Source: Methylomonas albis
Lineage (GTDB): Bacteria; Pseudomonadota; Gammaproteobacteria; Methylococcales; Methylomonadaceae
Assembly: GCF_014850955.1 (NCBI RefSeq)
Contig: NZ_JACXSS010000001.1
Span: 3,224,001-3,288,000, forward strand
Reading direction: 5' to 3'
Length of the DNA stretch: 64,000 nt
Shown here: positions 1-64,000 of the stretch, piece by piece
Position numbering within the stretch: the stretch's first letter is position 1
Layout: each line of letters starts with the position of its first letter
The notes under the pieces: model-generated
The model's database searches: none
What the model was told of the DNA's origin: nothing
The model's input: the letters and a program-made list of their open reading frames with translations, nothing else
Made by a program: the position numbers and the translations under genes

Positions 1-1
1 C

Positions 2-793
2 GACAGCGCCACCACGGATCGTTTGGGCGGATCGGCCAGCGGCCAGCAGGATGAAAAGGCGACCGGTCGCGCCGGCTTGGTCTATCTGGCCGACAATGGC
101 TTGGCGCCGTATTTCAGTTACGCTACCTCCTTCCTGCCGGCGCTCGGTCGAGACGCCCTAACCCGGCAAACGTTCCAGCCGGAAACCGGCGAACAATACG
201 AATTCGGCGTCAAATACCAACCCAGGTACCAACAAAGTTTCGTCAGCTTGGCCTATTTCGACCTGACCCGCGACAACTACCTGACCACCGACCCGACCAG
301 TTTCCAGAACGTGCAGAAAGGCAGCGCCCATTCGCGCGGTATCGAATTGGAGGGCTTGGCCAGTCTGGATAACGGCCTGAATGTGACGGCCAGTTACAGT
401 TACTTGGATGCCACCGTCACGAAGAGCTCGTTTGCCAGCGAAGTCGGTGAGCACCTGGAGTACGTGCCGGACCACAAGGCCACGCTATGGGCCGATTACA
501 CCTTGGCCAACGGCCCGGCCAAGGGCTGGGGCATCGGCGGCGGCGCCCGATACATCGGCACCTCGTACGGCAACAACTATTACGGCCGCAACACCAGCGA
601 GGTGCCGAGTTACGTGTTGTTCGACGCCAGTCTGCATTACACCTGGAAGCAACTACAACTGGCCTTCAACCTGCAAAACGCGCTGGACAAGAAACATGTG
701 ACGTCGGCCTTCGATTACGGCACTCCGGCCGACGGCTTCGCCACTTACGGCATGCGCCGGGTGATCACCGGTTCGGTCAAGTACAGTTTCTAA
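2..793 (+). CDS. TonB-dependent siderophore receptor, C-terminal part
   Basis: The reading frame is open from the window edge and ends at a TAA, so only the last 263 or so residues are visible and the start lies upstream. The protein is an outer-membrane beta-barrel of the ferrisiderophore receptor family (FhuA/FpvA-like). Visible family signs are the YFSYATSF strand, the segment FQPETGEQYEFGVKYQP, a late 'LQNALDKKHV' motif before the last strands, and a terminal phenylalanine, which is the usual sorting signal for outer-membrane barrels. It is followed within 13 bases by a PepSY membrane protein, a common partner of siderophore receptors. The ligand cannot be told from this part. Confidence 0.9.
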   Translation, partial: DSATTDRLGGSASGQQDEKATGRAGLVYLADNGLAPYFSYATSFLPALGRDALTRQTFQPETGEQYEFGVKYQPRYQQSFVSLAYFDLTRDNYLTTDPTSFQNVQKGSAHSRGIELEGLASLDNGLNVTASYSYLDATVTKSSFASEVGEHLEYVPDHKATLWADYTLANGPAKGWGIGGGARYIGTSYGNNYYGRNTSEVPSYVLFDASLHYTWKQLQLAFNLQNALDKKHVTSAFDYGTPADGFATYGMRRVITGSVKYSF

Positions 794-805
794 GGGTTGG
801 TAAAC

Positions 806-1930
806 ATGTCCGCCAGATCAACGTTCAAAGTTTGGTATGGGGTCCACCAGTGGACCAGCCTGGTCTGTACGCTGTTCATGCTGCTGTTGTGCCTGACCGG
901 CTTGCCGTTGATTTTTGCCGAGGAAATCGATCTGGCGCTGGGCCGAAATATCGCGGTACCCGAACGGCCTGACGACCAGCGCCAAGCCGACGTCGACGCC
1001 ATCGTTGCCGATGCCTTGGCCCGCCGGCCCGGCGACACCGTGCAATTTCTGGTCGGCGACGCCGAGGAGCCGGACTTGTGGTCGGTGCGGCTCGGTAAAA
1101 CCGCGGCCAGTAGCGACGTGAGTGCGTTTTATCTGTACGACGCCCGCAACGGCGAGTTTTTGCACGCGGTTCCTCTGGACAGCGGCTTTATCAACCTGAT
1201 GTTTCGCTTGCATTACGACTTGTTCGCCGGCTTGCCCGGCAGCCTGCTGCTCGGAGCGATGGGCTTGCTGCTATTGGCGTCGCTGGTCTCCGGCGCCGTG
1301 CTGTATCACTACCACATGGCTAAATTGCCGTTCGGTACGGTGCGCCGGGCCGGTTCGAGTCGGCTGCGCTGGCTGGATTTGCACAACCTGCTCGGTATCG
1401 CCACCCTGGTCTGGCTGGCCGTGGTCGGCTTGACCGGCGTCGTCAACACCGTGGCCGAACCGATTTTTCAGCGTTGGCAGGACAGCGAACTGGCGGCGAT
1501 GCTGGCGCCCTACCAGGGCCAAGCGCCGGTCAACGGCCAAGGCCGGGCCGGCGCGGCACTGGCGGCGGCCTTACGCGCCGCGCCGGACATGGCCCTGAGC
1601 TTTATGGCCTTCCCCGGCAACGAATTCGCCGGACCGCGCCAGTTCGTGGCCTTCCTGCAGGGCAATACGCCGCTGACCAGCCAATTGCTGACGCCGGTGC
1701 TGATTGACGCGGCGACCAGTGAAGTATTGGCACAGCGCGAACTGCCGGCTTACGTCAAAGCCTTGCTGCTGTCTAAACCGCTGCACTTCGGCAATTACGG
1801 CGGCCTGCCGCTGAAATGCCTGTGGCTGGTATTGGATTTAATTGCCATCGCAGTGCTGATCAGCGGCGTGCACTTATGGCTGGCCCAGCGGCGCTGGCGG
1901 CTTCCGGCGGTTGCCGGGGCGGCGGCCTGA
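806..1930 (+). CDS. PepSY-associated transmembrane protein
   Basis: An inner-membrane protein of about 374 residues in the PepSY-TM family, members of which often sit next to siderophore receptors and are thought to reduce or release iron from imported siderophores. Four hydrophobic segments are visible (near residues 15-38, 135-165, 195-220 and 335-360), with a periplasmic PepSY-like region between the first two. The ATG at 806 is preferred over the in-frame TTG at 797 because an AAGGG ribosome-binding site lies 9 bases before it. The gene overlaps the next by one base (TGATG). Family assignment is secure; the reductase role is inferred from context. Confidence 0.85.
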   Translation: MSARSTFKVWYGVHQWTSLVCTLFMLLLCLTGLPLIFAEEIDLALGRNIAVPERPDDQRQADVDAIVADALARRPGDTVQFLVGDAEEPDLWSVRLGKTAASSDVSAFYLYDARNGEFLHAVPLDSGFINLMFRLHYDLFAGLPGSLLLGAMGLLLLASLVSGAVLYHYHMAKLPFGTVRRAGSSRLRWLDLHNLLGIATLVWLAVVGLTGVVNTVAEPIFQRWQDSELAAMLAPYQGQAPVNGQGRAGAALAAALRAAPDMALSFMAFPGNEFAGPRQFVAFLQGNTPLTSQLLTPVLIDAATSEVLAQRELPAYVKALLLSKPLHFGNYGGLPLKCLWLVLDLIAIAVLISGVHLWLAQRRWRLPAVAGAAA

Positions 1931-2160
1931 TGCGGGCCATCAGCCTGCGCACGTTTTGGCAAATCTGGCGCCTGCCGCTGGCGCTGGGTTTGACCAGCGC
2001 GGCCGGTCTGGCGGCGGCATTGATTGGCGACGGCGCCTGGGATGCCGCGTCCTGGGCCTTGTTGGGCCTGCCGGCGGCGGTTTGCGGCCTGGGATTGTTG
2101 TCGTCGAAGAGTAACTCCGGTGATTGCGACAACGGACCGATTGGGGACAAACGGGAGTGA
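1930..2160 (+). CDS. Small two-helix membrane protein after PepSY gene
   Basis: This 76-residue protein starts on an ATG that overlaps the stop of the PepSY gene, so the two are translationally coupled. It has two hydrophobic segments (about residues 14-32 and 39-58) joined by the short loop GDGAWD, followed by a polar tail rich in Ser, Asp and Gly. Small membrane proteins of this shape (DUF3649-like) are found at the end of siderophore receptor-PepSY operons. I do not know its function. The polar tail after about residue 60 may be partly read-through into intergenic sequence. Confidence 0.6.
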   Translation: MRAISLRTFWQIWRLPLALGLTSAAGLAAALIGDGAWDAASWALLGLPAAVCGLGLLSSKSNSGDCDNGPIGDKRE

Positions 2161-2188
2161 GGGGACGGGTTTGGAGAATCTCCCCCTG

Positions 2189-2211
2189 CCCCCTCTTTTT
2201 CAAAGAGGGGG
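2189..2211. repeat. Short intergenic hairpin, 10-bp stem
   Basis: The arms CCCCCTCTTT (2189-2198) and AAAGAGGGGG (2202-2211) pair perfectly around a 3-base loop. This looks like a common type of interspersed intergenic hairpin. It lies just downstream of the PepSY operon and could end its transcripts, although no long T-run follows. Confidence 0.6.
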
Positions 2212-2344
2212 ATGAACTTAACAATTGTTAACCCGACCCTCGAATATCGTCGTTCCGGCGCGGTCGGGAATGACGACACCAGTGAATTTAAAGGTCTGTT
2301 TAACATTTAACTTTATGTCCCCAGCAAGGTGATTTGAAAAAACC

Positions 2345-2370
2345 GGCGTTTCCGCCACAGCGGAAACGCC
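2345..2370. terminator. Perfect 11-bp hairpin before heme receptor gene
   Basis: GGCGTTTCCGC (2345-2355) and GCGGAAACGCC (2360-2370) pair perfectly around the loop CACA. A run of six A precedes it, so read on the minus strand it looks like a rho-independent terminator. No minus-strand gene ends here, so it may instead be a repeat or a leader structure for the downstream receptor. Confidence 0.55.
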
Positions 2371-2447
2371 AAACAACAACTGATTAAATTAACCCGCCAG
2401 CCCCCCTAGCCGTCGTGCCAGGCAGCCAGCAGTAACCACTGTATGCC

Positions 2448-4883
2448 ATGGCACCCAAACCGACTGATCTATTACTAACTGTGCACAACTGCCCCGAGGC
2501 GGCCTGCTCCGGACATCACCCTGCTTGCTGGCGCGCCCTGCTTGGCGGGCTGCTGTGCTTGCTGGCCGGTGCGGCCTTGGCCGCCGAGCCCGAGCTGGTT
2601 GAATTGCCCGAGGAATTGGAACTTGAAACCGTCAAGGTCAAAGCTCAAGCCGACAAACCGGTCGCCGCGCCGCCCGGTACTCAATCGACGATAGACGACA
2701 AAACCATGGAACAACGCATGGTGCGCAACATCAAGGATTTGATCCGTTACGAACCCGGTGTCAATGTCGGCAACGACCCGCAGCGCTTCGGCGCCAGCGG
2801 CTTTACCATACGCGGCCTGGGTGGCAACCGGGTGTTGATGCAGATCGACGGCGTACGCCTGCCGGAAGCCTTTCGCATCGGCTCGTTTGCCAGCGCCAAC
2901 CGCAACGCCGTAGACATGGACGCCTTAAAAGCCGTGGAAATCGTCCGTGGTTCGGGATCGGCCTATTACGGCGGCGATGCGATGGGCGGCACCGTCAACT
3001 TCGTCACCAAAGACCCGCGCGATTACTTAAACGTATTCGGCAAGGATTATTACACCGGCCTGAAACTGAATTACAACACCACCGACAACGGCTTCGTGCA
3101 AACCGGCACCGTGGCCGGCGCGCTGGACGGTTGGGAAGCCATGGCGCTATTCACCCACAACCAAAGCAACGAAACCGACAATAAGGGCACCGCGGATTTC
3201 GCCGACGGTCGCCGCACCACGCCCAGCCCGCAAGAAAACGGCAGCTACAATCTGCTGGCTAAACTGCTCTATCGATTTAACGACGACAACGTGTTGCGTC
3301 TGACCGGCGAATGGCTGGACAGCCGATCCGATATTGACGCTTTGTATCTGCGCGGTGCCGACATCAGCTTGCGCAACGTCAACAGCATGCTCACCACCGA
3401 TACCCAATCGCGCTGGCGGCTGACGCTGGACCACACCCTAAAGCACCTGGATACGCCGTTGTTCGATGACGTGCTCTGGAAGTTTTATACGCAAAAATCC
3501 GCCACCGGCCAAATCACCCGGCAAGATCGCACTGCCAACGTGGACGGCAACACGCTCACCGAACGGATTTTCGATTTTGCCAACGACGATTTCGGCGGCG
3601 AACTGAAACTGGGGAAAAACTTTGTGGTAGGCGAGACCGCGCATGCGCTGCAATACGGCGGCCAGATCAGTAAAAACGCCATAACGCAACAACGCGACGG
3701 CAGCTATACCTGCGTCAGCGGTTCCGTCAATCCGCGCACCGGCCGGCCGAATAACATTTGTCCCAAGGGCCGGATCAGCAAGTCCGTGACGCCGGACGAG
3801 TTTCCGGTCCGCGACTTTCCCCTCTCCACCGTCACCAAGGCCGGCGCTTACCTCGAAGACCACATCGGCTTGTTCGACAAACGTATCGAGCTGATCCCCG
3901 GCGGTCGCTGGGAATATTTTCGCTTGTTACCCAAGCCCGATTATTTGTTCGATAAAGCCTCCGCGGCAGCGGTTGCCGAAGGCGCCGACCCGGTAATACC
4001 CATGATCATCGACGCGAATGCCTTGTTACCCAGATTTGGCGCCTTACTGCACCTCAACGAGATATTCACGGTGCACGGCCAGTATGCGCATGGCTTTCGC
4101 GGCCCCAACTTCAGCGAAAGCAATCTCGGTTTTACCAATATCACCGGTGGATACACCAATCTGCCCAATTACAACATTCAGCCGGAAACCAGCGTCGGCG
4201 CGGAAGTTGGGCTACGCGGCCAAGGCGCGGCCGGGCAATTCGACGTCACCTTGTTCCGCAACGATTACCAGCAATTCATCTACAACGCGGTGATTTGTAA
4301 CCCGGCCGGCGCGGCTTGTCCGCCGCTGGGTTTTACCACTTACCAGAACGTCAATAGCGCCGACCCGATCCGCATCCAGGGCATCGAAATGAAAAGCCGG
4401 TTTTATCTGGACTGGTTGTTGCCGTCGTTGTCGGGTGCCAGCCTGCTATTCAGCGGCTCCTTCACCGAAGGCTTGAATCTCAAGAGCCAACGCAGCGACG
4501 ACGACGCCTTAAGACAAATCAGCCCGATGAAGGCCGTCGTCGGACTGCGCTACGACCAGTCCGGCGGCGATTGGGGCACGGAATTGAACCTGACCTTGGT
4601 CGGCGCCAAACAAGCCAATACGGCGCCGACGGACGCCCTATTCCTGCCCAGCGGTTATGGGGTCGTCGATTTCAATGCCTACTACAACGCCAATAAGCAT
4701 CTCTCGTTCAATGTCGGGGTATTCAACCTGCTGGATAAGAAATATATCGACTGGGAAGACATCAACACCCGCGCCGGCGATCCGCATACCACGCTGGGCA
4801 ATTTCGCCGACGCCCGCTACTGGGCCGACCGCTATTCACGCCCCGGCCGCAATCTCGGCGTCACGGTAAAACTGGCTTTTTGA
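2448..4883 (+). CDS. TonB-dependent hemoglobin/heme receptor
   Basis: An 811-residue outer-membrane receptor of the hemoglobin/transferrin/lactoferrin class, which strips or imports heme using TonB energy. A long polar N-terminus precedes a hydrophobic signal segment (about residues 29-45, cleavage near ALA-AE). A TonB-box-like stretch (LETVKVKA) lies near residue 60. The plug domain follows with 'GASGFTIRGLGGNRVLMQIDG' style motifs, broken here as GFTIRGLGG and RVLMQIDGVRLPE. The C-terminus has FNLLDKKYIDW and a terminal LAF. The downstream hmuS, hutZ-like and hmuTUV genes support heme as substrate. The 28-residue polar extension before the signal peptide is unusual, so the true start could be an internal GTG. 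Confidence 0.88.
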   Translation: MAPKPTDLLLTVHNCPEAACSGHHPACWRALLGGLLCLLAGAALAAEPELVELPEELELETVKVKAQADKPVAAPPGTQSTIDDKTMEQRMVRNIKDLIRYEPGVNVGNDPQRFGASGFTIRGLGGNRVLMQIDGVRLPEAFRIGSFASANRNAVDMDALKAVEIVRGSGSAYYGGDAMGGTVNFVTKDPRDYLNVFGKDYYTGLKLNYNTTDNGFVQTGTVAGALDGWEAMALFTHNQSNETDNKGTADFADGRRTTPSPQENGSYNLLAKLLYRFNDDNVLRLTGEWLDSRSDIDALYLRGADISLRNVNSMLTTDTQSRWRLTLDHTLKHLDTPLFDDVLWKFYTQKSATGQITRQDRTANVDGNTLTERIFDFANDDFGGELKLGKNFVVGETAHALQYGGQISKNAITQQRDGSYTCVSGSVNPRTGRPNNICPKGRISKSVTPDEFPVRDFPLSTVTKAGAYLEDHIGLFDKRIELIPGGRWEYFRLLPKPDYLFDKASAAAVAEGADPVIPMIIDANALLPRFGALLHLNEIFTVHGQYAHGFRGPNFSESNLGFTNITGGYTNLPNYNIQPETSVGAEVGLRGQGAAGQFDVTLFRNDYQQFIYNAVICNPAGAACPPLGFTTYQNVNSADPIRIQGIEMKSRFYLDWLLPSLSGASLLFSGSFTEGLNLKSQRSDDDALRQISPMKAVVGLRYDQSGGDWGTELNLTLVGAKQANTAPTDALFLPSGYGVVDFNAYYNANKHLSFNVGVFNLLDKKYIDWEDINTRAGDPHTTLGNFADARYWADRYSRPGRNLGVTVKLAF

Positions 4884-4897
4884 CGGAGAACAATCTG

Positions 4898-5143
4898 ATG
4901 ACCAAGGGCTACAGGGCCAAGAAAGAGGCCCAGAAAAAACTGGAAACGTTGTTCGAAGAATTGCTGGAGCACGAAGGCTTTGGCGAATTGCGGATAGAGA
5001 TGCGCTTGTTAAAACGCGGGCAAAAGGAAGTGATCATCTATTGCGGCAAACAGTACCGCTATGTACTGGACTTTCAGATGCAAAGCGCGCCGAACGGCAA
5101 TCGCGATAGCAACCCGCTACTCGAATGCCGCGAGCCGCACTGA
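4898..5143 (+). CDS. Small charged protein of unknown function
   Basis: An 81-residue protein rich in Lys, Glu and Arg, with a predicted helical N-terminal half and a strand-like segment (QKEVIIYCGKQYRYVLDFQM). The ATG at 4898 is chosen over an overlapping TTG at 4880 because a GGAG lies 9 bases before it. It begins 14 bases after the heme receptor stop, so it is probably cotranscribed with it. There is no signal peptide or membrane segment, which points to a cytoplasmic protein. I do not recognise the family. Confidence 0.65.
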   Translation: MTKGYRAKKEAQKKLETLFEELLEHEGFGELRIEMRLLKRGQKEVIIYCGKQYRYVLDFQMQSAPNGNRDSNPLLECREPH

Positions 5144-5289
5144 GTTTTAAATTTCCGCCACCGCAAAGGCCATTGGCCAGCGCGGATAGCCGGCATGGGG
5201 CCGAAGCGGCGGACGCTATTTTAGACCAAAGCAACGGATCGTCTTCGCGGTGAAGAGATGCGTCAACTTATTTACATAGGAAACCAACC

Positions 5290-6021
5290 ATGAAAACTGC
5301 ACAAAAACTGACCTTAATCGCCGGCCTGTTGGCCGTTTCCGGCAGCGCTTCGGCCGACTTGACCAATGGCCCCGACCCTTACGCAGCCGGCTATGGCTTC
5401 GACACCCCAAGCGAAGCCAGCTGGGGCAACTGGAACCGAGGTGATACGGGGACGCTTTACGCGGAATGGGACAGCTTCGTCGATAACTCTTATCCCGGCA
5501 TCCGTACCGCGGCTCCCGATGTGGGCAGCGCCGGCACCACCGACGCCAATATCGGCTGGAACGCAGGCACATTCGCGGCCGGATCGGGCAATCTTTACAG
5601 CTTCAGCGTCACCGAGAATTTCACGGCTTCGCTAAGCGGCTCTACCACCAACGAGCCCTTAAGAGCAGTCATGCAATTCGAAACCTGGGGCATACAGATG
5701 GACTACAACAGCCTATTACTGAATGGCGTAGCGCCGACCTTCGCGACACAAACTTTCTACGATGACGGCTACGAAAGTTCGTTCGGCCCGGTCGAGCTGG
5801 TGCAATACCTGGCTTATTGGGATTTATCCGGACCGGCTAGCAATTATTTGTTTTCGTTTGGCAGTGCCGAACATAGCTTGAGTTTGGGTCAAGTCGCTAT
5901 AGACATCGGTCCCGGCGCCGATCCCGTAACCAGCGTGCCGCTGCCTGCCGCAGTATGGCTGTTCGGTGCCGGCTTCATGGGCTTGCTGGGTTTAAATCGT
6001 AAAAAAGGCCTGGCGGCATAA
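5290..6021 (+). CDS. Secreted protein with VPLPAA/PEP-CTERM-type anchor
   Basis: A 243-residue exported protein. The N-terminus (MKTAQKLTLIAGLLAVSGSASA) is a clear Sec signal peptide. The C-terminus has the VPLPAAVWLFGAGFMG motif, a hydrophobic helix and a basic tail (NRKKG). This is the PEP-CTERM-like sorting signal recognised by exosortase-type systems in many methanotrophs. The middle part is rich in Gly, Ser, Trp and Tyr with no recognised domain. An AGGAAACC ribosome-binding site precedes the ATG. Its place between a heme receptor and the HmuS gene suggests a role in heme capture at the surface, but that is inference. No exosortase gene is in the window. Confidence 0.85.
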   Translation: MKTAQKLTLIAGLLAVSGSASADLTNGPDPYAAGYGFDTPSEASWGNWNRGDTGTLYAEWDSFVDNSYPGIRTAAPDVGSAGTTDANIGWNAGTFAAGSGNLYSFSVTENFTASLSGSTTNEPLRAVMQFETWGIQMDYNSLLLNGVAPTFATQTFYDDGYESSFGPVELVQYLAYWDLSGPASNYLFSFGSAEHSLSLGQVAIDIGPGADPVTSVPLPAAVWLFGAGFMGLLGLNRKKGLAA

Positions 6022-6038
6022 GCGCCGGCCTGTAACCG

Positions 6039-6072
6039 CTTTGCAGCCGGGCCGCACGGCCCGGCTGCAAAG
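6039..6072. terminator. Strong hairpin after PEP-CTERM gene
   Basis: CTTTGCAGCCGGGCC (6039-6053) and its exact complement (6058-6072) form a 15-bp stem with loop GCAC. No T-run follows, so it may attenuate transcription or protect mRNA rather than act as a classic terminator. Confidence 0.7.
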
Positions 6073-6131
6073 TCCCTAACCTGAGCTGCCCTGAAAACTC
6101 GCAGCGCATTCGCTTAACGGAGTTCCGCGTA

Positions 6132-7145
6132 ATGGCAAAATCCATGACTAAACATCCCGTATCGATTGCGGACACTTTAAAACAAGCGTGGCAAGACCTG
6201 CGCGCCGATCATCCGCATATGCGGATTCGCGATGCCGCAGCGACTTTGGGCGTCAGCGAAGCCGAACTGCTGGCAACCGACTGCGGCAACCTGGTCATCC
6301 GTTTGCGGGAACACTGGCCCGCACTGCTGGGCGCGGTAGGCACGCTGGGCCCGGTGATGGCCTTGACCCGCAACGCTTTTGCGGTGCACGAAAAAATCGG
6401 GCTCTACGAGGATATATGTCCATGCGGCGACTTTATCCTGATTACCGGACACCATATCGAACTGTGCCTATCGACCGGCGTTTGGCATTCGAGTTTCGCA
6501 GTGATTGAAGAAACCCATCTCGGCCCGCGCCACAGCCTGCAATTTTTCGACACGACCGGCGAAGCGGTGCATAAGATCTATCTGACCGAACATGCCGATG
6601 CCGGCCTTTACCGGCGCTTGGTCGACATCTTTCGTGCCGACGATCAGTCGCCCTATCTGGCACTACCCACCGACAGCACCAAGCCGGCGCTTGGCGCCAT
6701 CGCCTCATCACAGGATTTACCGGAACACTGGCAGCGCTTGCTGCTTGCCAACACGCCCGAGGCTGTTCTCGCTGGCCGGATTGCCACGCCGGCGTTACGC
6801 GAGCTCATGCGGCAACTGGCGGAACTACTGTTGCCGATACAAGTTCTAGTCGGCAACCCCGGCGCGATGCAACTGCACGACGGCCCGATTCAAAACCTGA
6901 AAATTACCGGACCCTGGTTCAATGTCCTGGATCAGGGTTTCAATCTGCACCTTAACGAAATGGCCGTGGCCGGCGCGGACATCGTCCAACTCACTTACAA
7001 GCAGCGGGATTTGACCGGCCTGCTGGTTCGTGACCAAAACCAGCAGACCATCTTGACCATTGTCGGCCAATTCGACGAAGCCGACGGAGAAAGTGCTTTG
7101 TGGCGCGACTTGCTATTAGCCTTGCCGGTCATAGGGCCTGTTTAG
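6132..7145 (+). CDS. hmuS: HmuS/HemS-family cytoplasmic heme-handling protein
   Basis: A 337-residue protein, the usual length for HemS/HmuS/ChuS proteins, which bind imported heme in the cytoplasm and pass it on or degrade it. Two repeats of the family fold are visible: the first has VSEAELLATDCGN, VMALTRNAFAVHEKIG and HHIELCLSTGVWHSSF; the second, starting near residue 195, has NPGAMQLHDGPIQNLKITGPWFNVLDQGFNLHL. The small VHEKIGLYED segment is typical of hemin-degrading factors. It lies between the heme receptor block and the hutZ-like gene. Confidence in the family is high; whether it degrades heme or acts as a chaperone is unknown. Confidence 0.9.
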   Translation: MAKSMTKHPVSIADTLKQAWQDLRADHPHMRIRDAAATLGVSEAELLATDCGNLVIRLREHWPALLGAVGTLGPVMALTRNAFAVHEKIGLYEDICPCGDFILITGHHIELCLSTGVWHSSFAVIEETHLGPRHSLQFFDTTGEAVHKIYLTEHADAGLYRRLVDIFRADDQSPYLALPTDSTKPALGAIASSQDLPEHWQRLLLANTPEAVLAGRIATPALRELMRQLAELLLPIQVLVGNPGAMQLHDGPIQNLKITGPWFNVLDQGFNLHLNEMAVAGADIVQLTYKQRDLTGLLVRDQNQQTILTIVGQFDEADGESALWRDLLLALPVIGPV

Positions 7146-7146
7146 G

Positions 7147-7174
7147 GTAGAGACGCAAAATTTTGCGTCTCTAC
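7147..7174. repeat. Perfect 28-bp palindrome
   Basis: GTAGAGACGCAAAA (7147-7160) is followed directly by its exact reverse complement (7161-7174). It is a free-standing palindrome between hmuS and the hutZ-like gene. Palindromes of this kind occur as dispersed intergenic repeats in several bacterial groups. Confidence 0.75.
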
Positions 7175-7227
7175 CTAGGTCCATAAGCCACTGCATTTTA
7201 TTTATACACTCAAAACAGGAAACCCGC

Positions 7228-7764
7228 ATGAACGACAAGACCATCGATCTCGAACAAGTCAGAGCAGCCTATACCGCGCTGCCGCAAACATTTTCCTCCG
7301 TGCTTATGGCCACGGTCAGCGGCTCCGGCGAGCCCGAAGCCAGTTACGCCGCCTATATCCGCCACGACGGCCAATATTACGTGTACGTCAGCGAACTAGC
7401 CACCCATACCCGCAATCTGCTGGCCAACGGCCGGGTTTGTCTGTTATTCGTCGAAGACGAGGATAAAGCCGCGCACTTGTTCGCCCGCCAGCGGGTTACC
7501 TATCACTGCTCGGCCGGCGAAATCGACCGCGATTCCGAAGCATTTGCCTACATCATGGTTTTATTCGAAGAAAAATTCGGCGCCTTCATGAAACAGTTAC
7601 AAAACATGCAGGACTTTCATCTGTTTTGCCTCAGTCCGCAGCGCGGCAGTTTCGTGCAAGGCTTTGCCAAGGCATTTGCGATAGAAGGCGACGATCTGGC
7701 GCAAATCCGCCACGTCAACGACGTCGGCCACCAGACCCGCGAACCGGCTGAATCACCGGCGTAA
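7228..7764 (+). CDS. HutZ/HugZ-like heme oxygenase (PNPOx fold)
   Basis: A 178-residue member of the pyridoxamine-phosphate-oxidase-like heme utilisation family (HutZ in Vibrio, HugZ in Helicobacter), which breaks down heme to release iron. Family signs are the N-terminal strand pattern SSVLMATVSGSGEPEASYAAYI, the YVYVSELATHTRNLLANGRVCLLFVEDE segment (quoted here only as landmarks), and the late GSFVQGFAKAFAI motif. The C-terminus has histidines (RHVNDVGH) as in HutZ proteins that ligate heme there. The length matches the short HutZ type. It sits directly between hmuS and hmuT, which fits a heme-degradation role. Confidence 0.88.
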   Translation: MNDKTIDLEQVRAAYTALPQTFSSVLMATVSGSGEPEASYAAYIRHDGQYYVYVSELATHTRNLLANGRVCLLFVEDEDKAAHLFARQRVTYHCSAGEIDRDSEAFAYIMVLFEEKFGAFMKQLQNMQDFHLFCLSPQRGSFVQGFAKAFAIEGDDLAQIRHVNDVGHQTREPAESPA

Positions 7765-7820
7765 GGCGGACCGGCCACGACCAAGCAGCCTAAAAATCCG
7801 GCTGCATGTTTCCGGTATCC

Positions 7821-7880
7821 CGTTCGGGCTGAGCCTGTCGAAGCCCTAGCTGGAACGCCCCTCGACAGCGGGAACGGGTA
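7821..7880. repeat. REP-like intergenic repeat
   Basis: Contains CGTTCGGGCTGAGCCTGTCG, an interspersed repeat core seen in many proteobacteria, followed by imperfect inverted matter (CTCGACAGCGGGAACGGG). Related copies are at 13838-13894, 14293-14317 and inside the element at 25126-25236. Confidence 0.65.
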
Positions 7881-7918
7881 TTTAAGAGCCGGATTAAAAA
7901 TCAAACGAAAAACCGAAC

Positions 7919-8821
7919 ATGAAACAGACCACATCCCTAAGCCATAAACTGGCGCGAGCCGCATGCGCGGCCGTCCTTTGGCTAACCGCCGCCGCGCCGG
8001 CCCATGCCGCCGGGCCGAGCCGCATCGTCTCGGTCGGCGGCGCGTTGACCGAAATCGTCTACGCGCTGGACGACGCCGAGCGCCTGGTCGGCGTCGATAG
8101 CACCAGCCTGATGCCGGCCGCCGCCAAGGCGCTGCCGCAAGTCGGCTATATGCGCAGCTTGTCGGCGGAAGGCGTGCTGTCGCTACGCCCGGACCTGCTA
8201 TTAGCCAGCGCTCACGCCGGGCCACCGGCGGTGCTGGAGCAATTGCGCGCGGCCGGGGTGCGGATCGAAACCCTGGCCGAGGATTATTCCGCCGCCGGCA
8301 TTGCCGCCAAAATCGGCGCCGTCGCCGCCTTGCTGGATAAGCCCGAGCAAGGCCGGGAACTGGCCAAACAGGTGCAAGCCGACTTCGACCGCTTGGCGCA
8401 GTGGCGCGCGCAACGCGGCGAGCAGCCCAAGGTGCTGTTTTTGATGGCGGTGGCCCACGGCGCGCCGCTGGCGTCCGGCCGCGGCACCGCCGCCGACGCG
8501 GTGTTAACGCTGGCCGGCGCCGCCAACGCCGTCGGCGAGCTGCAAGGCAACAAACCGATCGGCACGGAAGCGATGGTCGCCGCTGCGCCGGACGTGATTC
8601 TGTTAACCGACGTGGCCGCCAACGCCATCGGCGGCCTGGAGGCGTTCTACCAACAACCGGGCATCGCCCAAACCCCGGCCGGCCGGCAGCGTAAAGTGTT
8701 TGTCGTCGATACCCTGGCCTTGCTCGGCTTTGGCTTGCACAGCGGCCAAGCCGTGTTGGATCTGGCCAAACAACTGCACGGCGAACCGGCGGTCGCCGCC
8801 GACGCGGGTGACGGGCTATGA
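7919..8821 (+). CDS. hmuT: Heme ABC transporter substrate-binding protein
   Basis: A 300-residue periplasmic binding protein of the BtuF/HmuT type. The signal peptide ends near residue 30 (APAHA). The mature start SRIVSVGGALTEIVYALD is typical of HmuT, followed by VGVDSTSLMPAAAKALPQVGYMR and the linking helix between two lobes. It overlaps the permease gene by four bases (ATGA at 8818-8821), so T, U and V form one translation-coupled operon. The assignment to heme rather than cobalamin rests on sequence type and on the flanking heme genes. Confidence 0.92.
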   Translation: MKQTTSLSHKLARAACAAVLWLTAAAPAHAAGPSRIVSVGGALTEIVYALDDAERLVGVDSTSLMPAAAKALPQVGYMRSLSAEGVLSLRPDLLLASAHAGPPAVLEQLRAAGVRIETLAEDYSAAGIAAKIGAVAALLDKPEQGRELAKQVQADFDRLAQWRAQRGEQPKVLFLMAVAHGAPLASGRGTAADAVLTLAGAANAVGELQGNKPIGTEAMVAAAPDVILLTDVAANAIGGLEAFYQQPGIAQTPAGRQRKVFVVDTLALLGFGLHSGQAVLDLAKQLHGEPAVAADAGDGL

Positions 8822-9912
8822 CCGTCCATGTCCAGGCCGCGACAGCCGGACCGCGTCTTAGACTAAAACCGGCCTTGACTCGCGCCGGCCTGTGCTGGCT
8901 ACTGGCAGTGCTGCTGGCCGTCGCCGCCTTGGCCGCGCTGGGCAGCGGCGCGGTCGCGATCTCGGTCGGCCAGGCCGTCGCCATCGTCGCCGACCGCTTC
9001 GGTATCGCCCTGCCCTGGCCGTTCGGCGCCGACCAGCAAGCGGTGCTGCTGGCGATTCGCGCGCCGCGCCTGGTGTTGGGCTTATTGGTCGGCGGCGCCT
9101 TGGCCGCATCCGGCGCGGCGATGCAGGGCTTGTTCCGCAATCCGTTGGCCGACCCAGCCTTGATCGGCGTTTCCAGCGGCGCGGCGCTGGCCGCGGTGGC
9201 GGTCATCGTCTTGCGCGACAGCCTGTTCGGCGCCGTGACCGGCGCGTTCGGTGCCTATTTATTGCCGGTCGCGGCCATCGCCGGCGGTTTTGGGGTCAGT
9301 TGGTTGGTATACCGACTGGCCGACAGCGGCGACCGGCTGGACTTGGCCTCGCTGCTGTTGTCCGGCATCGCCATCAACGCGCTGGCCGGTTCGGCCACCG
9401 GTTTGCTGGTGTATCTGGCCGACGACGACCAGTTGCGCAGCTTGACCTTCTGGAGCCTGGGCAGCCTCAACGGCGCCAGTTGGGACGGCGTCGCCATCGG
9501 CGCGCCGTTTTTACTCGCCAATCTGCTGCTGTTGCCGTGGCTGGCCGATGCCTTGAACGCCTTGCTGCTCGGCGAAGCCGAAGCCGGCCATCTGGGATTT
9601 CCGGTGGAACGCATCAAAACCGGCCTGGTGGCCTTGGTCGCGCTCGGCGTCGGCGCGGCGGTGGCCTTGTCCGGCGTGATCGGCTTCGTCGGCCTGGTGG
9701 TGCCGCATCTATTGCGCTTGGCGCTGGGGCCGGACCACCGCTGGCTGTTGCCGGCGTCGGCGCTGCTCGGCGCCTTATTGTTGATCTGCGCCGACTACCT
9801 GGCTCGCACTTTGGCGGCACCGGCCGAAATCCCAATCGGCATCGTCACCGGCCTGCTCGGCAGTCCTTTTTTTCTGTGGCTGCTGTTCCGGCAAAAATTG
9901 ATGGGCCATTGA
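8818..9912 (+). CDS. hmuU: Heme ABC transporter permease (FecCD/BtuC type)
   Basis: A 364-residue inner-membrane permease with about ten hydrophobic helices. Family landmarks are RAPRLVLGLLVGGALAASGAAMQGLFRNPLADP-type sequence (RAPRL near residue 82, GAAMQGLFRNPLADP near 101-115), SLASLLLSGIAINAL-like helices, and GFVGLVVPHLLRL near residue 290, the cytoplasmic coupling region that contacts the ATPase. It overlaps hmuT by four bases and hmuV follows after one base. It forms the membrane channel for heme import. Confidence 0.93.
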   Translation: MTVHVQAATAGPRLRLKPALTRAGLCWLLAVLLAVAALAALGSGAVAISVGQAVAIVADRFGIALPWPFGADQQAVLLAIRAPRLVLGLLVGGALAASGAAMQGLFRNPLADPALIGVSSGAALAAVAVIVLRDSLFGAVTGAFGAYLLPVAAIAGGFGVSWLVYRLADSGDRLDLASLLLSGIAINALAGSATGLLVYLADDDQLRSLTFWSLGSLNGASWDGVAIGAPFLLANLLLLPWLADALNALLLGEAEAGHLGFPVERIKTGLVALVALGVGAAVALSGVIGFVGLVVPHLLRLALGPDHRWLLPASALLGALLLICADYLARTLAAPAEIPIGIVTGLLGSPFFLWLLFRQKLMGH

Positions 9913-9913
9913 C

Positions 9914-10729
9914 ATGCTGCAAGCCATGGATCTGACCCTGCGCGCCGGCGCGAAAACCTTGCTGGACGGCGTGACGCTGGAACTGCGCCCCGGTGAAGTG
10001 CTGGCCGTGGCCGGCCCGAACGGCGCCGGCAAATCCAGCTTGCTGCGGGCCTTGAGCGGCGAGCTTGTACCGTTCGCCGGCCGGGTATTGATGAACGGCC
10101 GGCCGCTGGCGGAATGGCCGCCGCAACAGGCGGCGTTGCTGCGCGGCGTATTGCCGCAAAGTGCCGGACTGGCGTTCCGTTTTACGGTGCGCGACGTGGC
10201 ATTGATGGGCCGCAGCCCGCAACGCAAAACCCACAGTACCGCGCAAAACCAGGCCATCGCCGAACAGGCGCTGGCGCTGACCGATACCGGCCATCTGGCC
10301 GAGCGCATCTACACCACGCTGTCCGGCGGCGAACGCCAACGGGTACAACTGGCGCGGGTACTGGCGCAAATCTGGGAGCCGCAAGACCCGCTGCACCGCT
10401 ATTTATTGCTGGACGAACCCACCTCGGCGCTGGACCTGGCCCACCAGCACGCGGTGCTGGCCATCGCCCGCCGCTTCGCCGACGAACAACAGGCCGGGGT
10501 GTTGGCGGTGTTGCACGACCTGAACCTGGCCGCGCTGTATGCCGACCGCATCGCCCTGCTGCACCAAGGCCGGCAGGCCGCCATCGGCACGCCGGCGCAA
10601 ACCCTGAACAGCGAGCTGATCCGGCAAGTATTCGCTTACCCGGTCAGCATCGGTAGTCATCCGCAAATCCCGGACGCGCCGTTGGTGATTCCGCGGCGGC
10701 AAGTGGCGCCGGGCGTTGCGGTGCAATGA
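9914..10729 (+). CDS. hmuV: Heme ABC transporter ATP-binding protein
   Basis: A 271-residue ABC ATPase. The Walker A motif is GPNGAGKSS (near residue 36), the signature LSGGERQRV (near 137), and Walker B YLLLDEPTSALD (near 165), followed by the switch histidine in LAVLHDLNLAA. The length and motif spacing match HmuV. It powers heme import through HmuU with HmuT delivering substrate. It is the last gene of the heme operon before the foreign segment begins. Confidence 0.93.
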   Translation: MLQAMDLTLRAGAKTLLDGVTLELRPGEVLAVAGPNGAGKSSLLRALSGELVPFAGRVLMNGRPLAEWPPQQAALLRGVLPQSAGLAFRFTVRDVALMGRSPQRKTHSTAQNQAIAEQALALTDTGHLAERIYTTLSGGERQRVQLARVLAQIWEPQDPLHRYLLLDEPTSALDLAHQHAVLAIARRFADEQQAGVLAVLHDLNLAALYADRIALLHQGRQAAIGTPAQTLNSELIRQVFAYPVSIGSHPQIPDAPLVIPRRQVAPGVAVQ

Positions 10730-11016
10730 GGCCTACGGCAATGCCACAGCCAATCGGCCGTTCCGGATTGTTGACCGATTTAGCGTGTTCGGAGGAATGC
10801 GTTAACAAAAGCCGCCAGGGAGGGCGGCGCCTTACGATTCAATGCCACAGATTTTTCGGCATGGCGATGGTGTTGTTGGGAGAAAAATCGAATAAACTGG
10901 CAGCAGACACTAGCCCTGTTGCAATCGATGGTTCCAGTGATTCAAAGACGCAGATTGCTCAGTTATCGGGCATTAGTTTTGATTGCCGAATGGTATACAG
11001 AAAGGAAAATCCAATG
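10730..11016. other. Gene-poor junction between heme operon and cassette array
   Basis: About 290 bases without a credible gene. An open frame of 110 codons runs through it from the hmuV stop, but it has no family resemblance and base use unlike its neighbours. The composition shifts to a lower GC content here, which marks the boundary of acquired DNA. Confidence 0.5.
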
Positions 11017-11087
11017 CTAACCAATCACTTATTAAAAAAATCCGTATTTGCTTGGTGATATACGGAAACTGTTTAATTACTAGTTAG
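11017..11087. other. Possible degenerate attC site at left end of array
   Basis: Three nested inverted repeats are visible: CTAAC (11017-11021) with GTTAG (11083-11087), ATTAAA (11031-11036) with TTTAAT (11072-11077), and TCCGTAT (11041-11047) with ATACGGA (11060-11066). This is the layout of an integron attC site, with GTTAGGG as the cleavage core. The next gene starts 5 to 8 bases after the core, as in the other cassettes. The spacers are unequal (9 and 5 bases), so this is weaker than the three sites that follow. An attI site is another possibility. Confidence 0.4.
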
Positions 11088-11094
11088 GGAGACA

Positions 11095-11496
11095 ATGATG
11101 CATCATGGGAGTTGCCTCTGCGGAGGTGTTAAATACGAAATTTCCGGCGAGTTATCTGGCGCATTGAACTGCCATTGTTCAATGTGCCGCAAAGCTCACG
11201 GTGCCGCATTCCGTAGTCGAGCCAGTGTGAACGCTTCGGATTTCAAATGGGTGCAAGGCGAGGAACTCGTCACGTATTTTGACTCTTCACCAGGTAACCA
11301 TCGCGGGTTTTGTCGTGTGTGCGGCTCTCCGCTTCTGAGTCGCTTCGATCAAAATCCTTCCGTGTTTGGCTTGCCGCTGGGCGCTCTCGACGATGACCCA
11401 AAGTTAAAACCAATGCTTCATGCTTTCGTCGGCAGCAAGGCTCCGTGGCACGATATAACGGACAACCTTCCACAATTTCAGGAGCTTCCGAAATGA
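11095..11496 (+). CDS. GFA/CENP-V family zinc protein (cassette gene 1)
   Basis: A 133-residue protein of the glutathione-dependent formaldehyde-activating (GFA) superfamily. The zinc-binding cysteine motifs are clear: SCLCGGVKYE near residue 6, NCHCSMCRKAHGAAFR near 26, and FCRVCGSPLLSRF near 72. Most relatives are not true formaldehyde-glutathione synthases, so the substrate is unknown. A link to C1 metabolism is tempting in a methylotroph, but GFA genes are also frequent passengers of integron cassettes. It lies on a cassette ending in the attC site at 11501-11563. The ATG at 11095 has a GGGAG ribosome-binding site; the next codon is also ATG. Confidence 0.88.
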   Translation: MMHHGSCLCGGVKYEISGELSGALNCHCSMCRKAHGAAFRSRASVNASDFKWVQGEELVTYFDSSPGNHRGFCRVCGSPLLSRFDQNPSVFGLPLGALDDDPKLKPMLHAFVGSKAPWHDITDNLPQFQELPK

Positions 11497-11500
11497 AGTT

Positions 11501-11563
11501 CCCTAACCCTACGCTCAAGCGGTACTGCGCAAAAGCGCGCAGCCCCTTAGCTACACGTTGGGC
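11501..11563. other. Integron attC recombination site 1 (63 bp)
   Basis: The left core CCCTAAC (11501-11507) and right core GTTGGGC (11557-11563) match the attC consensus pair (RYYYAAC and GTTRRRY) except for the first base. Inner boxes GCTCAAGCGG and CCCCTTAGCT pair with an unmatched base, as expected for the extrahelical bases that set strand polarity. The centre is CTGCGC and GCGCAG around a short loop. The size equals the classic 59-base element. Confidence 0.85.
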
Positions 11564-11569
11564 ATCACC

Positions 11570-12409
11570 ATGACCTACAGCAGTGCTGAGCGCGAAACCA
11601 TTGGTTTGTGCATATGCCTAGAGGCAATTGGCGATATGGCAAACCATGCTCTACTCACACTATGTGATGTATCAGAATATCCGGGAGAGGCAGAAGTTCG
11701 GTTCCATACGCATATTCATCGAGATCTATTCCTAATTCGTCTTCTCGACTTCGTAAAGGAAAAGGGCGATAAAAGCCTAACGGGCATTCCCGGCTCCTGC
11801 ATATCTGTTCTCAAGGCGGCATGCGAAACCAAGCACTTTGATGTCAATGGATGTGTCACAGAACTGCAAAAAGCCGTAGAGGCGCTTGAGGCTTGGTTGC
11901 AGCACAAAAAAGAAATATCTCTCTGGTTGCCAACGCTGGATACCGAGGCCAAGCTATTGGTCTCTAGGTTCGAATTCTTAAGTATTTCTGGCAACCATTC
12001 AAAGCACAACCTCGCGCGCCTTACCGGAGTATCGCGAGATGTCGCAAAAATACTCAACGATCACGGCCACCCCGTATCACAGGAGCAAATTCCCCTCGCA
12101 CTGGATGACTTCAGAGAGCATTTGTCTGAAAATTATTTCATTTATTACGGCACATGGCTTTCTGAATTGCTAAACAATATTCGATGGGGTTTGCAATCCT
12201 ACCTTTGGCCAACTTTCGTTCGTTCTTACACCCTTGTTTCAAGCGACACCGGTCAATATCGATATGAATACCCTGAAAATATCCAAGCTGATGTTCCAAA
12301 GCAATGGTTTTGGAGACTCATGAACAACGTCAGAGCTCAGCCGTACATCAAGCAGTTTAAAGGCGCTCGCTACCTCAAGACAGAGAGCTCGATTGAGATG
12401 GACTGGTGA
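11570..12409 (+). CDS. Unknown protein, integron cassette gene 2
   Basis: A 279-residue protein with no signal peptide or membrane helix, so probably cytoplasmic and largely helical. The ATG at 11570 lies seven bases after the attC core, a typical cassette arrangement, and is preferred over the TTG at 11558 that lies inside the core. Possible landmarks are HTHIHRDLFLIRLLDFVKEKGD, the charged EALEAWLQHKKEISLWLPTLD helix, and FLSISGNHSKHNLARLTGVS. I do not recognise a family. Codon use and lower GC differ from the chromosomal genes around it, in line with acquisition. Confidence 0.75.
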   Translation: MTYSSAERETIGLCICLEAIGDMANHALLTLCDVSEYPGEAEVRFHTHIHRDLFLIRLLDFVKEKGDKSLTGIPGSCISVLKAACETKHFDVNGCVTELQKAVEALEAWLQHKKEISLWLPTLDTEAKLLVSRFEFLSISGNHSKHNLARLTGVSRDVAKILNDHGHPVSQEQIPLALDDFREHLSENYFIYYGTWLSELLNNIRWGLQSYLWPTFVRSYTLVSSDTGQYRYEYPENIQADVPKQWFWRLMNNVRAQPYIKQFKGARYLKTESSIEMDW

Positions 12410-12421
12410 GCGCCTAGTGAC

Positions 12422-12499
12422 ACCCAACAATTCAATCCAGGAGACTCGCTACAAGCTGCTTCGCAGCTTTCCGCTCACCCCTTATTTCAAACGCTAAGC
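12422..12499. other. Integron attC recombination site 2 (78 bp)
   Basis: The left core ACCCAAC (12422-12428) fits RYYYAAC exactly and is followed by AATTCAATCC, nearly the same as in aadA-type attC sites. The right core is GCTAAGC (12493-12499), one base off GTTRRRY. The centre has a perfect hairpin, AAGCTGC and GCAGCTT, with loop TTC. Confidence 0.8.
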
Positions 12500-12509
12500 C
12501 GCCCAAACA

Positions 12510-13163
12510 ATGTCGAGCCCACGATTCAAAGCAACCCGTAGTGATGGCACCGATGCTACATCAGAGTTGCTATCTTTCGCCGAAGCAATTGGTCTCGAAT
12601 CGGTCGTTGCGGGCAGATATAGTTTTTTGCTTTTGCTCGAACTATTTGGCGCAACTCGATCTGGAATGCTTAATCCGGCAAAAGTCGTGAACCAAATTCG
12701 AGTTTTAGAGGGCGTTGAGGTGGCGAAAGGACTAAAGGCGGCAACCCCGTTCAAGTACCCTCCGCTTCAAGGATTGTGGCATCAGCACTACCTTGAAGAC
12801 GGGTTACCAAGCATGACTCACAATATCCAAAGAGGCATCGATAAATTTGGTCTTCCGTGGTTTAAGCAAAAGATTGCAGACGCAGAAGCCTCTGGCGAAG
12901 AATGGTATGTCACGGAAGCGGACGTAGCGCACATTGCACATGATGCAATAGCATCCAACTGGGAACGCCTTATAAATAAAAAGGCGCTTACTGGCGAATG
13001 GCTAATTTTTGCTAAGCACGAAGGCAAGAACTACTATCTCAGTCTCGGAAAACACAATAGTGGCGATGACCTGCTTCGTTCTCAAATTGATGCGATTTGC
13101 TTACAAGAGTTTCCGTTCTTGAAAAACATCCTTGATGCACAATCGTCGCAGCTATCGCCCTAA
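12510..13163 (+). CDS. Unknown protein, integron cassette gene 3
   Basis: A 217-residue soluble protein whose ATG lies eleven bases after the attC core at 12493-12499, and whose stop codon overlaps the next attC site. Segments of note are PPLQGLWHQHYLEDG (near residue 88), EASGEEWYVTEADVAHIAHDA, and LTGEWLIFAKHEGKNYYLSLGKH, which reads like alternating strands of a small beta domain. No catalytic motif is obvious. I do not recognise the family, though proteins of this size and style are common integron passengers. It is probably expressed only from a distant or internal promoter. Confidence 0.75.
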   Translation: MSSPRFKATRSDGTDATSELLSFAEAIGLESVVAGRYSFLLLLELFGATRSGMLNPAKVVNQIRVLEGVEVAKGLKAATPFKYPPLQGLWHQHYLEDGLPSMTHNIQRGIDKFGLPWFKQKIADAEASGEEWYVTEADVAHIAHDAIASNWERLINKKALTGEWLIFAKHEGKNYYLSLGKHNSGDDLLRSQIDAICLQEFPFLKNILDAQSSQLSP

Positions 13164-13244
13164 CATAGCGCTCAACCTCGCGCCCTTCGGTCGCTGGGCA
13201 CTACGCGACAAAGCTGCGCAGCACCGGTTAGCTGCACGTTAGCC
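13158..13244. other. Integron attC recombination site 3 (87 bp)
   Basis: The left core CCCTAAC (13158-13164) and right core GTTAGCC (13238-13244) are close to the attC consensus. Inner boxes GCTCAACC and GGTTAGC pair with one unmatched G, the same extrahelical layout as site 1. The three sites differ in length and inner sequence, as in arrays that collect cassettes from varied sources. Confidence 0.82.
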
Positions 13245-13326
13245 AAGGTCAGCATGTTTTTTGTGCCCACGCGGATACATGAATACCAACGCACAATCAC
13301 ACTGAGTCAAATTGACGAGCCCGAGC

Positions 13327-13641
13327 ATGACCAATAAATGGAACATTCCAGACTGGCTTGAACACGAAGTGCGCGAAAGAGACAAAGTCTGTGTCTATTG
13401 CGGTGTTATGTTCACACCAGCCCAGGTTTCTCGACGGTCAGCGGCCAGTTGGGAGCACATTATTAACGACGCTAAAATCATCACTAGAGAAAATATCGCC
13501 CCGTGTTGCTGCGGCTGTAACGCCAGCAAGGGGCAAAAACAGTTATCGGTTTGGCTGCAATCGAAATACTGCTTAATTCGTGGTATTGGTCCGGCCACCG
13601 TGGCGCCAATTGTCAAGCAAGCCCTCGACAGTGGTTTGTAA
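13327..13641 (+). CDS. HNH endonuclease domain protein
   Basis: A 104-residue HNH-family protein. It shows CVYCGV (near residue 20), EHIINDAKIITRENIAPCC (the His of the motif near residue 46), and CCGCNASKGQK, the usual zinc-cysteine and N-x-x-K-G part of the fold. The ATG at 13327 is chosen over a TTG at 13312. It follows attC site 3 by 82 bases, but no attC follows its stop, so it is either the last, truncated cassette or part of the recipient sequence. Small stand-alone HNH proteins can be nucleases of phage, restriction or mobile origin; the target here is unknown. Confidence 0.8.
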   Translation: MTNKWNIPDWLEHEVRERDKVCVYCGVMFTPAQVSRRSAASWEHIINDAKIITRENIAPCCCGCNASKGQKQLSVWLQSKYCLIRGIGPATVAPIVKQALDSGL

Positions 13642-13653
13642 ATTCACGTATAG

Positions 13654-13779
13654 CCAGTCTGGGTGGGCGTGAATATCAGTAACTTGTTCGACCGCGAGTA
13701 CGTGACGACTTGCGGCGAAGGCTCGTGCTATTTCGGCGACCGCCGCAACGTGTTGGCGAGTTTGCGTTACAACTGGTAA
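13654..13779 (+). pseudogene. C-terminal remnant of a TonB siderophore receptor
   Basis: In one frame ending at TAA (13777-13779) the translation reads VWVGVNISNLFDREYV, then TTCGEGSCYFGDRRNVLASLRYNW. This is the last 40 or so residues of a FhuE/FpvA-type receptor: the NLFDREYV motif, a disulfide-like C-x5-C pair and a terminal tryptophan. A stop codon (TAG at 13651) lies immediately before it, and the HNH gene ends 12 bases upstream. The rest of the receptor has been lost or replaced. Confidence 0.85.
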
Positions 13780-13837
13780 GCGGCAATTCCGGCGGGCGAG
13801 TTCCGCCGGAATAGTCTATTCACCCGGCCCTAAAATG

Positions 13838-13894
13838 CCGTTTGCCTGTCGAAGGGCGCGCCGGCATGGACTTCGACGCGCTCAGCGCAAACGG
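13838..13894. repeat. REP-like repeat with inverted ends
   Basis: CCGTTTGCCTGTCGAAGG (from 13838) is mirrored by CTTCGACGCGCTCAGCGC followed by AAACGG (13871-13894). It is the same repeat family as 7821-7880 and 14293-14317, here as a hairpin. Confidence 0.65.
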
Positions 13895-14068
13895 AATACC
13901 CGTGGTAAGTAAGCGCGGTTGAATAATCGATCCCGTTGCGCCGTCCTGGCAACGGACGATGAAATATCCCAGCCATCCTAAAATCCCTAGCGGGCTACAT
14001 AAAAGATGAGTTGACAAACAGCAGCGATTTTCTTAAAGTCCACTCAGCCTTCACGCAGAAGGTGTATT

Positions 14069-14090
14069 GCCAGCCATGTCTCCTGACTAG
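14069..14090 (-). promoter_or_regulatory. B12-box-like fragment (cobalamin riboswitch remnant)
   Basis: Read on the minus strand it contains AGTCAGGAGACATGGC, close to the conserved B12 box AGYCMGGAGACCTGCC of cobalamin riboswitches. The rest of the aptamer, including the CCCCGCAAC core, is not found upstream, and no gene follows on the minus strand. It is probably a fragment left by rearrangement, or chance similarity. Confidence 0.35.
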
Positions 14091-14292
14091 CCAGCCCTCA
14101 CGGTGCTAATCAATTCATCCAGGGGACCTTATGACCAAATCATTTTTCGCTAGCCGCCATTTCGTTTCCAGCTTTCTCACTACAGCCGCAAACGCCATCC
14201 AACAGCTGATTTTTATCTCTACGTTATTAATCCAGCCCTTAAACACCGTTAGCCTCCATGCCCTTGAGGGTACTGAAGGGCCAAGCAGCTCA

Positions 14293-14317
14293 GGCTTCGA
14301 CGCGCTCAGCCCGAACG
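14293..14317. repeat. REP-like repeat core
   Basis: GGCTTCGACGCGCTCAGCCC followed by GAACG is the reverse complement form of the repeat at 7821, with small changes. Confidence 0.6.
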
Positions 14318-14395
14318 CGGCACCAGGGATAAATTCCTAAGCCGGCCCAACGAAACGCCTTTCTGTCAAACATCGAAATTCGATAGGCAGGACGA

Positions 14396-14656
14396 ATGTT
14401 CTCGACGAATCTTTATCGCGCGGAAGCCATGGCAGCGCAGACCGGACGCTTGGAAGGCGACATCCTGCTGGCGAGATCCTGGTCGTCGTGGCTTGTCTTC
14501 GGGATTGTATTCACGCGTATCGCCATCACCGTTTTATTTATCAGCTTTGCGTCTTATATCAAACGAACCAACGCTAACGGTATGTTGGTCCCAAATGGCG
14601 GTGCGATCATCATTGCCACTCCGGCGCTATGGCTTATTTCGGCCGTTCATGACTAA
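14396..14656 (+). pseudogene. Truncated HlyD/CvaA-type secretion adaptor
   Basis: An 86-codon frame resembling the start of HlyD-family periplasmic adaptors of bacteriocin exporters: LYRAEAMAAQTGRLEGDILLARS, one membrane helix (about residues 30-54), then KRTNANGMLVPNGGAIIIA, which matches the first strands after the helix. Intact members are about 400 residues; here the frame stops soon after this point and no continuation is seen in other frames before the M16 gene. It is most likely a gene fragment. No exporter ATPase partner is present. Confidence 0.65.
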
Positions 14657-14716
14657 CGCCATCTTTCATCATTTAACAAACCTCGACTTATCCAACCATG
14701 GAAAGGAATCTTACCC

Positions 14717-17473
14717 ATGAACTGTACCCGCTCGACCTCAATAGCATTTTTAATACTAACTTTCGTCAACGTTATTACCGGGCACGCCACAGAAAATAAT
14801 ACAAACAGCGCCGCCGCCGAGAAATACGGCGCAGTCGAACGGCGATTCGAGAACAGTTTCCGGGCCGTGTTGGTTCCCGATATTACGGCCGAACAGACGG
14901 CGGTGACGCTGGTGTATTTCAGCGGTTCTCTCGCCGATCCCGAGGGAAAGTCGGGCCTTGCGCATTTGCTGGAGCATTTGCTGTTTAACGCGCCGACGAC
15001 GCAGGGCAATCATTCGCTGGTTAGCGAGCTGGCGCGCCGCAACATTGCCTATAACGGCAATACCAATTTCGACCGCACTATCTACCACACGGCCTTTTCC
15101 AGCGACCAGCCCACTCTAAACTGGCTGCTGGAACAAGAGGCCTTGCGCATGCATAAACTGACGCTTACGGAAACGGATATTGCCAGGGAATTGCCCGTGG
15201 TATTGCGGGAAAAGGAACTTGGCGATAGCAATCATCGGCAAAAATTAGCGCAACAAATACTGCCGGTTGTCACGCGCTTTGCCCCCTATTTACGTCCGCC
15301 GATAGGTAACGAAGCCGAATTACGCGGTATCGCCATCGACGACGTCCGGGCTTTTTATCGGACACACTATCGTCCCGACAATGCGCTGTTGGTGATTACC
15401 GGCCGATTTGACGCGGCCGCAACCTGGAAGCAATTAGACACTCATTTTGGTGAGATTGAATCGCCCAAAATTGGGCAAGCGCCCGCATTCCAAGCGGCGT
15501 CCCAGTTGGAGAGCGGCGACCCGCAAACGAGTTTTCGCGGCGACGGCGATGTTGCTTCCGTCTCGTTATTTTATCCGTTACCGAATTCGGTCGATGCCAA
15601 GCAAATAGCGGCCATGGGCTTAATGAGCGGGTTGCTGGCCGGTTCGCCGGCCAGTCGTTTACATGAGTCGCTGGTTAGCGCCGGACAGGCAGCCTCTGTC
15701 TCGGCTATACCGTTGCTATTGCGCCATGCGGGTGCATTCGAAGTCACTGCTCTCCCGTTGACAGCCGATAGCGAAGCGTTGGAACAACTCCAAACTACCT
15801 TAGCAGGCCAAGTTCAGTCCCTGGGCGATACCGGGTTCACGGAAAAAGAACTGGAACGCACCAAAAACTTGATCCGCAACGAGGCTTTACACGTGCAATC
15901 TCAAGCCGCCGCCTTTGGCTACCGATTGGCTGAATTTGCCTCCCTCGGCGACTGGCGGCTGTGGTTCGAGAGCATCGACGCGGCCCAAAAAATGACTTTG
16001 CCGGAGATTCAACAAACCGCCAAAACACTTTTCCACCAAGGTCTCCCGGTTTCCCAGTTGATGAGCAGTCGGCATGCGGCAAGTGTCACGGCGCGGACAG
16101 AAGCCCTCGTACCGCAGGCGACAAGCGCCGTACCATCCCCCGCATCCGCTCCGGCGCACCTGCCGGAAACCGCGAGCCCGGCGGTTAACGATGCGACGGC
16201 GGCGGCTATTGATGCACAAATCGAGCGCTTTAGCATTAACGAGTCGCTGGCGGTTGCCCTCTGGCCCAAGCCCATACCGACCGGTCGCGTGCAAGGTCAG
16301 TGGAATCTACGTATGGGCACGGCGGACAGCATGCTTGGCAAACGTATTTTGGCGGACCTCACCGGCAGCCTGTTGGCGCACGGTTCGGCCAGTTTAGATC
16401 GGCAACAACTGTTTGATCGCTTGGTGAGTTTGGATGCTCACTTGTCGATGACGCCGATGGAGGACCGTTTGGCGATTCGCTTCGATCTGCCCGCTCAATC
16501 GTTGCCGGAATTTCTGGGCGTTCTGATCGATGTTCTTCGTCATCCGGCATTGCCGGAGCAGGGATTTATGGAAGTCGGCAATCAGTTGCGTGTCGCCTAC
16601 CAAAGCCAAGGCGCCAAACCGCAAGTTGTCGCGGAAGCAGCCTTGACCGCATTCACCAGCCCCTACCCTATCGGCGACATCCGTCGCGAACCCAGCATGG
16701 TCGAAGCGCTCGCCGCGTTGGCACGTATCGAATTCAACGATATAAAAGCCTTCCACGCCGATTATTACGGCGCGAATGGAGAGTTGCTGCTGTCCGGGGA
16801 GTTTGATGCCAACGCGACGCGCCGGCAGTTGGAAAACCTGTTAGGTCCATGGCACAGCAAGCAGGCCTACCTGCGGCCGCCGCAACCTTACACCGCATTG
16901 GCGCCAGGCCAGCATGTCATGACCGTGGCCGATGGCGCGCACGGTATTTACACGGCACAGCTCAGACAGCCCTTGCAAGCGGACGAGACTGACGCGCTGG
17001 CCTTAGTGCTGGTGAATGTCGCGCTTGGCGAGGATGCGATTCAATCCCGCCTCGGTCGCCGCCTACGTCAACAAGAGGGCATTTCCTACGGCGTGGCCAG
17101 CAAGATGAGCGCTTCGGCCTTTGAACCCCGCGCTACCCTTAGCATCAGCGCAAGCTATGCGCCGGCCCTGCGCCAACAGCTCTCCAAAGCCGTACACGAG
17201 GAACTGGCGCTGCTGGTTAAAGATGGCCTCAGCGCTGCGGAATTCGACAGCGCGAAAGATACCTGGCGCCATCGTCACGACCTAAGCAAGCTGGATCGGG
17301 ACAAGCTGTTCGGCAAGCTGAATCTGCTCTTACGCTTACACCGCGACATGCGCTACTACGCGGACATCAATGCCCGCGTTGAAGCCTTGACGCTAGCCCA
17401 GGTGAACACGGCAATTGCCCGCCACATCAACCCCGATCAGTTGCTGGAGGTGTTTGTTGACGCCGAACAATGA
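14717..17473 (+). CDS. Periplasmic M16-family zinc protease, fused two-domain type
   Basis: A 918-residue M16 peptidase with two fused halves, joined by a Pro/Ala-rich linker near residues 465-490. A signal peptide is present (MNCTRSTSIAFLILTFVNVITG). The inverted zinc motif HLLEH lies at residues 83-87, with the third ligand expected in the VLREKELGD region about 75 residues later. The second half has the RRLRQQEGISYGVASKMSA segment typical of the non-catalytic substrate-binding domain. Size and layout match PqqL and FusC; FusC cleaves imported ferredoxin to free its iron. The iron-uptake surroundings make a similar role plausible, but this is inference. GGAAAGGAATC precedes the start. Confidence 0.88.
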   Translation: MNCTRSTSIAFLILTFVNVITGHATENNTNSAAAEKYGAVERRFENSFRAVLVPDITAEQTAVTLVYFSGSLADPEGKSGLAHLLEHLLFNAPTTQGNHSLVSELARRNIAYNGNTNFDRTIYHTAFSSDQPTLNWLLEQEALRMHKLTLTETDIARELPVVLREKELGDSNHRQKLAQQILPVVTRFAPYLRPPIGNEAELRGIAIDDVRAFYRTHYRPDNALLVITGRFDAAATWKQLDTHFGEIESPKIGQAPAFQAASQLESGDPQTSFRGDGDVASVSLFYPLPNSVDAKQIAAMGLMSGLLAGSPASRLHESLVSAGQAASVSAIPLLLRHAGAFEVTALPLTADSEALEQLQTTLAGQVQSLGDTGFTEKELERTKNLIRNEALHVQSQAAAFGYRLAEFASLGDWRLWFESIDAAQKMTLPEIQQTAKTLFHQGLPVSQLMSSRHAASVTARTEALVPQATSAVPSPASAPAHLPETASPAVNDATAAAIDAQIERFSINESLAVALWPKPIPTGRVQGQWNLRMGTADSMLGKRILADLTGSLLAHGSASLDRQQLFDRLVSLDAHLSMTPMEDRLAIRFDLPAQSLPEFLGVLIDVLRHPALPEQGFMEVGNQLRVAYQSQGAKPQVVAEAALTAFTSPYPIGDIRREPSMVEALAALARIEFNDIKAFHADYYGANGELLLSGEFDANATRRQLENLLGPWHSKQAYLRPPQPYTALAPGQHVMTVADGAHGIYTAQLRQPLQADETDALALVLVNVALGEDAIQSRLGRRLRQQEGISYGVASKMSASAFEPRATLSISASYAPALRQQLSKAVHEELALLVKDGLSAAEFDSAKDTWRHRHDLSKLDRDKLFGKLNLLLRLHRDMRYYADINARVEALTLAQVNTAIARHINPDQLLEVFVDAEQ

Positions 17474-17520
17474 AGCAAACTAACTAGATTTAGCTTACCC
17501 AATGCAAGCGGCCAGCTTTC

Positions 17521-17766
17521 CTAATTGAGTCTGGTGCTGGATTTAACAACCGTAAATCCGGCGCGTTTGCTTTGGTCTTTTTCTCCGGCTCTGGCTTGGT
17601 GTGCGGCTTCAGCCATGGTGTCGGCAAAGCTTAGGAAGTCGGCCACTTCCAGACGCAAGGACATGTTCTGCAAATGCAGATGAACGACGCCGCATCCCCG
17701 GCAAATCAATACCTTACTTAACTCCGTCGCCGCCAAACATTCGTGGGTACAGGGTTTCTTGCTCAT
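17521..17766 (-). CDS. Small cysteine-rich protein near iron genes
   Basis: An 81-residue protein with four or five cysteines in the first third (KPCTHECL, then ICRGCGVVHLHLQNMSLRLEV), suggesting a small zinc or iron-sulfur binding fold. The GCGVVHLHLQNMSLRL pattern recalls a family of short proteins found beside iron-uptake genes in other proteobacteria, but I cannot name it. A GGAGTAAATG arrangement gives a good ribosome-binding site. It lies downstream of the other small gene on the same strand, so both may respond to the Fur box at 18068-18088. Confidence 0.65.
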   Translation of the reverse strand: MSKKPCTHECLAATELSKVLICRGCGVVHLHLQNMSLRLEVADFLSFADTMAEAAHQARAGEKDQSKRAGFTVVKSSTRLN

Positions 17767-17825
17767 ACATTTACTCCTTCAAAAATCGTCAGGGATTGGG
17801 TAAAAACTTTTAAGCTGGTTAAAAC

Positions 17826-18038
17826 TTATTGCCGCTCCGGATTCGCTAAACCACGACTGAGCTTGGCTTTTGCCTGAGCCAAAAACATTTTCCAAACGAT
17901 TTGTTTCGACCCTAAATCAAGACAGCGGAAATCCGTGGCATGGATTTCGCCTTTTTCGACCAACGCCGCCAAAACTTCCGGAGCGATTGCCAAGCGCACA
18001 GCCTCAGGTTCTCTAAATAAGGGGAATAATCTTTTCAC
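17826..18038 (-). CDS. Small conserved protein behind a Fur box
   Basis: A 70-residue soluble protein. The phrase EKGEIHATDFRCLDLGSKQIVW is a recognisable pattern of a small family of unknown function encoded next to TonB and iron-transport genes in proteobacteria. The start lies 29 bases from a good Fur box, so the gene is probably iron-repressed. Together with the gene at 17521 it may form a two-gene transcript. Biochemical role unknown. Confidence 0.65.
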   Translation of the reverse strand: MKRLFPLFREPEAVRLAIAPEVLAALVEKGEIHATDFRCLDLGSKQIVWKMFLAQAKAKLSRGLANPERQ

Positions 18039-18067
18039 GTCACGGCAGCCGATTTTTAATCTGTCTT

Positions 18068-18088
18068 AAATGATAATTATTCTCATTT
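18068..18088 (-). promoter_or_regulatory. Fur box for the two small minus-strand genes
   Basis: The stretch AATGATAATTATTCTCATT keeps the alternating GATAAT-type pattern of Fur sites and is nearly symmetrical. It lies 30 bases upstream of the start at 18038. Apart from this box and the one at 18304, the rest of the 435-base gap between the divergent genes shows no feature I can name. Confidence 0.75.
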
Positions 18089-18303
18089 GAAAAGTAAAGT
18101 ATTTCTTCCCCTTTGAAATTTCAGCCGTTAACTCGCCGTTTCTTTTGCAGCCGTAAGGCTAATTTCCGCAAGCCTTTAGGCTATCGAGCGCCCGAAACGG
18201 CTGGAATGCTCTCAAAGATGTAAGCCTATCCAAACTTTGATTTCGAATTGGGAAACAGTCTGCACGCAAATTCCGGAGTTGACATTAGCCTCAAAAAAAA
18301 TAA

Positions 18304-18339
18304 AATGAGAATCGTTATTATTTGAGAATGATCTTATTT
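18304..18339 (+). promoter_or_regulatory. Extended Fur box before catecholate receptor
   Basis: Two overlapping Fur-like units are present: AATGAGAATCGTTATTATTT (18304-18323) and TGAGAATGATCTTATTT starting at 18323. This arrangement fits binding of two Fur dimers and predicts strong iron repression of the receptor gene at 18474. Confidence 0.78.
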
Positions 18340-18473
18340 CTTGGCTTCTTGCAGCCGCATCTCTCGAATAGCGATCAATAACCGACGGAGAATAACGGTC
18401 GGTTCGTAAAATCTTAGCCACCCAGCATTCCCAGCCAGGCAGCCAGCATTATTTATTCAGTTACGGGAATACT

Positions 18474-20666
18474 ATGTCTGCAAACCATTCAACCACGAAA
18501 AAAAACACCCCTGCCAAGTGGCGCTTGGGGGCTTTATTGCCGCTGGGCGCGGCTCTGAGCGGGGCGGCATTCGCCACCGAACCGGCCGCCGACGTAGCGG
18601 CCAACAATGATCAAGAAGTGGTTTTGGAGGACGTCAAGGTCAAAGCCAACCGCGAAAAACAAGCCATTCGTTTCAAAGCCGAAACCTCCACCACCGGCAG
18701 CAAAACCGAGATGGCGTTGCGCGATATTCCGCAATCGGTCAGCGTCGTAAAAAAAGAATTGATTGAGTCGCAAAACGCCTTCAACCTGCGCGATGCCTTA
18801 CGCAACGTTAGCGGCCTGACCATTGCCGCCGGCGAAGGCGGCCGCACCGGCGACTCGATTACCTTGCGCGGTTTCGCCGCCAGTTCGGATCAGTATCTGG
18901 ACGGGGTCAAGGACAACGGCCAGTACACTCGCGACACGTTTTTCATCGAAAGAGCCGAAGTGCTGAAAGGCGCATCGTCAATTTTATTCGGTCGCGGCGC
19001 CACCGGCGGCGTCATCAATCAAGTCGCGAAGAAGCCGACCGGCAAAACCGGAATCAACGGCAGCTTTACCTATGGCTTGTACGACTTCAAACGCACCGCT
19101 ATCGATGCCGAGACCAAGTATCAAGACCTGTCGGCCCGCTTGAACGTGATGTATCAGGACGCCGATTCCTATCGCGACTACAACTACAGCAACCGCTGGG
19201 GCATCGCGCCTTCGTTCAAATGGGACATCAACGCCGATACCGATTTAACGCTAAACCTGTTGCATCAGCAGGATGAAGGCGTGTTCGATTACGGCGTGCC
19301 CATGTATCAAGGCCGGCCGGCCGGCGTGCCGATCAACACCTTTTATGGGTTTACCGATAACCGGATGATGGACACCGATGTCAACGTGGCCACCGTGGCC
19401 TTAACCCACCGTTTCAACCAGGATTTTTCGGTTAAAAACTCGATACGCTACGGCGACTACGAGCGTAAATACCTGACCCATCTCTATTCCGGCGCGGCCG
19501 CATACACCGGCGCCAATGCCGGCACCATCGCCCGCTCGCAAGCCTTGCGGCTGAATACGCAGGAAAACGTTTACAACCAGACCGATTTTGTCTACAAAAA
19601 GCCCTTGTTCGGTTTTAACAATACTTTGATGTTCGGTAGCGAATTCGGATGGGAAGAATACGATTACAAATCCAAAAACTCGACCGGTGTCAGCCGGGTG
19701 TCGATATTCAATCCGCGCCTTACCGCCAGCGTCACCGGCTTGGCTTACGACTTTAGCGGCACGCTGGATACCAGCCGCCTGACCCAAGCCCAAACCTACG
19801 CGGGTTATGTGTTGGATCAATTCGAGATCAATCCGGAATGGAAATTACTGGCCGGCACCCGCTACGACGTGTTCGAGGCACAACAAACCGACCGCATCGG
19901 CACGGCCGACTTTAACAGCAGCGTCGACCAATGGAGCCCGCGCGGCGGCATCGTCTGGCAGCCCAGCAAGGCTCAGTCCTATTACTTCAGTTACGGCAAG
20001 TCCTTTAATCCGTCCGCGGAAAGTCTCAGCCTCTCAGCCAACAACGCCAACCTGCCACCCGAGCAGAATCATAACTATGAGATCGGCGGCAAATGGGAAC
20101 TGTTCGACGGCAAACTGTCGGCTACTGCCGCCCTGTTCCGCTTGGAAAAAACCAATGCCCGCACTACCTCGCCGCTGGATGCCAATCTACAAATCCTCGC
20201 GGGAGAGCAAAGCACGGACGGCTTCGAAGCCGGTCTGGCCGGCGAATTACTGCCGAAATGGGATGTATCGCTGACCTATGCGTATCTCGACTCGAAAATC
20301 AGCAAATCCACATCAACAGCAACCGGCTCGGTCAGCGGTTTAGTGAAATCGTTTGAGGGAATGACTGCCGTCAATGTACCGGAACACAGCGGCGTAGCCT
20401 GGAGCACCTACCACTTAACCGACAACTGGGAAGTCGGCGGCGGGGTATATTACGCCAGCCACCGTTATGCCGACAGTGTCAACGAAGCGGTCTTGCCGGG
20501 TTACGCCCGCCTGGATGCCGTGGTGGCCTATCATCAAAAGCATTACGATGTGCAGCTGAACGTGTTCAACCTGACCGATACCGTGTATTACGAATCCGGC
20601 CAAACCAACTCGGCCTTGCCCGGTACGCCGGTCTCCGGGCAGTTGACGGTGAGCTTTAAATACTAA
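18474..20666 (+). CDS. TonB-dependent catecholate siderophore receptor (Fiu-like)
   Basis: A 730-residue outer-membrane receptor. The N-terminus has a signal segment ending near residue 34 (GAAFA), a TonB-box-like VVLEDVKVKA stretch, and a plug with DIPQSVSVVKKELIE, LRNVSGLTIAAGEGG, SITLRGFAASSDQYLDGVKD and RGATGGVINQVAKKP, all typical of Fiu and related catecholate receptors. The barrel ends with VFNLTDTVYYESGQ and the terminal SFKY. The double Fur box upstream, and the PepSY and PiuC genes downstream, complete a common iron-starvation operon. The exact siderophore is unknown. Confidence 0.9.
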   Translation: MSANHSTTKKNTPAKWRLGALLPLGAALSGAAFATEPAADVAANNDQEVVLEDVKVKANREKQAIRFKAETSTTGSKTEMALRDIPQSVSVVKKELIESQNAFNLRDALRNVSGLTIAAGEGGRTGDSITLRGFAASSDQYLDGVKDNGQYTRDTFFIERAEVLKGASSILFGRGATGGVINQVAKKPTGKTGINGSFTYGLYDFKRTAIDAETKYQDLSARLNVMYQDADSYRDYNYSNRWGIAPSFKWDINADTDLTLNLLHQQDEGVFDYGVPMYQGRPAGVPINTFYGFTDNRMMDTDVNVATVALTHRFNQDFSVKNSIRYGDYERKYLTHLYSGAAAYTGANAGTIARSQALRLNTQENVYNQTDFVYKKPLFGFNNTLMFGSEFGWEEYDYKSKNSTGVSRVSIFNPRLTASVTGLAYDFSGTLDTSRLTQAQTYAGYVLDQFEINPEWKLLAGTRYDVFEAQQTDRIGTADFNSSVDQWSPRGGIVWQPSKAQSYYFSYGKSFNPSAESLSLSANNANLPPEQNHNYEIGGKWELFDGKLSATAALFRLEKTNARTTSPLDANLQILAGEQSTDGFEAGLAGELLPKWDVSLTYAYLDSKISKSTSTATGSVSGLVKSFEGMTAVNVPEHSGVAWSTYHLTDNWEVGGGVYYASHRYADSVNEAVLPGYARLDAVVAYHQKHYDVQLNVFNLTDTVYYESGQTNSALPGTPVSGQLTVSFKY

Positions 20667-20783
20667 ACTCGACGTATGCGAACGGTTAAACAACATTCCC
20701 TTTAGTCAGATGGTTTAACCGTTCCACAATATCCGCAAACCCCTTATTTGCAATTGCCATAGCCATCTTTTGGAACCCGACCG

Positions 20784-21494
20784 ATGAACACTGCAACCGA
20801 CTCATTATTGACGCCAGCCAACCGCCCGCCCAAGAAAACCAACGGCGGCTATTTATTCTTACCGAAAAACCTATCGCGCGGCGCCTTTCTAAAATGGCTG
20901 CGCCGCACCCATGCCTGGTTCGGGCTGTGGGGCGCGGCGTTGGGATTGCTGTTCGGTTTTACCGGGATTCTAATGAATCATCGCGACATCTTGAAAATAC
21001 CGATTGGCCGCATGGAACAAAAAGAAATCCAGCTGGCCTTGCCGGAACCACGCCCCACGGACCCGAAAGCAATGGCAGCCTGGCTGGGTGAAACGCTGGG
21101 CGTCGATACGGCCCATGCCAAAATCCGCAAGGAACCCGGTAAAACGGTAACCTGGAACAATCAGCCGGTTCAGCAACCAGCGTCCTGGCAAATCAACGTG
21201 CGCAATCCGCAAAAAATGCTGTCGGCCGACTATTGGGAAGGCAACGCCTTTGTCACAGTCAAACAAGGCGAGGCAAACCTGTTGAACACGCTCAACAATC
21301 TACACAAAGGCACTGGCATGGGTGTAGGCTGGGTCCTGTTAGTCGATACCTTGGCGGGCGGTTTGATCCTGCTGGCCTTGACCGGCACCTTGTTGTGGAC
21401 CAGACTGCACGGCAACCGTTTGGCCGCCGCCGGCTTAGGGCTGGGCTCCATGAGTTTGGCGGTGTTTTTTGCCGTGCAAGCCATCTCGGGCTAG
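20784..21494 (+). CDS. PepSY-associated membrane protein
   Basis: A 236-residue inner-membrane protein with a PepSY-TM arrangement: a hydrophobic helix (about residues 44-68, after the FLKWLRRTHAWFGLWGA start), a periplasmic stretch with WQINVRNPQKMLSADYW, and two further helices in the last 65 residues. The single histidine-bearing helix starts (RRTHAW, NNLHKGTG) are typical. Such proteins accompany Fiu-type receptors and may help release iron in the periplasm. It starts 117 bases after the receptor and runs into piuC after three bases. Confidence 0.85.
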   Translation: MNTATDSLLTPANRPPKKTNGGYLFLPKNLSRGAFLKWLRRTHAWFGLWGAALGLLFGFTGILMNHRDILKIPIGRMEQKEIQLALPEPRPTDPKAMAAWLGETLGVDTAHAKIRKEPGKTVTWNNQPVQQPASWQINVRNPQKMLSADYWEGNAFVTVKQGEANLLNTLNNLHKGTGMGVGWVLLVDTLAGGLILLALTGTLLWTRLHGNRLAAAGLGLGSMSLAVFFAVQAISG

Positions 21495-21497
21495 AGC

Positions 21498-22181
21498 ATG
21501 TTGATCCAAATTCCGGAAGTCCTTACCCCGGCTGAACTGCAGCAAGTCCGCGAACTATTGGCCGATGCACCCTGGGCGGATGGCCGTATCACCGCCGGCA
21601 GTCAATCGGCACAGGTCAAAAACAACTGGCAACTGCCGGAGCAAACTGAGCAAAGTCAGGCCGCTCGCGCTATCTTGCTGGGCGCGTTAAATCGCAACCC
21701 ACTGTTTCTGTCGGCAGCGCTGCCGAAAAAGATTTTCCCTCCGTTATTCAATCGCTATGCCGATGAACACAACACCTTCGGCAACCACATCGATAATGCA
21801 GTGCGCCATTGCCCCATCAGCAGCGAACGGGTGCGTACCGACTTGTCGGCGACCATCTTTCTGGCAGACCCGGACAGTTATGAAGGCGGCGAGTTGGTGA
21901 TTGAAGACACCTACGGCGAACATGCGGTGAAACTGGCGGCCGGCGATATGGTGCTGTACCCCGGTTCCAGCCTACACCGGGTGGAACCGGTGACGCGCGG
22001 CGCGCGGCTGGCTTCGTTCTTCTGGCTGGAATCCATGGTGCGGGAAACCGAACGCCGCCGCCTGTTATTTGAAATGGATATGGCTATTCTGGAGTTGCGC
22101 AATACACAGGGCGATAGCAATCCGACGGTGAACCTGACCGGCTGCTATCACAATCTGTTGCGGATGTGGGCGGATGTATGA
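21498..22181 (+). CDS. piuC: Fe(II)/2-oxoglutarate dioxygenase PiuC/YbiX
   Basis: A 227-residue PKHD-type hydroxylase. The iron ligands are H97 and D99 (GNHIDNA) and H160 (SSLHRVEPV), and the 2-oxoglutarate-binding arginine is R170 (TRGAR). [19 protein letters not shown] and the C-terminal [11 protein letters not shown] complete the family pattern. PiuC/YbiX genes regularly follow catecholate receptor genes and are iron-repressed. The substrate is not settled, though a role in processing siderophores has been considered. It is coupled closely to the PepSY gene. Confidence 0.93.
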
Positions 22182-22620
22182 CAGATACCTGAGTATTATC
22201 CCGGCCCATTTACTACCATTATCGTCATTCCCGCGAAAGAGGGAGTCGTCAGACCGCCCAGCAAATCCCGTGTAGCACTGGGTTCCCGCCTACACGGGCG
22301 CGATGCTGCGTAAGGAGCGGGCATTATCAAACTGCGGCAGCTTAAGTCCTCATGCGTCTTAAGCTGGAATGCTGCTTAAAGTTTTATCCCCGTCCAGCCA
22401 CAATCTAGCAAGCGGCCAACCAATTTACCCTCCGCCGTTCGCTTAGCTTTCACCCTATCCCAATACTCCCCGAAACCTTGCGGTCAGCTGCACTATCAGC
22501 TAATTGACTGGCTTGATTGCTACAAAAACCTTGTGATAAATCGATGCTGCGCTACATTTGCAACTGAAGAGTTAACTATAGAGACACTATGTCTCTTGCC
22601 TTGCCACATTTGCAAAAAAA
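22182..22620. other. Intergenic region with a dispersed hairpin repeat
   Basis: About 440 bases with no gene. It starts with a CGTCATTCCCGCG-type dispersed repeat, which contains the inverted pair CCCGTGTAG (22267-22275) and CTACACGGG (22290-22298). The remainder is AT-richer and should hold the promoter of the next gene, but I see no clear Fur box or other operator. Confidence 0.55.
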
Positions 22621-24629
22621 ATGAAAAATACCTTTTACACCGTTTGGATAGGCTCGCTATCGTTGGCCATCCATACAGCAATTGCTTCTGCCGAAACCGA
22701 CTTAACCGAGTTGAATTTAGAAGAACTGCTTTCGGTGAAAATCACATCCGTCTCAAAAAAAACCCAGGCACTAGGCGATGCCGCAGCGGCGGTGTTTGTG
22801 ATTAGCCATGACGACATCAAGCGCTCAGGCGCCACCAATATTCCCGACGCCCTGCGGTTAGCGCCCGGTATCGACGTGGGGCGGATCGATGCCAATAAAT
22901 GGGCGGTCAGTTCCCGCGGTTTTAATGGCCGATTTTCCAATAAACTGCTGGTTTTGATCGACGGCAGAAATATCTACACCCCAGCGTTTTCCGGTGTGTA
23001 TTGGGAAATGCAGGACGTGATGTTGGAAGACGTCGAACGGATTGAGGTGATTCGCGGCTCCGGTGCCGCGCTGTGGGGCGCCAATGCCGTAAATGGGGTA
23101 ATCAACATCATCACCAAGCATTCCGCGGATACCCAAGGCGGCTTGTTGAGCGCAGGCGGCGGTAGCGAAGAACGCGGTTTTGGCGCATTCCGCTACGGTG
23201 GTAAACTAAATGAAAGCACCAGTGGGCGCGCTTATGTCAAAGGCTTTGAGCGCGATGCTTTGGCCAGGGCTTCCGGCCGGCCGGCCGGTGACGCCTGGAG
23301 CAAAATGCAAGGCGGTTTTCGTATCGACTCGGACTGGTCTACCGCCGACTCCGCTACCGTGCAAGGCGACGTTTATCATAGTGATTTAAACCAACAAATC
23401 GGTCTAGCCATGCTGGCTGCACCTTTTCGCGAGACCATCGCCGATCAGGCGCAAGCCACCGGCGGCAATTTGCTGGGTCGTCTGCAACATCGCATTTCCG
23501 ATACCTCAAATTACGTCCTCCAACTGTACTTTGACAGCTACGACCGCCGAGAAAGCTTTATTGAAGAAGAACGCTATACCGGCGATGTCGATTTTCAACA
23601 CCGCTTTGCGCTTAACGACTGGAACGACATCATTTGGGGGGCGGGTTATCGGTATACCTACACCAAAGAAAACCAAGTTAAGCAAAGTATATTTAACTTT
23701 ACCCCCCGCAACGGAGCGACAATTATCTTAGTACGTTCTTGCAAGACCAATTGACCTTGGTTGACGAACAACTGTGGCTGACGCTGGGATCCAAACTGGA
23801 GCATAACGATTACACAGGTATAGAAGTGCAACCCACCGCTCGGCTACTTTGGGGACCGGATCCCAACCACCGGCTATGGGCGGCGATCTCGCGCGGCGTC
23901 AGAATCCCTTCGCGGGTGGATGCCCACATGGAGCTAATCGGCCAAGTCGTTCCGCCGCTCACCAGCCCGAATAGCACCCCCCTGCCACTTGCCCTGGCGG
24001 TAAACGGTTCTAACGCTTTTCAATCTGAAGAAGTGTTGGCCTATGAAACAGGCTATCGCTACACCCCTAGCAATAATTTGTCCTTGGATTTGTCATTGTT
24101 TTATAACGACTACAAGAACCTGCGGTCCTATAGCGCCGGCAACAGCGACACCACGAATATACCGTATTACCTAAAACAGCCTTTTATCATCGACAATGCC
24201 GGAAAAGGTCAGACCTACGGCGTGGAAACCGCAGTGGTTTGGAAGATGCTGGATTGGTGGCGTTGGGACTTAAGCTATAGCTTTTTAAAATCCGAATTGA
24301 CCAGCAATCAGTATTATCAGGAAGCCATATCCCCGCAACACAAAACCTCGTTGCGGGCACTGCTAAACCCCACCCCGGATATTACGCTGGATGCTTGGCT
24401 ACGTTACGTCGACAATGCCAGTGCATTTACTTTATCCGGCCCAGCGTATATCAAATCGTTTACCACCCTGGATTTACGTCTGGGATGGAAGCTGAATCAG
24501 GCTGTCGAATTATCGCTGGTCGGGCAAAACTTATTGGATAACCAGCATTTGGAATACATCCAGGAAACCTTCACCCAAGCCACTGAACTGCAGCGCGGTG
24601 TCTACGGTAAAGTGGTTTGGGCGTTTTAA
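22621..24629 (+). pseudogene. TonB-dependent receptor interrupted by a frameshift
   Basis: Two frames together encode one receptor. The first (22621 to a stop at 23754) gives a signal peptide, the LNLEELLSVKITSVSKK start typical of one receptor class, the plug (FNGRFSNKLLVLIDGR, WGANAVNGVINIITK) and the first strands. The second frame continues with QRSDNYLSTFLQDQLTLVDEQLW and runs to the terminal VWAF. The break falls in a run of six C at 23702-23707; a seventh C would restore one 669-residue protein. It could be a sequencing error, a true mutation or slippage-based switching. Ligand unknown; no Fur box was seen upstream. Confidence 0.82.
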
Positions 24630-24692
24630 TAAGCCAGCGTACTCAGCGTATTTTGCCCGGTCTGAGCAAAATGTCCTGATGCTTATTTGGGA

Positions 24693-25076
24693 CTAATCTT
24701 TAGTTTTCAGGCAATGCTGCTCCTCATGAGGCAGACCGTCGACCAATTCCCCGGCCAGATAGGCCGCAACCGCTTTTAAAGGCGCAGTCTCGGTGGTGGT
24801 ATGCAGCATGGTGTGTCTCTCCAGCAGGTTGCGCTTCACCCCATCTCCCGCCGATCCGGCAATCGCCACATCGACATAATGCAGCGGATGGCGATTGCCA
24901 TCGCCTCGCACATGCCATTCATGCAGGCTGCCAATTTCGGTTAGATCAAGCGTCCAGGCCAGACTTGCCTCCGGCTCGCTTCCCGCAACATAAACCAGCC
25001 AGCGCGACGCCCTGCCGGCATGCGGTGCAATGTTGCCATCCTCGCCTATAGCTACAGCAATTAGTGTTTCGTTCAT
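24693..25076 (-). CDS. NifX/NifB-like dinitrogenase iron-molybdenum cofactor family protein
   Basis: A 127-residue protein of the NifX/NafY-like fold. It begins MNETLIAVAIGEDGNIAPHAGRASRW, the usual start in which a histidine-bearing loop follows the first strand, and has DVAIAGSAGDGVKRNLLERH, close to the cofactor-binding segment of the family. The ATG at 25076 is preferred to the longer frame because GGAGC lies just before it. No nif genes are nearby, so it may be one of the many stand-alone members of unknown role. The C-terminus is His- and Glu-rich. Confidence 0.75.
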   Translation of the reverse strand: MNETLIAVAIGEDGNIAPHAGRASRWLVYVAGSEPEASLAWTLDLTEIGSLHEWHVRGDGNRHPLHYVDVAIAGSAGDGVKRNLLERHTMLHTTTETAPLKAVAAYLAGELVDGLPHEEQHCLKTKD

Positions 25077-25125
25077 TAATTCAGCTCCAATAATGTAAGA
25101 AAATATCTGACGGAGTAAACCCCGC

Positions 25126-25236
25126 AATACCGTTAAGTTAAGCCGTTCGCTGAGCGAAGTCGAAGCGGATTGACAGGCTTCGACTCCGCTCAGCCAGCGG
25201 TTTGTCTTGGCAATAATTTCTTAACTTAACGGTATT
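25126..25236. mobile_element. MITE-like element with 17-bp terminal inverted repeats
   Basis: The ends AATACCGTTAAGTTAAG (25126-25142) and CTTAACTTAACGGTATT (25220-25236) are exact inverted repeats. The 77 bases between contain a second, imperfect hairpin with REP-like arms (GCTGAGCGAAGTCGAAGC and GCTTCGACTCCGCTCAGC). It has no coding capacity. No obvious target duplication flanks it. Confidence 0.7.
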
Positions 25237-25315
25237 CCCCCCTTATCCCAAAATAGTCAAGCCGGACATCCTTCCGCTCACTTCGACGCCGACAGATTCA
25301 CGGTTTCAACTCGGC

Positions 25316-26188
25316 CTATTGCACAGCACTAAGCGCCGTTTCAGGTTTGATAAACCGCAAAGTCATGCGGTCGCTTTCACCAATCGCGGCGTATTTCTCT
25401 CTATCCTTGCTGCCCCGGCTGAATGCCGGCGGCAAGCGCCACACGCCGCCCTCGCGGTCTTTGTTGTCGGCCGGGTTGGCATTGATCTCGCTGGAATCCA
25501 GCAACACAAAACCGGCTGCGCCAGCCCAGGTAATAAGTTGCGTCTGACCGATATAACCGGAGGCATCGTCTACCCCGTCATCATTGGCCCGGTGTTCGAC
25601 CAAACCCAGCGTGCCGCCCGGCTTAAGCACTTCAAAAATGCCCTTCAACATCAACGCAACCGTATCCGCTTCACGCCAGTTGTGGACATTGCGAAACGTC
25701 AGCACCACATCGGCTGAAGCGGTTTCGCCGAAGGTCGGCTTAGCTTCATCAAACAGTCGAATCTCCGGATTGCCGTATAGGCTTGGCGAAGCAAGCAATT
25801 TATGTTTTAGCGCGGTGTACTGCTTCGCATAATAGCTTTTGGCACTGTCCTTGATAGCACTATCGGGATTTATCACGGCAGCAATGTAATGGCCATTTTC
25901 GCGGAGCAAAGGCGCCAGAATCTCGGCGTACCAGCCATAACCGGGGGTAATTTCGATAACCGTCTGCCGGGGATTCACGCCGAAAAACGCCAGCGTCTGC
26001 GCCGGATGCCGCCATTTGTCGCGGGCAACATTAGCCTGGTCTCGCCACTTGCCGGCAGCCGCCGTTTCTAGCGTTAATGCGGGTTCGGCATGTGTTGGGT
26101 TGCCCGTTGTTTTGTGATCGGTTTCGTCCGCTGGAGAGCAACCAGTGAGGGCTGCAATAGCGACTACGGCAATTGGTATTCGAATCAC
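25316..26188 (-). CDS. Lipoprotein-like SAM-dependent methyltransferase
   Basis: A 290-residue protein with a lipoprotein signal (MIRIPIAVVAIAALTGC, lipobox LTGC, cysteine 17) joined to a class I methyltransferase-like domain: VIEITPGYGWYAEILAPLL (motif I), ADVVLTFRNVHNW (motif IV region) and LKPGGTLGLVEHRA. Members of this family with signal peptides are known in proteobacteria, but how they would obtain S-adenosylmethionine outside the cytoplasm is unclear. The start is GTG; an ATG nearby is out of frame. It stands alone on the minus strand. Confidence 0.8.
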   Translation of the reverse strand: MIRIPIAVVAIAALTGCSPADETDHKTTGNPTHAEPALTLETAAAGKWRDQANVARDKWRHPAQTLAFFGVNPRQTVIEITPGYGWYAEILAPLLRENGHYIAAVINPDSAIKDSAKSYYAKQYTALKHKLLASPSLYGNPEIRLFDEAKPTFGETASADVVLTFRNVHNWREADTVALMLKGIFEVLKPGGTLGLVEHRANDDGVDDASGYIGQTQLITWAGAAGFVLLDSSEINANPADNKDREGGVWRLPPAFSRGSKDREKYAAIGESDRMTLRFIKPETALSAVQ

Positions 26189-26340
26189 GGTAGCTTCATT
26201 GCGCTATTATTAGCCTGAACTTAAATTAACCTAAAACCATACGCAATTCAGAGGAGGATTCGGATGACTCCACCCCTTCATTCCTCCGAACACACTTCAT
26301 CACTATTCCGAGCTACGTGTGCTAAAGCAAGCACGCAGAC

Positions 26341-26784
26341 CTATACAGCCTGACTCAAAACCGAAGCCAAATTGACGCCCTTGGGACTGGAAATACACAA
26401 AATGATAGGCCCAACGCTAAGCATGGCCAGCTTGTTGACGGCACCAATGATGACGATCTGCTCGATATTACCCAGCTCCAGGGAGGTTTCGCCGTGCTGG
26501 GCGGCACGGATAGTCTCCTGAATAATCGCCCCGAACGCATCCATGTTGGACGCTTCGGCCGATTGCGCCAGGATCAGGCCGTCGTGGTAGGCTGCACAGG
26601 CACTCACGCCCTTAATCTTGACTACCTTATCCACCAAAGCTTGCACGGCGTCGATAAATGCCGCGCGCTTTAGTCGGGTGACTTCACTGACGTTGACGAT
26701 GTCTGCGGCCGGTTGCCGTTGCGCAGAGAGATAATCGGCGGCGAGTGTATCCAGGTGTGTCAACTGCGATTCAAACCAATGCAT
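26341..26784 (-). CDS. Roadblock/LC7 domain protein 2
   Basis: A 147-residue soluble protein. After about 45 helical residues it has the Roadblock/LC7 pattern: VDKVVKIKGVSACAAYHDGLILAQSAEASNMDAFGAIIQETIRAA, then LELGNIEQIVIIGAVNKLAMLSVGPIILCI (landmarks only). These profilin-like domains form dimers and often regulate small GTPases or act in signalling. It is the last gene of an operon with a second Roadblock protein, a V4R protein and an OmpA-like protein. No MglA-type GTPase is visible nearby. Confidence 0.75.
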   Translation of the reverse strand: MHWFESQLTHLDTLAADYLSAQRQPAADIVNVSEVTRLKRAAFIDAVQALVDKVVKIKGVSACAAYHDGLILAQSAEASNMDAFGAIIQETIRAAQHGETSLELGNIEQIVIIGAVNKLAMLSVGPIILCISSPKGVNLASVLSQAV

Positions 26785-26804
26785 GTTTAGGCTCTAGGCA
26801 GCGT

Positions 26805-27218
26805 TTAATTCGCCAGATAACTGGTGAACAATTTTTTCAATACCGGAATGGTTTCTTTTAATTCAAAACGCACCCGACCCAGCAGCGCTTCGCGTTGGGT
26901 TACCAGGGCCAAGATAAAGCCCCCGTCTATTGGTGTGGATAAAATATAACCGTCGTTGTTTTCGCAGATCACCATATTGGTCAAATGATGACCAACGTGT
27001 TGCGCCGCTTTCGCGGCAGCGCCGAATACCACCTGCACGGAAGCACCGATAGCATCGGTATTGATTTCAAAATCGCGGTGGATATGCGTGACAAAGCCAT
27101 CGCTATCAACAATAGCCGCCGCCGACACGCCCTGAATGTTCATCAGATTACGCAGAATGGAATCGATTTCGTTGTTTTGAGATTTGCGCGGGTCGAGAAA
27201 TTGGACATTACTACTCAT
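26805..27218 (-). CDS. Roadblock/LC7 domain protein 1
   Basis: A 137-residue protein with a full Roadblock/LC7 fold pattern: ILRNLMNIQGVSAAAIVDSDGFVTHI, a central helix (GASVQVVFGAAAKAAQHV), then NMVICENNDGYILSTPIDGGFILALVTQ and the closing helix. AGGAGAGCAAC precedes its ATG. It lies 33 bases after the V4R gene and 20 bases before the second Roadblock gene. The two Roadblock proteins may form a heterodimer, which is inference. Confidence 0.82.
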   Translation of the reverse strand: MSSNVQFLDPRKSQNNEIDSILRNLMNIQGVSAAAIVDSDGFVTHIHRDFEINTDAIGASVQVVFGAAAKAAQHVGHHLTNMVICENNDGYILSTPIDGGFILALVTQREALLGRVRFELKETIPVLKKLFTSYLAN

Positions 27219-27251
27219 GTTGCTCTCCTTATTCTTTTATTGGTTTTCAAC

Positions 27252-27800
27252 CTACAGTAAATCCACGCGGATCAAGCACGTCTTGTCGCCGAGCGCATTA
27301 CACTTGGTTTCCGTGGCTTTCACATTGCGGTTGAAAAACGTTCTGACAATGCCGCCGACCATGCCTGCTTCGAAATGGCAGATAGGCGCGGAGACGTGGT
27401 GGATGCCGGCGCAGGATACGCATTCGTCCACCCGCAATTCCAACACACCCGCCGACAAATCCACTTTGTCGGGTACCACCAAGCCTATGCTCAGCTGCCG
27501 GCAGAGTAATTTGATTTTGCCGACATAGGTTTCCAGGTCTTTATCGATATTGGCGGCGGCAATTTGGCCCATGGCCAAACCCAAACTCTGGCCGGAATGA
27601 TAAACCAGCGACGGCGCGCCCTGCCCCAGTATGTCTTCGACATTCGATCCCAGCGCCACCATGCGCAAGGCTTGAAACAAGCGGATCGGAATCAAAGGCC
27701 CCAAATCCTTACGGTTTTCGATGTCGAACTCGCCGGAAATAATACCGTCGAGAATTTGCTGCTGGGCAATCTGATAGTCTGATTTACTGTTTTGTATCAT
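27252..27800 (-). CDS. V4R-domain protein
   Basis: A 182-residue protein ending in a V4R (4-vinyl reductase) domain. Family signs are LIPIRLFQALRMVALG near the start of the domain, a cysteine cluster (ECVSCAG, PICHFEAGMVGGIV) and the closing ATETKCNALGDKTCLIRV, in which paired cysteines may bind metal. V4R domains act as small-molecule sensors in activators such as DmpR/XylR and in bacteriochlorophyll synthesis (BchJ). The residues and operon suggest a sensory or assembly role, but the ligand is unknown. Confidence 0.82.
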   Translation of the reverse strand: MIQNSKSDYQIAQQQILDGIISGEFDIENRKDLGPLIPIRLFQALRMVALGSNVEDILGQGAPSLVYHSGQSLGLAMGQIAAANIDKDLETYVGKIKLLCRQLSIGLVVPDKVDLSAGVLELRVDECVSCAGIHHVSAPICHFEAGMVGGIVRTFFNRNVKATETKCNALGDKTCLIRVDLL

Positions 27801-27823
27801 GGCGTCTATCCTCTTAAATTCGG

Positions 27824-28669
27824 TTAATTATCCACACACTGCAGTTCGACCCGGCGGTTTAAGGCCTGGCCCTCTTTGGTATCGTTCGGTGCCACCGGTT
27901 TTCTCATACCTTCCGATGCGGTGATGATGGCTGTTGCGCCGATACCTTTGGCAAGCAATAATTTTTTTACCGCATTGGCCCGCATCAAACCCAACTGCAA
28001 GTTAGCGGCATCGCTACCCAAATTGCAGGTGTGTCCATTCAGCTTAATCAGGCTCTGACAATTTTTCGCAGCACTTAGTAACTCGTTGGCGCTGTTGGCC
28101 GACGCCAGCGTCAATTTGCTGGAATCGAATTTGAAATACACGGTAAAGGGTGCCATCGCGTCCGGTTGACCGCCATTAAGCACAGGCGATTTTGCTATGC
28201 CGGCCCCGGTAGGCTCGGTAGGCAACTCAACAGGCTGTTGCTTATCACTTCCAGGAATTGGATTTGCCGCCGCTTCCGCGTCGGACAAATCTTGCTGCTC
28301 GGCCATCGCAACGACTTTCGGCGTCGAGTCGGCAACCGGTGGGGCGGCATCAGTAGCCTGATCCGACCTTTGTTCCGGGGCTGGTACTAAAGGAGTGTTT
28401 CGGCCCGGAGGCACTGAACCGCTTGAGTCGCCAGCCGACGCCAGCTGACTGGACATCGATGAGGGATTTTGTAATACCGCCTGTAGCAAAAAGCCACCGA
28501 CCAACAGCGAACCCAAACCAGTAAACAACCAAACCACTTTCCCGCGACTGGATTTAGCCGGCAATTTATCGGATTTTACTGACGCGATGTCGGCTTTGGA
28601 TCGGGCTTTAGCCGCAGATGGAATAATACCGTCCAAACCGTCGTGATCGAGAGACCGAGTTTTTTTCAT
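27824..28669 (-). CDS. Inner-membrane-anchored OmpA-family protein
   Basis: A 281-residue protein with a cytoplasmic basic N-terminus, one membrane helix (VVWLFTGLGSLLVGGFLLQAVL), a long Pro/Ser/Ala-rich spacer of about 110 residues, and a C-terminal OmpA-like domain (FTVYFKFDSSKLTLASANSANELL, then LNGHTCNLGSDAANLQLGLMRANAV and NRRVELQC). The domain is expected to bind peptidoglycan in the periplasm. The ATG at 28669 is preferred since AGGAAA lies before it. It is the first gene of the OmpA-V4R-Roadblock-Roadblock operon, where it could tie a cytoplasmic complex to the wall. Confidence 0.8.
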   Translation of the reverse strand: MKKTRSLDHDGLDGIIPSAAKARSKADIASVKSDKLPAKSSRGKVVWLFTGLGSLLVGGFLLQAVLQNPSSMSSQLASAGDSSGSVPPGRNTPLVPAPEQRSDQATDAAPPVADSTPKVVAMAEQQDLSDAEAAANPIPGSDKQQPVELPTEPTGAGIAKSPVLNGGQPDAMAPFTVYFKFDSSKLTLASANSANELLSAAKNCQSLIKLNGHTCNLGSDAANLQLGLMRANAVKKLLLAKGIGATAIITASEGMRKPVAPNDTKEGQALNRRVELQCVDN

Positions 28670-28858
28670 GCAATTTCCTGGGTTCCACAAGCTATTCGGC
28701 ACACTGCTGAGTAAAGGTGAAAAATCATGATAAAACTCTAAGCACCCTCGCCCAACTTTTCAGCTTCCGCACTGATAGGGGCATCATATTGAATTTTCCC
28801 TGATAAGCAAAATTGATGTGAACTCCAGCACAAATAGCAAATGTATTTCTGCAAACAA

Positions 28859-29941
28859 TTAAAATCTCACCTCCTGCCGCTTCGCCCCCCAATCACCAGG
28901 GAGCGGATTGAATTCGCCCGCGCACGAAGTACCGCAAAACCGGCAATTGCCAGCTGCGTCCAGATTCCAGCCCGACAATTCGTACCAATCGCGGCCGATC
29001 AACAGCTTGCCGCAACTGTGGCAATAGGTACTCTCCGCCGACTTGTCGTGGACATTGCCGACATAGGTGTAGCGCACGCCGTTTTTCAAGGCAATACTGC
29101 GTGCCAACAATAATGTCGAACGCGGCGTGGGCGGCGTATCCAGCATTTTCCAATCCGGATGAAACGCGGTGAAATGCATAGGCACATCAGGACCCAAGTG
29201 CTCGACCACCCATTGCGTCATCGCTTCCAATTCAGCTTCCGAGTCATTCGCACCGGGAATCAGCAGTGTGGTCAATTCCAACCAGACCGGGGTTTCGTGT
29301 TTCAAATATTGCAAGGTTTCCAACACAGGCTGCAAATGACCGCCGGTGATCTTGTGATAAAAATCTTCAGAAAAGGCTTTTAAATCGACGTTAGCGGCAT
29401 CCATATACCGGTAAAACTCGGCGCGCGGCTCGGCACAAACATATCCCGCCGTAACAGCAACGGACTTTAAGCCCAGCTCCCGGCAGGCCTGGGCCGTATC
29501 GATGGCGTATTCGTGAAAGACTACAGGGTCGTTATAGGTAACGGCGACGCTGCTGCAACCGTGTTCCAGCGCGGCCCTGGCAATCGCTTCCGGCGCGGCC
29601 CGGCTCATCAGGGTATCCATCTCCCGTGACTTGCTGATGTCCCAGTTCTGGCAGAATTTGCAGGCCAAATTGCAGCCGGCGGTGCCGAAAGAAAAAATCG
29701 GTGTACCGGGCAAAAAATGATTCAGCGGTTTTTTCTCGATAGGATCAATGGCAAAACCGCTGGAGCGGCCGTAACTGGTCATTGCGATTTGCCCGTCCAG
29801 ATTCTGGCGCACAAAGCACAATCCGCGTTGGCCTTCATGCAATTTGCAAAAGCGTGGGCACACGTCGCACTGCACTTTGCCGTCGTCCAACACGTGCCAG
29901 TAATTGGTGGTCACAGTATCTGCGCTGAGGAATGTAGTCAT
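28859..29941 (-). CDS. amrS: AmmeMemoRadiSam system radical SAM enzyme
   Basis: A 360-residue radical SAM protein of the AmrS/PflA-like family. The cluster motif is CNLACKFC (GTAGCNLACKFCQNWDISKS), preceded by an N-terminal cysteine set CDVCPRFCKLHEGQRGLC and followed near the C-terminus by CHSCGK and CRFCGTSC, which suggest extra metal sites. AmrS genes occur with amrA and amrB, here divergently placed across a 156-base gap. The reaction of this system is not established. AAGGAGC precedes the ATG. Confidence 0.9.
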   Translation of the reverse strand: MTTFLSADTVTTNYWHVLDDGKVQCDVCPRFCKLHEGQRGLCFVRQNLDGQIAMTSYGRSSGFAIDPIEKKPLNHFLPGTPIFSFGTAGCNLACKFCQNWDISKSREMDTLMSRAAPEAIARAALEHGCSSVAVTYNDPVVFHEYAIDTAQACRELGLKSVAVTAGYVCAEPRAEFYRYMDAANVDLKAFSEDFYHKITGGHLQPVLETLQYLKHETPVWLELTTLLIPGANDSEAELEAMTQWVVEHLGPDVPMHFTAFHPDWKMLDTPPTPRSTLLLARSIALKNGVRYTYVGNVHDKSAESTYCHSCGKLLIGRDWYELSGWNLDAAGNCRFCGTSCAGEFNPLPGDWGAKRQEVRF

Positions 29942-30097
29942 GGCTATGCTCCTTGAACCCCGAGCGTAAAATCGGGTCGTTATCTGCGAGAGTTAGCAGT
30001 AGAATAAACCCTAGGCGAGCGTGGTATTCAATTTTTTAATGATCCGCGAAGCGCCAAGCCTCTGATCGTATTAAAACTTTAAAAAAAGGATCAGCGC

Positions 30098-30877
30098 ATG
30101 AACAGAAAACCCGCCGTTGCAGGACGGTTTTATCCTGCCCACCCCCAGCAACTCCATGACGCGGTCTCCGGCTATTTGCACGGTGTAAGCCAAACCGGCA
30201 AAGTCCCCAAAGCCATGATCGTCCCGCATGCCGGCTACATTTATTCCGGACCGATAGCCGCTACCGCCTATGCCCGTTTAAAACCAGCCGCTGCCAGTAT
30301 TACCCGCGTCGTACTGATCGGCCCCTCGCATCGCGTGGCGTTTCGCGGTCTGGCGGTCAGTAGAACCCACGCTTACAGCTCACCGCTAGGCGATGTCGAG
30401 GTGGACCGAGCCGCTATCGACGCATTGCTGTCTTTGCCGTTTGTCGAATACATCGAACAAGCCCACACTCTGGAACACAGCTTGGAAGTACATCTACCGT
30501 TTTTACAGGAAGTTTTACAGCAATTCACGCTGGTCCCCATCGTTGCCGGCGACGCCAGTCCCGAACAAGTCAGTCAGGCTCTGGACCTGTTGTGGGGCGG
30601 CGATGAAACCTTGCTGGTGGTCAGCTCAGACCTCAGCCATTATCACGACTATGACACTGCCAAACGCCTGGATCAGGCGACCAGCCGGATGATAGAGCAT
30701 TTGCAATACCGCGAAATATGCGGAGAAGCCGCCTGCGGCAAGGTGCCGGTCAATGGCTTGTTGAAACTGTTGGAGCAAAAAGGTCTAGCGATTAAAACCA
30801 TAGATCTGCGTAATTCCGGCGACACGGCCGGCGACAAGCAACAAGTCGTGGGGTACGGTGCCTATGTCGTTGACTGA
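30098..30877 (+). CDS. amrB: AmmeMemoRadiSam system protein B (MEMO family)
   Basis: A 259-residue protein of the MEMO family, related in fold to class III extradiol dioxygenases. Landmarks are MNRKPAVAGRFYPAHPQQL, MIVPHAGYIYSGPIAATAY (histidine of the putative metal site), LIGPSHRVAFRGLAVS, EHSLEVHLPFLQ and SSDLSHYHDYD. The length is usual. Its end overlaps amrA by 14 bases, so the two are translated together. The human relative MEMO1 binds copper or iron in this pocket; the bacterial role is unknown. Confidence 0.92.
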   Translation: MNRKPAVAGRFYPAHPQQLHDAVSGYLHGVSQTGKVPKAMIVPHAGYIYSGPIAATAYARLKPAAASITRVVLIGPSHRVAFRGLAVSRTHAYSSPLGDVEVDRAAIDALLSLPFVEYIEQAHTLEHSLEVHLPFLQEVLQQFTLVPIVAGDASPEQVSQALDLLWGGDETLLVVSSDLSHYHDYDTAKRLDQATSRMIEHLQYREICGEAACGKVPVNGLLKLLEQKGLAIKTIDLRNSGDTAGDKQQVVGYGAYVVD

Positions 30878-31421
30878 AACCCTGCAAAATGAGTTGCTGG
30901 CGCTAGCCCGGCAATCCATAGAACATGGCCTGCAAACCGGTCGGCCGTTGCCGGCCAAACTGGATGACTATCCGGAGGAACTGCGCCAAACCCGCGCGAC
31001 CTTCGTCACGCTGGAACGCAACGGCCAGTTGCGCGGCTGTATCGGCATGCTGGAAGCGTTGCGGCCTTTAGCGGAAGACGTAGCCGAGAATGCTTTTGCG
31101 GCCGCCTTCCGCGATCCGCGTTTTCCGCCCTTAGCTGCCGGCGAACTGGCTGATCTTGACGTGCATATCTCGGTGCTTAGCCCCGCCGCAGCGATGACAT
31201 TCGCCTCGGAAGCAGACCTTCTCGCGCAACTTCGCCCCGGCGTAGATGGCATCATATTGCAAGAAGGCCACCGGCGCGGCACCTTCCTGCCCTCGGTGTG
31301 GGAGGACTTGCCCCATCCCAAACAGTTTTTGCAACATCTAAAACAAAAGGTCGGTTTCCCTGCTTCCTACTGGTCGGATACCATCCAGGCCTACCGCTAT
31401 ACCACCGAAATGTTCGGCTGA
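30864..31421 (+). CDS. amrA: AmmeMemoRadiSam system protein A (AMMECR1 family)
   Basis: A 185-residue AMMECR1-domain protein. The family core is visible: RATFVTLERNGQLRGCIGMLEALRPLAEDVAENAFAAAFRDPRFPPL, with the invariant LRGCIG segment, then LDVHISVLSPA and GVDGIILQEGHRRGTFLPSVWEDLP (landmarks only). The start ATG at 30864 lies inside the end of amrB; a GTG two codons earlier is possible. With amrS on the other strand it completes the three-part system. Confidence 0.92.
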   Translation: MSLTETLQNELLALARQSIEHGLQTGRPLPAKLDDYPEELRQTRATFVTLERNGQLRGCIGMLEALRPLAEDVAENAFAAAFRDPRFPPLAAGELADLDVHISVLSPAAAMTFASEADLLAQLRPGVDGIILQEGHRRGTFLPSVWEDLPHPKQFLQHLKQKVGFPASYWSDTIQAYRYTTEMFG

Positions 31422-31623
31422 CCACCAGGCGTTTCAGGCACCGCAAACCCAAGTAATATCGGCCCTGGCGGCCTTTGATCTTGTTCCAAGCGGCCAACGA
31501 ACATTATAATGGCAACATTTTCGGCTAATTCGAGCCTGGAGTTTTCCGCAAAGTTCGCTTTTTGCGTACTGCATTCGACCAGCCAAAGCCGATCAAACAT
31601 CTTCTTCATTCCTGGTATCACTA

Positions 31624-33090
31624 ATGAAAAACCACAATTACAAGCCCTGCGACCTGGTCATCTACGGCGCATTGGGCGATTTATCCAAGCGAAAGTTATT
31701 GATTTCTCTATATCGATTGGAACAATCCAAACTATTGGAGCAGGACACTCGCATCATCGGCGTTGACCGCCTCGACGAAACCAGCGCAGGTTTCGTCGAA
31801 ATCGCTCATAACAGCCTAAAGTCGCATTTGAGCATACCCATTGATGACGAAATCTGGGGCCGCTTAGCAAATCGACTGTCATATATAAAAATCGACTTGA
31901 CTCAGCCGGAGCAATATTTGCAGTTGAATAGCGCGGTCGACCCGGAAAAACGGGTGATGGTTAACTATTTCGCAGTGGCGCCGTTTCTGTTCAAGAACAT
32001 CTGCCAAGGCCTGCAAAGCTGTGGTGTGTTGACGCGGGAATCGCGGATGGTGATGGAAAAACCCATCGGCAACGACTTAAAGTCGTCGAAAGAAATCAAC
32101 GATGTGGTCGCCGACGTGTTTCACGAAGACCAGGTCTATCGCATCGACCACTATCTGGGCAAAGAAACGGTGTTAAATCTGCTGGCCCTGCGTTTCGCCA
32201 ACTCGATCTTCACCACCAACTGGAACCACAACACCATCGATCATATCCAGATCACGGTTGGCGAGGACATTGGCATCGAGGGTCGCTGGGAATACTTCGA
32301 CAAAACCGGCCAGTTGCGCGACATGCTGCAAAATCATTTGCTGCAGATTCTGACCTTTGTAGCGATGGAACCGCCCGCAGATTTGGAGGCGGAAAGCATC
32401 CACATGGAAAAAATCAAGGTGTTGAAATCCTTACGACCGATTACCGCGCGCAATGTTGAAGAAAAAACCGTGCGCGGCCAATACACCGGCGGCTTCATCA
32501 AAGGCGCCGCGGTACCAGGTTACCTGGAAGAAGAAGGTGCGAATAAGGAAAGCACCACCGAAAGTTTCGTGGCGATTCGCGTCGACATCGACAACTGGCG
32601 CTGGGCCGGCGTACCATTTTATATGCGTACCGGCAAACGCATGCCCAACAAACGTACCGAGATCGTCGTCAACTTCAAGCAATTGCCGCATAACATCTTC
32701 AAGGACAGCTTCCGCGATCTGCCGGCCAACAAACTGGTGATCCATTTGCAACCCAACGAAGGCGTGGACGTGGTGATGCTGAACAAGGTGCCGGGCATAG
32801 ACGGCAATATCAAATTGCAACAAACCAAGCTGGACTTAAGTTTTTCGGAAACCTTCAAGAAAAACAGTATTTTCGGCGGTTACGAAAAACTGATTCTGGA
32901 AGCCCTGCGCGGCAATCCAACGCTGTTTTTAAGCCGCGAGGAAATCGAACAAGCCTGGGCCTGGGTCGACTCGATCCAGGATGCCTGGGCGCAAAGCCAC
33001 AGCGCTCCAAAATCTTACCCGGCTGGCAGCTGGGGGCCGATTGCCTCAGTGGCATTGTTGGCCCGCGACGGCCGCGCCTGGGAAGAGTAA
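31624..33090 (+). CDS. zwf: Glucose-6-phosphate dehydrogenase
   Basis: A 488-residue enzyme, the usual length, that oxidises glucose 6-phosphate to 6-phosphogluconolactone with NAD(P)+. The coenzyme-binding fingerprint is YGALGDLSKRKL (near residue 13; most relatives have GASGDL). The substrate site RIDHYLGKE is intact, with the catalytic histidine in the usual position further on (after FANSIFTTNWN). It heads the Entner-Doudoroff cluster and pgl follows after 31 bases. In a ribulose-monophosphate methylotroph it also serves the oxidative branch of the cycle. Confidence 0.96.
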   Translation: MKNHNYKPCDLVIYGALGDLSKRKLLISLYRLEQSKLLEQDTRIIGVDRLDETSAGFVEIAHNSLKSHLSIPIDDEIWGRLANRLSYIKIDLTQPEQYLQLNSAVDPEKRVMVNYFAVAPFLFKNICQGLQSCGVLTRESRMVMEKPIGNDLKSSKEINDVVADVFHEDQVYRIDHYLGKETVLNLLALRFANSIFTTNWNHNTIDHIQITVGEDIGIEGRWEYFDKTGQLRDMLQNHLLQILTFVAMEPPADLEAESIHMEKIKVLKSLRPITARNVEEKTVRGQYTGGFIKGAAVPGYLEEEGANKESTTESFVAIRVDIDNWRWAGVPFYMRTGKRMPNKRTEIVVNFKQLPHNIFKDSFRDLPANKLVIHLQPNEGVDVVMLNKVPGIDGNIKLQQTKLDLSFSETFKKNSIFGGYEKLILEALRGNPTLFLSREEIEQAWAWVDSIQDAWAQSHSAPKSYPAGSWGPIASVALLARDGRAWEE

Positions 33091-33121
33091 TCAATCTGTA
33101 TCCATCACGAGAATAACGAAC

Positions 33122-33832
33122 ATGGTTAGAGAATTTTTTTTCGAACAACGCACCCACCTGTTTACCGCATTGGTGGCTGAATGCCAGGATGTTTTGTCCG
33201 AAGCAGTCAGCAAACACGGTCAGGCGACTTTATTGGTATCCGGCGGTAGCACCCCTGCCCCACTTTACGAAGCTTTATCCAAATCCGATCTGAATTGGAA
33301 AAAAATCAAGGTGGCGTTGGTGGATGAACGCTGGGTGGACGATCAACACAGCGCCAGCAACGAGGCACTCATTCGCCGCAGCCTGCTGGTCAACAACGCC
33401 AAAAACGTTGAATTCATCGGCATGAAAACCCCGGCTGCCAAGGCCAAACAAGGCCAGGCCGAAACTGAAGGCCGTTACGCCAAATTGCCGCAGCCTTTCA
33501 CGCTGAGTATCGTCGGCATGGGCCCGGACGGCCACACCGCTTCCTTGTTTCCGCACGCCGAAGGTCTGGCCGATGCATTGAGCGCGGACAATCAAAACCT
33601 GACCGCAGCCATTTCCGCCGTTGAAAGCGAAGTGACCGGCACTAACACAGAGCGACTAACCTTAACCCGTAACGCGCTGCTAAAGTCCGAGCGCATCGTG
33701 ATTCTCTTCACCGGTGAAGATAAATTGGCGGTATTCAGTACCGCCCAGAAACCCGGCCCGGTGGAAGACATGCCGATTCGCGCCTTGTTGAATCAGGAAG
33801 ACGTGCCGGTCGAATTATATTGGGCACCTTAG
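33122..33832 (+). CDS. pgl: 6-phosphogluconolactonase
   Basis: A 236-residue DevB-type lactonase converting 6-phosphogluconolactone to 6-phosphogluconate. Motifs are LLVSGGSTPAPLYEALS (near residue 39), VALVDERWV, and MGPDGHTASLFPHA (near 136), the substrate-binding signature. The ATG at 33122 is chosen because the longer frame runs back into zwf; MVREFFFEQRTHL is a normal start for the family and a GAGAATAACGAA stretch precedes it. It is placed directly after zwf. Confidence 0.95.
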   Translation: MVREFFFEQRTHLFTALVAECQDVLSEAVSKHGQATLLVSGGSTPAPLYEALSKSDLNWKKIKVALVDERWVDDQHSASNEALIRRSLLVNNAKNVEFIGMKTPAAKAKQGQAETEGRYAKLPQPFTLSIVGMGPDGHTASLFPHAEGLADALSADNQNLTAAISAVESEVTGTNTERLTLTRNALLKSERIVILFTGEDKLAVFSTAQKPGPVEDMPIRALLNQEDVPVELYWAP

Positions 33833-33895
33833 AGAAATTGCGATCGCTCTGATAACGTCTAAGGACATACAATTATCGATTCATCAGGAGACATT

Positions 33896-34816
33896 TTGTA
33901 TACCGAAAATATTAAAAAAGATGTACTCCTGTTTGTAAAAGCAACTCTCACAAACCAAATAGCCAAATTTTTGCCTGGCTTTTATGTGCGAATCACTGCG
34001 CAAACAGGTCGAGGCGAAGGCGAAGGCAACAGCGATGAGATAGCCGACTATTTCTACCAATGTTGCCGGGATTATCGCGAACAACTTGGCCTGGACGAAG
34101 CCGAATTCAGGGCTTACCTGTCAGATAAAACCATTCTGGAATATGGCCCCGGCGATATTCTCGGCGTGGCTCTACTGTTGCGTGCCTACGGTGCGAAGAC
34201 CATACACTGTGTCGACCGTTTCCCGCTGAACAAGATCAGCGAAAAGAACATGTTGGTCTACCAAGCGTTGATCAATCGTCTTGCAGGCGATGAAAAGCAA
34301 AGAGCGATGAGTGTTTTCAATGTCCCAGGCGACCCTGAGAGCGGTTTTAATAGAGATATTATCGAGTATTCAGTCACAAACAGCGGCTTATCCGGGGAAA
34401 CTGACATCTACGACCTGATTATATCCAGAGCTGTTTTAGAACACGTCAACGACTTGGAAGCAACCTTTTTAGATATTAAAAACGCTTTAAAAGCCGCCGG
34501 AACATCGATTCATAAAGTCGATTTAAAAAGCCACGGTTTGGACCGGTATCGGCCTTTCGATTTTCTGACTTGGTCGAACGCGAGCTACCGATTGATGTAT
34601 TCTCACAAAGGTTTCCCCAATAGATGGCGAGTCAATAAATATGTGCAAGCGGCCCAAAATGCTCGATTATCCATCAAAAATTTAGCCGCTAATGAAACAC
34701 TGAGCCACGAAAAAATCGACACCATCGCACCTTATCTTGCCGAAGACTTTCGGAACATTTCCAAAGAAGAGCTCAGCTGGCTTAGTTTCTGGATGGTTTT
34801 AGAACATGTCGATTAG
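33896..34816 (+). CDS. Class I SAM-dependent methyltransferase, unknown substrate
   Basis: A 306-residue soluble protein starting at a TTG, supported by an AGGAG five bases before it. The SAM-binding motif I is TILEYGPGDILGVALLLRAYGA, followed by HCVDRFPLN, and later YDLIISRAVLEHVNDLEATF with the acidic and HV residues typical of methyltransferase motif IV. Close relatives are found among sugar or lipid methyltransferases, but I cannot name a substrate. It is inserted between pgl and edd on the same strand and has lower GC than its neighbours, so it could be a later insertion in the sugar cluster. Confidence 0.8.
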   Translation: MYTENIKKDVLLFVKATLTNQIAKFLPGFYVRITAQTGRGEGEGNSDEIADYFYQCCRDYREQLGLDEAEFRAYLSDKTILEYGPGDILGVALLLRAYGAKTIHCVDRFPLNKISEKNMLVYQALINRLAGDEKQRAMSVFNVPGDPESGFNRDIIEYSVTNSGLSGETDIYDLIISRAVLEHVNDLEATFLDIKNALKAAGTSIHKVDLKSHGLDRYRPFDFLTWSNASYRLMYSHKGFPNRWRVNKYVQAAQNARLSIKNLAANETLSHEKIDTIAPYLAEDFRNISKEELSWLSFWMVLEHVD

Positions 34817-34906
34817 CCTGCCATTCATATCCCATCTACCGTTTAGCCAAACCCGCAAAATCAGCCAGGCGTTTGCGAGTCATTAACCAAAGAATCAGGA
34901 ACTTTC

Positions 34907-36727
34907 ATGCATCCGATATTAGAAAAAATTACTGCCGACGTGGTGGAACGTAGCCGGGAAAGCCGCGCGACTTATCTAGCCCGCATCGATGCCGCCGTCG
35001 ACAAAGGACCGCATCGCGGCACACTGGCCTGCGGCAATCTGGCTCACGGCTTTGCGGCCTGCGCCAGTGGCGAAAAAGACGACTTGGCACAAGCCCAAAA
35101 AGCCAATGTCGGCATTATTTCCGCCTACAACGACATGCTGTCCGCTCACGAACCCTATCAACACTACCCGGAACTGATCAAACAGGCGGTGCGCGAAGCC
35201 GGCGGCGTGGCGCAATTCGCCGGCGGCGTGCCAGCTATGTGCGACGGCGTCACCCAAGGCCAACCCGGCATGGAATTATCGCTGTTTAGCCGTGATGTCA
35301 TCGCGCTATCCACCGCAATCGGCCTGAGCCACAACATGTTCGACGCCGCATTGTACTTAGGCGTCTGCGACAAAATCGTCCCCGGTTTATTGATCGGCGC
35401 CTTGAGCTTCGGCCATTTGCCGGCGGTGTTCGTGCCGGCCGGCCCTATGCCCAGCGGCCTGCCAAACAAGGAAAAAGTCCGTATCCGCCAGCTATACGCG
35501 GAAGGCAAAGTCGGCCGCAAGGAATTGCTGGAGTCGGAATCGCAGTCCTACCACAGCCCCGGCACCTGCACATTTTACGGCACCGCCAACAGCAACCAGA
35601 TGATGGTCGAAATTATGGGTCTGCACTTACCGGGCAGCTCATTCGTTAATCCTTACACCCCGCTGCGCGACGAACTTACCAAAGCCGCCGCCAAACAGGT
35701 ATTGAAATTCACCGCACTCGGCGACGATTTCCGGCCAATTGCGCATGTCATCGACGAAAAAGCGATTTTGAACGCATTGATCGGTTTGCTCGCCACTGGC
35801 GGCTCGACTAATCACACCATCCATTTAATCGCGATTGCCCGTGCGGCCGGCGTGATCATTAACTGGGACGATTTCGACAGGCTGTCTAAAGTGGTACCGT
35901 TATTGGCAAAGATTTATCCCAACGGTTCCGCAGACGTCAATCACTTCCATGCCGCCGGCGGCATGGGCGTGTTAATTGCAGAACTTTTACGTAGCGGCCT
36001 GTTGCATGGCGATATTCTCACCATCGGCGACCAACGCGGCATGGCCCAATACAGCCAGGAACCGAAACTGGCCGATGGCGTAGTGCATTGGGAAGAAGGG
36101 CCGGGCACGTCGCTGGACGCAGCGGTGATCAGTTCGGTAGCCAAACCGTTCGCGGCCGGTGGCGGTTTGCATGTGATGCACGGCAACCTCGGTCGCGGTG
36201 TATCGAAAATCTCGGCGGTTGCGGAACAGCATCAAGTCGTCACTGCCCCGGCGCTGGTATTCGACGACCAGGACGACGTGGTCGCCGCCTTCAAACGCGG
36301 CGAACTGGAAAAAGACTGCATCGTGGTATTACGTTTCCAAGGCCCGAAAGCCAACGGCATGCCTGAGCTGCATAAACTCACGCCGCCATTGGGCGTGCTG
36401 CAAGATAGAGGTTTTAAAGTCGCTTTGATTACGGACGGTCGCATGTCCGGTGCCTCCGGCAAAGTACCGTCGGCCATTCACATGTGTCCGGAATGCATAG
36501 ACGGCGGCCCGTTGGCTAAAGTCCACGATGGAGACATTATCGTGCTAAACACTCAAACCGGCGAAGTGAATGTACAAGTCGATCAAGCCGAATTCGATGC
36601 CCGAGTAGCGGCAGCCAACAGCGCCAAGGGTCATCATTACGGAATGGGCCGCGAATTGTTCGGTGCATTCCGTGCGCATGCCTCATCGGCGGAAACCGGC
36701 GCAACCAATCTATTTTACGTCGATTAA
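34907..36727 (+). CDS. edd: 6-phosphogluconate dehydratase
   Basis: A 606-residue member of the IlvD/Edd family that converts 6-phosphogluconate to 2-keto-3-deoxy-6-phosphogluconate, using a [4Fe-4S] cluster. Landmarks are [74 protein letters not shown], and [19 protein letters not shown], which carry the cluster-binding cysteines (near residues 114, 149-157 and 222). Length matches the family. It starts the lower half of the Entner-Doudoroff path and is followed by eda. Confidence 0.96.
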
Positions 36728-36802
36728 AATAATAAAAACAACGAGCTTACGCTTTGGGTATAACAATCCGGCGTAAGCCAACCCCACCAACAGGATGAAG
36801 AA

Positions 36803-37432
36803 ATGAGCGTATCAATTAAAGAAGTCATGACCACCTCTCCGGTAATGCCGGTGATGGTTATTAATCAACTCGACCAGGCTGTACCGTTGGCGCGCGCGTT
36901 GGTGGCAGGCGGTTTGAAAGTATTGGAAATCACGTTGCGTACGCCCGTGGCGCTGGATGCAATTCGTCGCATCAAAGCCGAAGTACCTGGCGCGATTGTC
37001 GGTGCCGGCACCATCATCAATTTACAAACGCTGAAAAGTGCCATCGATGCCGGCGCCGAATTCATCGTCAGCCCAGGTGTCACCGACAGCTTGCTGGATG
37101 CGGCTCTGGCTTCCGGCGTACCGATTTTGCCAGGCGTGATCACCCCTAGCGAAGTGATGCGTTTGATGGACAAAGGTATTACCGCGATGAAGTTTTTCCC
37201 GGCTGAAGCAGCGGGCGGCATCCCGATGCTGAAATCCATCGGCGGCCCGCTGCCGCAAGTGACCTTCTGCCCGACCGGCGGCGTCAACCCGAAAAATGCG
37301 GTGGAATATCTGGCACTAAGCAATGTGGCCTGCGTCGGCGGCTCGTGGATGGCACCATCCGAACTGGTCGACGCCGGCGATTGGGCGGAAATTACCCGCC
37401 GCGCCGCAGAAGCCGCAGCCTTAAAAAAATAG
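36803..37432 (+). CDS. eda: KDPG aldolase (2-keto-3-deoxy-6-phosphogluconate aldolase)
   Basis: A 209-residue class I aldolase that cleaves KDPG to pyruvate and glyceraldehyde 3-phosphate. The catalytic motifs are [12 protein letters not shown] (glutamate near residue 46), [18 protein letters not shown] and the Schiff-base lysine in [15 protein letters not shown] (near 134-148), with [15 protein letters not shown] closing the barrel. AGGATGAAGAA precedes the start. The genes zwf, pgl, edd and eda lie in pathway order on one strand. Confidence 0.96.
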
Positions 37433-37441
37433 TCCAAGCAT

Positions 37442-37470
37442 GTCGGGTTGCGCTCATCGCCCAACCCGAC
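37442..37470. terminator. Hairpin after eda
   Basis: GTCGGGTTG (37442-37450) pairs with CAACCCGAC (37462-37470) across a loop of 11 bases. It may end the Entner-Doudoroff transcript; no T-run follows. Confidence 0.5.
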
Positions 37471-37498
37471 TCAAAGCCGAAGGCGCAGACTGCCAGCA

Positions 37499-37912
37499 TC
37501 ATTCGAAAAAATCGTAAACTTTATATTTATCCACCAAGGGCCGCAGCACCTGTTGTGCCAAGCGCAGATATTCCGGATTCTGCAAAAACGCTTCGTAAGC
37601 CTGTTGGCTTTCATAAACGCTGGAAACCGCCACGTCATAACTTTCATCTAGCGCGGCATTCGGGCGGCTGCGATTAACCGCCGCCGGTGTACCGACATCG
37701 TAAGCCAACACACCCGGCAATTTAGCCAGGCCTTCACTCTCTTGAATATACTGTTGCCGCAGTTTTTCATCGCCAGCCTGTTTCAACCAGACTATGACTA
37801 GGTGATGCACTTTGTGGCTTTGTAAGCGGTGATCGGCCTTGGGATTATAGGCACAACCAGTGCCGCTGGCCGCCAGCAGACACACTAGCGCAACAGGGTA
37901 AAGACATTTCAT
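37499..37912 (-). CDS. Dabb-domain lipoprotein
   Basis: A 137-residue protein with a lipoprotein-like signal (LVCLLAASGTGC, cysteine 20, an irregular lipobox) followed by a stress-responsive A/B-barrel (Dabb) domain: VHHLVIVWLKQAGDEKLRQQYIQES, then GVLAYDVGTPA and YDVAVSSVYESQQAYEAFLQNPEYLRLAQQVLRPL (landmarks). Family members are small dimeric proteins of varied or unknown function. It is convergent with eda. Confidence 0.78.
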   Translation of the reverse strand: MKCLYPVALVCLLAASGTGCAYNPKADHRLQSHKVHHLVIVWLKQAGDEKLRQQYIQESEGLAKLPGVLAYDVGTPAAVNRSRPNAALDESYDVAVSSVYESQQAYEAFLQNPEYLRLAQQVLRPLVDKYKVYDFFE

Positions 37913-37972
37913 GGTTTTTGTTCTCCTGATGAGGATGACCTGATAGCCAACATCATACCGCTCCCGAACATT

Positions 37973-38986
37973 TTACAGCCCACGCAAACGTTTGATCCGC
38001 TCCTCGGTATTGGGATGGCTGGACAAATAATCCATCGCCTCGGTGGATTTTACCGGCTTTTCCGTCGCTACGGTTTGATGTGCGGCTTCCAGTTTCTGCA
38101 AAATATCGGCTAGTCGACTGAGCGGAATGCCGTTACCGCGCAACAGTTCGGCGGCAAAGGCATCCGCTTGGCGTTCGAAATCGCGGGAATAGCGCGTCTC
38201 CAATAACACTGTCGGCGCGACGGCCAACAAACTATTGACATCGCCAATATACCAAGCCGTGGCCAAACCGACCACGGAAGCCTGTAGCATATGCCTCAAC
38301 GCGTGTTTTTCACGAATATGGCCCATTTCATGGGCCAGCACTGCCAAAATCTCTTCGTCGTTACTCGCTAGGTTCACCAGGTCGTCGAGCACCAGCACAC
38401 TGCCGCCTGGCAATGCGAAGGCGTTGGCACCCAATGAAGGACTAGCGCGAAATTCTATCCGCGCCGGCCGGCCGCCGCCTGCCGGCAATGCAAGCCGCTG
38501 CAAGCCATCCTGAATGACTTGCCGGCGCTGAGTGGTTAGCGCACTGGGTAATAACAGGGTTTGATCGAGGCTGGCAAAAAACTGATTGTCCATCCGCTCC
38601 AGCAGGTAAACCGGAATCCGATCCGCCATCACCCGCGCCGCATAAGGCAGACCAAACAAATATACAGTGGCAAGCAAGCTCAAGGTTAACAGCAACGCCG
38701 CCAACGCATACCACCAGCTATTTTCCATGCCGGCCACCGCGCAGTTACCTAAATCCTGCAACATCTCGGCAAAACCTTGCCGGTCGGCAATTTCGCAGCG
38801 ACCGCCGTCGGCGAACAAAATCAGGCGCGGCGTGCTGCCCAGCGGCGGTGGAATTTTCAGACTGACTAACTCTTCGCGGCGAACAATGTCCCGCCCCTGC
38901 AACAATAGTTTATCGCCCTCCACGCAGAGGGTAACCGGATGCGGCCGGGCTTGCCGCCCGTCGTAGTAAACAGCCGTGAGCCACAT
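37973..38986 (-). CDS. M48-family membrane metalloprotease
   Basis: A 337-residue protein. The first 100 residues form a domain rich in strands, then one membrane helix (WWYALAALLLTLSLLATVYLFG), then the M48 catalytic domain with HEMGH (LAVLAHEMGHIREKHALRH, near residue 220) and the third ligand in ETRYSRDFERQADAFAAELL. It ends with SSHPNTEERIKRLRGL, typical of the group. Its start touches the stop of the DUF898 gene, a pair found in many proteobacteria. It may work in envelope quality control. Confidence 0.88.
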   Translation of the reverse strand: MWLTAVYYDGRQARPHPVTLCVEGDKLLLQGRDIVRREELVSLKIPPPLGSTPRLILFADGGRCEIADRQGFAEMLQDLGNCAVAGMENSWWYALAALLLTLSLLATVYLFGLPYAARVMADRIPVYLLERMDNQFFASLDQTLLLPSALTTQRRQVIQDGLQRLALPAGGGRPARIEFRASPSLGANAFALPGGSVLVLDDLVNLASNDEEILAVLAHEMGHIREKHALRHMLQASVVGLATAWYIGDVNSLLAVAPTVLLETRYSRDFERQADAFAAELLRGNGIPLSRLADILQKLEAAHQTVATEKPVKSTEAMDYLSSHPNTEERIKRLRGL

Positions 38987-40024
38987 TTACAAGGCAATAT
39001 CGAAATCAAACATCTCGGCCATTTCTTCGCCGGCCGCAGAAGTATTAGTCTGCAATCCGGCCACGAACTCGTCTAAGCTACCGCGCGGTAATAATGCGAC
39101 ATGTTCGATGCGATAACGTGCCAAGCGAATATCGGCAAACGGCTTGTATAAGCCTAAGGTCAACACCACCAACAATACATTACCGAACATAATCCCCAGC
39201 ATCTCCCGCGCCCGCAGCTGGGCATGAAAACTGTGCGGCCCCAGCCGCGTGGTATTCCAGACCAAATTTTGCAAACGCGCAGCGACGTAGGGATAAGCCA
39301 GTAAAAATAAGGCCAGATAAGTCCCTATCGCGGCAACCAATACGCTCATGGCCACCAATTGTCCGGCCTCGACCGGAATCAGCTCTTTACTACCCAGTAA
39401 CATAACGCAGGCCATCAGGCCGGCAAACACCAGCACGCCAATGAATATCGTCATTAGATAGATGCGGTAGTAAGCGCTGCTGGTAGCGAAGAATTTAAAA
39501 AATTCGCTGCCATACGTGCTGTTTTCCCGTGTGTACCGGGCAATGCGTTGCTGCACCAGCGGCCAGAGCAAACCCAGCGTCAACGCCGATAACACGGGTA
39601 GTAGTAGAAAATTGAAATACGCTGCACCGGTGCTGCCATGAAAGGCAAAACGTAAGCCCCGGTAACTGGTGTTATGCAGCCGGAAGCGGATCGAACGCAC
39701 CAATAACCAGGGCATCACTAACACAATCACCAGCAAAATGACCAAGCCTGCAACCTGATCGAATTTACCGACCAAGGTATAGCAAGCGAAGAGCAGAAAC
39801 GCAACGATCCGTCCTTTCAAAATCGCCATGGGCTCGCCGTGATAATCAAAACCTGCTCCGGCCAGCGTGGTGTGCCGGTAAAAATATTGATTGCGTCTGA
39901 CTTTGGCCCAAGCGGAATAAATTCCCAGGGTGACAATGCTCAAACAGACATTGACAACCCAAATCCGGAAATACTCGCCACCGCTACCGCTAAATTGCAA
40001 CTGCCGTGATTGATATTCTGTCAT
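38987..40024 (-). CDS. DUF898 (YjgN-family) inner-membrane protein
   Basis: A 345-residue protein with six or more membrane helices. Repeated features of the family are visible: GEYFRIWVVNVCLSIVTLGIYSAWAKVRRNQYFYRHTTLAGAGFDYHG and a second copy (LRAREMLGIMFGNVLLVVLTLGLYKPFADIRLARYRIEHV). The ATG at 40024 has AGAGG six bases before it and is preferred over the longer frame. It is read through directly into the M48 gene. The molecular function is unknown. Confidence 0.88.
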   Translation of the reverse strand: MTEYQSRQLQFSGSGGEYFRIWVVNVCLSIVTLGIYSAWAKVRRNQYFYRHTTLAGAGFDYHGEPMAILKGRIVAFLLFACYTLVGKFDQVAGLVILLVIVLVMPWLLVRSIRFRLHNTSYRGLRFAFHGSTGAAYFNFLLLPVLSALTLGLLWPLVQQRIARYTRENSTYGSEFFKFFATSSAYYRIYLMTIFIGVLVFAGLMACVMLLGSKELIPVEAGQLVAMSVLVAAIGTYLALFLLAYPYVAARLQNLVWNTTRLGPHSFHAQLRAREMLGIMFGNVLLVVLTLGLYKPFADIRLARYRIEHVALLPRGSLDEFVAGLQTNTSAAGEEMAEMFDFDIAL

Positions 40025-40280
40025 TTCCATCCTCTTTTGTAGGTTTTCCGCTGCAAGCATAGCCCATAGCCAAAATCTAACAAAAATATCAGGTGCCGCA
40101 AACTCAGATCGGATAAACCTTTCTATTTCGATCGAGAAAAGTGAAGTTGGACTGATTTTTTCCGTAAGGATTTCCGAAGATTTCATTCGTAACAAATCAG
40201 TATTCCCCTATAATCCCTAAGCATTAGCTTAATGCAAGCTGTTATTCGAAACGGGCAACCTGATAGCGAAAACCATAACG

Positions 40281-41861
40281 ATGAGAAAAAATCTACCTGT
40301 TACCCAGCGCGAAGTCACGTTCACCACATCGACGACTATTACCTCCGCCACTGATCCGGCTGGCAGGATCACCTATGTGAACCAGGACTTCTTAAAAATT
40401 AGCGGTTTTAGCGAAGCGGAACTACTCGAGCAAAGCCATAATATCGTCCGCCATCCCGACATGCCGGCGGCGGCTTTCGCCGACCTATGGCAAACCGTGA
40501 AAAGTGGTCGGCCCTGGATGGGTATCGTCAAAAACCGTTGCAAAAACGGCGATCATTACTGGGTGGATGCATTCGTCACGCCACGTTTCGAAAACAGTAA
40601 AATTATTGGTTATGAATCGGTACGGGTTAGACCCGATGCCGATACCGTTGCTCGCGCCAATGCGGCTTACCAAACATTAAGTGCCGGCAAAAATAGTGCA
40701 TCCCGCCTAGGCCAAATCGGCATACTCAGCAAATTGACCGCCGGATTTGCGCTACTGCAATTGATTGTTGCCGCCGGTCTTTATCTGAATGGGGCGGTCG
40801 AATTAGGCATTGCGGCGGCAATCTGGGCAGGCTCTGTGTTGGCCATTTACGTCTGGACGTCGCTGATTTTGAGTCCGCTGAAATCGGCTGCCGCGGAAGC
40901 CCGGCAAGTCATCGAAAATCCGGTCACGCAACAGATTTACACCGCCGACGGCGGTGAGGTAGGCCAACTGCTGCTAGCAGTAAAACTATTGAAAGCCAAA
41001 TCCAGAACCATTATTCGCCGCTTGATCCAGGCGACCGAACCGCTCGCCGGTAAAGCTGATGCCAGCTATAAAGCGGTCAGTCAGGTTAGTTCGGCGATGG
41101 ATAGACAGCTGTCGGAAATAGAACAAGTGTCGTCCGCGATACATGAAATGAGCGCTACCGTCAGCGAAGTAGCCAGAAGCGCCGCAAATGCCGCGAATGC
41201 TGCGAACGATGCGAATCGGCAGTCTCAGGAAACCATGTCTCGGGTCAATGACACTATCCAAATGATAGACAGGCTGGAGACAGCGGTCGGCCAAGCCGAA
41301 GCGGTGATCAAAATTCTAGCCGATCACAGCAAAAACATCGGCGGCGTACTGGACGTGATTCAAGGCATTGCCGAGCAAACCAACTTGTTAGCTCTCAACG
41401 CCGCCATCGAAGCAGCCCGCGCCGGCGAGCAAGGCCGGGGCTTTGCTGTGGTAGCCGATGAAGTCAGGACCCTGGCCGGCCGTACCCAGAAATCCACCGA
41501 AGAGATTCATAAGATGATTGTCGGCCTGCGCTCCGGCGTGCATAACGCGGTTCAGGAAATGGCCAAAGTCCGAGAAATGGCCGCGACCGGCGCCGAACAC
41601 GGAAAAAACTCTACCGAGTTATTACAGCAAACCAGTCGGTCGGTTAACTTCATTAACGAAATGATCGTGCAAATTGCCAGCGCCGCCGAACAGCAGCACA
41701 GCGTTGCCGAAGAAATTTCCAGAAATGTGGAAGCCATCGGCTCCCTGTCCCGACAAACCTCAGAACACGCAATTCAGGCTAGCGCGGCCAGCGGCAGCGT
41801 TTCGGCGCTAAGCAAGGAACTGGATCTAATGGTGGAACAATTCGACGATAAACAAGGTTAA
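40281..41861 (+). CDS. Aer-like methyl-accepting chemotaxis protein with PAS domain
   Basis: A 526-residue chemoreceptor. An N-terminal PAS domain (about residues 15-120) has [37 protein letters not shown], the pattern of the energy sensor Aer, which binds FAD. Two close membrane helices follow (about 150-205), with no periplasmic sensor region. The C-terminal signalling domain contains [35 protein letters not shown], the near-universal hairpin tip that contacts CheA and CheW. No chemotaxis kinase gene is nearby. It probably steers the cell towards suitable redox or oxygen conditions, as in Aer. Confidence 0.9.
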
Positions 41862-41906
41862 ACCCCGCCTGAACAAACCGGAACTGCGCTAAATCCATAC
41901 CTAAAT

Positions 41907-42473
41907 CTAATCCGCGTTTTTCCATTTGATATTGCAGCCGATACTCGGCAGCTGTTCCTCGGTAATCGGCAAACCGGCCAGCACATTCTCCAATGCCTTG
42001 CGCAAATCCTCGCCGGTAACCGGCATATCGTTCTTCGGCGTCGCGCCATCCAGACGGCCACGATAAACACAAGCCAAATCGGCGTCGAACAAATAAATAT
42101 CCGGGGTACAGGCTGCTTGATAGGCCCGCGCCACATCCTGTGTTTCATCGTACAAATACGCGCTGAACGGATTCCCCCAATCCGCCATCAGTTGTTTCAT
42201 CTTATCCGGCGCGTCCTGCGGGTAATTTTCGATATCGTTGGCGCTAATCGCAATAGTCGAGATCCCAAGCGGGGCGTATTGCCGGGCAATCGCGATCAAC
42301 TGCTGTTTGATGTGCAGCACGTAAGGACAATGGTTGCAGATAAACAGAATCAGCGTGCCCTGCTGGCCTTTTAAAGCTTGCAAGGCACATTCGCGGCCGG
42401 TGACGGTGTCCGGCAAACAAAAATCCGGGGCAATAGTATGCAAAGGCAACATGGTGGAAGCGGTCGCGGCCAT
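41907..42473 (-). CDS. Thioredoxin-like redoxin (AhpC/TSA type)
   Basis: A 188-residue peroxiredoxin/thioredoxin-like protein with no signal peptide. The redox site is CNHCPYV (LILFICNHCPYVLHI, near residue 42), an unusual C-x2-C within the family that resembles resA-like and 'thioredoxin family' proteins of unknown partner. It also has TIAISANDIENYPQDAPDKMKQLM and the terminal QLPSIGCNIKWK, characteristic of this subgroup. It lies convergent to the chemoreceptor gene. Confidence 0.85.
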   Translation of the reverse strand: MAATASTMLPLHTIAPDFCLPDTVTGRECALQALKGQQGTLILFICNHCPYVLHIKQQLIAIARQYAPLGISTIAISANDIENYPQDAPDKMKQLMADWGNPFSAYLYDETQDVARAYQAACTPDIYLFDADLACVYRGRLDGATPKNDMPVTGEDLRKALENVLAGLPITEEQLPSIGCNIKWKNAD

Positions 42474-42592
42474 GGCTACTCCTATGGTTGTAAATCGAGA
42501 CTAGAATTATAAGGCAGCTCGTTTCCGGGTTTACCCGAAAAATCGCTTTATTGTCCCAACCAGCTATCCGCTATCTTACGCAGAGCTATCGA

Positions 42593-45500
42593 ATGATAGA
42601 TACCACAAGAAAAATTCCGCTAGAAAACGCGCCGCAATTGGACAGCTATCTGCTGATCGAGAAGCTCGGCGAGAGCCTACAAGCCACGGTTTACAAGGGC
42701 TATCACAAACATGTGCCGGACTACCCGCTAGTGGTGAAATGCCTGAAATTATTATCGAGTTGGGACGACCAATCCCGGCACTTGCGGCAAAAAATCGAAC
42801 GACTGAAAGTATTGCATGACCCCAGAACCAGCACCCCATTAGCGCTAGAATCAAACGACGACGACCAGTTCCTCGTCCAAGCCTGGTTCAACGGCCAACC
42901 GCTAAACGACTGGGTTAGCCAACAACAAGCCGTGAACCTGGCCGATTTTTTTACGCTGGCCTGTTCGCTGGCCGATACCTTGCAATCGGTACATGACGCC
43001 GGCATTACCCACGGTGGTATCAAACCGCATAATATTCTGGTGCAGCCGGGTACGCTGAATCTGCGTCTGACCGACTTCATCACGCCCTTGGATATCCGCG
43101 ATATAAGCCATTTCATTTACGATGCGGAATTTGTCCGCAACACACTGGCCTATACCTCGCCGGAGCAAACCGGGCGTATCAACTACCGAGTTGATTTTTC
43201 TACCGATTTATATTCGCTGGGCATCGTTTTTTACGAACTGCTGACCGGCCGGCTGCCGTTTTTTTCACCTGATCCCTTGGAATTGATTCACTCGCATTTG
43301 GCCGAGGAAGCGGTCAAAGTCCATGACATCAGCCCCGGTATACCGCACACGCTGAGCGAAATCATCGCCAAACTGATTTTGAAGCAACCAGAAAAACGCT
43401 ATCAAAGTGCCTCCGGCTTACTGGCGGACTTGCTGCGCTGCCAGAAAGAACACGAACTTACCGGCACCGTATCCGATTTTGGCATAGGTCAACATGACCG
43501 TAGCCGCCGAGTGATTTTCATCTCGAAAATGGTCGGGCGCCAAAGTGAAACCGAGCTAATCCATCAGGAATATAGCCAGGTAACCCAAGGCCAGTTTCGT
43601 TCGGTGTTTATTTCCGGTCTGTCAGGTATCGGCAAGACCCGGCTGATTCAGGAATTGCAAAAACCGCTGGTAAAAAATCGCGGCTATTTCAGCGCCGGCA
43701 AATTCGATCAATACCAAAAAAATATACCCTACAGTTCACTGATCCAGGCACTACGCAATCTGATCCGTACCTTTCTGACCGAGAGCGATGAACAAGTGCA
43801 ACAGTGGTCCACCAAAATCATGGCAGCCGTGGATAATGCCGGTAAGGTGATTATCGATGTCGTGCCCGAGTTGGAATTCATCATAGGCCCGCAACCGGAA
43901 CCCTTACACTTGCCGCCGGTAGAAGCGCGTAACCGTTTCAACAATCTGCTCGGCCGTTTCCTTGAATGCCTGGCTAACAAAGACAATCCGCTGGTGTTAT
44001 TCATCGATGATCTGCAATGGTGCGATAGCGCCACCTTCGATTTCCTGCAAAACCTGTTCGCCAATCATCGCGAACACCCCTACCTATTGTTTATGGGCGC
44101 TTATCGTCACAACGAGGTCGACAGCGGCCATCCCTTGATCAAGCTGATCCGTAACGTGCAAGAACACACCGGCCCGCTGGCCGAGATTCATCTGACCGAG
44201 CTCAGCGACGCCGATTGCCACGAAATGGTTGCCTACATTCTGGATTCGTCTCTAAAAGCCACGGCGAATTTGGCCGACTTTATTGCGGATCTGACCGAAG
44301 GCAACCCATTGTTTGTCAGCGAAAGCTTGGCTTGGTTGTACAACGAGGGTTTACTCAGCATCGATGCCAATCAACACTGGCAATGGGATATGAACCGCAT
44401 CCGCGATACGCAAATGCCCGCCAGCGTGGTGGAGTTGTTCAGCGCCAAAGTGCGTAAACTGCCAAGCCGAACTTTGAACATTCTTTACCATTGCGCCTGC
44501 ATGGGCAACCGCTTCACCGCCGAAGATGTCGGGTTGGTGCTGGATACGCGCATCGAGCAGCTGTTTGAAGACTTGAAGCCGGTGTTAAGCATGGGGCTTT
44601 TACTGGAAAATAAAGCCGACTTGCAATTTGTGCACGACAGGGTTCAGGAGGCGGTATTGCAACAAATAGCGGCCTACACCCGTCCGAATATACATTGGCG
44701 CATCGGCAACCGCTTGTTATCGGCCGTTGCGGCTGGCACCGAACTAGCCGGCCTAGACAATTTATTCACTATCGCCGCGCATCTCAACCAGGGCTGTCCG
44801 GAGCTGCTGGATAACGAAACAGGCTATTGGCTGGTGGATATTAACTTCCACGCCGGGAATAAAGCGCTGGATGCCTTGGCCGGCGAGGCCGCCAACGAAT
44901 TTTTCCTGAAAGCTCACAACTATCTACCGACCGATTGTTGGGAAACGGCCTATGCGCTAACGTTTCGGATTTATCAACGCCTGGCCAAAACCGATCTGAT
45001 GTGCGGCCGCTACGACAGCTCGGAAGCCTTGCTGAATCGACTGATCGAGCATGCGGTCAGCGATTTGGATAAAGCCGAAGCACTGGCGGATCAGACCACT
45101 TCGCTATCCTCGTTCGGCAACTTCAAACAAGCTATCGCCACCGCCAATCGTGGTTTGGCCTACTTCAACAAATCCATTCCCGACGATCCCGAACAAGCTC
45201 GGCAGCGTATGGAAAATCTGATGTTAATGATCGAGCGGCAGGACGACGTCTGGCAAAAAATCCTGAGCATGCCGTTTACCGAGCAACGGCAAAGTAAAAT
45301 CGAACTGGCGTTTTACAGCGAACTGATCCCGGATTTATATATGTGCGGACTGGTACCGCAGCTTTATTTGTCCGCCGCCCAATCCACACTGCATTGCCTG
45401 GAAGGCGGTATGGACGAATCGGTCATTTATTCGTTTTCCATCATGGGCCTCAATCTGGGCGAACAGGGTAAATTCGACCAAGCGTTTCGATATCAGGATT

Positions 45501-47710
45501 TAGCTCACGACCTTTGCGCCAAACACCCCAACACGTTTGGCGCTACTAGAGGCATGAACGGCATCGTCTGGTGCAATATGCACTCGCGCAGCCACCCGGC
45601 CGATATTGTGGATTACGCGCATAAAGCCATTCAATCCGGCAAGAATTGCGGTGATTTATACAACGCCGGCTTGTCCTACGGCCCGCTGATGTGGAATCTG
45701 GTGGTCCAGGGTAAAAACCTGCGCTGGGTTGAGGAAGCCGCCGAGGAGTGTTTGCAATTTTCCCGCAAAAACCAGCTGTCGTTTTCGACAGGCCTGGCTC
45801 AGGCGGTGCTCGCCGGCTGGGTATTACCCATGAAACCCGAGTATCCCCCGGTCGATATGCAAGCGACCCTGGCCGACTGGCAAGCCAATAATTATGTCGC
45901 TGCTACCGGCAGTTATTTCGTATTGCTGGGTTTTGCCCAATATTACCTGGGCGACTATAGTGCGGCGGCCGTATCGTTAAAAACCGTGGAAAGTTATTTG
46001 CACGGTTTAACCGACAATGTTTTGAAGCGTCTCTGGTATGTGTTTCGAATCTTGAACCTGCTGCGCTCGGAAACGGATTACGCACAAATCGATTCCGAGA
46101 TAAAACCCTTGCTTGCTCAACTGGAAACTTGGGCACTGCTCGGCCCCTTGTTGAAGCCTTACCTGCTGTTTATCCATGCGGAAATTGCCAGGCAGCAGGG
46201 CCAGTATCGGGAAGCGCGCAATCTTTATCTGGACGCCATCGCCCTATCGTTAGCACAGAACTACGACCTGCTAACCGGCCATTTATACGAAACATTGGCC
46301 GATCTGATATATACGCACAGCCAGGGCGATGCGGAACTATATTTCGGCGAAGCTCGCCGCTATTACCGTTTGTGCCGAGCCGACGCCAAGAACAACCGGT
46401 TACAGGAGCGCCATCAATATGTCAGCCCGGAAACCGGCGCCAGAATAGCCAAAACCCAGCCGGCCCCGGCCACCCTGCCTAGCCTGGATACCAGTTATTT
46501 AATGAAATCGGCGCTGGCACTATCGGCGGAAATCGATCTGACGCAGCTGATGCAAAAGATCATGGCCGTGGTACTGGAAAGCTCCGCGGCCCAGCACGGT
46601 TATTTATTGATTAAACAAAATGACGAACTGTTGGTCGCCGCCGAGCAGCACGTCGGTAAAAAACGCACGATACACAGACACTACTACAGCCTGAGCAAGG
46701 TGCGCGGCATCTGCTACGCCATCGTCAATTACGTGCAACGCACCCACGAAAAAGTCGTGCTGCGCGATGCCTGTAGCGATGGCGCGTTTCAGAATGCCCC
46801 CGAGGTCATGGCATTCGGCTTACGCTCGGTATTGTGTTTACCGGTCATCAAGCAAAGCGAATTAATCGGTCTGTTATATCTGGAAAACCGGCTGTCGGAA
46901 GGGGTGTTCACCCCGGAAAAAATCAGTATGACCGAACTGTTGACCGCGCAAGCCGCCATTTCACTGGAAAACGCCCGCTTGTTGGAACAAACCCGGCAGG
47001 CTTATAAGCAGTTGCAAGAAAACCAGGACCACATGCTGCAAATGGAAAAACTGTCGGCACTGGGCACCCTGGTCGGCGGCGTGGCTCACGAGATCAATAA
47101 TCCGCTAATGGGGGTGATGAACTTCGTGGAATTTGTCGCGGACCGCACCGAAGACGCCAAATCCAAACAAGTGCTAGCGCAAGCTTTACAGCAAATTCAA
47201 CGTATCAAAAACATTGTTTCGAATATGCTGGTGTTCATGCATCAAAAAAACACGCAAACCGGCAGTTGCTCGATAGAGGAAGTTTTAGGCCAAACCCTAC
47301 TGTTACTGGAAGGCGAATTACGCAAATCCGCTATCGAGCTGCGCCTCGAGATACCGGCAAACTTGCCAAAACTTGCCTGCACGGCGGAAAGCATGCAACA
47401 GGTTCTGATCAATCTGTTAATCAATGCCCGCGACGCACTGCGCGGCATTCAGCAACCGGTTATTGAAATCAGCGTCAGCTCCGTGGAAAAAATGCTAGAG
47501 TTGACCATAAAAGACAACGGCCCTGGCGTCCCCGATGAAGTGCAAAGCCGCATGTTCGATCCTTTTTTCACCACCAAACCGCCCGGCCAGGGTACCGGCT
47601 TGGGTTTATCGGTCACTCGCCGTCTGATTCAGGATACCGGCGGCTCGATAGCAGTGGATAGTCGCATTGGCGAAGGCTGCTGCATACGGTTAAAATTCCC
47701 CCACTATTAA
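42593..47710 (+). CDS. Giant pseudokinase-ATPase-GAF-histidine kinase
   Basis: A 1705-residue multidomain sensor kinase. The order is: protein-kinase-like domain (about residues 15-275), AAA/STAND-type ATPase (Walker A GLSGIGKTR near 342, Walker B LVLFIDDLQWCD near 470), a long helical repeat region (about 650-1280), a GAF domain (about 1310-1460), then a histidine kinase with H-box VAHEINNPL, N-box INLLINARDAL, and G-boxes DNGPGVP and GTGLGLSV. The kinase-like domain keeps the ATP lysine (VVKCL) but has HGG in place of the catalytic HRD, and DFI in place of DFG, so it is probably a pseudokinase. It heads a three-gene operon. Confidence 0.88.
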   Translation: MIDTTRKIPLENAPQLDSYLLIEKLGESLQATVYKGYHKHVPDYPLVVKCLKLLSSWDDQSRHLRQKIERLKVLHDPRTSTPLALESNDDDQFLVQAWFNGQPLNDWVSQQQAVNLADFFTLACSLADTLQSVHDAGITHGGIKPHNILVQPGTLNLRLTDFITPLDIRDISHFIYDAEFVRNTLAYTSPEQTGRINYRVDFSTDLYSLGIVFYELLTGRLPFFSPDPLELIHSHLAEEAVKVHDISPGIPHTLSEIIAKLILKQPEKRYQSASGLLADLLRCQKEHELTGTVSDFGIGQHDRSRRVIFISKMVGRQSETELIHQEYSQVTQGQFRSVFISGLSGIGKTRLIQELQKPLVKNRGYFSAGKFDQYQKNIPYSSLIQALRNLIRTFLTESDEQVQQWSTKIMAAVDNAGKVIIDVVPELEFIIGPQPEPLHLPPVEARNRFNNLLGRFLECLANKDNPLVLFIDDLQWCDSATFDFLQNLFANHREHPYLLFMGAYRHNEVDSGHPLIKLIRNVQEHTGPLAEIHLTELSDADCHEMVAYILDSSLKATANLADFIADLTEGNPLFVSESLAWLYNEGLLSIDANQHWQWDMNRIRDTQMPASVVELFSAKVRKLPSRTLNILYHCACMGNRFTAEDVGLVLDTRIEQLFEDLKPVLSMGLLLENKADLQFVHDRVQEAVLQQIAAYTRPNIHWRIGNRLLSAVAAGTELAGLDNLFTIAAHLNQGCPELLDNETGYWLVDINFHAGNKALDALAGEAANEFFLKAHNYLPTDCWETAYALTFRIYQRLAKTDLMCGRYDSSEALLNRLIEHAVSDLDKAEALADQTTSLSSFGNFKQAIATANRGLAYFNKSIPDDPEQARQRMENLMLMIERQDDVWQKILSMPFTEQRQSKIELAFYSELIPDLYMCGLVPQLYLSAAQSTLHCLEGGMDESVIYSFSIMGLNLGEQGKFDQAFRYQDLAHDLCAKHPNTFGATRGMNGIVWCNMHSRSHPADIVDYAHKAIQSGKNCGDLYNAGLSYGPLMWNLVVQGKNLRWVEEAAEECLQFSRKNQLSFSTGLAQAVLAGWVLPMKPEYPPVDMQATLADWQANNYVAATGSYFVLLGFAQYYLGDYSAAAVSLKTVESYLHGLTDNVLKRLWYVFRILNLLRSETDYAQIDSEIKPLLAQLETWALLGPLLKPYLLFIHAEIARQQGQYREARNLYLDAIALSLAQNYDLLTGHLYETLADLIYTHSQGDAELYFGEARRYYRLCRADAKNNRLQERHQYVSPETGARIAKTQPAPATLPSLDTSYLMKSALALSAEIDLTQLMQKIMAVVLESSAAQHGYLLIKQNDELLVAAEQHVGKKRTIHRHYYSLSKVRGICYAIVNYVQRTHEKVVLRDACSDGAFQNAPEVMAFGLRSVLCLPVIKQSELIGLLYLENRLSEGVFTPEKISMTELLTAQAAISLENARLLEQTRQAYKQLQENQDHMLQMEKLSALGTLVGGVAHEINNPLMGVMNFVEFVADRTEDAKSKQVLAQALQQIQRIKNIVSNMLVFMHQKNTQTGSCSIEEVLGQTLLLLEGELRKSAIELRLEIPANLPKLACTAESMQQVLINLLINARDALRGIQQPVIEISVSSVEKMLELTIKDNGPGVPDEVQSRMFDPFFTTKPPGQGTGLGLSVTRRLIQDTGGSIAVDSRIGEGCCIRLKFPHY

Positions 47711-47737
47711 TATTTATAGCAGACTGAGACAGAAGCA

Positions 47738-48439
47738 ATGGTAAACAACATTCTGGTGATTGACGACGATCCGGCGGTACGCGGTGCCTTCAAGCTGATT
47801 CTGGAAGAGGAAGGCTACAATGTGCGTGAAGCCGAGAATGGTCTGCAAGGTATCGCCATGGTTGAAGCTGATCGTCCCGACCTGATATTTCTGGACTTAC
47901 GCATGCCTGGCATCGATGGCGTAGAAACCTTGCGGCGTCTGAAGACACTGGACACCAGCCTGAATGTCTATATTGTCACGGCCTTTGCCGCCGAATTCAT
48001 GGATCAACTGAAAGACGCTCATGAGGAAGGCTTGCAATTCGAACTGGCCAGCAAGCCCTTATCGGCGTCGCAAATCAGAAATATCGCCCAAGTTGTGCAT
48101 ATCGCCAAAGTCCATGAAGGACGCCGTGCCAACCACCATAAGCTGGTCCTGACCTTGTATGTGGTGTCCTTAAATCCGGAAACCCGTAAACTGGTCGAAC
48201 AAATCAGCGCCGTGCTGGCCGGCATTTACGAGCCGGGCCATTGGGTATTCGATGTAGTCGAAGTATTGGGCATGCCGGAAAAAGCCCTGGAAAAAGAAAT
48301 CTTTGCCACGCCGATGCTGGTGCGCGATTTGCCGGAACCGGTGTTAAAACTGCTGGGTGATCTGTCCCGGATGTCGTCGGTGATGGCGGCAATCACTACC
48401 CAGAATGTCGGAACAGGTGTCCAGACCGTGATCGTTTGA
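47738..48439 (+). CDS. Response regulator fused to a KaiB domain
   Basis: A 233-residue protein. Residues 1-120 form a receiver domain with acidic residues D9-D11, phospho-acceptor D53 (LIFLDLRMPG), T81 and K106. Residues 134-220 match the KaiB fold: LVLTLYVVSLNPETRKLV, then EVLGMPEKALEKEIFATPML, and LPEPVLKLLGDLS, which equals the ATPTL-LP-PVR-GDLS block of cyanobacterial KaiB. It follows the giant histidine kinase after 27 bases and precedes the GGDEF-EAL gene by 21 bases, so it is likely the kinase's partner. It lacks a DNA-binding domain. No KaiA or KaiC gene is in the window. Confidence 0.88.
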   Translation: MVNNILVIDDDPAVRGAFKLILEEEGYNVREAENGLQGIAMVEADRPDLIFLDLRMPGIDGVETLRRLKTLDTSLNVYIVTAFAAEFMDQLKDAHEEGLQFELASKPLSASQIRNIAQVVHIAKVHEGRRANHHKLVLTLYVVSLNPETRKLVEQISAVLAGIYEPGHWVFDVVEVLGMPEKALEKEIFATPMLVRDLPEPVLKLLGDLSRMSSVMAAITTQNVGTGVQTVIV

Positions 48440-48460
48440 GGATAGGTCGCTTACCACTAA

Positions 48461-50833
48461 ATGCCGCAAACACTCAAACAACTTAATCTGATCCTCGATA
48501 CCATTACCGACGGCGTAATGGTGGTCGACCCGCAAGGCAGCGTCATTTATGCCAATCAGGCGGCGGAACAACTATTGGAGCGAGGCAGCCTGATCGGCCA
48601 TTCCTTGGCAATTCCGATTCCCGCTGACAGAATTCAATATCAAGACATCAACCTGATTCGACCCAGCGGCATAGCTTGGGCGGAAATGCGCTCCACCCCG
48701 TTGGAATGGGAAGGCTCCCCGGCCTACGTGATTGGGCTACGGGACATCACTGCCCGTAAGCAAGCGGAAATAGCCCTGCAGGAGAGCGAATTACTCTTCC
48801 ATACGCTATCTAAAATTGCCCCGGTCGGTATTTTTCGCACCAACGAAAAAGGCGAATGCGACTACGTCAATCATCGCTGGTGCGAAATCACCGGCTTACA
48901 TTTTAGTGACTCGCACGGTGCTGGCTGGATAGCCGGTTTGTTTGCCGAAGACCGCGAAGCCATCATTGCCGAATGGCAGCGCTGCGTATCCGCCTTGCAG
49001 CCCTTCAATATGCAATACCGGTTTCAACTTGCGGACGGCAGTGTGCGCTGGGTGGTGGGCCGCGCCGAGCCGGAACTGGATGAAGCGGGCGAATTGTGCG
49101 GTTACGTTGGCACTATCACCGATATTTCCGACATCAAAGCCAACGAGGAGCGCTTGGGACAAGCCGCCGCCGTATTCGAAAGCACGCGCGAAGGCGTGAT
49201 GATTACCGATGCCCGGCGTCGGATTACGATGGTCAACAAGGCGTTTACCGATATTACCGGCTACGACAATCAGGATGTGCTCGGCAAAAGTCCCGGCGTC
49301 ATGAGTTCCGGGCGCCATAACACCGATTTTTATCGGGAAATGTGGGCCAATATTGCCATGACAGACCATTGGCAAGGCGAAATTTGGAATCGTCGCAAAT
49401 GCGGGGAAGTGTATCCGGAATTATTAAGCATCAGCACCGTGCGCGACGGCAATGGAGAGATTAGCCATTATGTGGGCGTATTTGCGGACATTTCCAAGCT
49501 CAAGGCTTCGGAAATGGAGCTGGAGTTCCTGGCCCACCACGATCCGCTGACCAAGTTGCCCAACCGCATGCTGTTCCTGTCGCGTCTGCAACATAATATT
49601 GAGAAAGCCCGCCGCCAAGCCAACAAGATGGCGGTGCTGATGCTGGATTTAGACCGTTTTAAGGACGTTAATGATAGTTTCGGCCATTTGGCCGGCGACG
49701 ACTTACTGCAAATGGTGGCCGAGCGCCTGACCAGCCGGCTGCGTACCAGTGACACCATTTGCCGACTGGGCGGCGACGAATTCGTGATATTGCTGGAGGA
49801 AGTCAACCAATCCGAAACCGTGGCACATGTTGCCACGCAAATCATCCATGCCTTGAACCAAACTTGGCGACTACCCAGCGGTCATGAGGTACGCATCGGC
49901 GTCAGCGTCGGCATCGCGATGTTTCCCGAACACGGCGCCTCACCGGACGAGTTGATCCAGCAAGCCGATACTGCCTTGTATCAAGCCAAAAACGAAGGCC
50001 GCAATCGCTTTAAATATTTCTCGGAAGACCTGACCCGCGCGGCCCGAGAACGCATCGATATCGAAATCCGTCTGCGGCAAGCAATCGAGCAAGGCGAATT
50101 GCGGGTGTTTTTTCAACCGCAATTTTGCATCGATAACGGCACCATAGTCGGCGCCGAAGCCCTGGTAAGATGGCAGACAGCCAGTGGAGAACTTATATCG
50201 CCGATTCGTTTCATTCCCATTGCCGAGGAAACCGGTCTGATTACCACGATTGGCAATTGGGTATTAAAAGAAACTTGTCGCCACGGCCAGCGCTGGCGCA
50301 AGGCGGGTTTTCCGCCCTTACGCTTGGCGGTCAATTTATCCCCGCAACAGTTTTTACATAGTGACATTAGCGATGTGGTCGCCAGAATTCTGAATGAAAC
50401 CGGTTTTCCAGCCGAATATCTGGAACTTGAACTCACGGAAAGCGCATTAATGAAGCGTGAAAAAGAAGCCATCGAAATTTTGCATAAACTCCATGCCTTG
50501 GGTGTGCATCTGGCCATCGATGATTTTGGCACGGGCTATTCGTCACTGGCCTATTTAAAACTATTTCCGCTGGACGTCTTAAAAATCGATAAGAGCTTCA
50601 TTGAGGACATTCCGAAACACACCGACGATATGGAAATCACCGCTACGATCATTGCCATGGCAAAAACACTACGCATGCGGGTGGTTGCGGAAGGCGTGGA
50701 AACCGCCGAGCAACTGGCTTTTCTGAAAAGCCGGCAATGCGATCTGTACCAGGGGTTTTTGACCAGCAAACCGCTACCGGTAGCGGAATTTGAAAAATTT
50801 CTGACCGATTACCTGCCGGACTGCAGTTTATGA
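48461..50833 (+). CDS. PAS-GGDEF-EAL cyclic-di-GMP signalling protein
   Basis: A 790-residue cytoplasmic protein: three PAS domains (about residues 5-105, 115-235 and 240-355), then GGDEF (about 360-520) and EAL (about 540-785). The GGDEF motif is intact (CRLGGDEFVILL), and the product-inhibition site RTSD sits five residues before it. The EAL domain keeps EALVRW, LELTESALM, AIDDFGTGYSSLAYL, KIDKSF and EGVETAEQ, so both cyclase and phosphodiesterase activities look possible. The operon with the histidine kinase and the REC-KaiB protein suggests that c-di-GMP is the output. Confidence 0.92.
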   Translation: MPQTLKQLNLILDTITDGVMVVDPQGSVIYANQAAEQLLERGSLIGHSLAIPIPADRIQYQDINLIRPSGIAWAEMRSTPLEWEGSPAYVIGLRDITARKQAEIALQESELLFHTLSKIAPVGIFRTNEKGECDYVNHRWCEITGLHFSDSHGAGWIAGLFAEDREAIIAEWQRCVSALQPFNMQYRFQLADGSVRWVVGRAEPELDEAGELCGYVGTITDISDIKANEERLGQAAAVFESTREGVMITDARRRITMVNKAFTDITGYDNQDVLGKSPGVMSSGRHNTDFYREMWANIAMTDHWQGEIWNRRKCGEVYPELLSISTVRDGNGEISHYVGVFADISKLKASEMELEFLAHHDPLTKLPNRMLFLSRLQHNIEKARRQANKMAVLMLDLDRFKDVNDSFGHLAGDDLLQMVAERLTSRLRTSDTICRLGGDEFVILLEEVNQSETVAHVATQIIHALNQTWRLPSGHEVRIGVSVGIAMFPEHGASPDELIQQADTALYQAKNEGRNRFKYFSEDLTRAARERIDIEIRLRQAIEQGELRVFFQPQFCIDNGTIVGAEALVRWQTASGELISPIRFIPIAEETGLITTIGNWVLKETCRHGQRWRKAGFPPLRLAVNLSPQQFLHSDISDVVARILNETGFPAEYLELELTESALMKREKEAIEILHKLHALGVHLAIDDFGTGYSSLAYLKLFPLDVLKIDKSFIEDIPKHTDDMEITATIIAMAKTLRMRVVAEGVETAEQLAFLKSRQCDLYQGFLTSKPLPVAEFEKFLTDYLPDCSL

Positions 50834-50929
50834 TTGGGCAATGCGTTAACAATTAACACATGAGACGCTGATCGACTGCCTCCCAGTGTTCGATGGATCC
50901 ACTGTTTTAGCCAAACGCCGGAAAATAGT

Positions 50930-50935
50930 TATAAT
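50930..50935 (+). promoter_or_regulatory. Possible -10 element for rpe
   Basis: A TATAAT hexamer lies 34 bases before the rpe start, in TAGTTATAATGGTCG. No good -35 box was seen at the usual distance, so this is a weak call. Confidence 0.45.
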
Positions 50936-50968
50936 GGTCGTTTTTAACCTTACCAAAAGGATCAAAAG

Positions 50969-51640
50969 ATGGCTGACAATCTGATTGCACCTTCCATACT
51001 CTCCGCAGACTTCGCGCGCTTGGGCGAAGAAGTTGTTAATGTCTTGAATGCGGGTGCCGACATTGTGCATTTTGATGTTATGGACAACCATTTTGTGCCA
51101 AATCTGACTATCGGTCCGCTGGTTTGCGAAGCCTTGCGTAAACACGGCGTCACCGCGCCTATCGACGTACATTTGATGGTGGAACCTGTAGACCGCATTA
51201 TTCCGGACTTTGCCAAAGCCGGCGCTTCTTATATTACCTTCCACCCGGAAGCATCAAGGCATATTGATCGTTCATTGCAAATGATCAGAGACCTGGGTTG
51301 CAAATCCGGTCTGGTATTCAACCCGGCCACGCCTTTAACTTATCTGGAACACGTACTGGACAAAGTCGACATGATTTTGTTGATGTCAGTCAACCCCGGA
51401 TTTGGCGGCCAATCTTTCATTCCATCCGCGCTGGATAAATTGCGCCAAGCCAGAAAAATTATCGACGACAGCGGCTTCGATATTCGCCTGGAAATCGACG
51501 GCGGCGTTAAAGTGGACAACATCCGTGAAATCAAAGCCGCCGGCGCCGACACCTTCGTCGCGGGTTCCGCCATTTTCAGCCAACCCGATTACAAAAAAGT
51601 GATCGACGACATGCGCGCGGAAATGGCTAAAGCCGTATAA
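50969..51640 (+). CDS. rpe: Ribulose-phosphate 3-epimerase
   Basis: A 223-residue TIM-barrel enzyme that interconverts ribulose 5-phosphate and xylulose 5-phosphate. Landmarks are [16 protein letters not shown] (near residue 6), [18 protein letters not shown] with the metal-binding histidine and aspartate, [34 protein letters not shown] and [12 protein letters not shown]. All active-site residues are in place. In methylotrophs it supports regeneration of ribulose 5-phosphate for formaldehyde fixation, beside its role in the pentose phosphate route. AAAAGGATC precedes the ATG. Confidence 0.96.
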
Positions 51641-51713
51641 GTTTGCATTAGAGTCGGCCGCTACGGGATATTCCCGGCGCGGCCACTTCCTCTAAGCAAT
51701 ACCTCGATCATTC

Positions 51714-53531
51714 CTAAAACGGAATTCTCGCTCCCAACTCAATAGTATGGTCGGTAATATAGGCCTGCCCCAAGCGGTATTCGTATCGCAAAAAGCCCGC
51801 CCGACCTTCCGGCAAACTCAACGCCAACGATGTACCGATATTGAAATAGTCACGATCCGGCGTGTCGGTTTTTACGCTGAAACGACCGGTGCCGGCCGCC
51901 GCTTGACTAAAGCGCGCCTGGATCAAACGGCTTTCGTCCAGGTATTGATGCACCCATTCGAAGCGCACGCCGGGCGACAATACTCCCCAAGAAGTACTAA
52001 TCGCATTACTGGCTTGACCACCGATAGTCGATGTCGCTGAATCGATAGACTGACCGGCAAACTCCATCGCTAAGCCGCCGCCACCGCTTTCCCGATAGCT
52101 ATCGACTTTGGTTTTGCTGTAATCCAGTCTTAGATACGGATTGATCACAAAACTTTGTAGCGCAAAATCTTTACCAAAGCCCAAACTAAACCCGTATTGG
52201 TCGCCATGGGCGGCACTCGTGGCCGTGTTGTCGAAACCGGTGTATTGGATGCGCCGATTGATGTCGAAGGAATGCAGCGCATAGCTCATTATCCAGTCGA
52301 TATAAAATGATTGCGGCAAGAAATAACTGCCATAAGAAGAAAATTCGAAGGCGTCGGCCGACATGCTGCCGCTATTGAGATTGTAATTGGTATCGGTGGA
52401 GCCATAACCGAAAGCCGCTCCCAACACCAACTCGTCCATAACGCTGTAATCAAGACCGAAAGTAACGGCCTTTCTATCGGCTTTAAACCCCCGTTCGCTA
52501 CCGGTATTGGCTTTTTCGCCGACATTGAATTGACCTTTCAGAAAGAAACCCAACGGACTATCCCGGAATAGCTGGTCGTTTGGATCATCGCCTGCTGCGC
52601 CGCCGCGTGCCGGACCCAATGCCGTCATCAAAGCCTTGCCGACCGGTATGGTTTCACCATTGATATTGATGGTGGAATAGCCGAGCAACGACGAGCTTTG
52701 CTGTTGGGAGTTGCGCAGATTAACGATACGGCCATGAATCACGGAAAATTGCTTAAAGCCAAAATCCACGGCCGCCGAGCCTTGCGCGGCAACCGCATCG
52801 GGAATCACCGCGTTCAAGTCGGCGTTGTTTATTTCGTTGCATCGGTTCAATAAATCGCCGCTCGCTCCGGAGCAAGCACTGGTTAAACCTTCGTAAATTG
52901 ATTGCTGATTGGGAGTAAAGGTCGGATCGGCAGTTAAGTTGGGTGTCGAGGGTGTCGAGGTTGTCGGCGTTGTGGGTGTCGTTTGCGTGGTGGAGGCAGA
53001 AGCAACGTCATTGTCCACTATCGTGACGACCGCTTGAGCCCCGGCGCCAGGGACGGCTCCCGGTAAACACAATTCGGAGGAGTTTTGAATCGACAAATTT
53101 ATCGTTTCGGCACTTTCGACCAGTGTATCGTCGATAATATTGATAACTACCGATTGCGTTTGAGAGCTACCATTCTGGACGTCAAATGTGACTCGCCCGC
53201 CGGATAGGTTGTAGTCACTCCCGGAGCTGGCACTACCGCCGCTAGCAACCACATCCCCTTCGATAATACAGCTGCCGCCATAACCACTATTCATTTCAAC
53301 AATCACCTGCAAGTTACCACCGGCTTCGTTCACACTATACGTGCTCGGAATGAATGCTAAAGTCGACGCATCTACCGCAAACGGCTTAAGCGACAGAACA
53401 GCCGCCGCCGCCAGCAACACCGCCTTGGAAGTGAACACACGGTGGCGAATGATCCGGTTTGAACGTTTCGGAAATACTTCGATGCCGCAAAAACATGCCG
53501 CGTTTTCGGGATGTGTTAGAGGTAATATCAT
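51714..53531 (-). CDS. Calx-beta autotransporter
   Basis: A 605-residue surface protein. A signal-like segment (about residues 35-55) follows a 30-residue extension. A Calx-beta domain comes next (about 57-178; STYSVNEAGGNLQVIVEMN, DDTLVESAETINLSI), then a Thr/Pro linker (TTQTTPTTPTTSTPSTP), a helical part, and a C-terminal autotransporter beta-barrel (about 330-605) with GLDYSVMDELVLGAAFGYGSTD and the final ELGARIPF. Calx-beta domains bind calcium and are common in adhesins, so a role in attachment is plausible. It stands alone on the minus strand. Confidence 0.85.
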   Translation of the reverse strand: MILPLTHPENAACFCGIEVFPKRSNRIIRHRVFTSKAVLLAAAAVLSLKPFAVDASTLAFIPSTYSVNEAGGNLQVIVEMNSGYGGSCIIEGDVVASGGSASSGSDYNLSGGRVTFDVQNGSSQTQSVVINIIDDTLVESAETINLSIQNSSELCLPGAVPGAGAQAVVTIVDNDVASASTTQTTPTTPTTSTPSTPNLTADPTFTPNQQSIYEGLTSACSGASGDLLNRCNEINNADLNAVIPDAVAAQGSAAVDFGFKQFSVIHGRIVNLRNSQQQSSSLLGYSTININGETIPVGKALMTALGPARGGAAGDDPNDQLFRDSPLGFFLKGQFNVGEKANTGSERGFKADRKAVTFGLDYSVMDELVLGAAFGYGSTDTNYNLNSGSMSADAFEFSSYGSYFLPQSFYIDWIMSYALHSFDINRRIQYTGFDNTATSAAHGDQYGFSLGFGKDFALQSFVINPYLRLDYSKTKVDSYRESGGGGLAMEFAGQSIDSATSTIGGQASNAISTSWGVLSPGVRFEWVHQYLDESRLIQARFSQAAAGTGRFSVKTDTPDRDYFNIGTSLALSLPEGRAGFLRYEYRLGQAYITDHTIELGARIPF

Positions 53532-53780
53532 AAAAATCGCCCGAGTTAATACTGCGTAATTTAAGACTAAAGCTCAGTTTCGCAAATTATGCCAGCTAAT
53601 ACCGTTTGTGAGTCAATGTCAACTTAAATGACATCCCCCGAATTCCGTAACAAATTGCCCGGCATTTACTAATGCCACGCACAATACGCCGGTAATTAGA
53701 AAAATAATCACTCGGATAAAATGTATTAATCTAAGCCATCAAATACTATATCCAACAATTTATACTTAAAATCCGCAACT

Positions 53781-54995
53781 ATGAGTAGAGCCCTGTATTG
53801 CTGGGAATTGGGTGCCGGCTATGGTCATACCGCCGCATTCCTGCCAGTTGCCCGACAGCTGAAATCACTCGGGCACGATGTAATATTCGCGCTCAGAGAT
53901 TTGGAATACGCCGAAACCTTGTTGGCTAAAGATCGCTTTTGTTATCTGCAGGCACCGATACGCTGGCCGGATGGTCGGCCGTTACCGCCGGCTTCCAGCT
54001 ATTCCGGAATCCTTCTGAACTCCGGGTTTCACGATGCAACCAATTTATATACCAGAGCAAAAGCCTGGCAGTCTTTATATGCGCATTTGCAGCCAGACAT
54101 GCTGATATTAGATCATGCACCGATAGCATTGCTCGCGGCTCGGAGACTGAACATTCCACGAGCCGGATTCGGCAGCGGTTTTCTCTCGCCGCCGCGCCTC
54201 AGCCCCATGCCCAATATCCGTCCCTGGTTGCGAGTCGCAGACAAAGTGTTGACCGATACTGAAAACCAGGTGCTGAACGCAGCTAACTCGGCATTAGAAC
54301 GTATGAATGCGCCGCCGCTACGGATTTTGGCAGATTTATTCGACCTTGATGAAGACTTTCTTTGCACGTTTCCGGAGCTGGACCATTATCGGCAATGGCG
54401 CACCGCAAACTATCGGGGACCGACTATTTTGCAGACAGACGGCATGGCGCCGGTTTGGCCAAGCGTCGGAGCCGAAAAAATATTCGCATATTTACGCCCT
54501 GAATATTCCGGCCTGGAGATATTGCTAAAACAATTGCGCGCGTCGCCTTGGTCGATATTGGTGCATGTACCCGGAACAACGCCCGCTTTTATAGCAAAAA
54601 ATAGTAGCGCCAACTTGCACATCACCCCACACCCGGTCATCATCTCGGCAACCGCCGAACAATGCGATCTGGCCATTTGCCATGGCGGCGTTGCGACACT
54701 ATCGGCGTTTTTGTTGGCCGGCAAACCCATGCTGGTATTGCCATTTCATCTCGAACAACTAATCAGCGCCCAGAACATCGCGACACTCGGCGTCGGCACT
54801 TACGTCAGCGCGGAAAGCAAAAACCCCAACTACAAAGCGCCAATGGCCGAACTATTGCGCAATTCGAAATACGCACTGGCCGCCCGGAAATTTTCGAAAA
54901 AATACGCAGGGTTCGCTCCCGCACAACAAGCTATCGACATCGCCGAGCGTTGCCATACACTAATGCAAAGCCCTTACATCAAAGGCAGCAGCTGA
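53781..54995 (+). CDS. UGT-type glycosyltransferase
   Basis: A 404-residue GT1-like glycosyltransferase. The N-terminal half has LGAGYGHTAAFLPVARQLKSLGHDVIFA, the acceptor-side start of the MGT/UGT family. The C-terminal half has CDLAICHGGVATLSAFLLAGKPMLVLPFHLEQLISAQNIATLGVGTYV (landmarks), with the HGG loop that contacts the sugar nucleotide phosphate. No signal peptide. The acceptor is unknown; relatives act on lipids, antibiotics or carotenoids. Its last 22 bases overlap the converging gene at 54974. Confidence 0.88.
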   Translation: MSRALYCWELGAGYGHTAAFLPVARQLKSLGHDVIFALRDLEYAETLLAKDRFCYLQAPIRWPDGRPLPPASSYSGILLNSGFHDATNLYTRAKAWQSLYAHLQPDMLILDHAPIALLAARRLNIPRAGFGSGFLSPPRLSPMPNIRPWLRVADKVLTDTENQVLNAANSALERMNAPPLRILADLFDLDEDFLCTFPELDHYRQWRTANYRGPTILQTDGMAPVWPSVGAEKIFAYLRPEYSGLEILLKQLRASPWSILVHVPGTTPAFIAKNSSANLHITPHPVIISATAEQCDLAICHGGVATLSAFLLAGKPMLVLPFHLEQLISAQNIATLGVGTYVSAESKNPNYKAPMAELLRNSKYALAARKFSKKYAGFAPAQQAIDIAERCHTLMQSPYIKGSS

Positions 54996-55738
54996 TCGAG
55001 AATTTTCCCGTTTGTTGCAAACACCTGCTTCGGAAACACGCCTGGATTACCTTTAAAATCGGTAATCGTTGCGCCCGCTTCTTTGGCTATCAACACGCCC
55101 GCGGCAATGTCATAAAGATTCAGCTCCTGTTCCCAAAAGGCATCGACCTGACCATCGGCAACGGTGCATAAATCCAGAGCAGCGGAACCCAAGCGCCGTT
55201 GACCGGTAGTGGCCTGGGCGATGCGATTGAAACGAGGTAGGTTATTGTCTTCCAAATACTGACGCAGACAGGCAAATCCAGTAGACACCATGCTGCTGGC
55301 CAGATTGGTTTCGTCCGACACCCGGATAGGTTTGCCGTTTTTCCAGGCACCCTTGCCTTTTTCCGCACAGTAATAATCGTCCAACGCCGGGCCGTAAACC
55401 GCGCCCATCATCAATTCCCCGTCGATTTCCAAAGCCACGCTGATCCCCCAGAAATATTGGCCTTTGGAAAACGAGTGAGTGCCGTCGATAGGATCGACGA
55501 TCCAGCGGCTGGTTTGGTTAGCGGATTGTCCGCTTTCCTCGCCCCAGAAACCGTATTCCGGACATTGCTCGCCGAGAGCCTGTTGCAAATAATTTTCCAC
55601 GTCAACATCGGCATCAGTGACCAGATCGCGAGCACTTTTTTTGTTGATCGCTAGCGCGCCTAAATCGTTGAAATAGTGCATCGCCACATCGCCAGCGGCG
55701 CGGACGATGATTTCCAAAGTTTCGAGAGTAATGGGCAT
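54974..55738 (-). CDS. Inositol-monophosphatase family protein
   Basis: A 254-residue phosphatase with metal-binding motifs GEES (YGFWGEESG), VDPIDGTHSF (near residue 85) and a late NLYDIAAG, in place of the usual WDxAAG. The family includes SuhB-like inositol monophosphatases, CysQ and histidinol phosphatases. The FSKGQYFWGISVALEIDGELMMGAVYGPALDD stretch is regular for SuhB-like types. The exact substrate cannot be told. It ends by overlapping the glycosyltransferase gene tail-to-tail. Confidence 0.88.
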   Translation of the reverse strand: MPITLETLEIIVRAAGDVAMHYFNDLGALAINKKSARDLVTDADVDVENYLQQALGEQCPEYGFWGEESGQSANQTSRWIVDPIDGTHSFSKGQYFWGISVALEIDGELMMGAVYGPALDDYYCAEKGKGAWKNGKPIRVSDETNLASSMVSTGFACLRQYLEDNNLPRFNRIAQATTGQRRLGSAALDLCTVADGQVDAFWEQELNLYDIAAGVLIAKEAGATITDFKGNPGVFPKQVFATNGKILDQLLPLM

Positions 55739-55817
55739 GATTTTCCTGGTTTTGTAGAGAGGCGGGCAGCATGGCTACCCGCCCTGCTCGCCAAGCCTAA
55801 ATTTTAAACGCTAAAGT

Positions 55818-57110
55818 TTACAGATTGTGGTAACCGGTCTCTTCATGCAACACAATATCCAGACCTTGTTGTTCCTCGTCTTCGCTGACGCGCAAACCGA
55901 TGAATAGGTCGATTAATTTCAACAAGACATAGCTGAAAAAAGCGCTCCAGGCGACGGTCACCAGTACTGCCAGCGCTTGCACACCGACTTGCTCGGCGAT
56001 AGTAACGCCGTTTAAACCCAAGCCTCCAAAGCTTTCAGCCGCAAACACGCCGGTTAAAATTGAACCGACGCAGCCGCCGACCCCGTGCACCGGGAACACG
56101 TCCAACGAATCGTCGATTTTTAAACGGCGTTTGACGAACTGCGTGGCATAAAAACACACGATGCCGGCCACGATACCAATAATCAAACCACCAATCGGCC
56201 CGACAAAACCGGAGGCCGGTGTGATGGTACCCAATCCGGCTACCATCCCGGTCACGATACCCAATACGCTGGGCTTGTTGAAACGTAGCCATTCGATCGT
56301 CATCCAGGTCAACGCGCCAGCGGCCGCGGCGATATGAGTCACCGCAATCGCCATACCGGCACTACCATCGGCTTTTAAGGCGCTACCGCCATTAAAACCG
56401 AACCAGCCGAACCAGAGCATCCCGGCACCAGTTACCACCATGGTCATATTGTGCGGCGGCATCGCTACGGTTGGAAAACCTTTACGACGCCCCAAAACTA
56501 ATGCCGCCACCAAGGAAGCCACCCCGGCATTGACGTGAATCACAATCCCGCCGGCGAAATCCTTGGCACCCAAAGCCGCCAGCCAACCGTTACCCCAGAT
56601 CCAGTGGCAAATCGGCATATACACCACGATCAGCCAAAGCCCGCTAAACCAGAGCATCGCCGAAAATTTCATGCGCTCGGCAAAGGCGCCGACGATCAAC
56701 GCCGGGGTTATGATTGCAAACGTCATTTGGAACATGAAAAACACGGTTTCCGGAATATCGCCGATCAAGTTTTGGGTACTCATGTCCGGCAAAAAAATCT
56801 TACTGCCGCCGCCCAGGAACGGCTGCCAACTACCGCCGTCGGCAAATACGAAGCTGTAGACGCCGGCCAGCCATAATATCGATACCACACAGGTAATCGC
56901 AAAACATTGCATCAATACTGACAACACGTTCTTACTTCTGACCAAGCCGCCGTAGAACAGCGACAGCCCCGGAATCGTCATGAATAAAACCAATGCGGTG
57001 GAGGTTAAAACCCAGGCCGTATTGGCTTGGTTAATGCCGTCAGCCCAAGCCTGGTCCGGCAATATCATGCTGAATACAATCAGCAGCAGCGCTCTTGTTA
57101 TTGTTGTCAT
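55818..57110 (-). CDS. amtB: Ammonium transporter, second copy
   Basis: A 430-residue Amt protein with about eleven membrane helices. Pore features are MTIPGLSLFYGGLVRSKNVLSVLMQ, GGIVIHVNAGVASLVAALVLGRRKG with the first pore histidine, and DDSLDVFPVHGVGGCVGSILTG with the second. There is an N-terminal hydrophobic segment that may be a cleaved signal. It lies 132 bases after glnK2 on the same strand with a strong hairpin between, so it may have lower or separate expression. It imports ammonium and is expected to be blocked by GlnK. Confidence 0.94.
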   Translation of the reverse strand: MTTITRALLLIVFSMILPDQAWADGINQANTAWVLTSTALVLFMTIPGLSLFYGGLVRSKNVLSVLMQCFAITCVVSILWLAGVYSFVFADGGSWQPFLGGGSKIFLPDMSTQNLIGDIPETVFFMFQMTFAIITPALIVGAFAERMKFSAMLWFSGLWLIVVYMPICHWIWGNGWLAALGAKDFAGGIVIHVNAGVASLVAALVLGRRKGFPTVAMPPHNMTMVVTGAGMLWFGWFGFNGGSALKADGSAGMAIAVTHIAAAAGALTWMTIEWLRFNKPSVLGIVTGMVAGLGTITPASGFVGPIGGLIIGIVAGIVCFYATQFVKRRLKIDDSLDVFPVHGVGGCVGSILTGVFAAESFGGLGLNGVTIAEQVGVQALAVLVTVAWSAFFSYVLLKLIDLFIGLRVSEDEEQQGLDIVLHEETGYHNL

Positions 57111-57168
57111 GGTGTATCACGAGATGATGGTGTGTTGTGTTTATTAAGCAGGCTATAAACGACAAAAT

Positions 57169-57202
57169 CGCCCTGGTCTGCGAAAACGCGCAGACCAGGG
57201 CG
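57169..57202. terminator. Strong hairpin between glnK2 and amtB2
   Basis: CGCCCTGGTCTGCG (57169-57182) and CGCAGACCAGGGCG (57189-57202) form a perfect 14-bp stem, followed by ATTTTT on the plus strand and ATTTTG on the minus strand. It should reduce read-through from glnK2 into amtB2. Confidence 0.8.
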
Positions 57203-57242
57203 ATTTTTGATGTTCTACTGCTTTTTATTTTTTTTTGAAGAC

Positions 57243-57602
<360 letters not shown>

Positions 57603-57677
57603 TTAAAAAGCTGTTTCGTCACTGTTGCCGCCAATGATAAATAATTCCGATAGAACCTACAATTTACGCGGGCAAAA

Positions 57678-57692
57678 GCACCAAAGTAGTGC
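57678..57692 (-). promoter_or_regulatory. NtrC-type site upstream of glnK2
   Basis: On the minus strand the sequence reads GCACTACTTTGGTGC, a near-exact match to the NtrC enhancer pattern (GCACTA, three bases, TGGTGC). It lies about 100 bases upstream of the glnK2 start. A clear sigma-54 promoter between them was not found. Confidence 0.65.
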
Positions 57693-57706
57693 CTCATGAT
57701 AACAAA

Positions 57707-57734
57707 AACGGGCAGCCATCGCCGACCACCCGTT
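57707..57734 (-). terminator. Terminator-like hairpin after amtB1
   Basis: On the minus strand AACGGG and CCCGTT bracket a 16-base loop that can pair further, and are followed by TTTG. It lies 29 bases after the amtB1 stop. Confidence 0.55.
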
Positions 57735-57762
57735 CTTTTGGCGTTATCCGCAGCTTTCAAGC

Positions 57763-59166
57763 CTAAACATGATAAGCGGTTTCGCCGTGTTCGGTAACAT
57801 CCAGACCTTCACGTTCGGTCGCTTCGCTGACCCGCAGACCCACAGCCACATCGGCGATTTTGAACGCTACAAAGGACACCACACCGGACCAGACGATAGC
57901 GATACCTACACCCCAGGCTTGACTGGTAATTTGCGTCAACATGCTGTAATCAGGCAAGGTAGCGTTGGTTACATAATCCCATACACCGGTGCCACCCAAG
58001 TCGGGGCTGGCAACGATAGCGGTACCCAAGGCACCTAGAATACCGCCGACTCCGTGCACGCCAAACGCATCCAGCGAATCGTCGTAGTTGAGTGCATGTT
58101 TTAGAAACGTTACAGACCAGAAGCAAACCGCTCCCACCGCCAAGCCCAAACCAATAGCACCCATCGGGCCTGACCAGCCGCAAGCCGGCGTGATAGCCAC
58201 TAAGCCGGCAACCGCACCGGAGGTAGCGCCCAACATACTAGGTTTACCGCGCACCGCCCATTCCGCCCCCATCCAGGCCAGCGTTGCTGCCGCAGCCGCT
58301 AGTAACGTATTTACGAAAACCAATGCCGCCAGACCGTTCGCTTCCAGGTTAGAGCCTGCGTTAAAGCCAAACCAGCCTATCCACAACAAGGACGCGCCTA
58401 TCATATTCATCGTCACGCTGTGTGGAGCGATGAACTCTTTACCATAGCCAATACGTTTGCCTATCATCAAGCAACCGACCAAGCCTGCGATACCGGCGTT
58501 GATATGCACCACGGTGCCGCCCGCGAAATCCAGCGCGCCTTTTTGGAATAAAAAGCCCGCAGTCGCACCGGCAGTTTCAGCAGCAGCGGCATCGGTATAC
58601 GCATCAGGACCTGCCCAATACCAAACCATATGCGCCATCGGCAAATAGCAAAAGCTAAACCAAATCACGGTGAACAACAACACGGCGGAAAACTTAACCC
58701 GCTCGGCAAATGCGCCGATGATCAATGCCGGTGTAATGGCGGAGAAAGTCAACTGAAACGCTACGTAAATGTATTCAGGCACATAAACACCTTTACTAAA
58801 CGTTGCAGCCATAGAATCCGGAGTAATTCCTTTTAGAAATGTCTTACTGAGACCACCGAAGAATGCATTGCCTTCGGTGAAGGCAACGCTGTAGCCAAAT
58901 ACGGCCCACATGATCGCCGTCAAGGAAAAGATGACAAAAACTTGCATCAGGATAGACAGCATATTTTTGGCTCTTACCATGCCGCCATAGAACAAAGCTA
59001 AGCCGGGTATGACCATTAAGGCTACCAATACGGTGGCTACAATCATCCAAGCGGTGTCGCCTTTATTCACAGTGGCTTGCACAGCCGGTGCAGCAACCTC
59101 TTCCGCAAACGCCATGCCCGAGAGTCCAAACAGCGCGAATAGCGCCATGCCTGTTAAATATTTCAT
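57763..59166 (-). CDS. amtB: Ammonium transporter, first copy
   Basis: A 467-residue Amt protein with a cleavable signal peptide (MKYLTGMALFALFGLSGMAFA). It has VIPGLALFYGGMVRAKNMLSILMQ, GGTVVHINAGIAGLVGCLMIGKRIG with the first pore histidine, and DDSLDAFGVHGVGGILGALGT with the second. The ATG at 59166 is preferred over the longer frame as GGGGA lies before it. It follows glnK1 by 22 bases, the classic glnK-amtB pair. GlnK is expected to plug the channel when nitrogen is plentiful. Confidence 0.95.
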   Translation of the reverse strand: MKYLTGMALFALFGLSGMAFAEEVAAPAVQATVNKGDTAWMIVATVLVALMVIPGLALFYGGMVRAKNMLSILMQVFVIFSLTAIMWAVFGYSVAFTEGNAFFGGLSKTFLKGITPDSMAATFSKGVYVPEYIYVAFQLTFSAITPALIIGAFAERVKFSAVLLFTVIWFSFCYLPMAHMVWYWAGPDAYTDAAAAETAGATAGFLFQKGALDFAGGTVVHINAGIAGLVGCLMIGKRIGYGKEFIAPHSVTMNMIGASLLWIGWFGFNAGSNLEANGLAALVFVNTLLAAAAATLAWMGAEWAVRGKPSMLGATSGAVAGLVAITPACGWSGPMGAIGLGLAVGAVCFWSVTFLKHALNYDDSLDAFGVHGVGGILGALGTAIVASPDLGGTGVWDYVTNATLPDYSMLTQITSQAWGVGIAIVWSGVVSFVAFKIADVAVGLRVSEATEREGLDVTEHGETAYHV

Positions 59167-59188
59167 TGTTGGTTTCCCCATCTTGATA

Positions 59189-59530
<342 letters not shown>

Positions 59531-59575
59531 TCAACACCTCGTTGCTTGAGTTAATAAATTCCCGAAACAAGCAAA

Positions 59576-59590
59576 GCATGATGCATGCCA
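59576..59590 (-). promoter_or_regulatory. Sigma-54 promoter candidate for glnK1-amtB1
   Basis: On the minus strand TGGCATGCATCATGC has GG and GC separated by ten bases, the sigma-54 -24/-12 spacing, and keeps TGGCAT from the consensus TGGCAC. It lies about 50 bases before the glnK1 start. Confidence 0.65.
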
Positions 59591-59650
59591 TTATCTATCT
59601 TCATGTTTTATAACCTTTTATTAAACACATCAATTAAAAGGACAAAAGAA

Positions 59651-59669
59651 TCGCACCTAAATGGTGCGA
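59651..59669. promoter_or_regulatory. NtrC enhancer between glnK1 and the porin gene
   Basis: TCGCACCTAAATGGTGCGA is a perfect inverted repeat of TCGCACC and GGTGCGA with a five-base spacer, matching the NtrC pattern GCACC-N5-GGTGC. A further half-like TTGCACC lies at 59681. It can serve genes on both sides. Confidence 0.75.
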
Positions 59670-59780
59670 CACTCTTTGGATTGCACCATTGCAATTCAAG
59701 CCCTCTTTACACGCCTTGAAATACTGGCTTTCTCAATTTCCACAGAAGCAATTAGGGTCTTGTCGCAACATAGCAACAAC

Positions 59781-59795
59781 GCATTACACTGGTGC
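59781..59795. promoter_or_regulatory. Second NtrC-like site
   Basis: GCATTACACTGGTGC fits the NtrC pattern with one good half (TGGTGC) and one degenerate half. TTGCACC also occurs at 59809. It lies about 100 bases upstream of the sigma-54 promoter candidate on the plus strand. Otherwise the 407-base gap from 59528 to 59934 holds no credible gene. Confidence 0.5.
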
Positions 59796-59877
59796 AACAA
59801 AAACAATTTGCACCATTCCGATTCATCAACTACCCTTCATTACAAGCGTATCTTGTTGATTTTCAATAAATCAACTA

Positions 59878-59894
59878 TGGCCCGAAAAATGCTT
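59878..59894 (+). promoter_or_regulatory. Sigma-54 promoter candidate for the porin gene
   Basis: TGGCCCGAAAAATGCTT has GG (59879-59880) and GC (59891-59892) separated by ten bases, as required for sigma-54, with the start of the gene 41 bases downstream. Confidence 0.65.
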
Positions 59895-59934
59895 GATAAT
59901 ATTCAGTAGTCACTGAACCAAGGGGATAACCGAC

Positions 59935-61359
59935 ATGAGAAACAACACAACGTTAACAAAACCATACACACGCGCTTATTTAGCGGGTTTGTTGGTGATT
60001 TGCAGTACAGCCGCGAGCGCGGATAACTGGACAGAAGCATCCGGCCTGCTGGGCGCCGCGGGCATTGATCCGAATGAATCCAAATTTATGAAGGATCACA
60101 ATCTGAAATTCGGCGGCTGGCTGGAAACTAGCGTAAGTGTGAACGCGAACTCTACCCACAATGGCTTTAACGGCCCCGTGACTTTTCAAGACAGAGACTC
60201 GCAATTCCAAATGAACCAATTGAATTTCTATCTGCAAAAAGCGATTACAGTTGGGGGTGACAGCTTCGATTGGGGCGGCCGAGTTGACTTTATGTACGGT
60301 TCCGATGCCATTTTTACCCAAGCATACGGCAATCCCGCTTACAACCCGTTAACGGGAACAGCTGCACCGCGGGGCAACTGGGATTTACATTTATCAGGCG
60401 ACCAAAATTACGGCATTGCCTTGCCTAACGCTTACGCTGAATTCAACTTGCCTGTTGGCAGCGGTATTGATCTTAAAGTCGGCCATTTTTACACCCCACT
60501 AGGCTATGAAGTGGTCACATCACCCGACAACTTCATGGTCAGTAAACCGTATACCATGCAATACGGTGAGCCCTTCACTCACACGGGCGCTTACGGTACC
60601 TACAGCTTAAACAGCAATTGGAGCGTAATGGCCGGTGCAGTTACCGGCAGCGCCACTGGCGGCTGGGATGGTAATTTTGATCGCAACCTTGGAACCTGGT
60701 CATGGTTAGGCGGCGGCACCTGGACTAGTGATGACGCCGGCACCTCTTTGAATCTGACCACTACGCTAGGCCGACAAGCAGACAACAACAATAATTTATG
60801 GGGTATCTACAGCTTGGTAGGTAAACACAACTTTACCGACAAACTGCATTTCGTCATTCAACATGATCATGGCTTTGCTGAGAAAGTCATAACCGCCAAT
60901 GGCATCAATGCTGTTGCTGCGGGCATGACTACCAGTAACATTCAAAATGCTGAGTGGTACGGCATCAACTCCTACCTGATTTATGATGCCACTGATAAAT
61001 TAAGCGCTGGTGTCAGAGCGGAATGGTTTCGAGACAACAACGGCTACCGTGTTAACGGCGCTGGCCGTTGCGTCGCTGGAGTCAACACATATGGTGGTAA
61101 CGGAGCGGCTTATAACGTCACCGGCAGCTCCTGCAACGGTTGGATGAGCAGCACAGGCAATTTCAGCGCCCCGACTCCCGGAACAAATTATTACGAATTG
61201 ACTGTTGGATTAAACTACAAAGCCGCAAAATGGCTAAGTTTAAGACCTAATATGCGCTTGGATTACTCTGATCAAAAAGTATTTGGTGTTGATGCAAATG
61301 GAGTTGGAAACAATAGAACCCAATTCTTGTTCTCTGCTGATGCGGTTGTCACTTTCTAA
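59935..61359 (+). CDS. Beta-barrel outer-membrane porin, probably nitrogen-regulated
   Basis: A 474-residue outer-membrane protein of the BBP2/OmpL-like porin type. A signal peptide ends near residue 29 (STAASA). Repeated amphipathic strands include LKFGGWLETSVSVNA, FDWGGRVDFMYGSDA, IDLKVGHFYTPLGYEVVTSPDNFMVSKPYTMQYGEPFTHTGAY (landmarks) and a terminal phenylalanine (SADAVVTF). AAGGGG precedes the ATG. A sigma-54 promoter and NtrC sites upstream suggest expression under nitrogen limitation, perhaps to admit a nitrogen source, for which the next gene glnA would supply assimilation. Confidence 0.82.
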   Translation: MRNNTTLTKPYTRAYLAGLLVICSTAASADNWTEASGLLGAAGIDPNESKFMKDHNLKFGGWLETSVSVNANSTHNGFNGPVTFQDRDSQFQMNQLNFYLQKAITVGGDSFDWGGRVDFMYGSDAIFTQAYGNPAYNPLTGTAAPRGNWDLHLSGDQNYGIALPNAYAEFNLPVGSGIDLKVGHFYTPLGYEVVTSPDNFMVSKPYTMQYGEPFTHTGAYGTYSLNSNWSVMAGAVTGSATGGWDGNFDRNLGTWSWLGGGTWTSDDAGTSLNLTTTLGRQADNNNNLWGIYSLVGKHNFTDKLHFVIQHDHGFAEKVITANGINAVAAGMTTSNIQNAEWYGINSYLIYDATDKLSAGVRAEWFRDNNGYRVNGAGRCVAGVNTYGGNGAAYNVTGSSCNGWMSSTGNFSAPTPGTNYYELTVGLNYKAAKWLSLRPNMRLDYSDQKVFGVDANGVGNNRTQFLFSADAVVTF

Positions 61360-61393
61360 CCCAACACAAAAGCAAATTAGCATTTGAAATCAT

Positions 61394-61429
61394 CGAGTCT
61401 CCAAGGACCGGAAGGCCTTTGGAGACTCG
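61394..61429 (+). terminator. Terminator of the porin gene
   Basis: CGAGTCTCCAA (61394-61404) pairs with TTGGAGACTCG (61419-61429) across a short loop and is followed by GTTTGTT. It separates the porin transcript from glnA. Confidence 0.72.
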
Positions 61430-61521
61430 GTTTGTTATAGCGCTTTACGGCGTTTGATGATATTGTTACGGCCGTTTTAGCTGCTCGACCAAACAACTAT
61501 AACCTACGGAGACCCTCACTA

Positions 61522-62931
61522 ATGTCAGTTGATCACGTCCTCAAATTAATCCAAGAAAACGACGTCAAATTTGTCGATTTCCGTTTCTGCGACACTCGCG
61601 GTAAAGAACAACACGTTACGTTCCCTGCACATTCCATCGATGAAGATACCTTTGAAGAAGGTAATATGTTCGACGGTTCATCCATCGCCGGCTGGAAACA
61701 CATCAACGAATCCGACATGATTCTGATGCCTGATCCAAGTACAGCGGTTATTGACCCATTCTTTGACGACAAAACCGTCATTTTGCGTTGCGATATTATC
61801 GAACCTAAAGATATGCAAGGTTACGCTCGCGACCCACGCTCTATCGCCAAACGCGCTGAAGCCTATTTGCAATCTACCGGCATTGCCGACACCGCATTCT
61901 TCGGCCCTGAAAACGAATTCTTCATTTTCGACGACGTTCGCTGGAACACCGGCATGGGCGGCTGCTCATACCAAATTGATTCCGAGGAAGCCGGCTGGAA
62001 CTCAGAAAAAGTTTATGAAAACGGCAACATCGGTCACCGTCCAGGCGTTAAAGGCGGCTATTTCCCTGTTCCGCCAGTCGACTCTTTCCAAGACATGCGC
62101 TCTGCAATGTGCCTAGTTCTAGAAGAAATCGGCCAAACCGTTGAAGTACACCACCACGAAGTGGCCACTGCTGGGCAATGCGAAATCGGTGTTAAATTCA
62201 ACACTCTGGTTAAAAAAGCCGACGAAGTATTGGGCTTGAAATACGTCATTGCCAACATCGCCCACGCATACGGCAAAACCGCTACCTTCATGCCAAAACC
62301 ATTGGTAGGCGACAACGGCAGCGGTATGCACGTTCACCAATCCTTAGCTAAAGGCGGCGTCAACCTGTTCACCGGCAATCTGTACGGTGGCTTGTCTGAA
62401 ACCGCGCTTTACTATATCGGCGGTATCATCAAACACGCTAAAGCATTGAACGCGATTACCAACCCGTCAACCAACAGCTACAAACGTCTGGTTCCTGGTT
62501 TTGAAGCGCCTGTTATGCTGGCTTACTCTGCACGTAACCGCTCTGCGTCTATCCGTATTCCTTACGTCACCAATCCAAAAGGTCGCCGTATCGAAGTACG
62601 TTTCCCAGACTCAACAGCTAACCCATACTTGGCATTCTCCGCCATGTTGATGGCAGGTCTTGATGGTATCCAAAACAAAATTCACCCAGGTGAAGCGATG
62701 GATAAAGACTTGTACGACTTGCCGCCGGAAGAAGAAAAAGCTATCCCACAAGTGGCTTTCTCTCTGGATGAAGCATTGGCTGCTCTGGATGCAGACCGCG
62801 AGTTCTTAACTCGTGGCGGCGTATTCACCGACGACGTAATCGATGGCTACATAGCCCTGAAACAAGAAGATGTGACTCGTCTGCGTATGAGCACTCACCC
62901 TGTTGAGCTGGATATGTACTACAGCCTGTAA
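61522..62931 (+). CDS. glnA: Glutamine synthetase, type I
   Basis: A 469-residue GSI-beta enzyme that makes glutamine from glutamate and ammonia. Landmarks are [18 protein letters not shown] (near residue 50), [48 protein letters not shown], and [13 protein letters not shown]. The adenylylation site is the tyrosine in [14 protein letters not shown] (near residue 398), so activity is probably controlled by GlnE with P-II input. It lies 162 bases after the porin stop with its own leader; no NtrC or sigma-54 site was clear in that leader. Codon use is strongly biased, as for a highly expressed gene. Confidence 0.97.
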
Positions 62932-62967
62932 GACGCAGGGCTGCTTCATATAGCCCCACGATCTCGC

Positions 62968-63005
62968 AAAACCCCGCAGGTCATTTGGCTTCGCGGGGTT
63001 TTTTT
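62968..63005 (+). terminator. Rho-independent terminator of glnA
   Basis: AAAACCCCGC (62968-62977) pairs with GCGGGGTTTT (62993-63002), and the right arm runs into a seven-T tract. This is a strong classic terminator. Confidence 0.9.
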
Positions 63006-63069
63006 GTGCTCATCACATATCAATACAATTGGCTATTTTGATTGAGCTCAGACACCCACATCGTTAAAG

Positions 63070-63432
63070 CTATTTGTCATCATCAGGTATTTCAGGAGCC
63101 TTCCAAGAACCGCGTTTATGTGCCTCCATAACAGTTTCCCAGCCATTCCGTAGTTCCTGTTGAGTAATTTCGAAATACTGGAGAATTCCATCCAGGCCGG
63201 ACGGTACTTCAAGAGTTGGCTTGGCATTATTATTTGCTGCCGTTGCTCCCTTTGGAAAAGATGAAATCAGTACACTGCCATTAATGGGTTTGATAGCAGC
63301 TTTGGCACAACGCGACTGATCGTCGGTATACAGGGTTTTTCCATCCACGACACACTTCATCGGCTCAGCCAATGCCTGACAAATCGGTAAAAATGCAGAT
63401 ATGCTAAGGCCAATTAGGATTTGTATTTTCAC
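63070..63432 (-). CDS. Exported protein of unknown function
   Basis: A 120-residue protein with a signal peptide (MKIQILIGLSISAFLPICQALA). The mature part starts EPMKCVVDGKTLYTDDQSRC, a short cysteine-bounded segment that resembles the DUF4124-type 'variable domain with YTD' start, and ends in a charged helical tail (AHKRGSWKAPEIPDDDK). It is convergent with glnA. Function unknown. The two cysteines could form a disulfide in the periplasm. Confidence 0.72.
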   Translation of the reverse strand: MKIQILIGLSISAFLPICQALAEPMKCVVDGKTLYTDDQSRCAKAAIKPINGSVLISSFPKGATAANNNAKPTLEVPSGLDGILQYFEITQQELRNGWETVMEAHKRGSWKAPEIPDDDK

Positions 63433-63682
63433 GGCATAGCTCCATTAATTCACAAGTAAGATATTCGCTTTCGGACAAATTGATGCTCGGAATGTTTTCC
63501 AACGCAGCCTTTACTCATAAGTCTAGTTAGGAATATAGCTCCCCCTGGTAATTACGAGCTTTTTCCGTCCTGCAGAATGTATATCCAGCGCCACGACAGG
63601 GGCATATTAATTGCTTATTATCTAGGGGATGCACACCCTTTATTCTAGAAACTCTTTTCTCAGCACTCTTTAGGCGACAATT

Positions 63683-64000
<318 letters not shown>

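Follow-up and report, generated by a model that had tools for sequence, protein, structure and literature searches.

A receiver domain fused to a KaiB domain, encoded between a histidine kinase and a protein that opens with a particular PAS domain, was found in methanotrophs and other bacteria, most of which have no match to KaiC. In Methylomonas albis the fusion, REC-KaiB, is a response regulator of 233 residues, recognized by its Pfam domains and by alignment of homologues and encoded at positions 47,738 to 48,439 on the forward strand of the window; the window is the whole stretch of DNA analysed, 64,000 nucleotides from the forward strand of NZ_JACXSS010000001.1 (positions 3,224,001-3,288,000; assembly GCF_014850955.1). 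The genes for the kinase, for REC-KaiB and for the PAS-GGDEF-EAL protein that follows very probably serve a single pathway, to judge from their sequences and arrangement. As a full explanation we lean, by a modest preference, towards REC-KaiB being the central piece of a KaiC-independent module that leads from histidine kinase through REC-KaiB to a PAS-bearing output protein.

To our knowledge, KaiB is known almost only as the partner of KaiC. Here, complete genomes that lack KaiC keep the domain under strong selection, where it forms the output of a phosphorylatable receiver, and the same gene set recurs in unfused form in another phylum. This suggests that a protein famous for switching its fold in the clock also acts simply as a coupler controlled by phosphorylation. 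The module offers a small, cultivable system for studying roles of KaiB besides the clock and the wiring of non-cyanobacterial Kai genes, for which a link from KaiB through PAS to cyclic di-GMP or phosphorelay output is a concrete candidate.

A receiver and a KaiB domain in one protein

The receiver occupies residues 3-118 (47,744-48,091, forward strand), as delimited by Pfam, alignments and a profile for its subfamily. The Pfam Response_reg model matches residues 5-115 with an E-value of 2e-25, and the set D9, D10, D53, T81 and K106 is complete and kept in the aligned fused homologues, so that the acidic pair, the phospho-acceptor aspartate (codon at 47,894-47,896), the Thr/Ser and the lysine are all present. 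The complete receiver with D53 that had been read from the sequence beforehand is thereby borne out. It belongs to a distinct subfamily seen beside KaiB, whose profile scores 205 bits here and 68 bits for the next best of the 99 receiver matches in the same genome. The profile gives 133-188 bits in the split and non-proteobacterial loci described below and at most 60 for all other receivers near kaiB. The subfamily is rare, with a single match, that in the M. albis genome itself, among 398 Pseudomonadota genomes drawn evenly.

The KaiB domain spans residues 134-221 (48,137-48,400, forward strand). Pfam KaiB (PF07689) matches residues 160-212 with an E-value of 3e-8 and 33.6 bits, where the gathering score is 27, and a phmmer search of the PDB with residues 130-233 finds cyanobacterial KaiB at an E-value of 5e-10, aligned over residues 136-219. 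The NCBIfam equivalog circ_KaiB (score required 145 bits) is not among the 25 best models for REC-KaiB, the 25th of which scores 46 bits. In the full-length AlphaFold model the KaiB half reaches a pLDDT of just 51-73 and the Foldseek list is filled with receivers; the domain was therefore predicted alone, with a wider alignment, which gives a pLDDT of 87. The top structural match in the PDB is fold-switched KaiB (5jwr_D; Z 12.6, 2.0 Å over 87 residues), and the further best matches are Legionella KaiB (4kun), the SasA N-domain (1t4y, Z 11.2) and KaiB-TV4 (8ubh). The preliminary description had located a KaiB block in the C-terminal half and proposed structure prediction as its check; the Pfam score above cut-off, the PDB match and the KaiB/thioredoxin-like fold predicted for residues 134-221 all agree with it. 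A chance match to a short KaiB motif is ruled out by the same three lines of evidence together with the purifying selection described below.

A single state was predicted, and the model should be read as giving the family and the fold class rather than the resting fold, given that AlphaFold yields the fold-switched form even where the ground state is the resting state of a KaiB (PMC10808063); for the same reason, the absence of ground-state KaiB entries from the structural match lists is uninformative. Residues at four KaiB positions were compared between 28 fused proteins and 65 KaiBs linked to kaiC. The place of K58, E187 in M. albis (48,296-48,298), holds Asp or Glu in 28/28 fused proteins and Lys, Arg or Gln in 59/65 of the others; that of R74 holds Leu throughout the fused set, compared with Arg or Lys in 54/65. 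The places of G89 and D91 fall within A218-I219-T220 (48,389-48,397): the former is Ala, Thr or Ser in every fused protein and Gly in 52/65 kaiC-linked KaiBs, the latter Thr or Ser in every fused protein and Asp or Glu in 48/65. Clock KaiB that carries both G89A and D91R is mostly in the fold-switched state (PMC8059507), and the residues found at 89 and 91 suggest that the fused KaiB likewise favors that state. The alignment and the model also delimit a C-terminal tail (48,401-48,436, forward strand) with a hydrophobic end of the (Q)TVIV type, common to most fused proteins and modeled as an extra strand. KaiBs of plasmids bear a weak likeness to the fused KaiB, with at most 50% identity.

Conservation of the flanking genes

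Upstream of REC-KaiB lies the gene for a 1719-residue protein (42,551-47,710, forward strand) that combines a Ser/Thr kinase or pseudokinase domain with AAA16, TPR and GAF regions and a histidine kinase, assigned by Pfam, motifs and phylogeny; its HisKA box reads HEINNP and its kinase core covers about 47,024-47,707. The Ser/Thr kinase domain has HGGIKPHN in place of HRDxKPxN and DFI in place of DFG, without the catalytic Asp and Gly, and looks like a pseudokinase, as do the homologues examined. The downstream gene (48,461-50,833, forward strand) encodes three PAS domains followed by GGDEF and EAL domains, identified by Pfam and motifs, with the GGDEF, EAL and DDFGTG motifs intact. Its first PAS domain, PAS1 (48,461-48,775, forward strand), is of a subtype defined by its own profile and by gene order; the profile scores this protein at 184 bits and no other stretch of the window above about 2. 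No terminator-like sites were found in the two short gaps around REC-KaiB. Past the downstream end of the operon, the opposite strand encodes an autotransporter (51,714-53,531) that has a Calx-beta domain as well as a linker rich in Thr and Pro.

Among 84,980 species genomes scanned, 36 fused loci were found (L084-L119), plus one, L143, in Lentisphaerota. The hosts include Methylomonas, Methylobacter, Methylocaldum, Methylomicrobium, Crenothrix and metagenome-assembled genomes (MAGs) of Gallionellales and Comamonadaceae. Co-occurrence with the flanking genes, which the preliminary description had named as a check, is nearly constant: a histidine kinase lies upstream in 33 of the 35 testable loci (exceptions L103 and L116), and the single PAS subtype opens the downstream protein in 33 as well (exceptions L096 and L119), with gaps mostly below 120 bases. 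The remainder of the downstream protein varies, being GGDEF-EAL in 23 loci, a histidine kinase with or without a receiver in 8 and truncated in 2; the kinase replaces the GGDEF-EAL half in Methylobacter and relatives. The sensory halves of the upstream kinases differ too, with Ser/Thr kinase-AAA-GAF in methanotrophs, CHASE3 in a Comamonadaceae MAG and ETR1_N-PAS in a split gene set; in the last (L066:3897-6212), the ethylene-receptor-like ETR1_N (E 6e-38) stands ahead of the PAS domains.

The kinase cores, the receivers and the KaiB domains form a clade each. In quick SH-aLRT trees the module-linked kinase cores group with a support of 99, and the KaiB tree, calculated from 94 columns, unites 29 fused copies, two split copies from Methylomonas and two from Accumulibacter with a support of 95. 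Two Methylomonas genomes (G020 and G035; loci L069 and L070) have lost the kinase and retain REC-KaiB as a remnant open reading frame of about 100 residues that keeps both of its ends (e.g. L070:6900-7200), with the PAS-GGDEF-EAL gene intact. Since that gene is kept where REC-KaiB has decayed, the output protein can do without the coupler.

A candidate partner and a proposed mechanism

The earlier proposal, in which KaiB is the output of a phosphorylatable regulator that does without KaiC and has links to the kinase and the GGDEF-EAL protein on either side, is well supported by phylogeny and by synteny across genera, and the partner that KaiB binds is where the proposal has to be refined. The neighbouring kinase or GGDEF-EAL protein had been suggested; the comparison points to the PAS subtype that opens the downstream protein, as the GGDEF-EAL half and the kinase sensory half are both swapped elsewhere. 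Of 37 other kai loci, 28 also have PAS1-type domains, loci of other phyla among them, and 32 of 36 such copies within the loci lie no more than 4 kb from kaiB, compared with 20.5 expected if they were evenly placed (p 4e-5). PAS1 is proposed as the target of the KaiB domain because of this recurrence and because everything in the module is exchanged except for the kinase core, the receiver, KaiB and PAS1 itself; the assignment is tentative, with a chance that we put a little short of even.

The KaiB domain is probably a phosphorylation-gated interaction domain, a reading drawn from sequence comparison. Given the linkage and the parallel trees, the upstream histidine kinase would phosphorylate the receiver at D53. 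In that state the receiver would free or re-orient the KaiB domain, which may be mainly in the thioredoxin-like, fold-switched form, and the freed domain would dock on PAS1 of the next-encoded protein. Docking would set the output, which in M. albis would be cyclic di-GMP turnover via GGDEF-EAL and in Methylobacter and relatives a second phosphorelay. A bolder version, in which phosphorylation of D53 switches KaiB between its ground and fold-switched folds, so that the output of this two-component system would be a fold switch made without KaiC, and in which KaiB bound PAS domains before and apart from any role in the clock, seems to us improbable.

Alternatively, the KaiB domain could act back on the upstream kinase, at its DHp or sensory part and in trans in the manner of SasA, or could oligomerize the regulator, with the PAS protein controlled in some other way. 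The kinase accompanies REC-KaiB as regularly as the PAS protein does, and there is a precedent, which also bears on the proposed release of KaiB by the receiver: through beta2, KaiB in its fold-switched form pairs with a receiver-like domain, the pseudo-receiver of CikA (PMC6378743). Against this, the sensory halves of the kinase are swapped freely where PAS1 stays, and PAS1-type domains accompany kaiB even where a receiver of this subfamily is absent, so that this arrangement is considered unlikely, if the most serious competitor to docking on PAS1.

Occurrence without KaiC

The M. albis genome is complete (5.4 Mb in two contigs) and its single KaiB domain is that of REC-KaiB. A search of the whole genome with a KaiC query finds no match at an E-value of 1e-6, which extends to the genome the earlier remark that no KaiC was in sight; matches to PF06745 were rejected as KaiC, given that the protein query finds nothing there. 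REC-KaiB is present in 24 of 37 Methylomonas genomes and KaiC in 5, all among those 24, and the remaining 19, complete genomes included, have REC-KaiB without KaiC (18 of the 30 genomes that are at least 95% complete). The association of the two in Methylomonas is not significant (Fisher p 0.14), though some link to KaiC may exist. Outside Methylomonas, a KaiC match occurs in 6 of 22 fused genomes, some of the 22 being incomplete MAGs. As most Methylomonas and most other genomes with the fusion lack a KaiC match, REC-KaiB does not depend on KaiC. It has been stated that bacterial KaiB occurs only alongside full-length KaiC (PMC5520375), and this does not hold for these genomes.

These data also bear on whether REC-KaiB is a clock accessory, whose KaiB domain binds the CI ring of KaiC, or competes with KaiB there, under the control of receiver phosphorylation. 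The predicted fold does match KaiC-bound KaiB and the SasA N-domain, the nearest unfused relatives sit in kaiBC clusters of Accumulibacter, and KaiC does occur beside the fusion in five Methylomonas and in 6 of 22 other fused genomes. Such a role is nonetheless improbable, given the KaiC-free majority, the replacement of K58 and R74 in all 28 fused proteins, and the separate kaiB that adjoins kaiC in the Methylomonas kaiC loci read. That the KaiB half is a functionless relic of a lost clock beside a receiver that works alone, for example as a phosphate sink, is very improbable: kaiC is absent and REC-KaiB is decaying in two Methylomonas, but dN of the KaiB half is 0.01-0.15 and no higher than that of the receiver in nearly all pairs, which with synonymous sites saturated marks a kept domain, and the fusion is retained across genera and classes with invariant residues of its own.

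Unfused relatives and origin

Two Accumulibacter loci (L120 and L122) have the order HK-REC-KaiB'-PAS-PAS-KaiB-KaiC, followed by more PAS proteins, and in receiver, KaiB' and kinase core they fall together with the fused module. In Methylomonas, G009 and G029 (locus L121) carry a further, split set composed of a kinase, a receiver, a fusion of the N-terminal half of KaiB with a receiver, a complete KaiB and a PAS-GGDEF-EAL protein; locus L066 reads HK-REC-REC-KaiB-PAS-GGDEF-EAL. At L066:6597-7103 and L121:7483-7989, in two Methylomonas species, the receiver follows only the N-terminal, beta1-alpha1-beta2 half of KaiB, whose fold stays constant in the switch, with the complete KaiB adjoining.

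In Lentisphaerota, L143 has the order HK, REC-KaiB, PAS protein, and another genome of that phylum (L185) has HK-REC-REC-KaiB-PAS-HK, with no match to a KaiC query in the L185 genome. The L143 receiver falls in the subfamily (162 bits) and its KaiB lies outside the fused clade; therefore, fusion of receiver and KaiB may have happened twice. The module would have originated from an HK-REC-KaiB'-PAS set like that which precedes kaiBC in Accumulibacter, by fusion of the receiver with KaiB'; kaiC is usually absent from the fused genomes.

Comparison with known Kai systems

The KaiBs of KaiABC clocks (Synechococcus elongatus, T. elongatus, Rhodobacter sphaeroides) share with REC-KaiB the Pfam family and the predicted fold-switched topology of 5JWR and 5JWO. 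In REC-KaiB, however, the domain lies behind a receiver in a genome without KaiC, K58 and R74 are replaced, residue 89 is not Gly and residue 91 is Thr or Ser. The elongated KaiBs of cyanobacteria, or KaiB-4, are of like size (about 230-250 residues) and are extended N-terminal to KaiB, and KaiB-4 prefers the fold-switched state (PMC5520375, PMC10808063). Their extension of about 150 residues has no recognized homology and they live with KaiC, whereas the extension of REC-KaiB is a canonical receiver; this separation follows the published description, and a receiver may be hidden in the N-terminus of elongated KaiB.

SasA also couples a KaiB-like thioredoxin fold to a two-component protein, but there the domain is part of the kinase and binds KaiC, whereas here it sits on the response regulator and the kinase is a separate gene. 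With CikA, a receiver fold likewise works with fold-switched KaiB, although there it is a pseudo-receiver acting in trans within the KaiC clock, whereas REC-KaiB has a genuine, phosphorylatable one in cis. KaiA3 of Synechocystis (Sll0485, PMC11372060) fuses a receiver to a Kai-type module, but that module is KaiA-like and its partners are KaiB3 and KaiC3, whereas the C-terminal half of REC-KaiB is KaiB. A description of a receiver-KaiB fusion was not found in a literature search that covered few subscription journals, and an earlier mention is possible.

GGDEF-EAL genes also occur next to kaiC. At five gammaproteobacterial loci, including those of Methylomonas and Methylobacter (L081, L082, L083, L140 and L156), a GGDEF-EAL gene directly follows kaiC and kaiB, in either order of the two, suggesting that cyclic di-GMP may be an output of KaiC.
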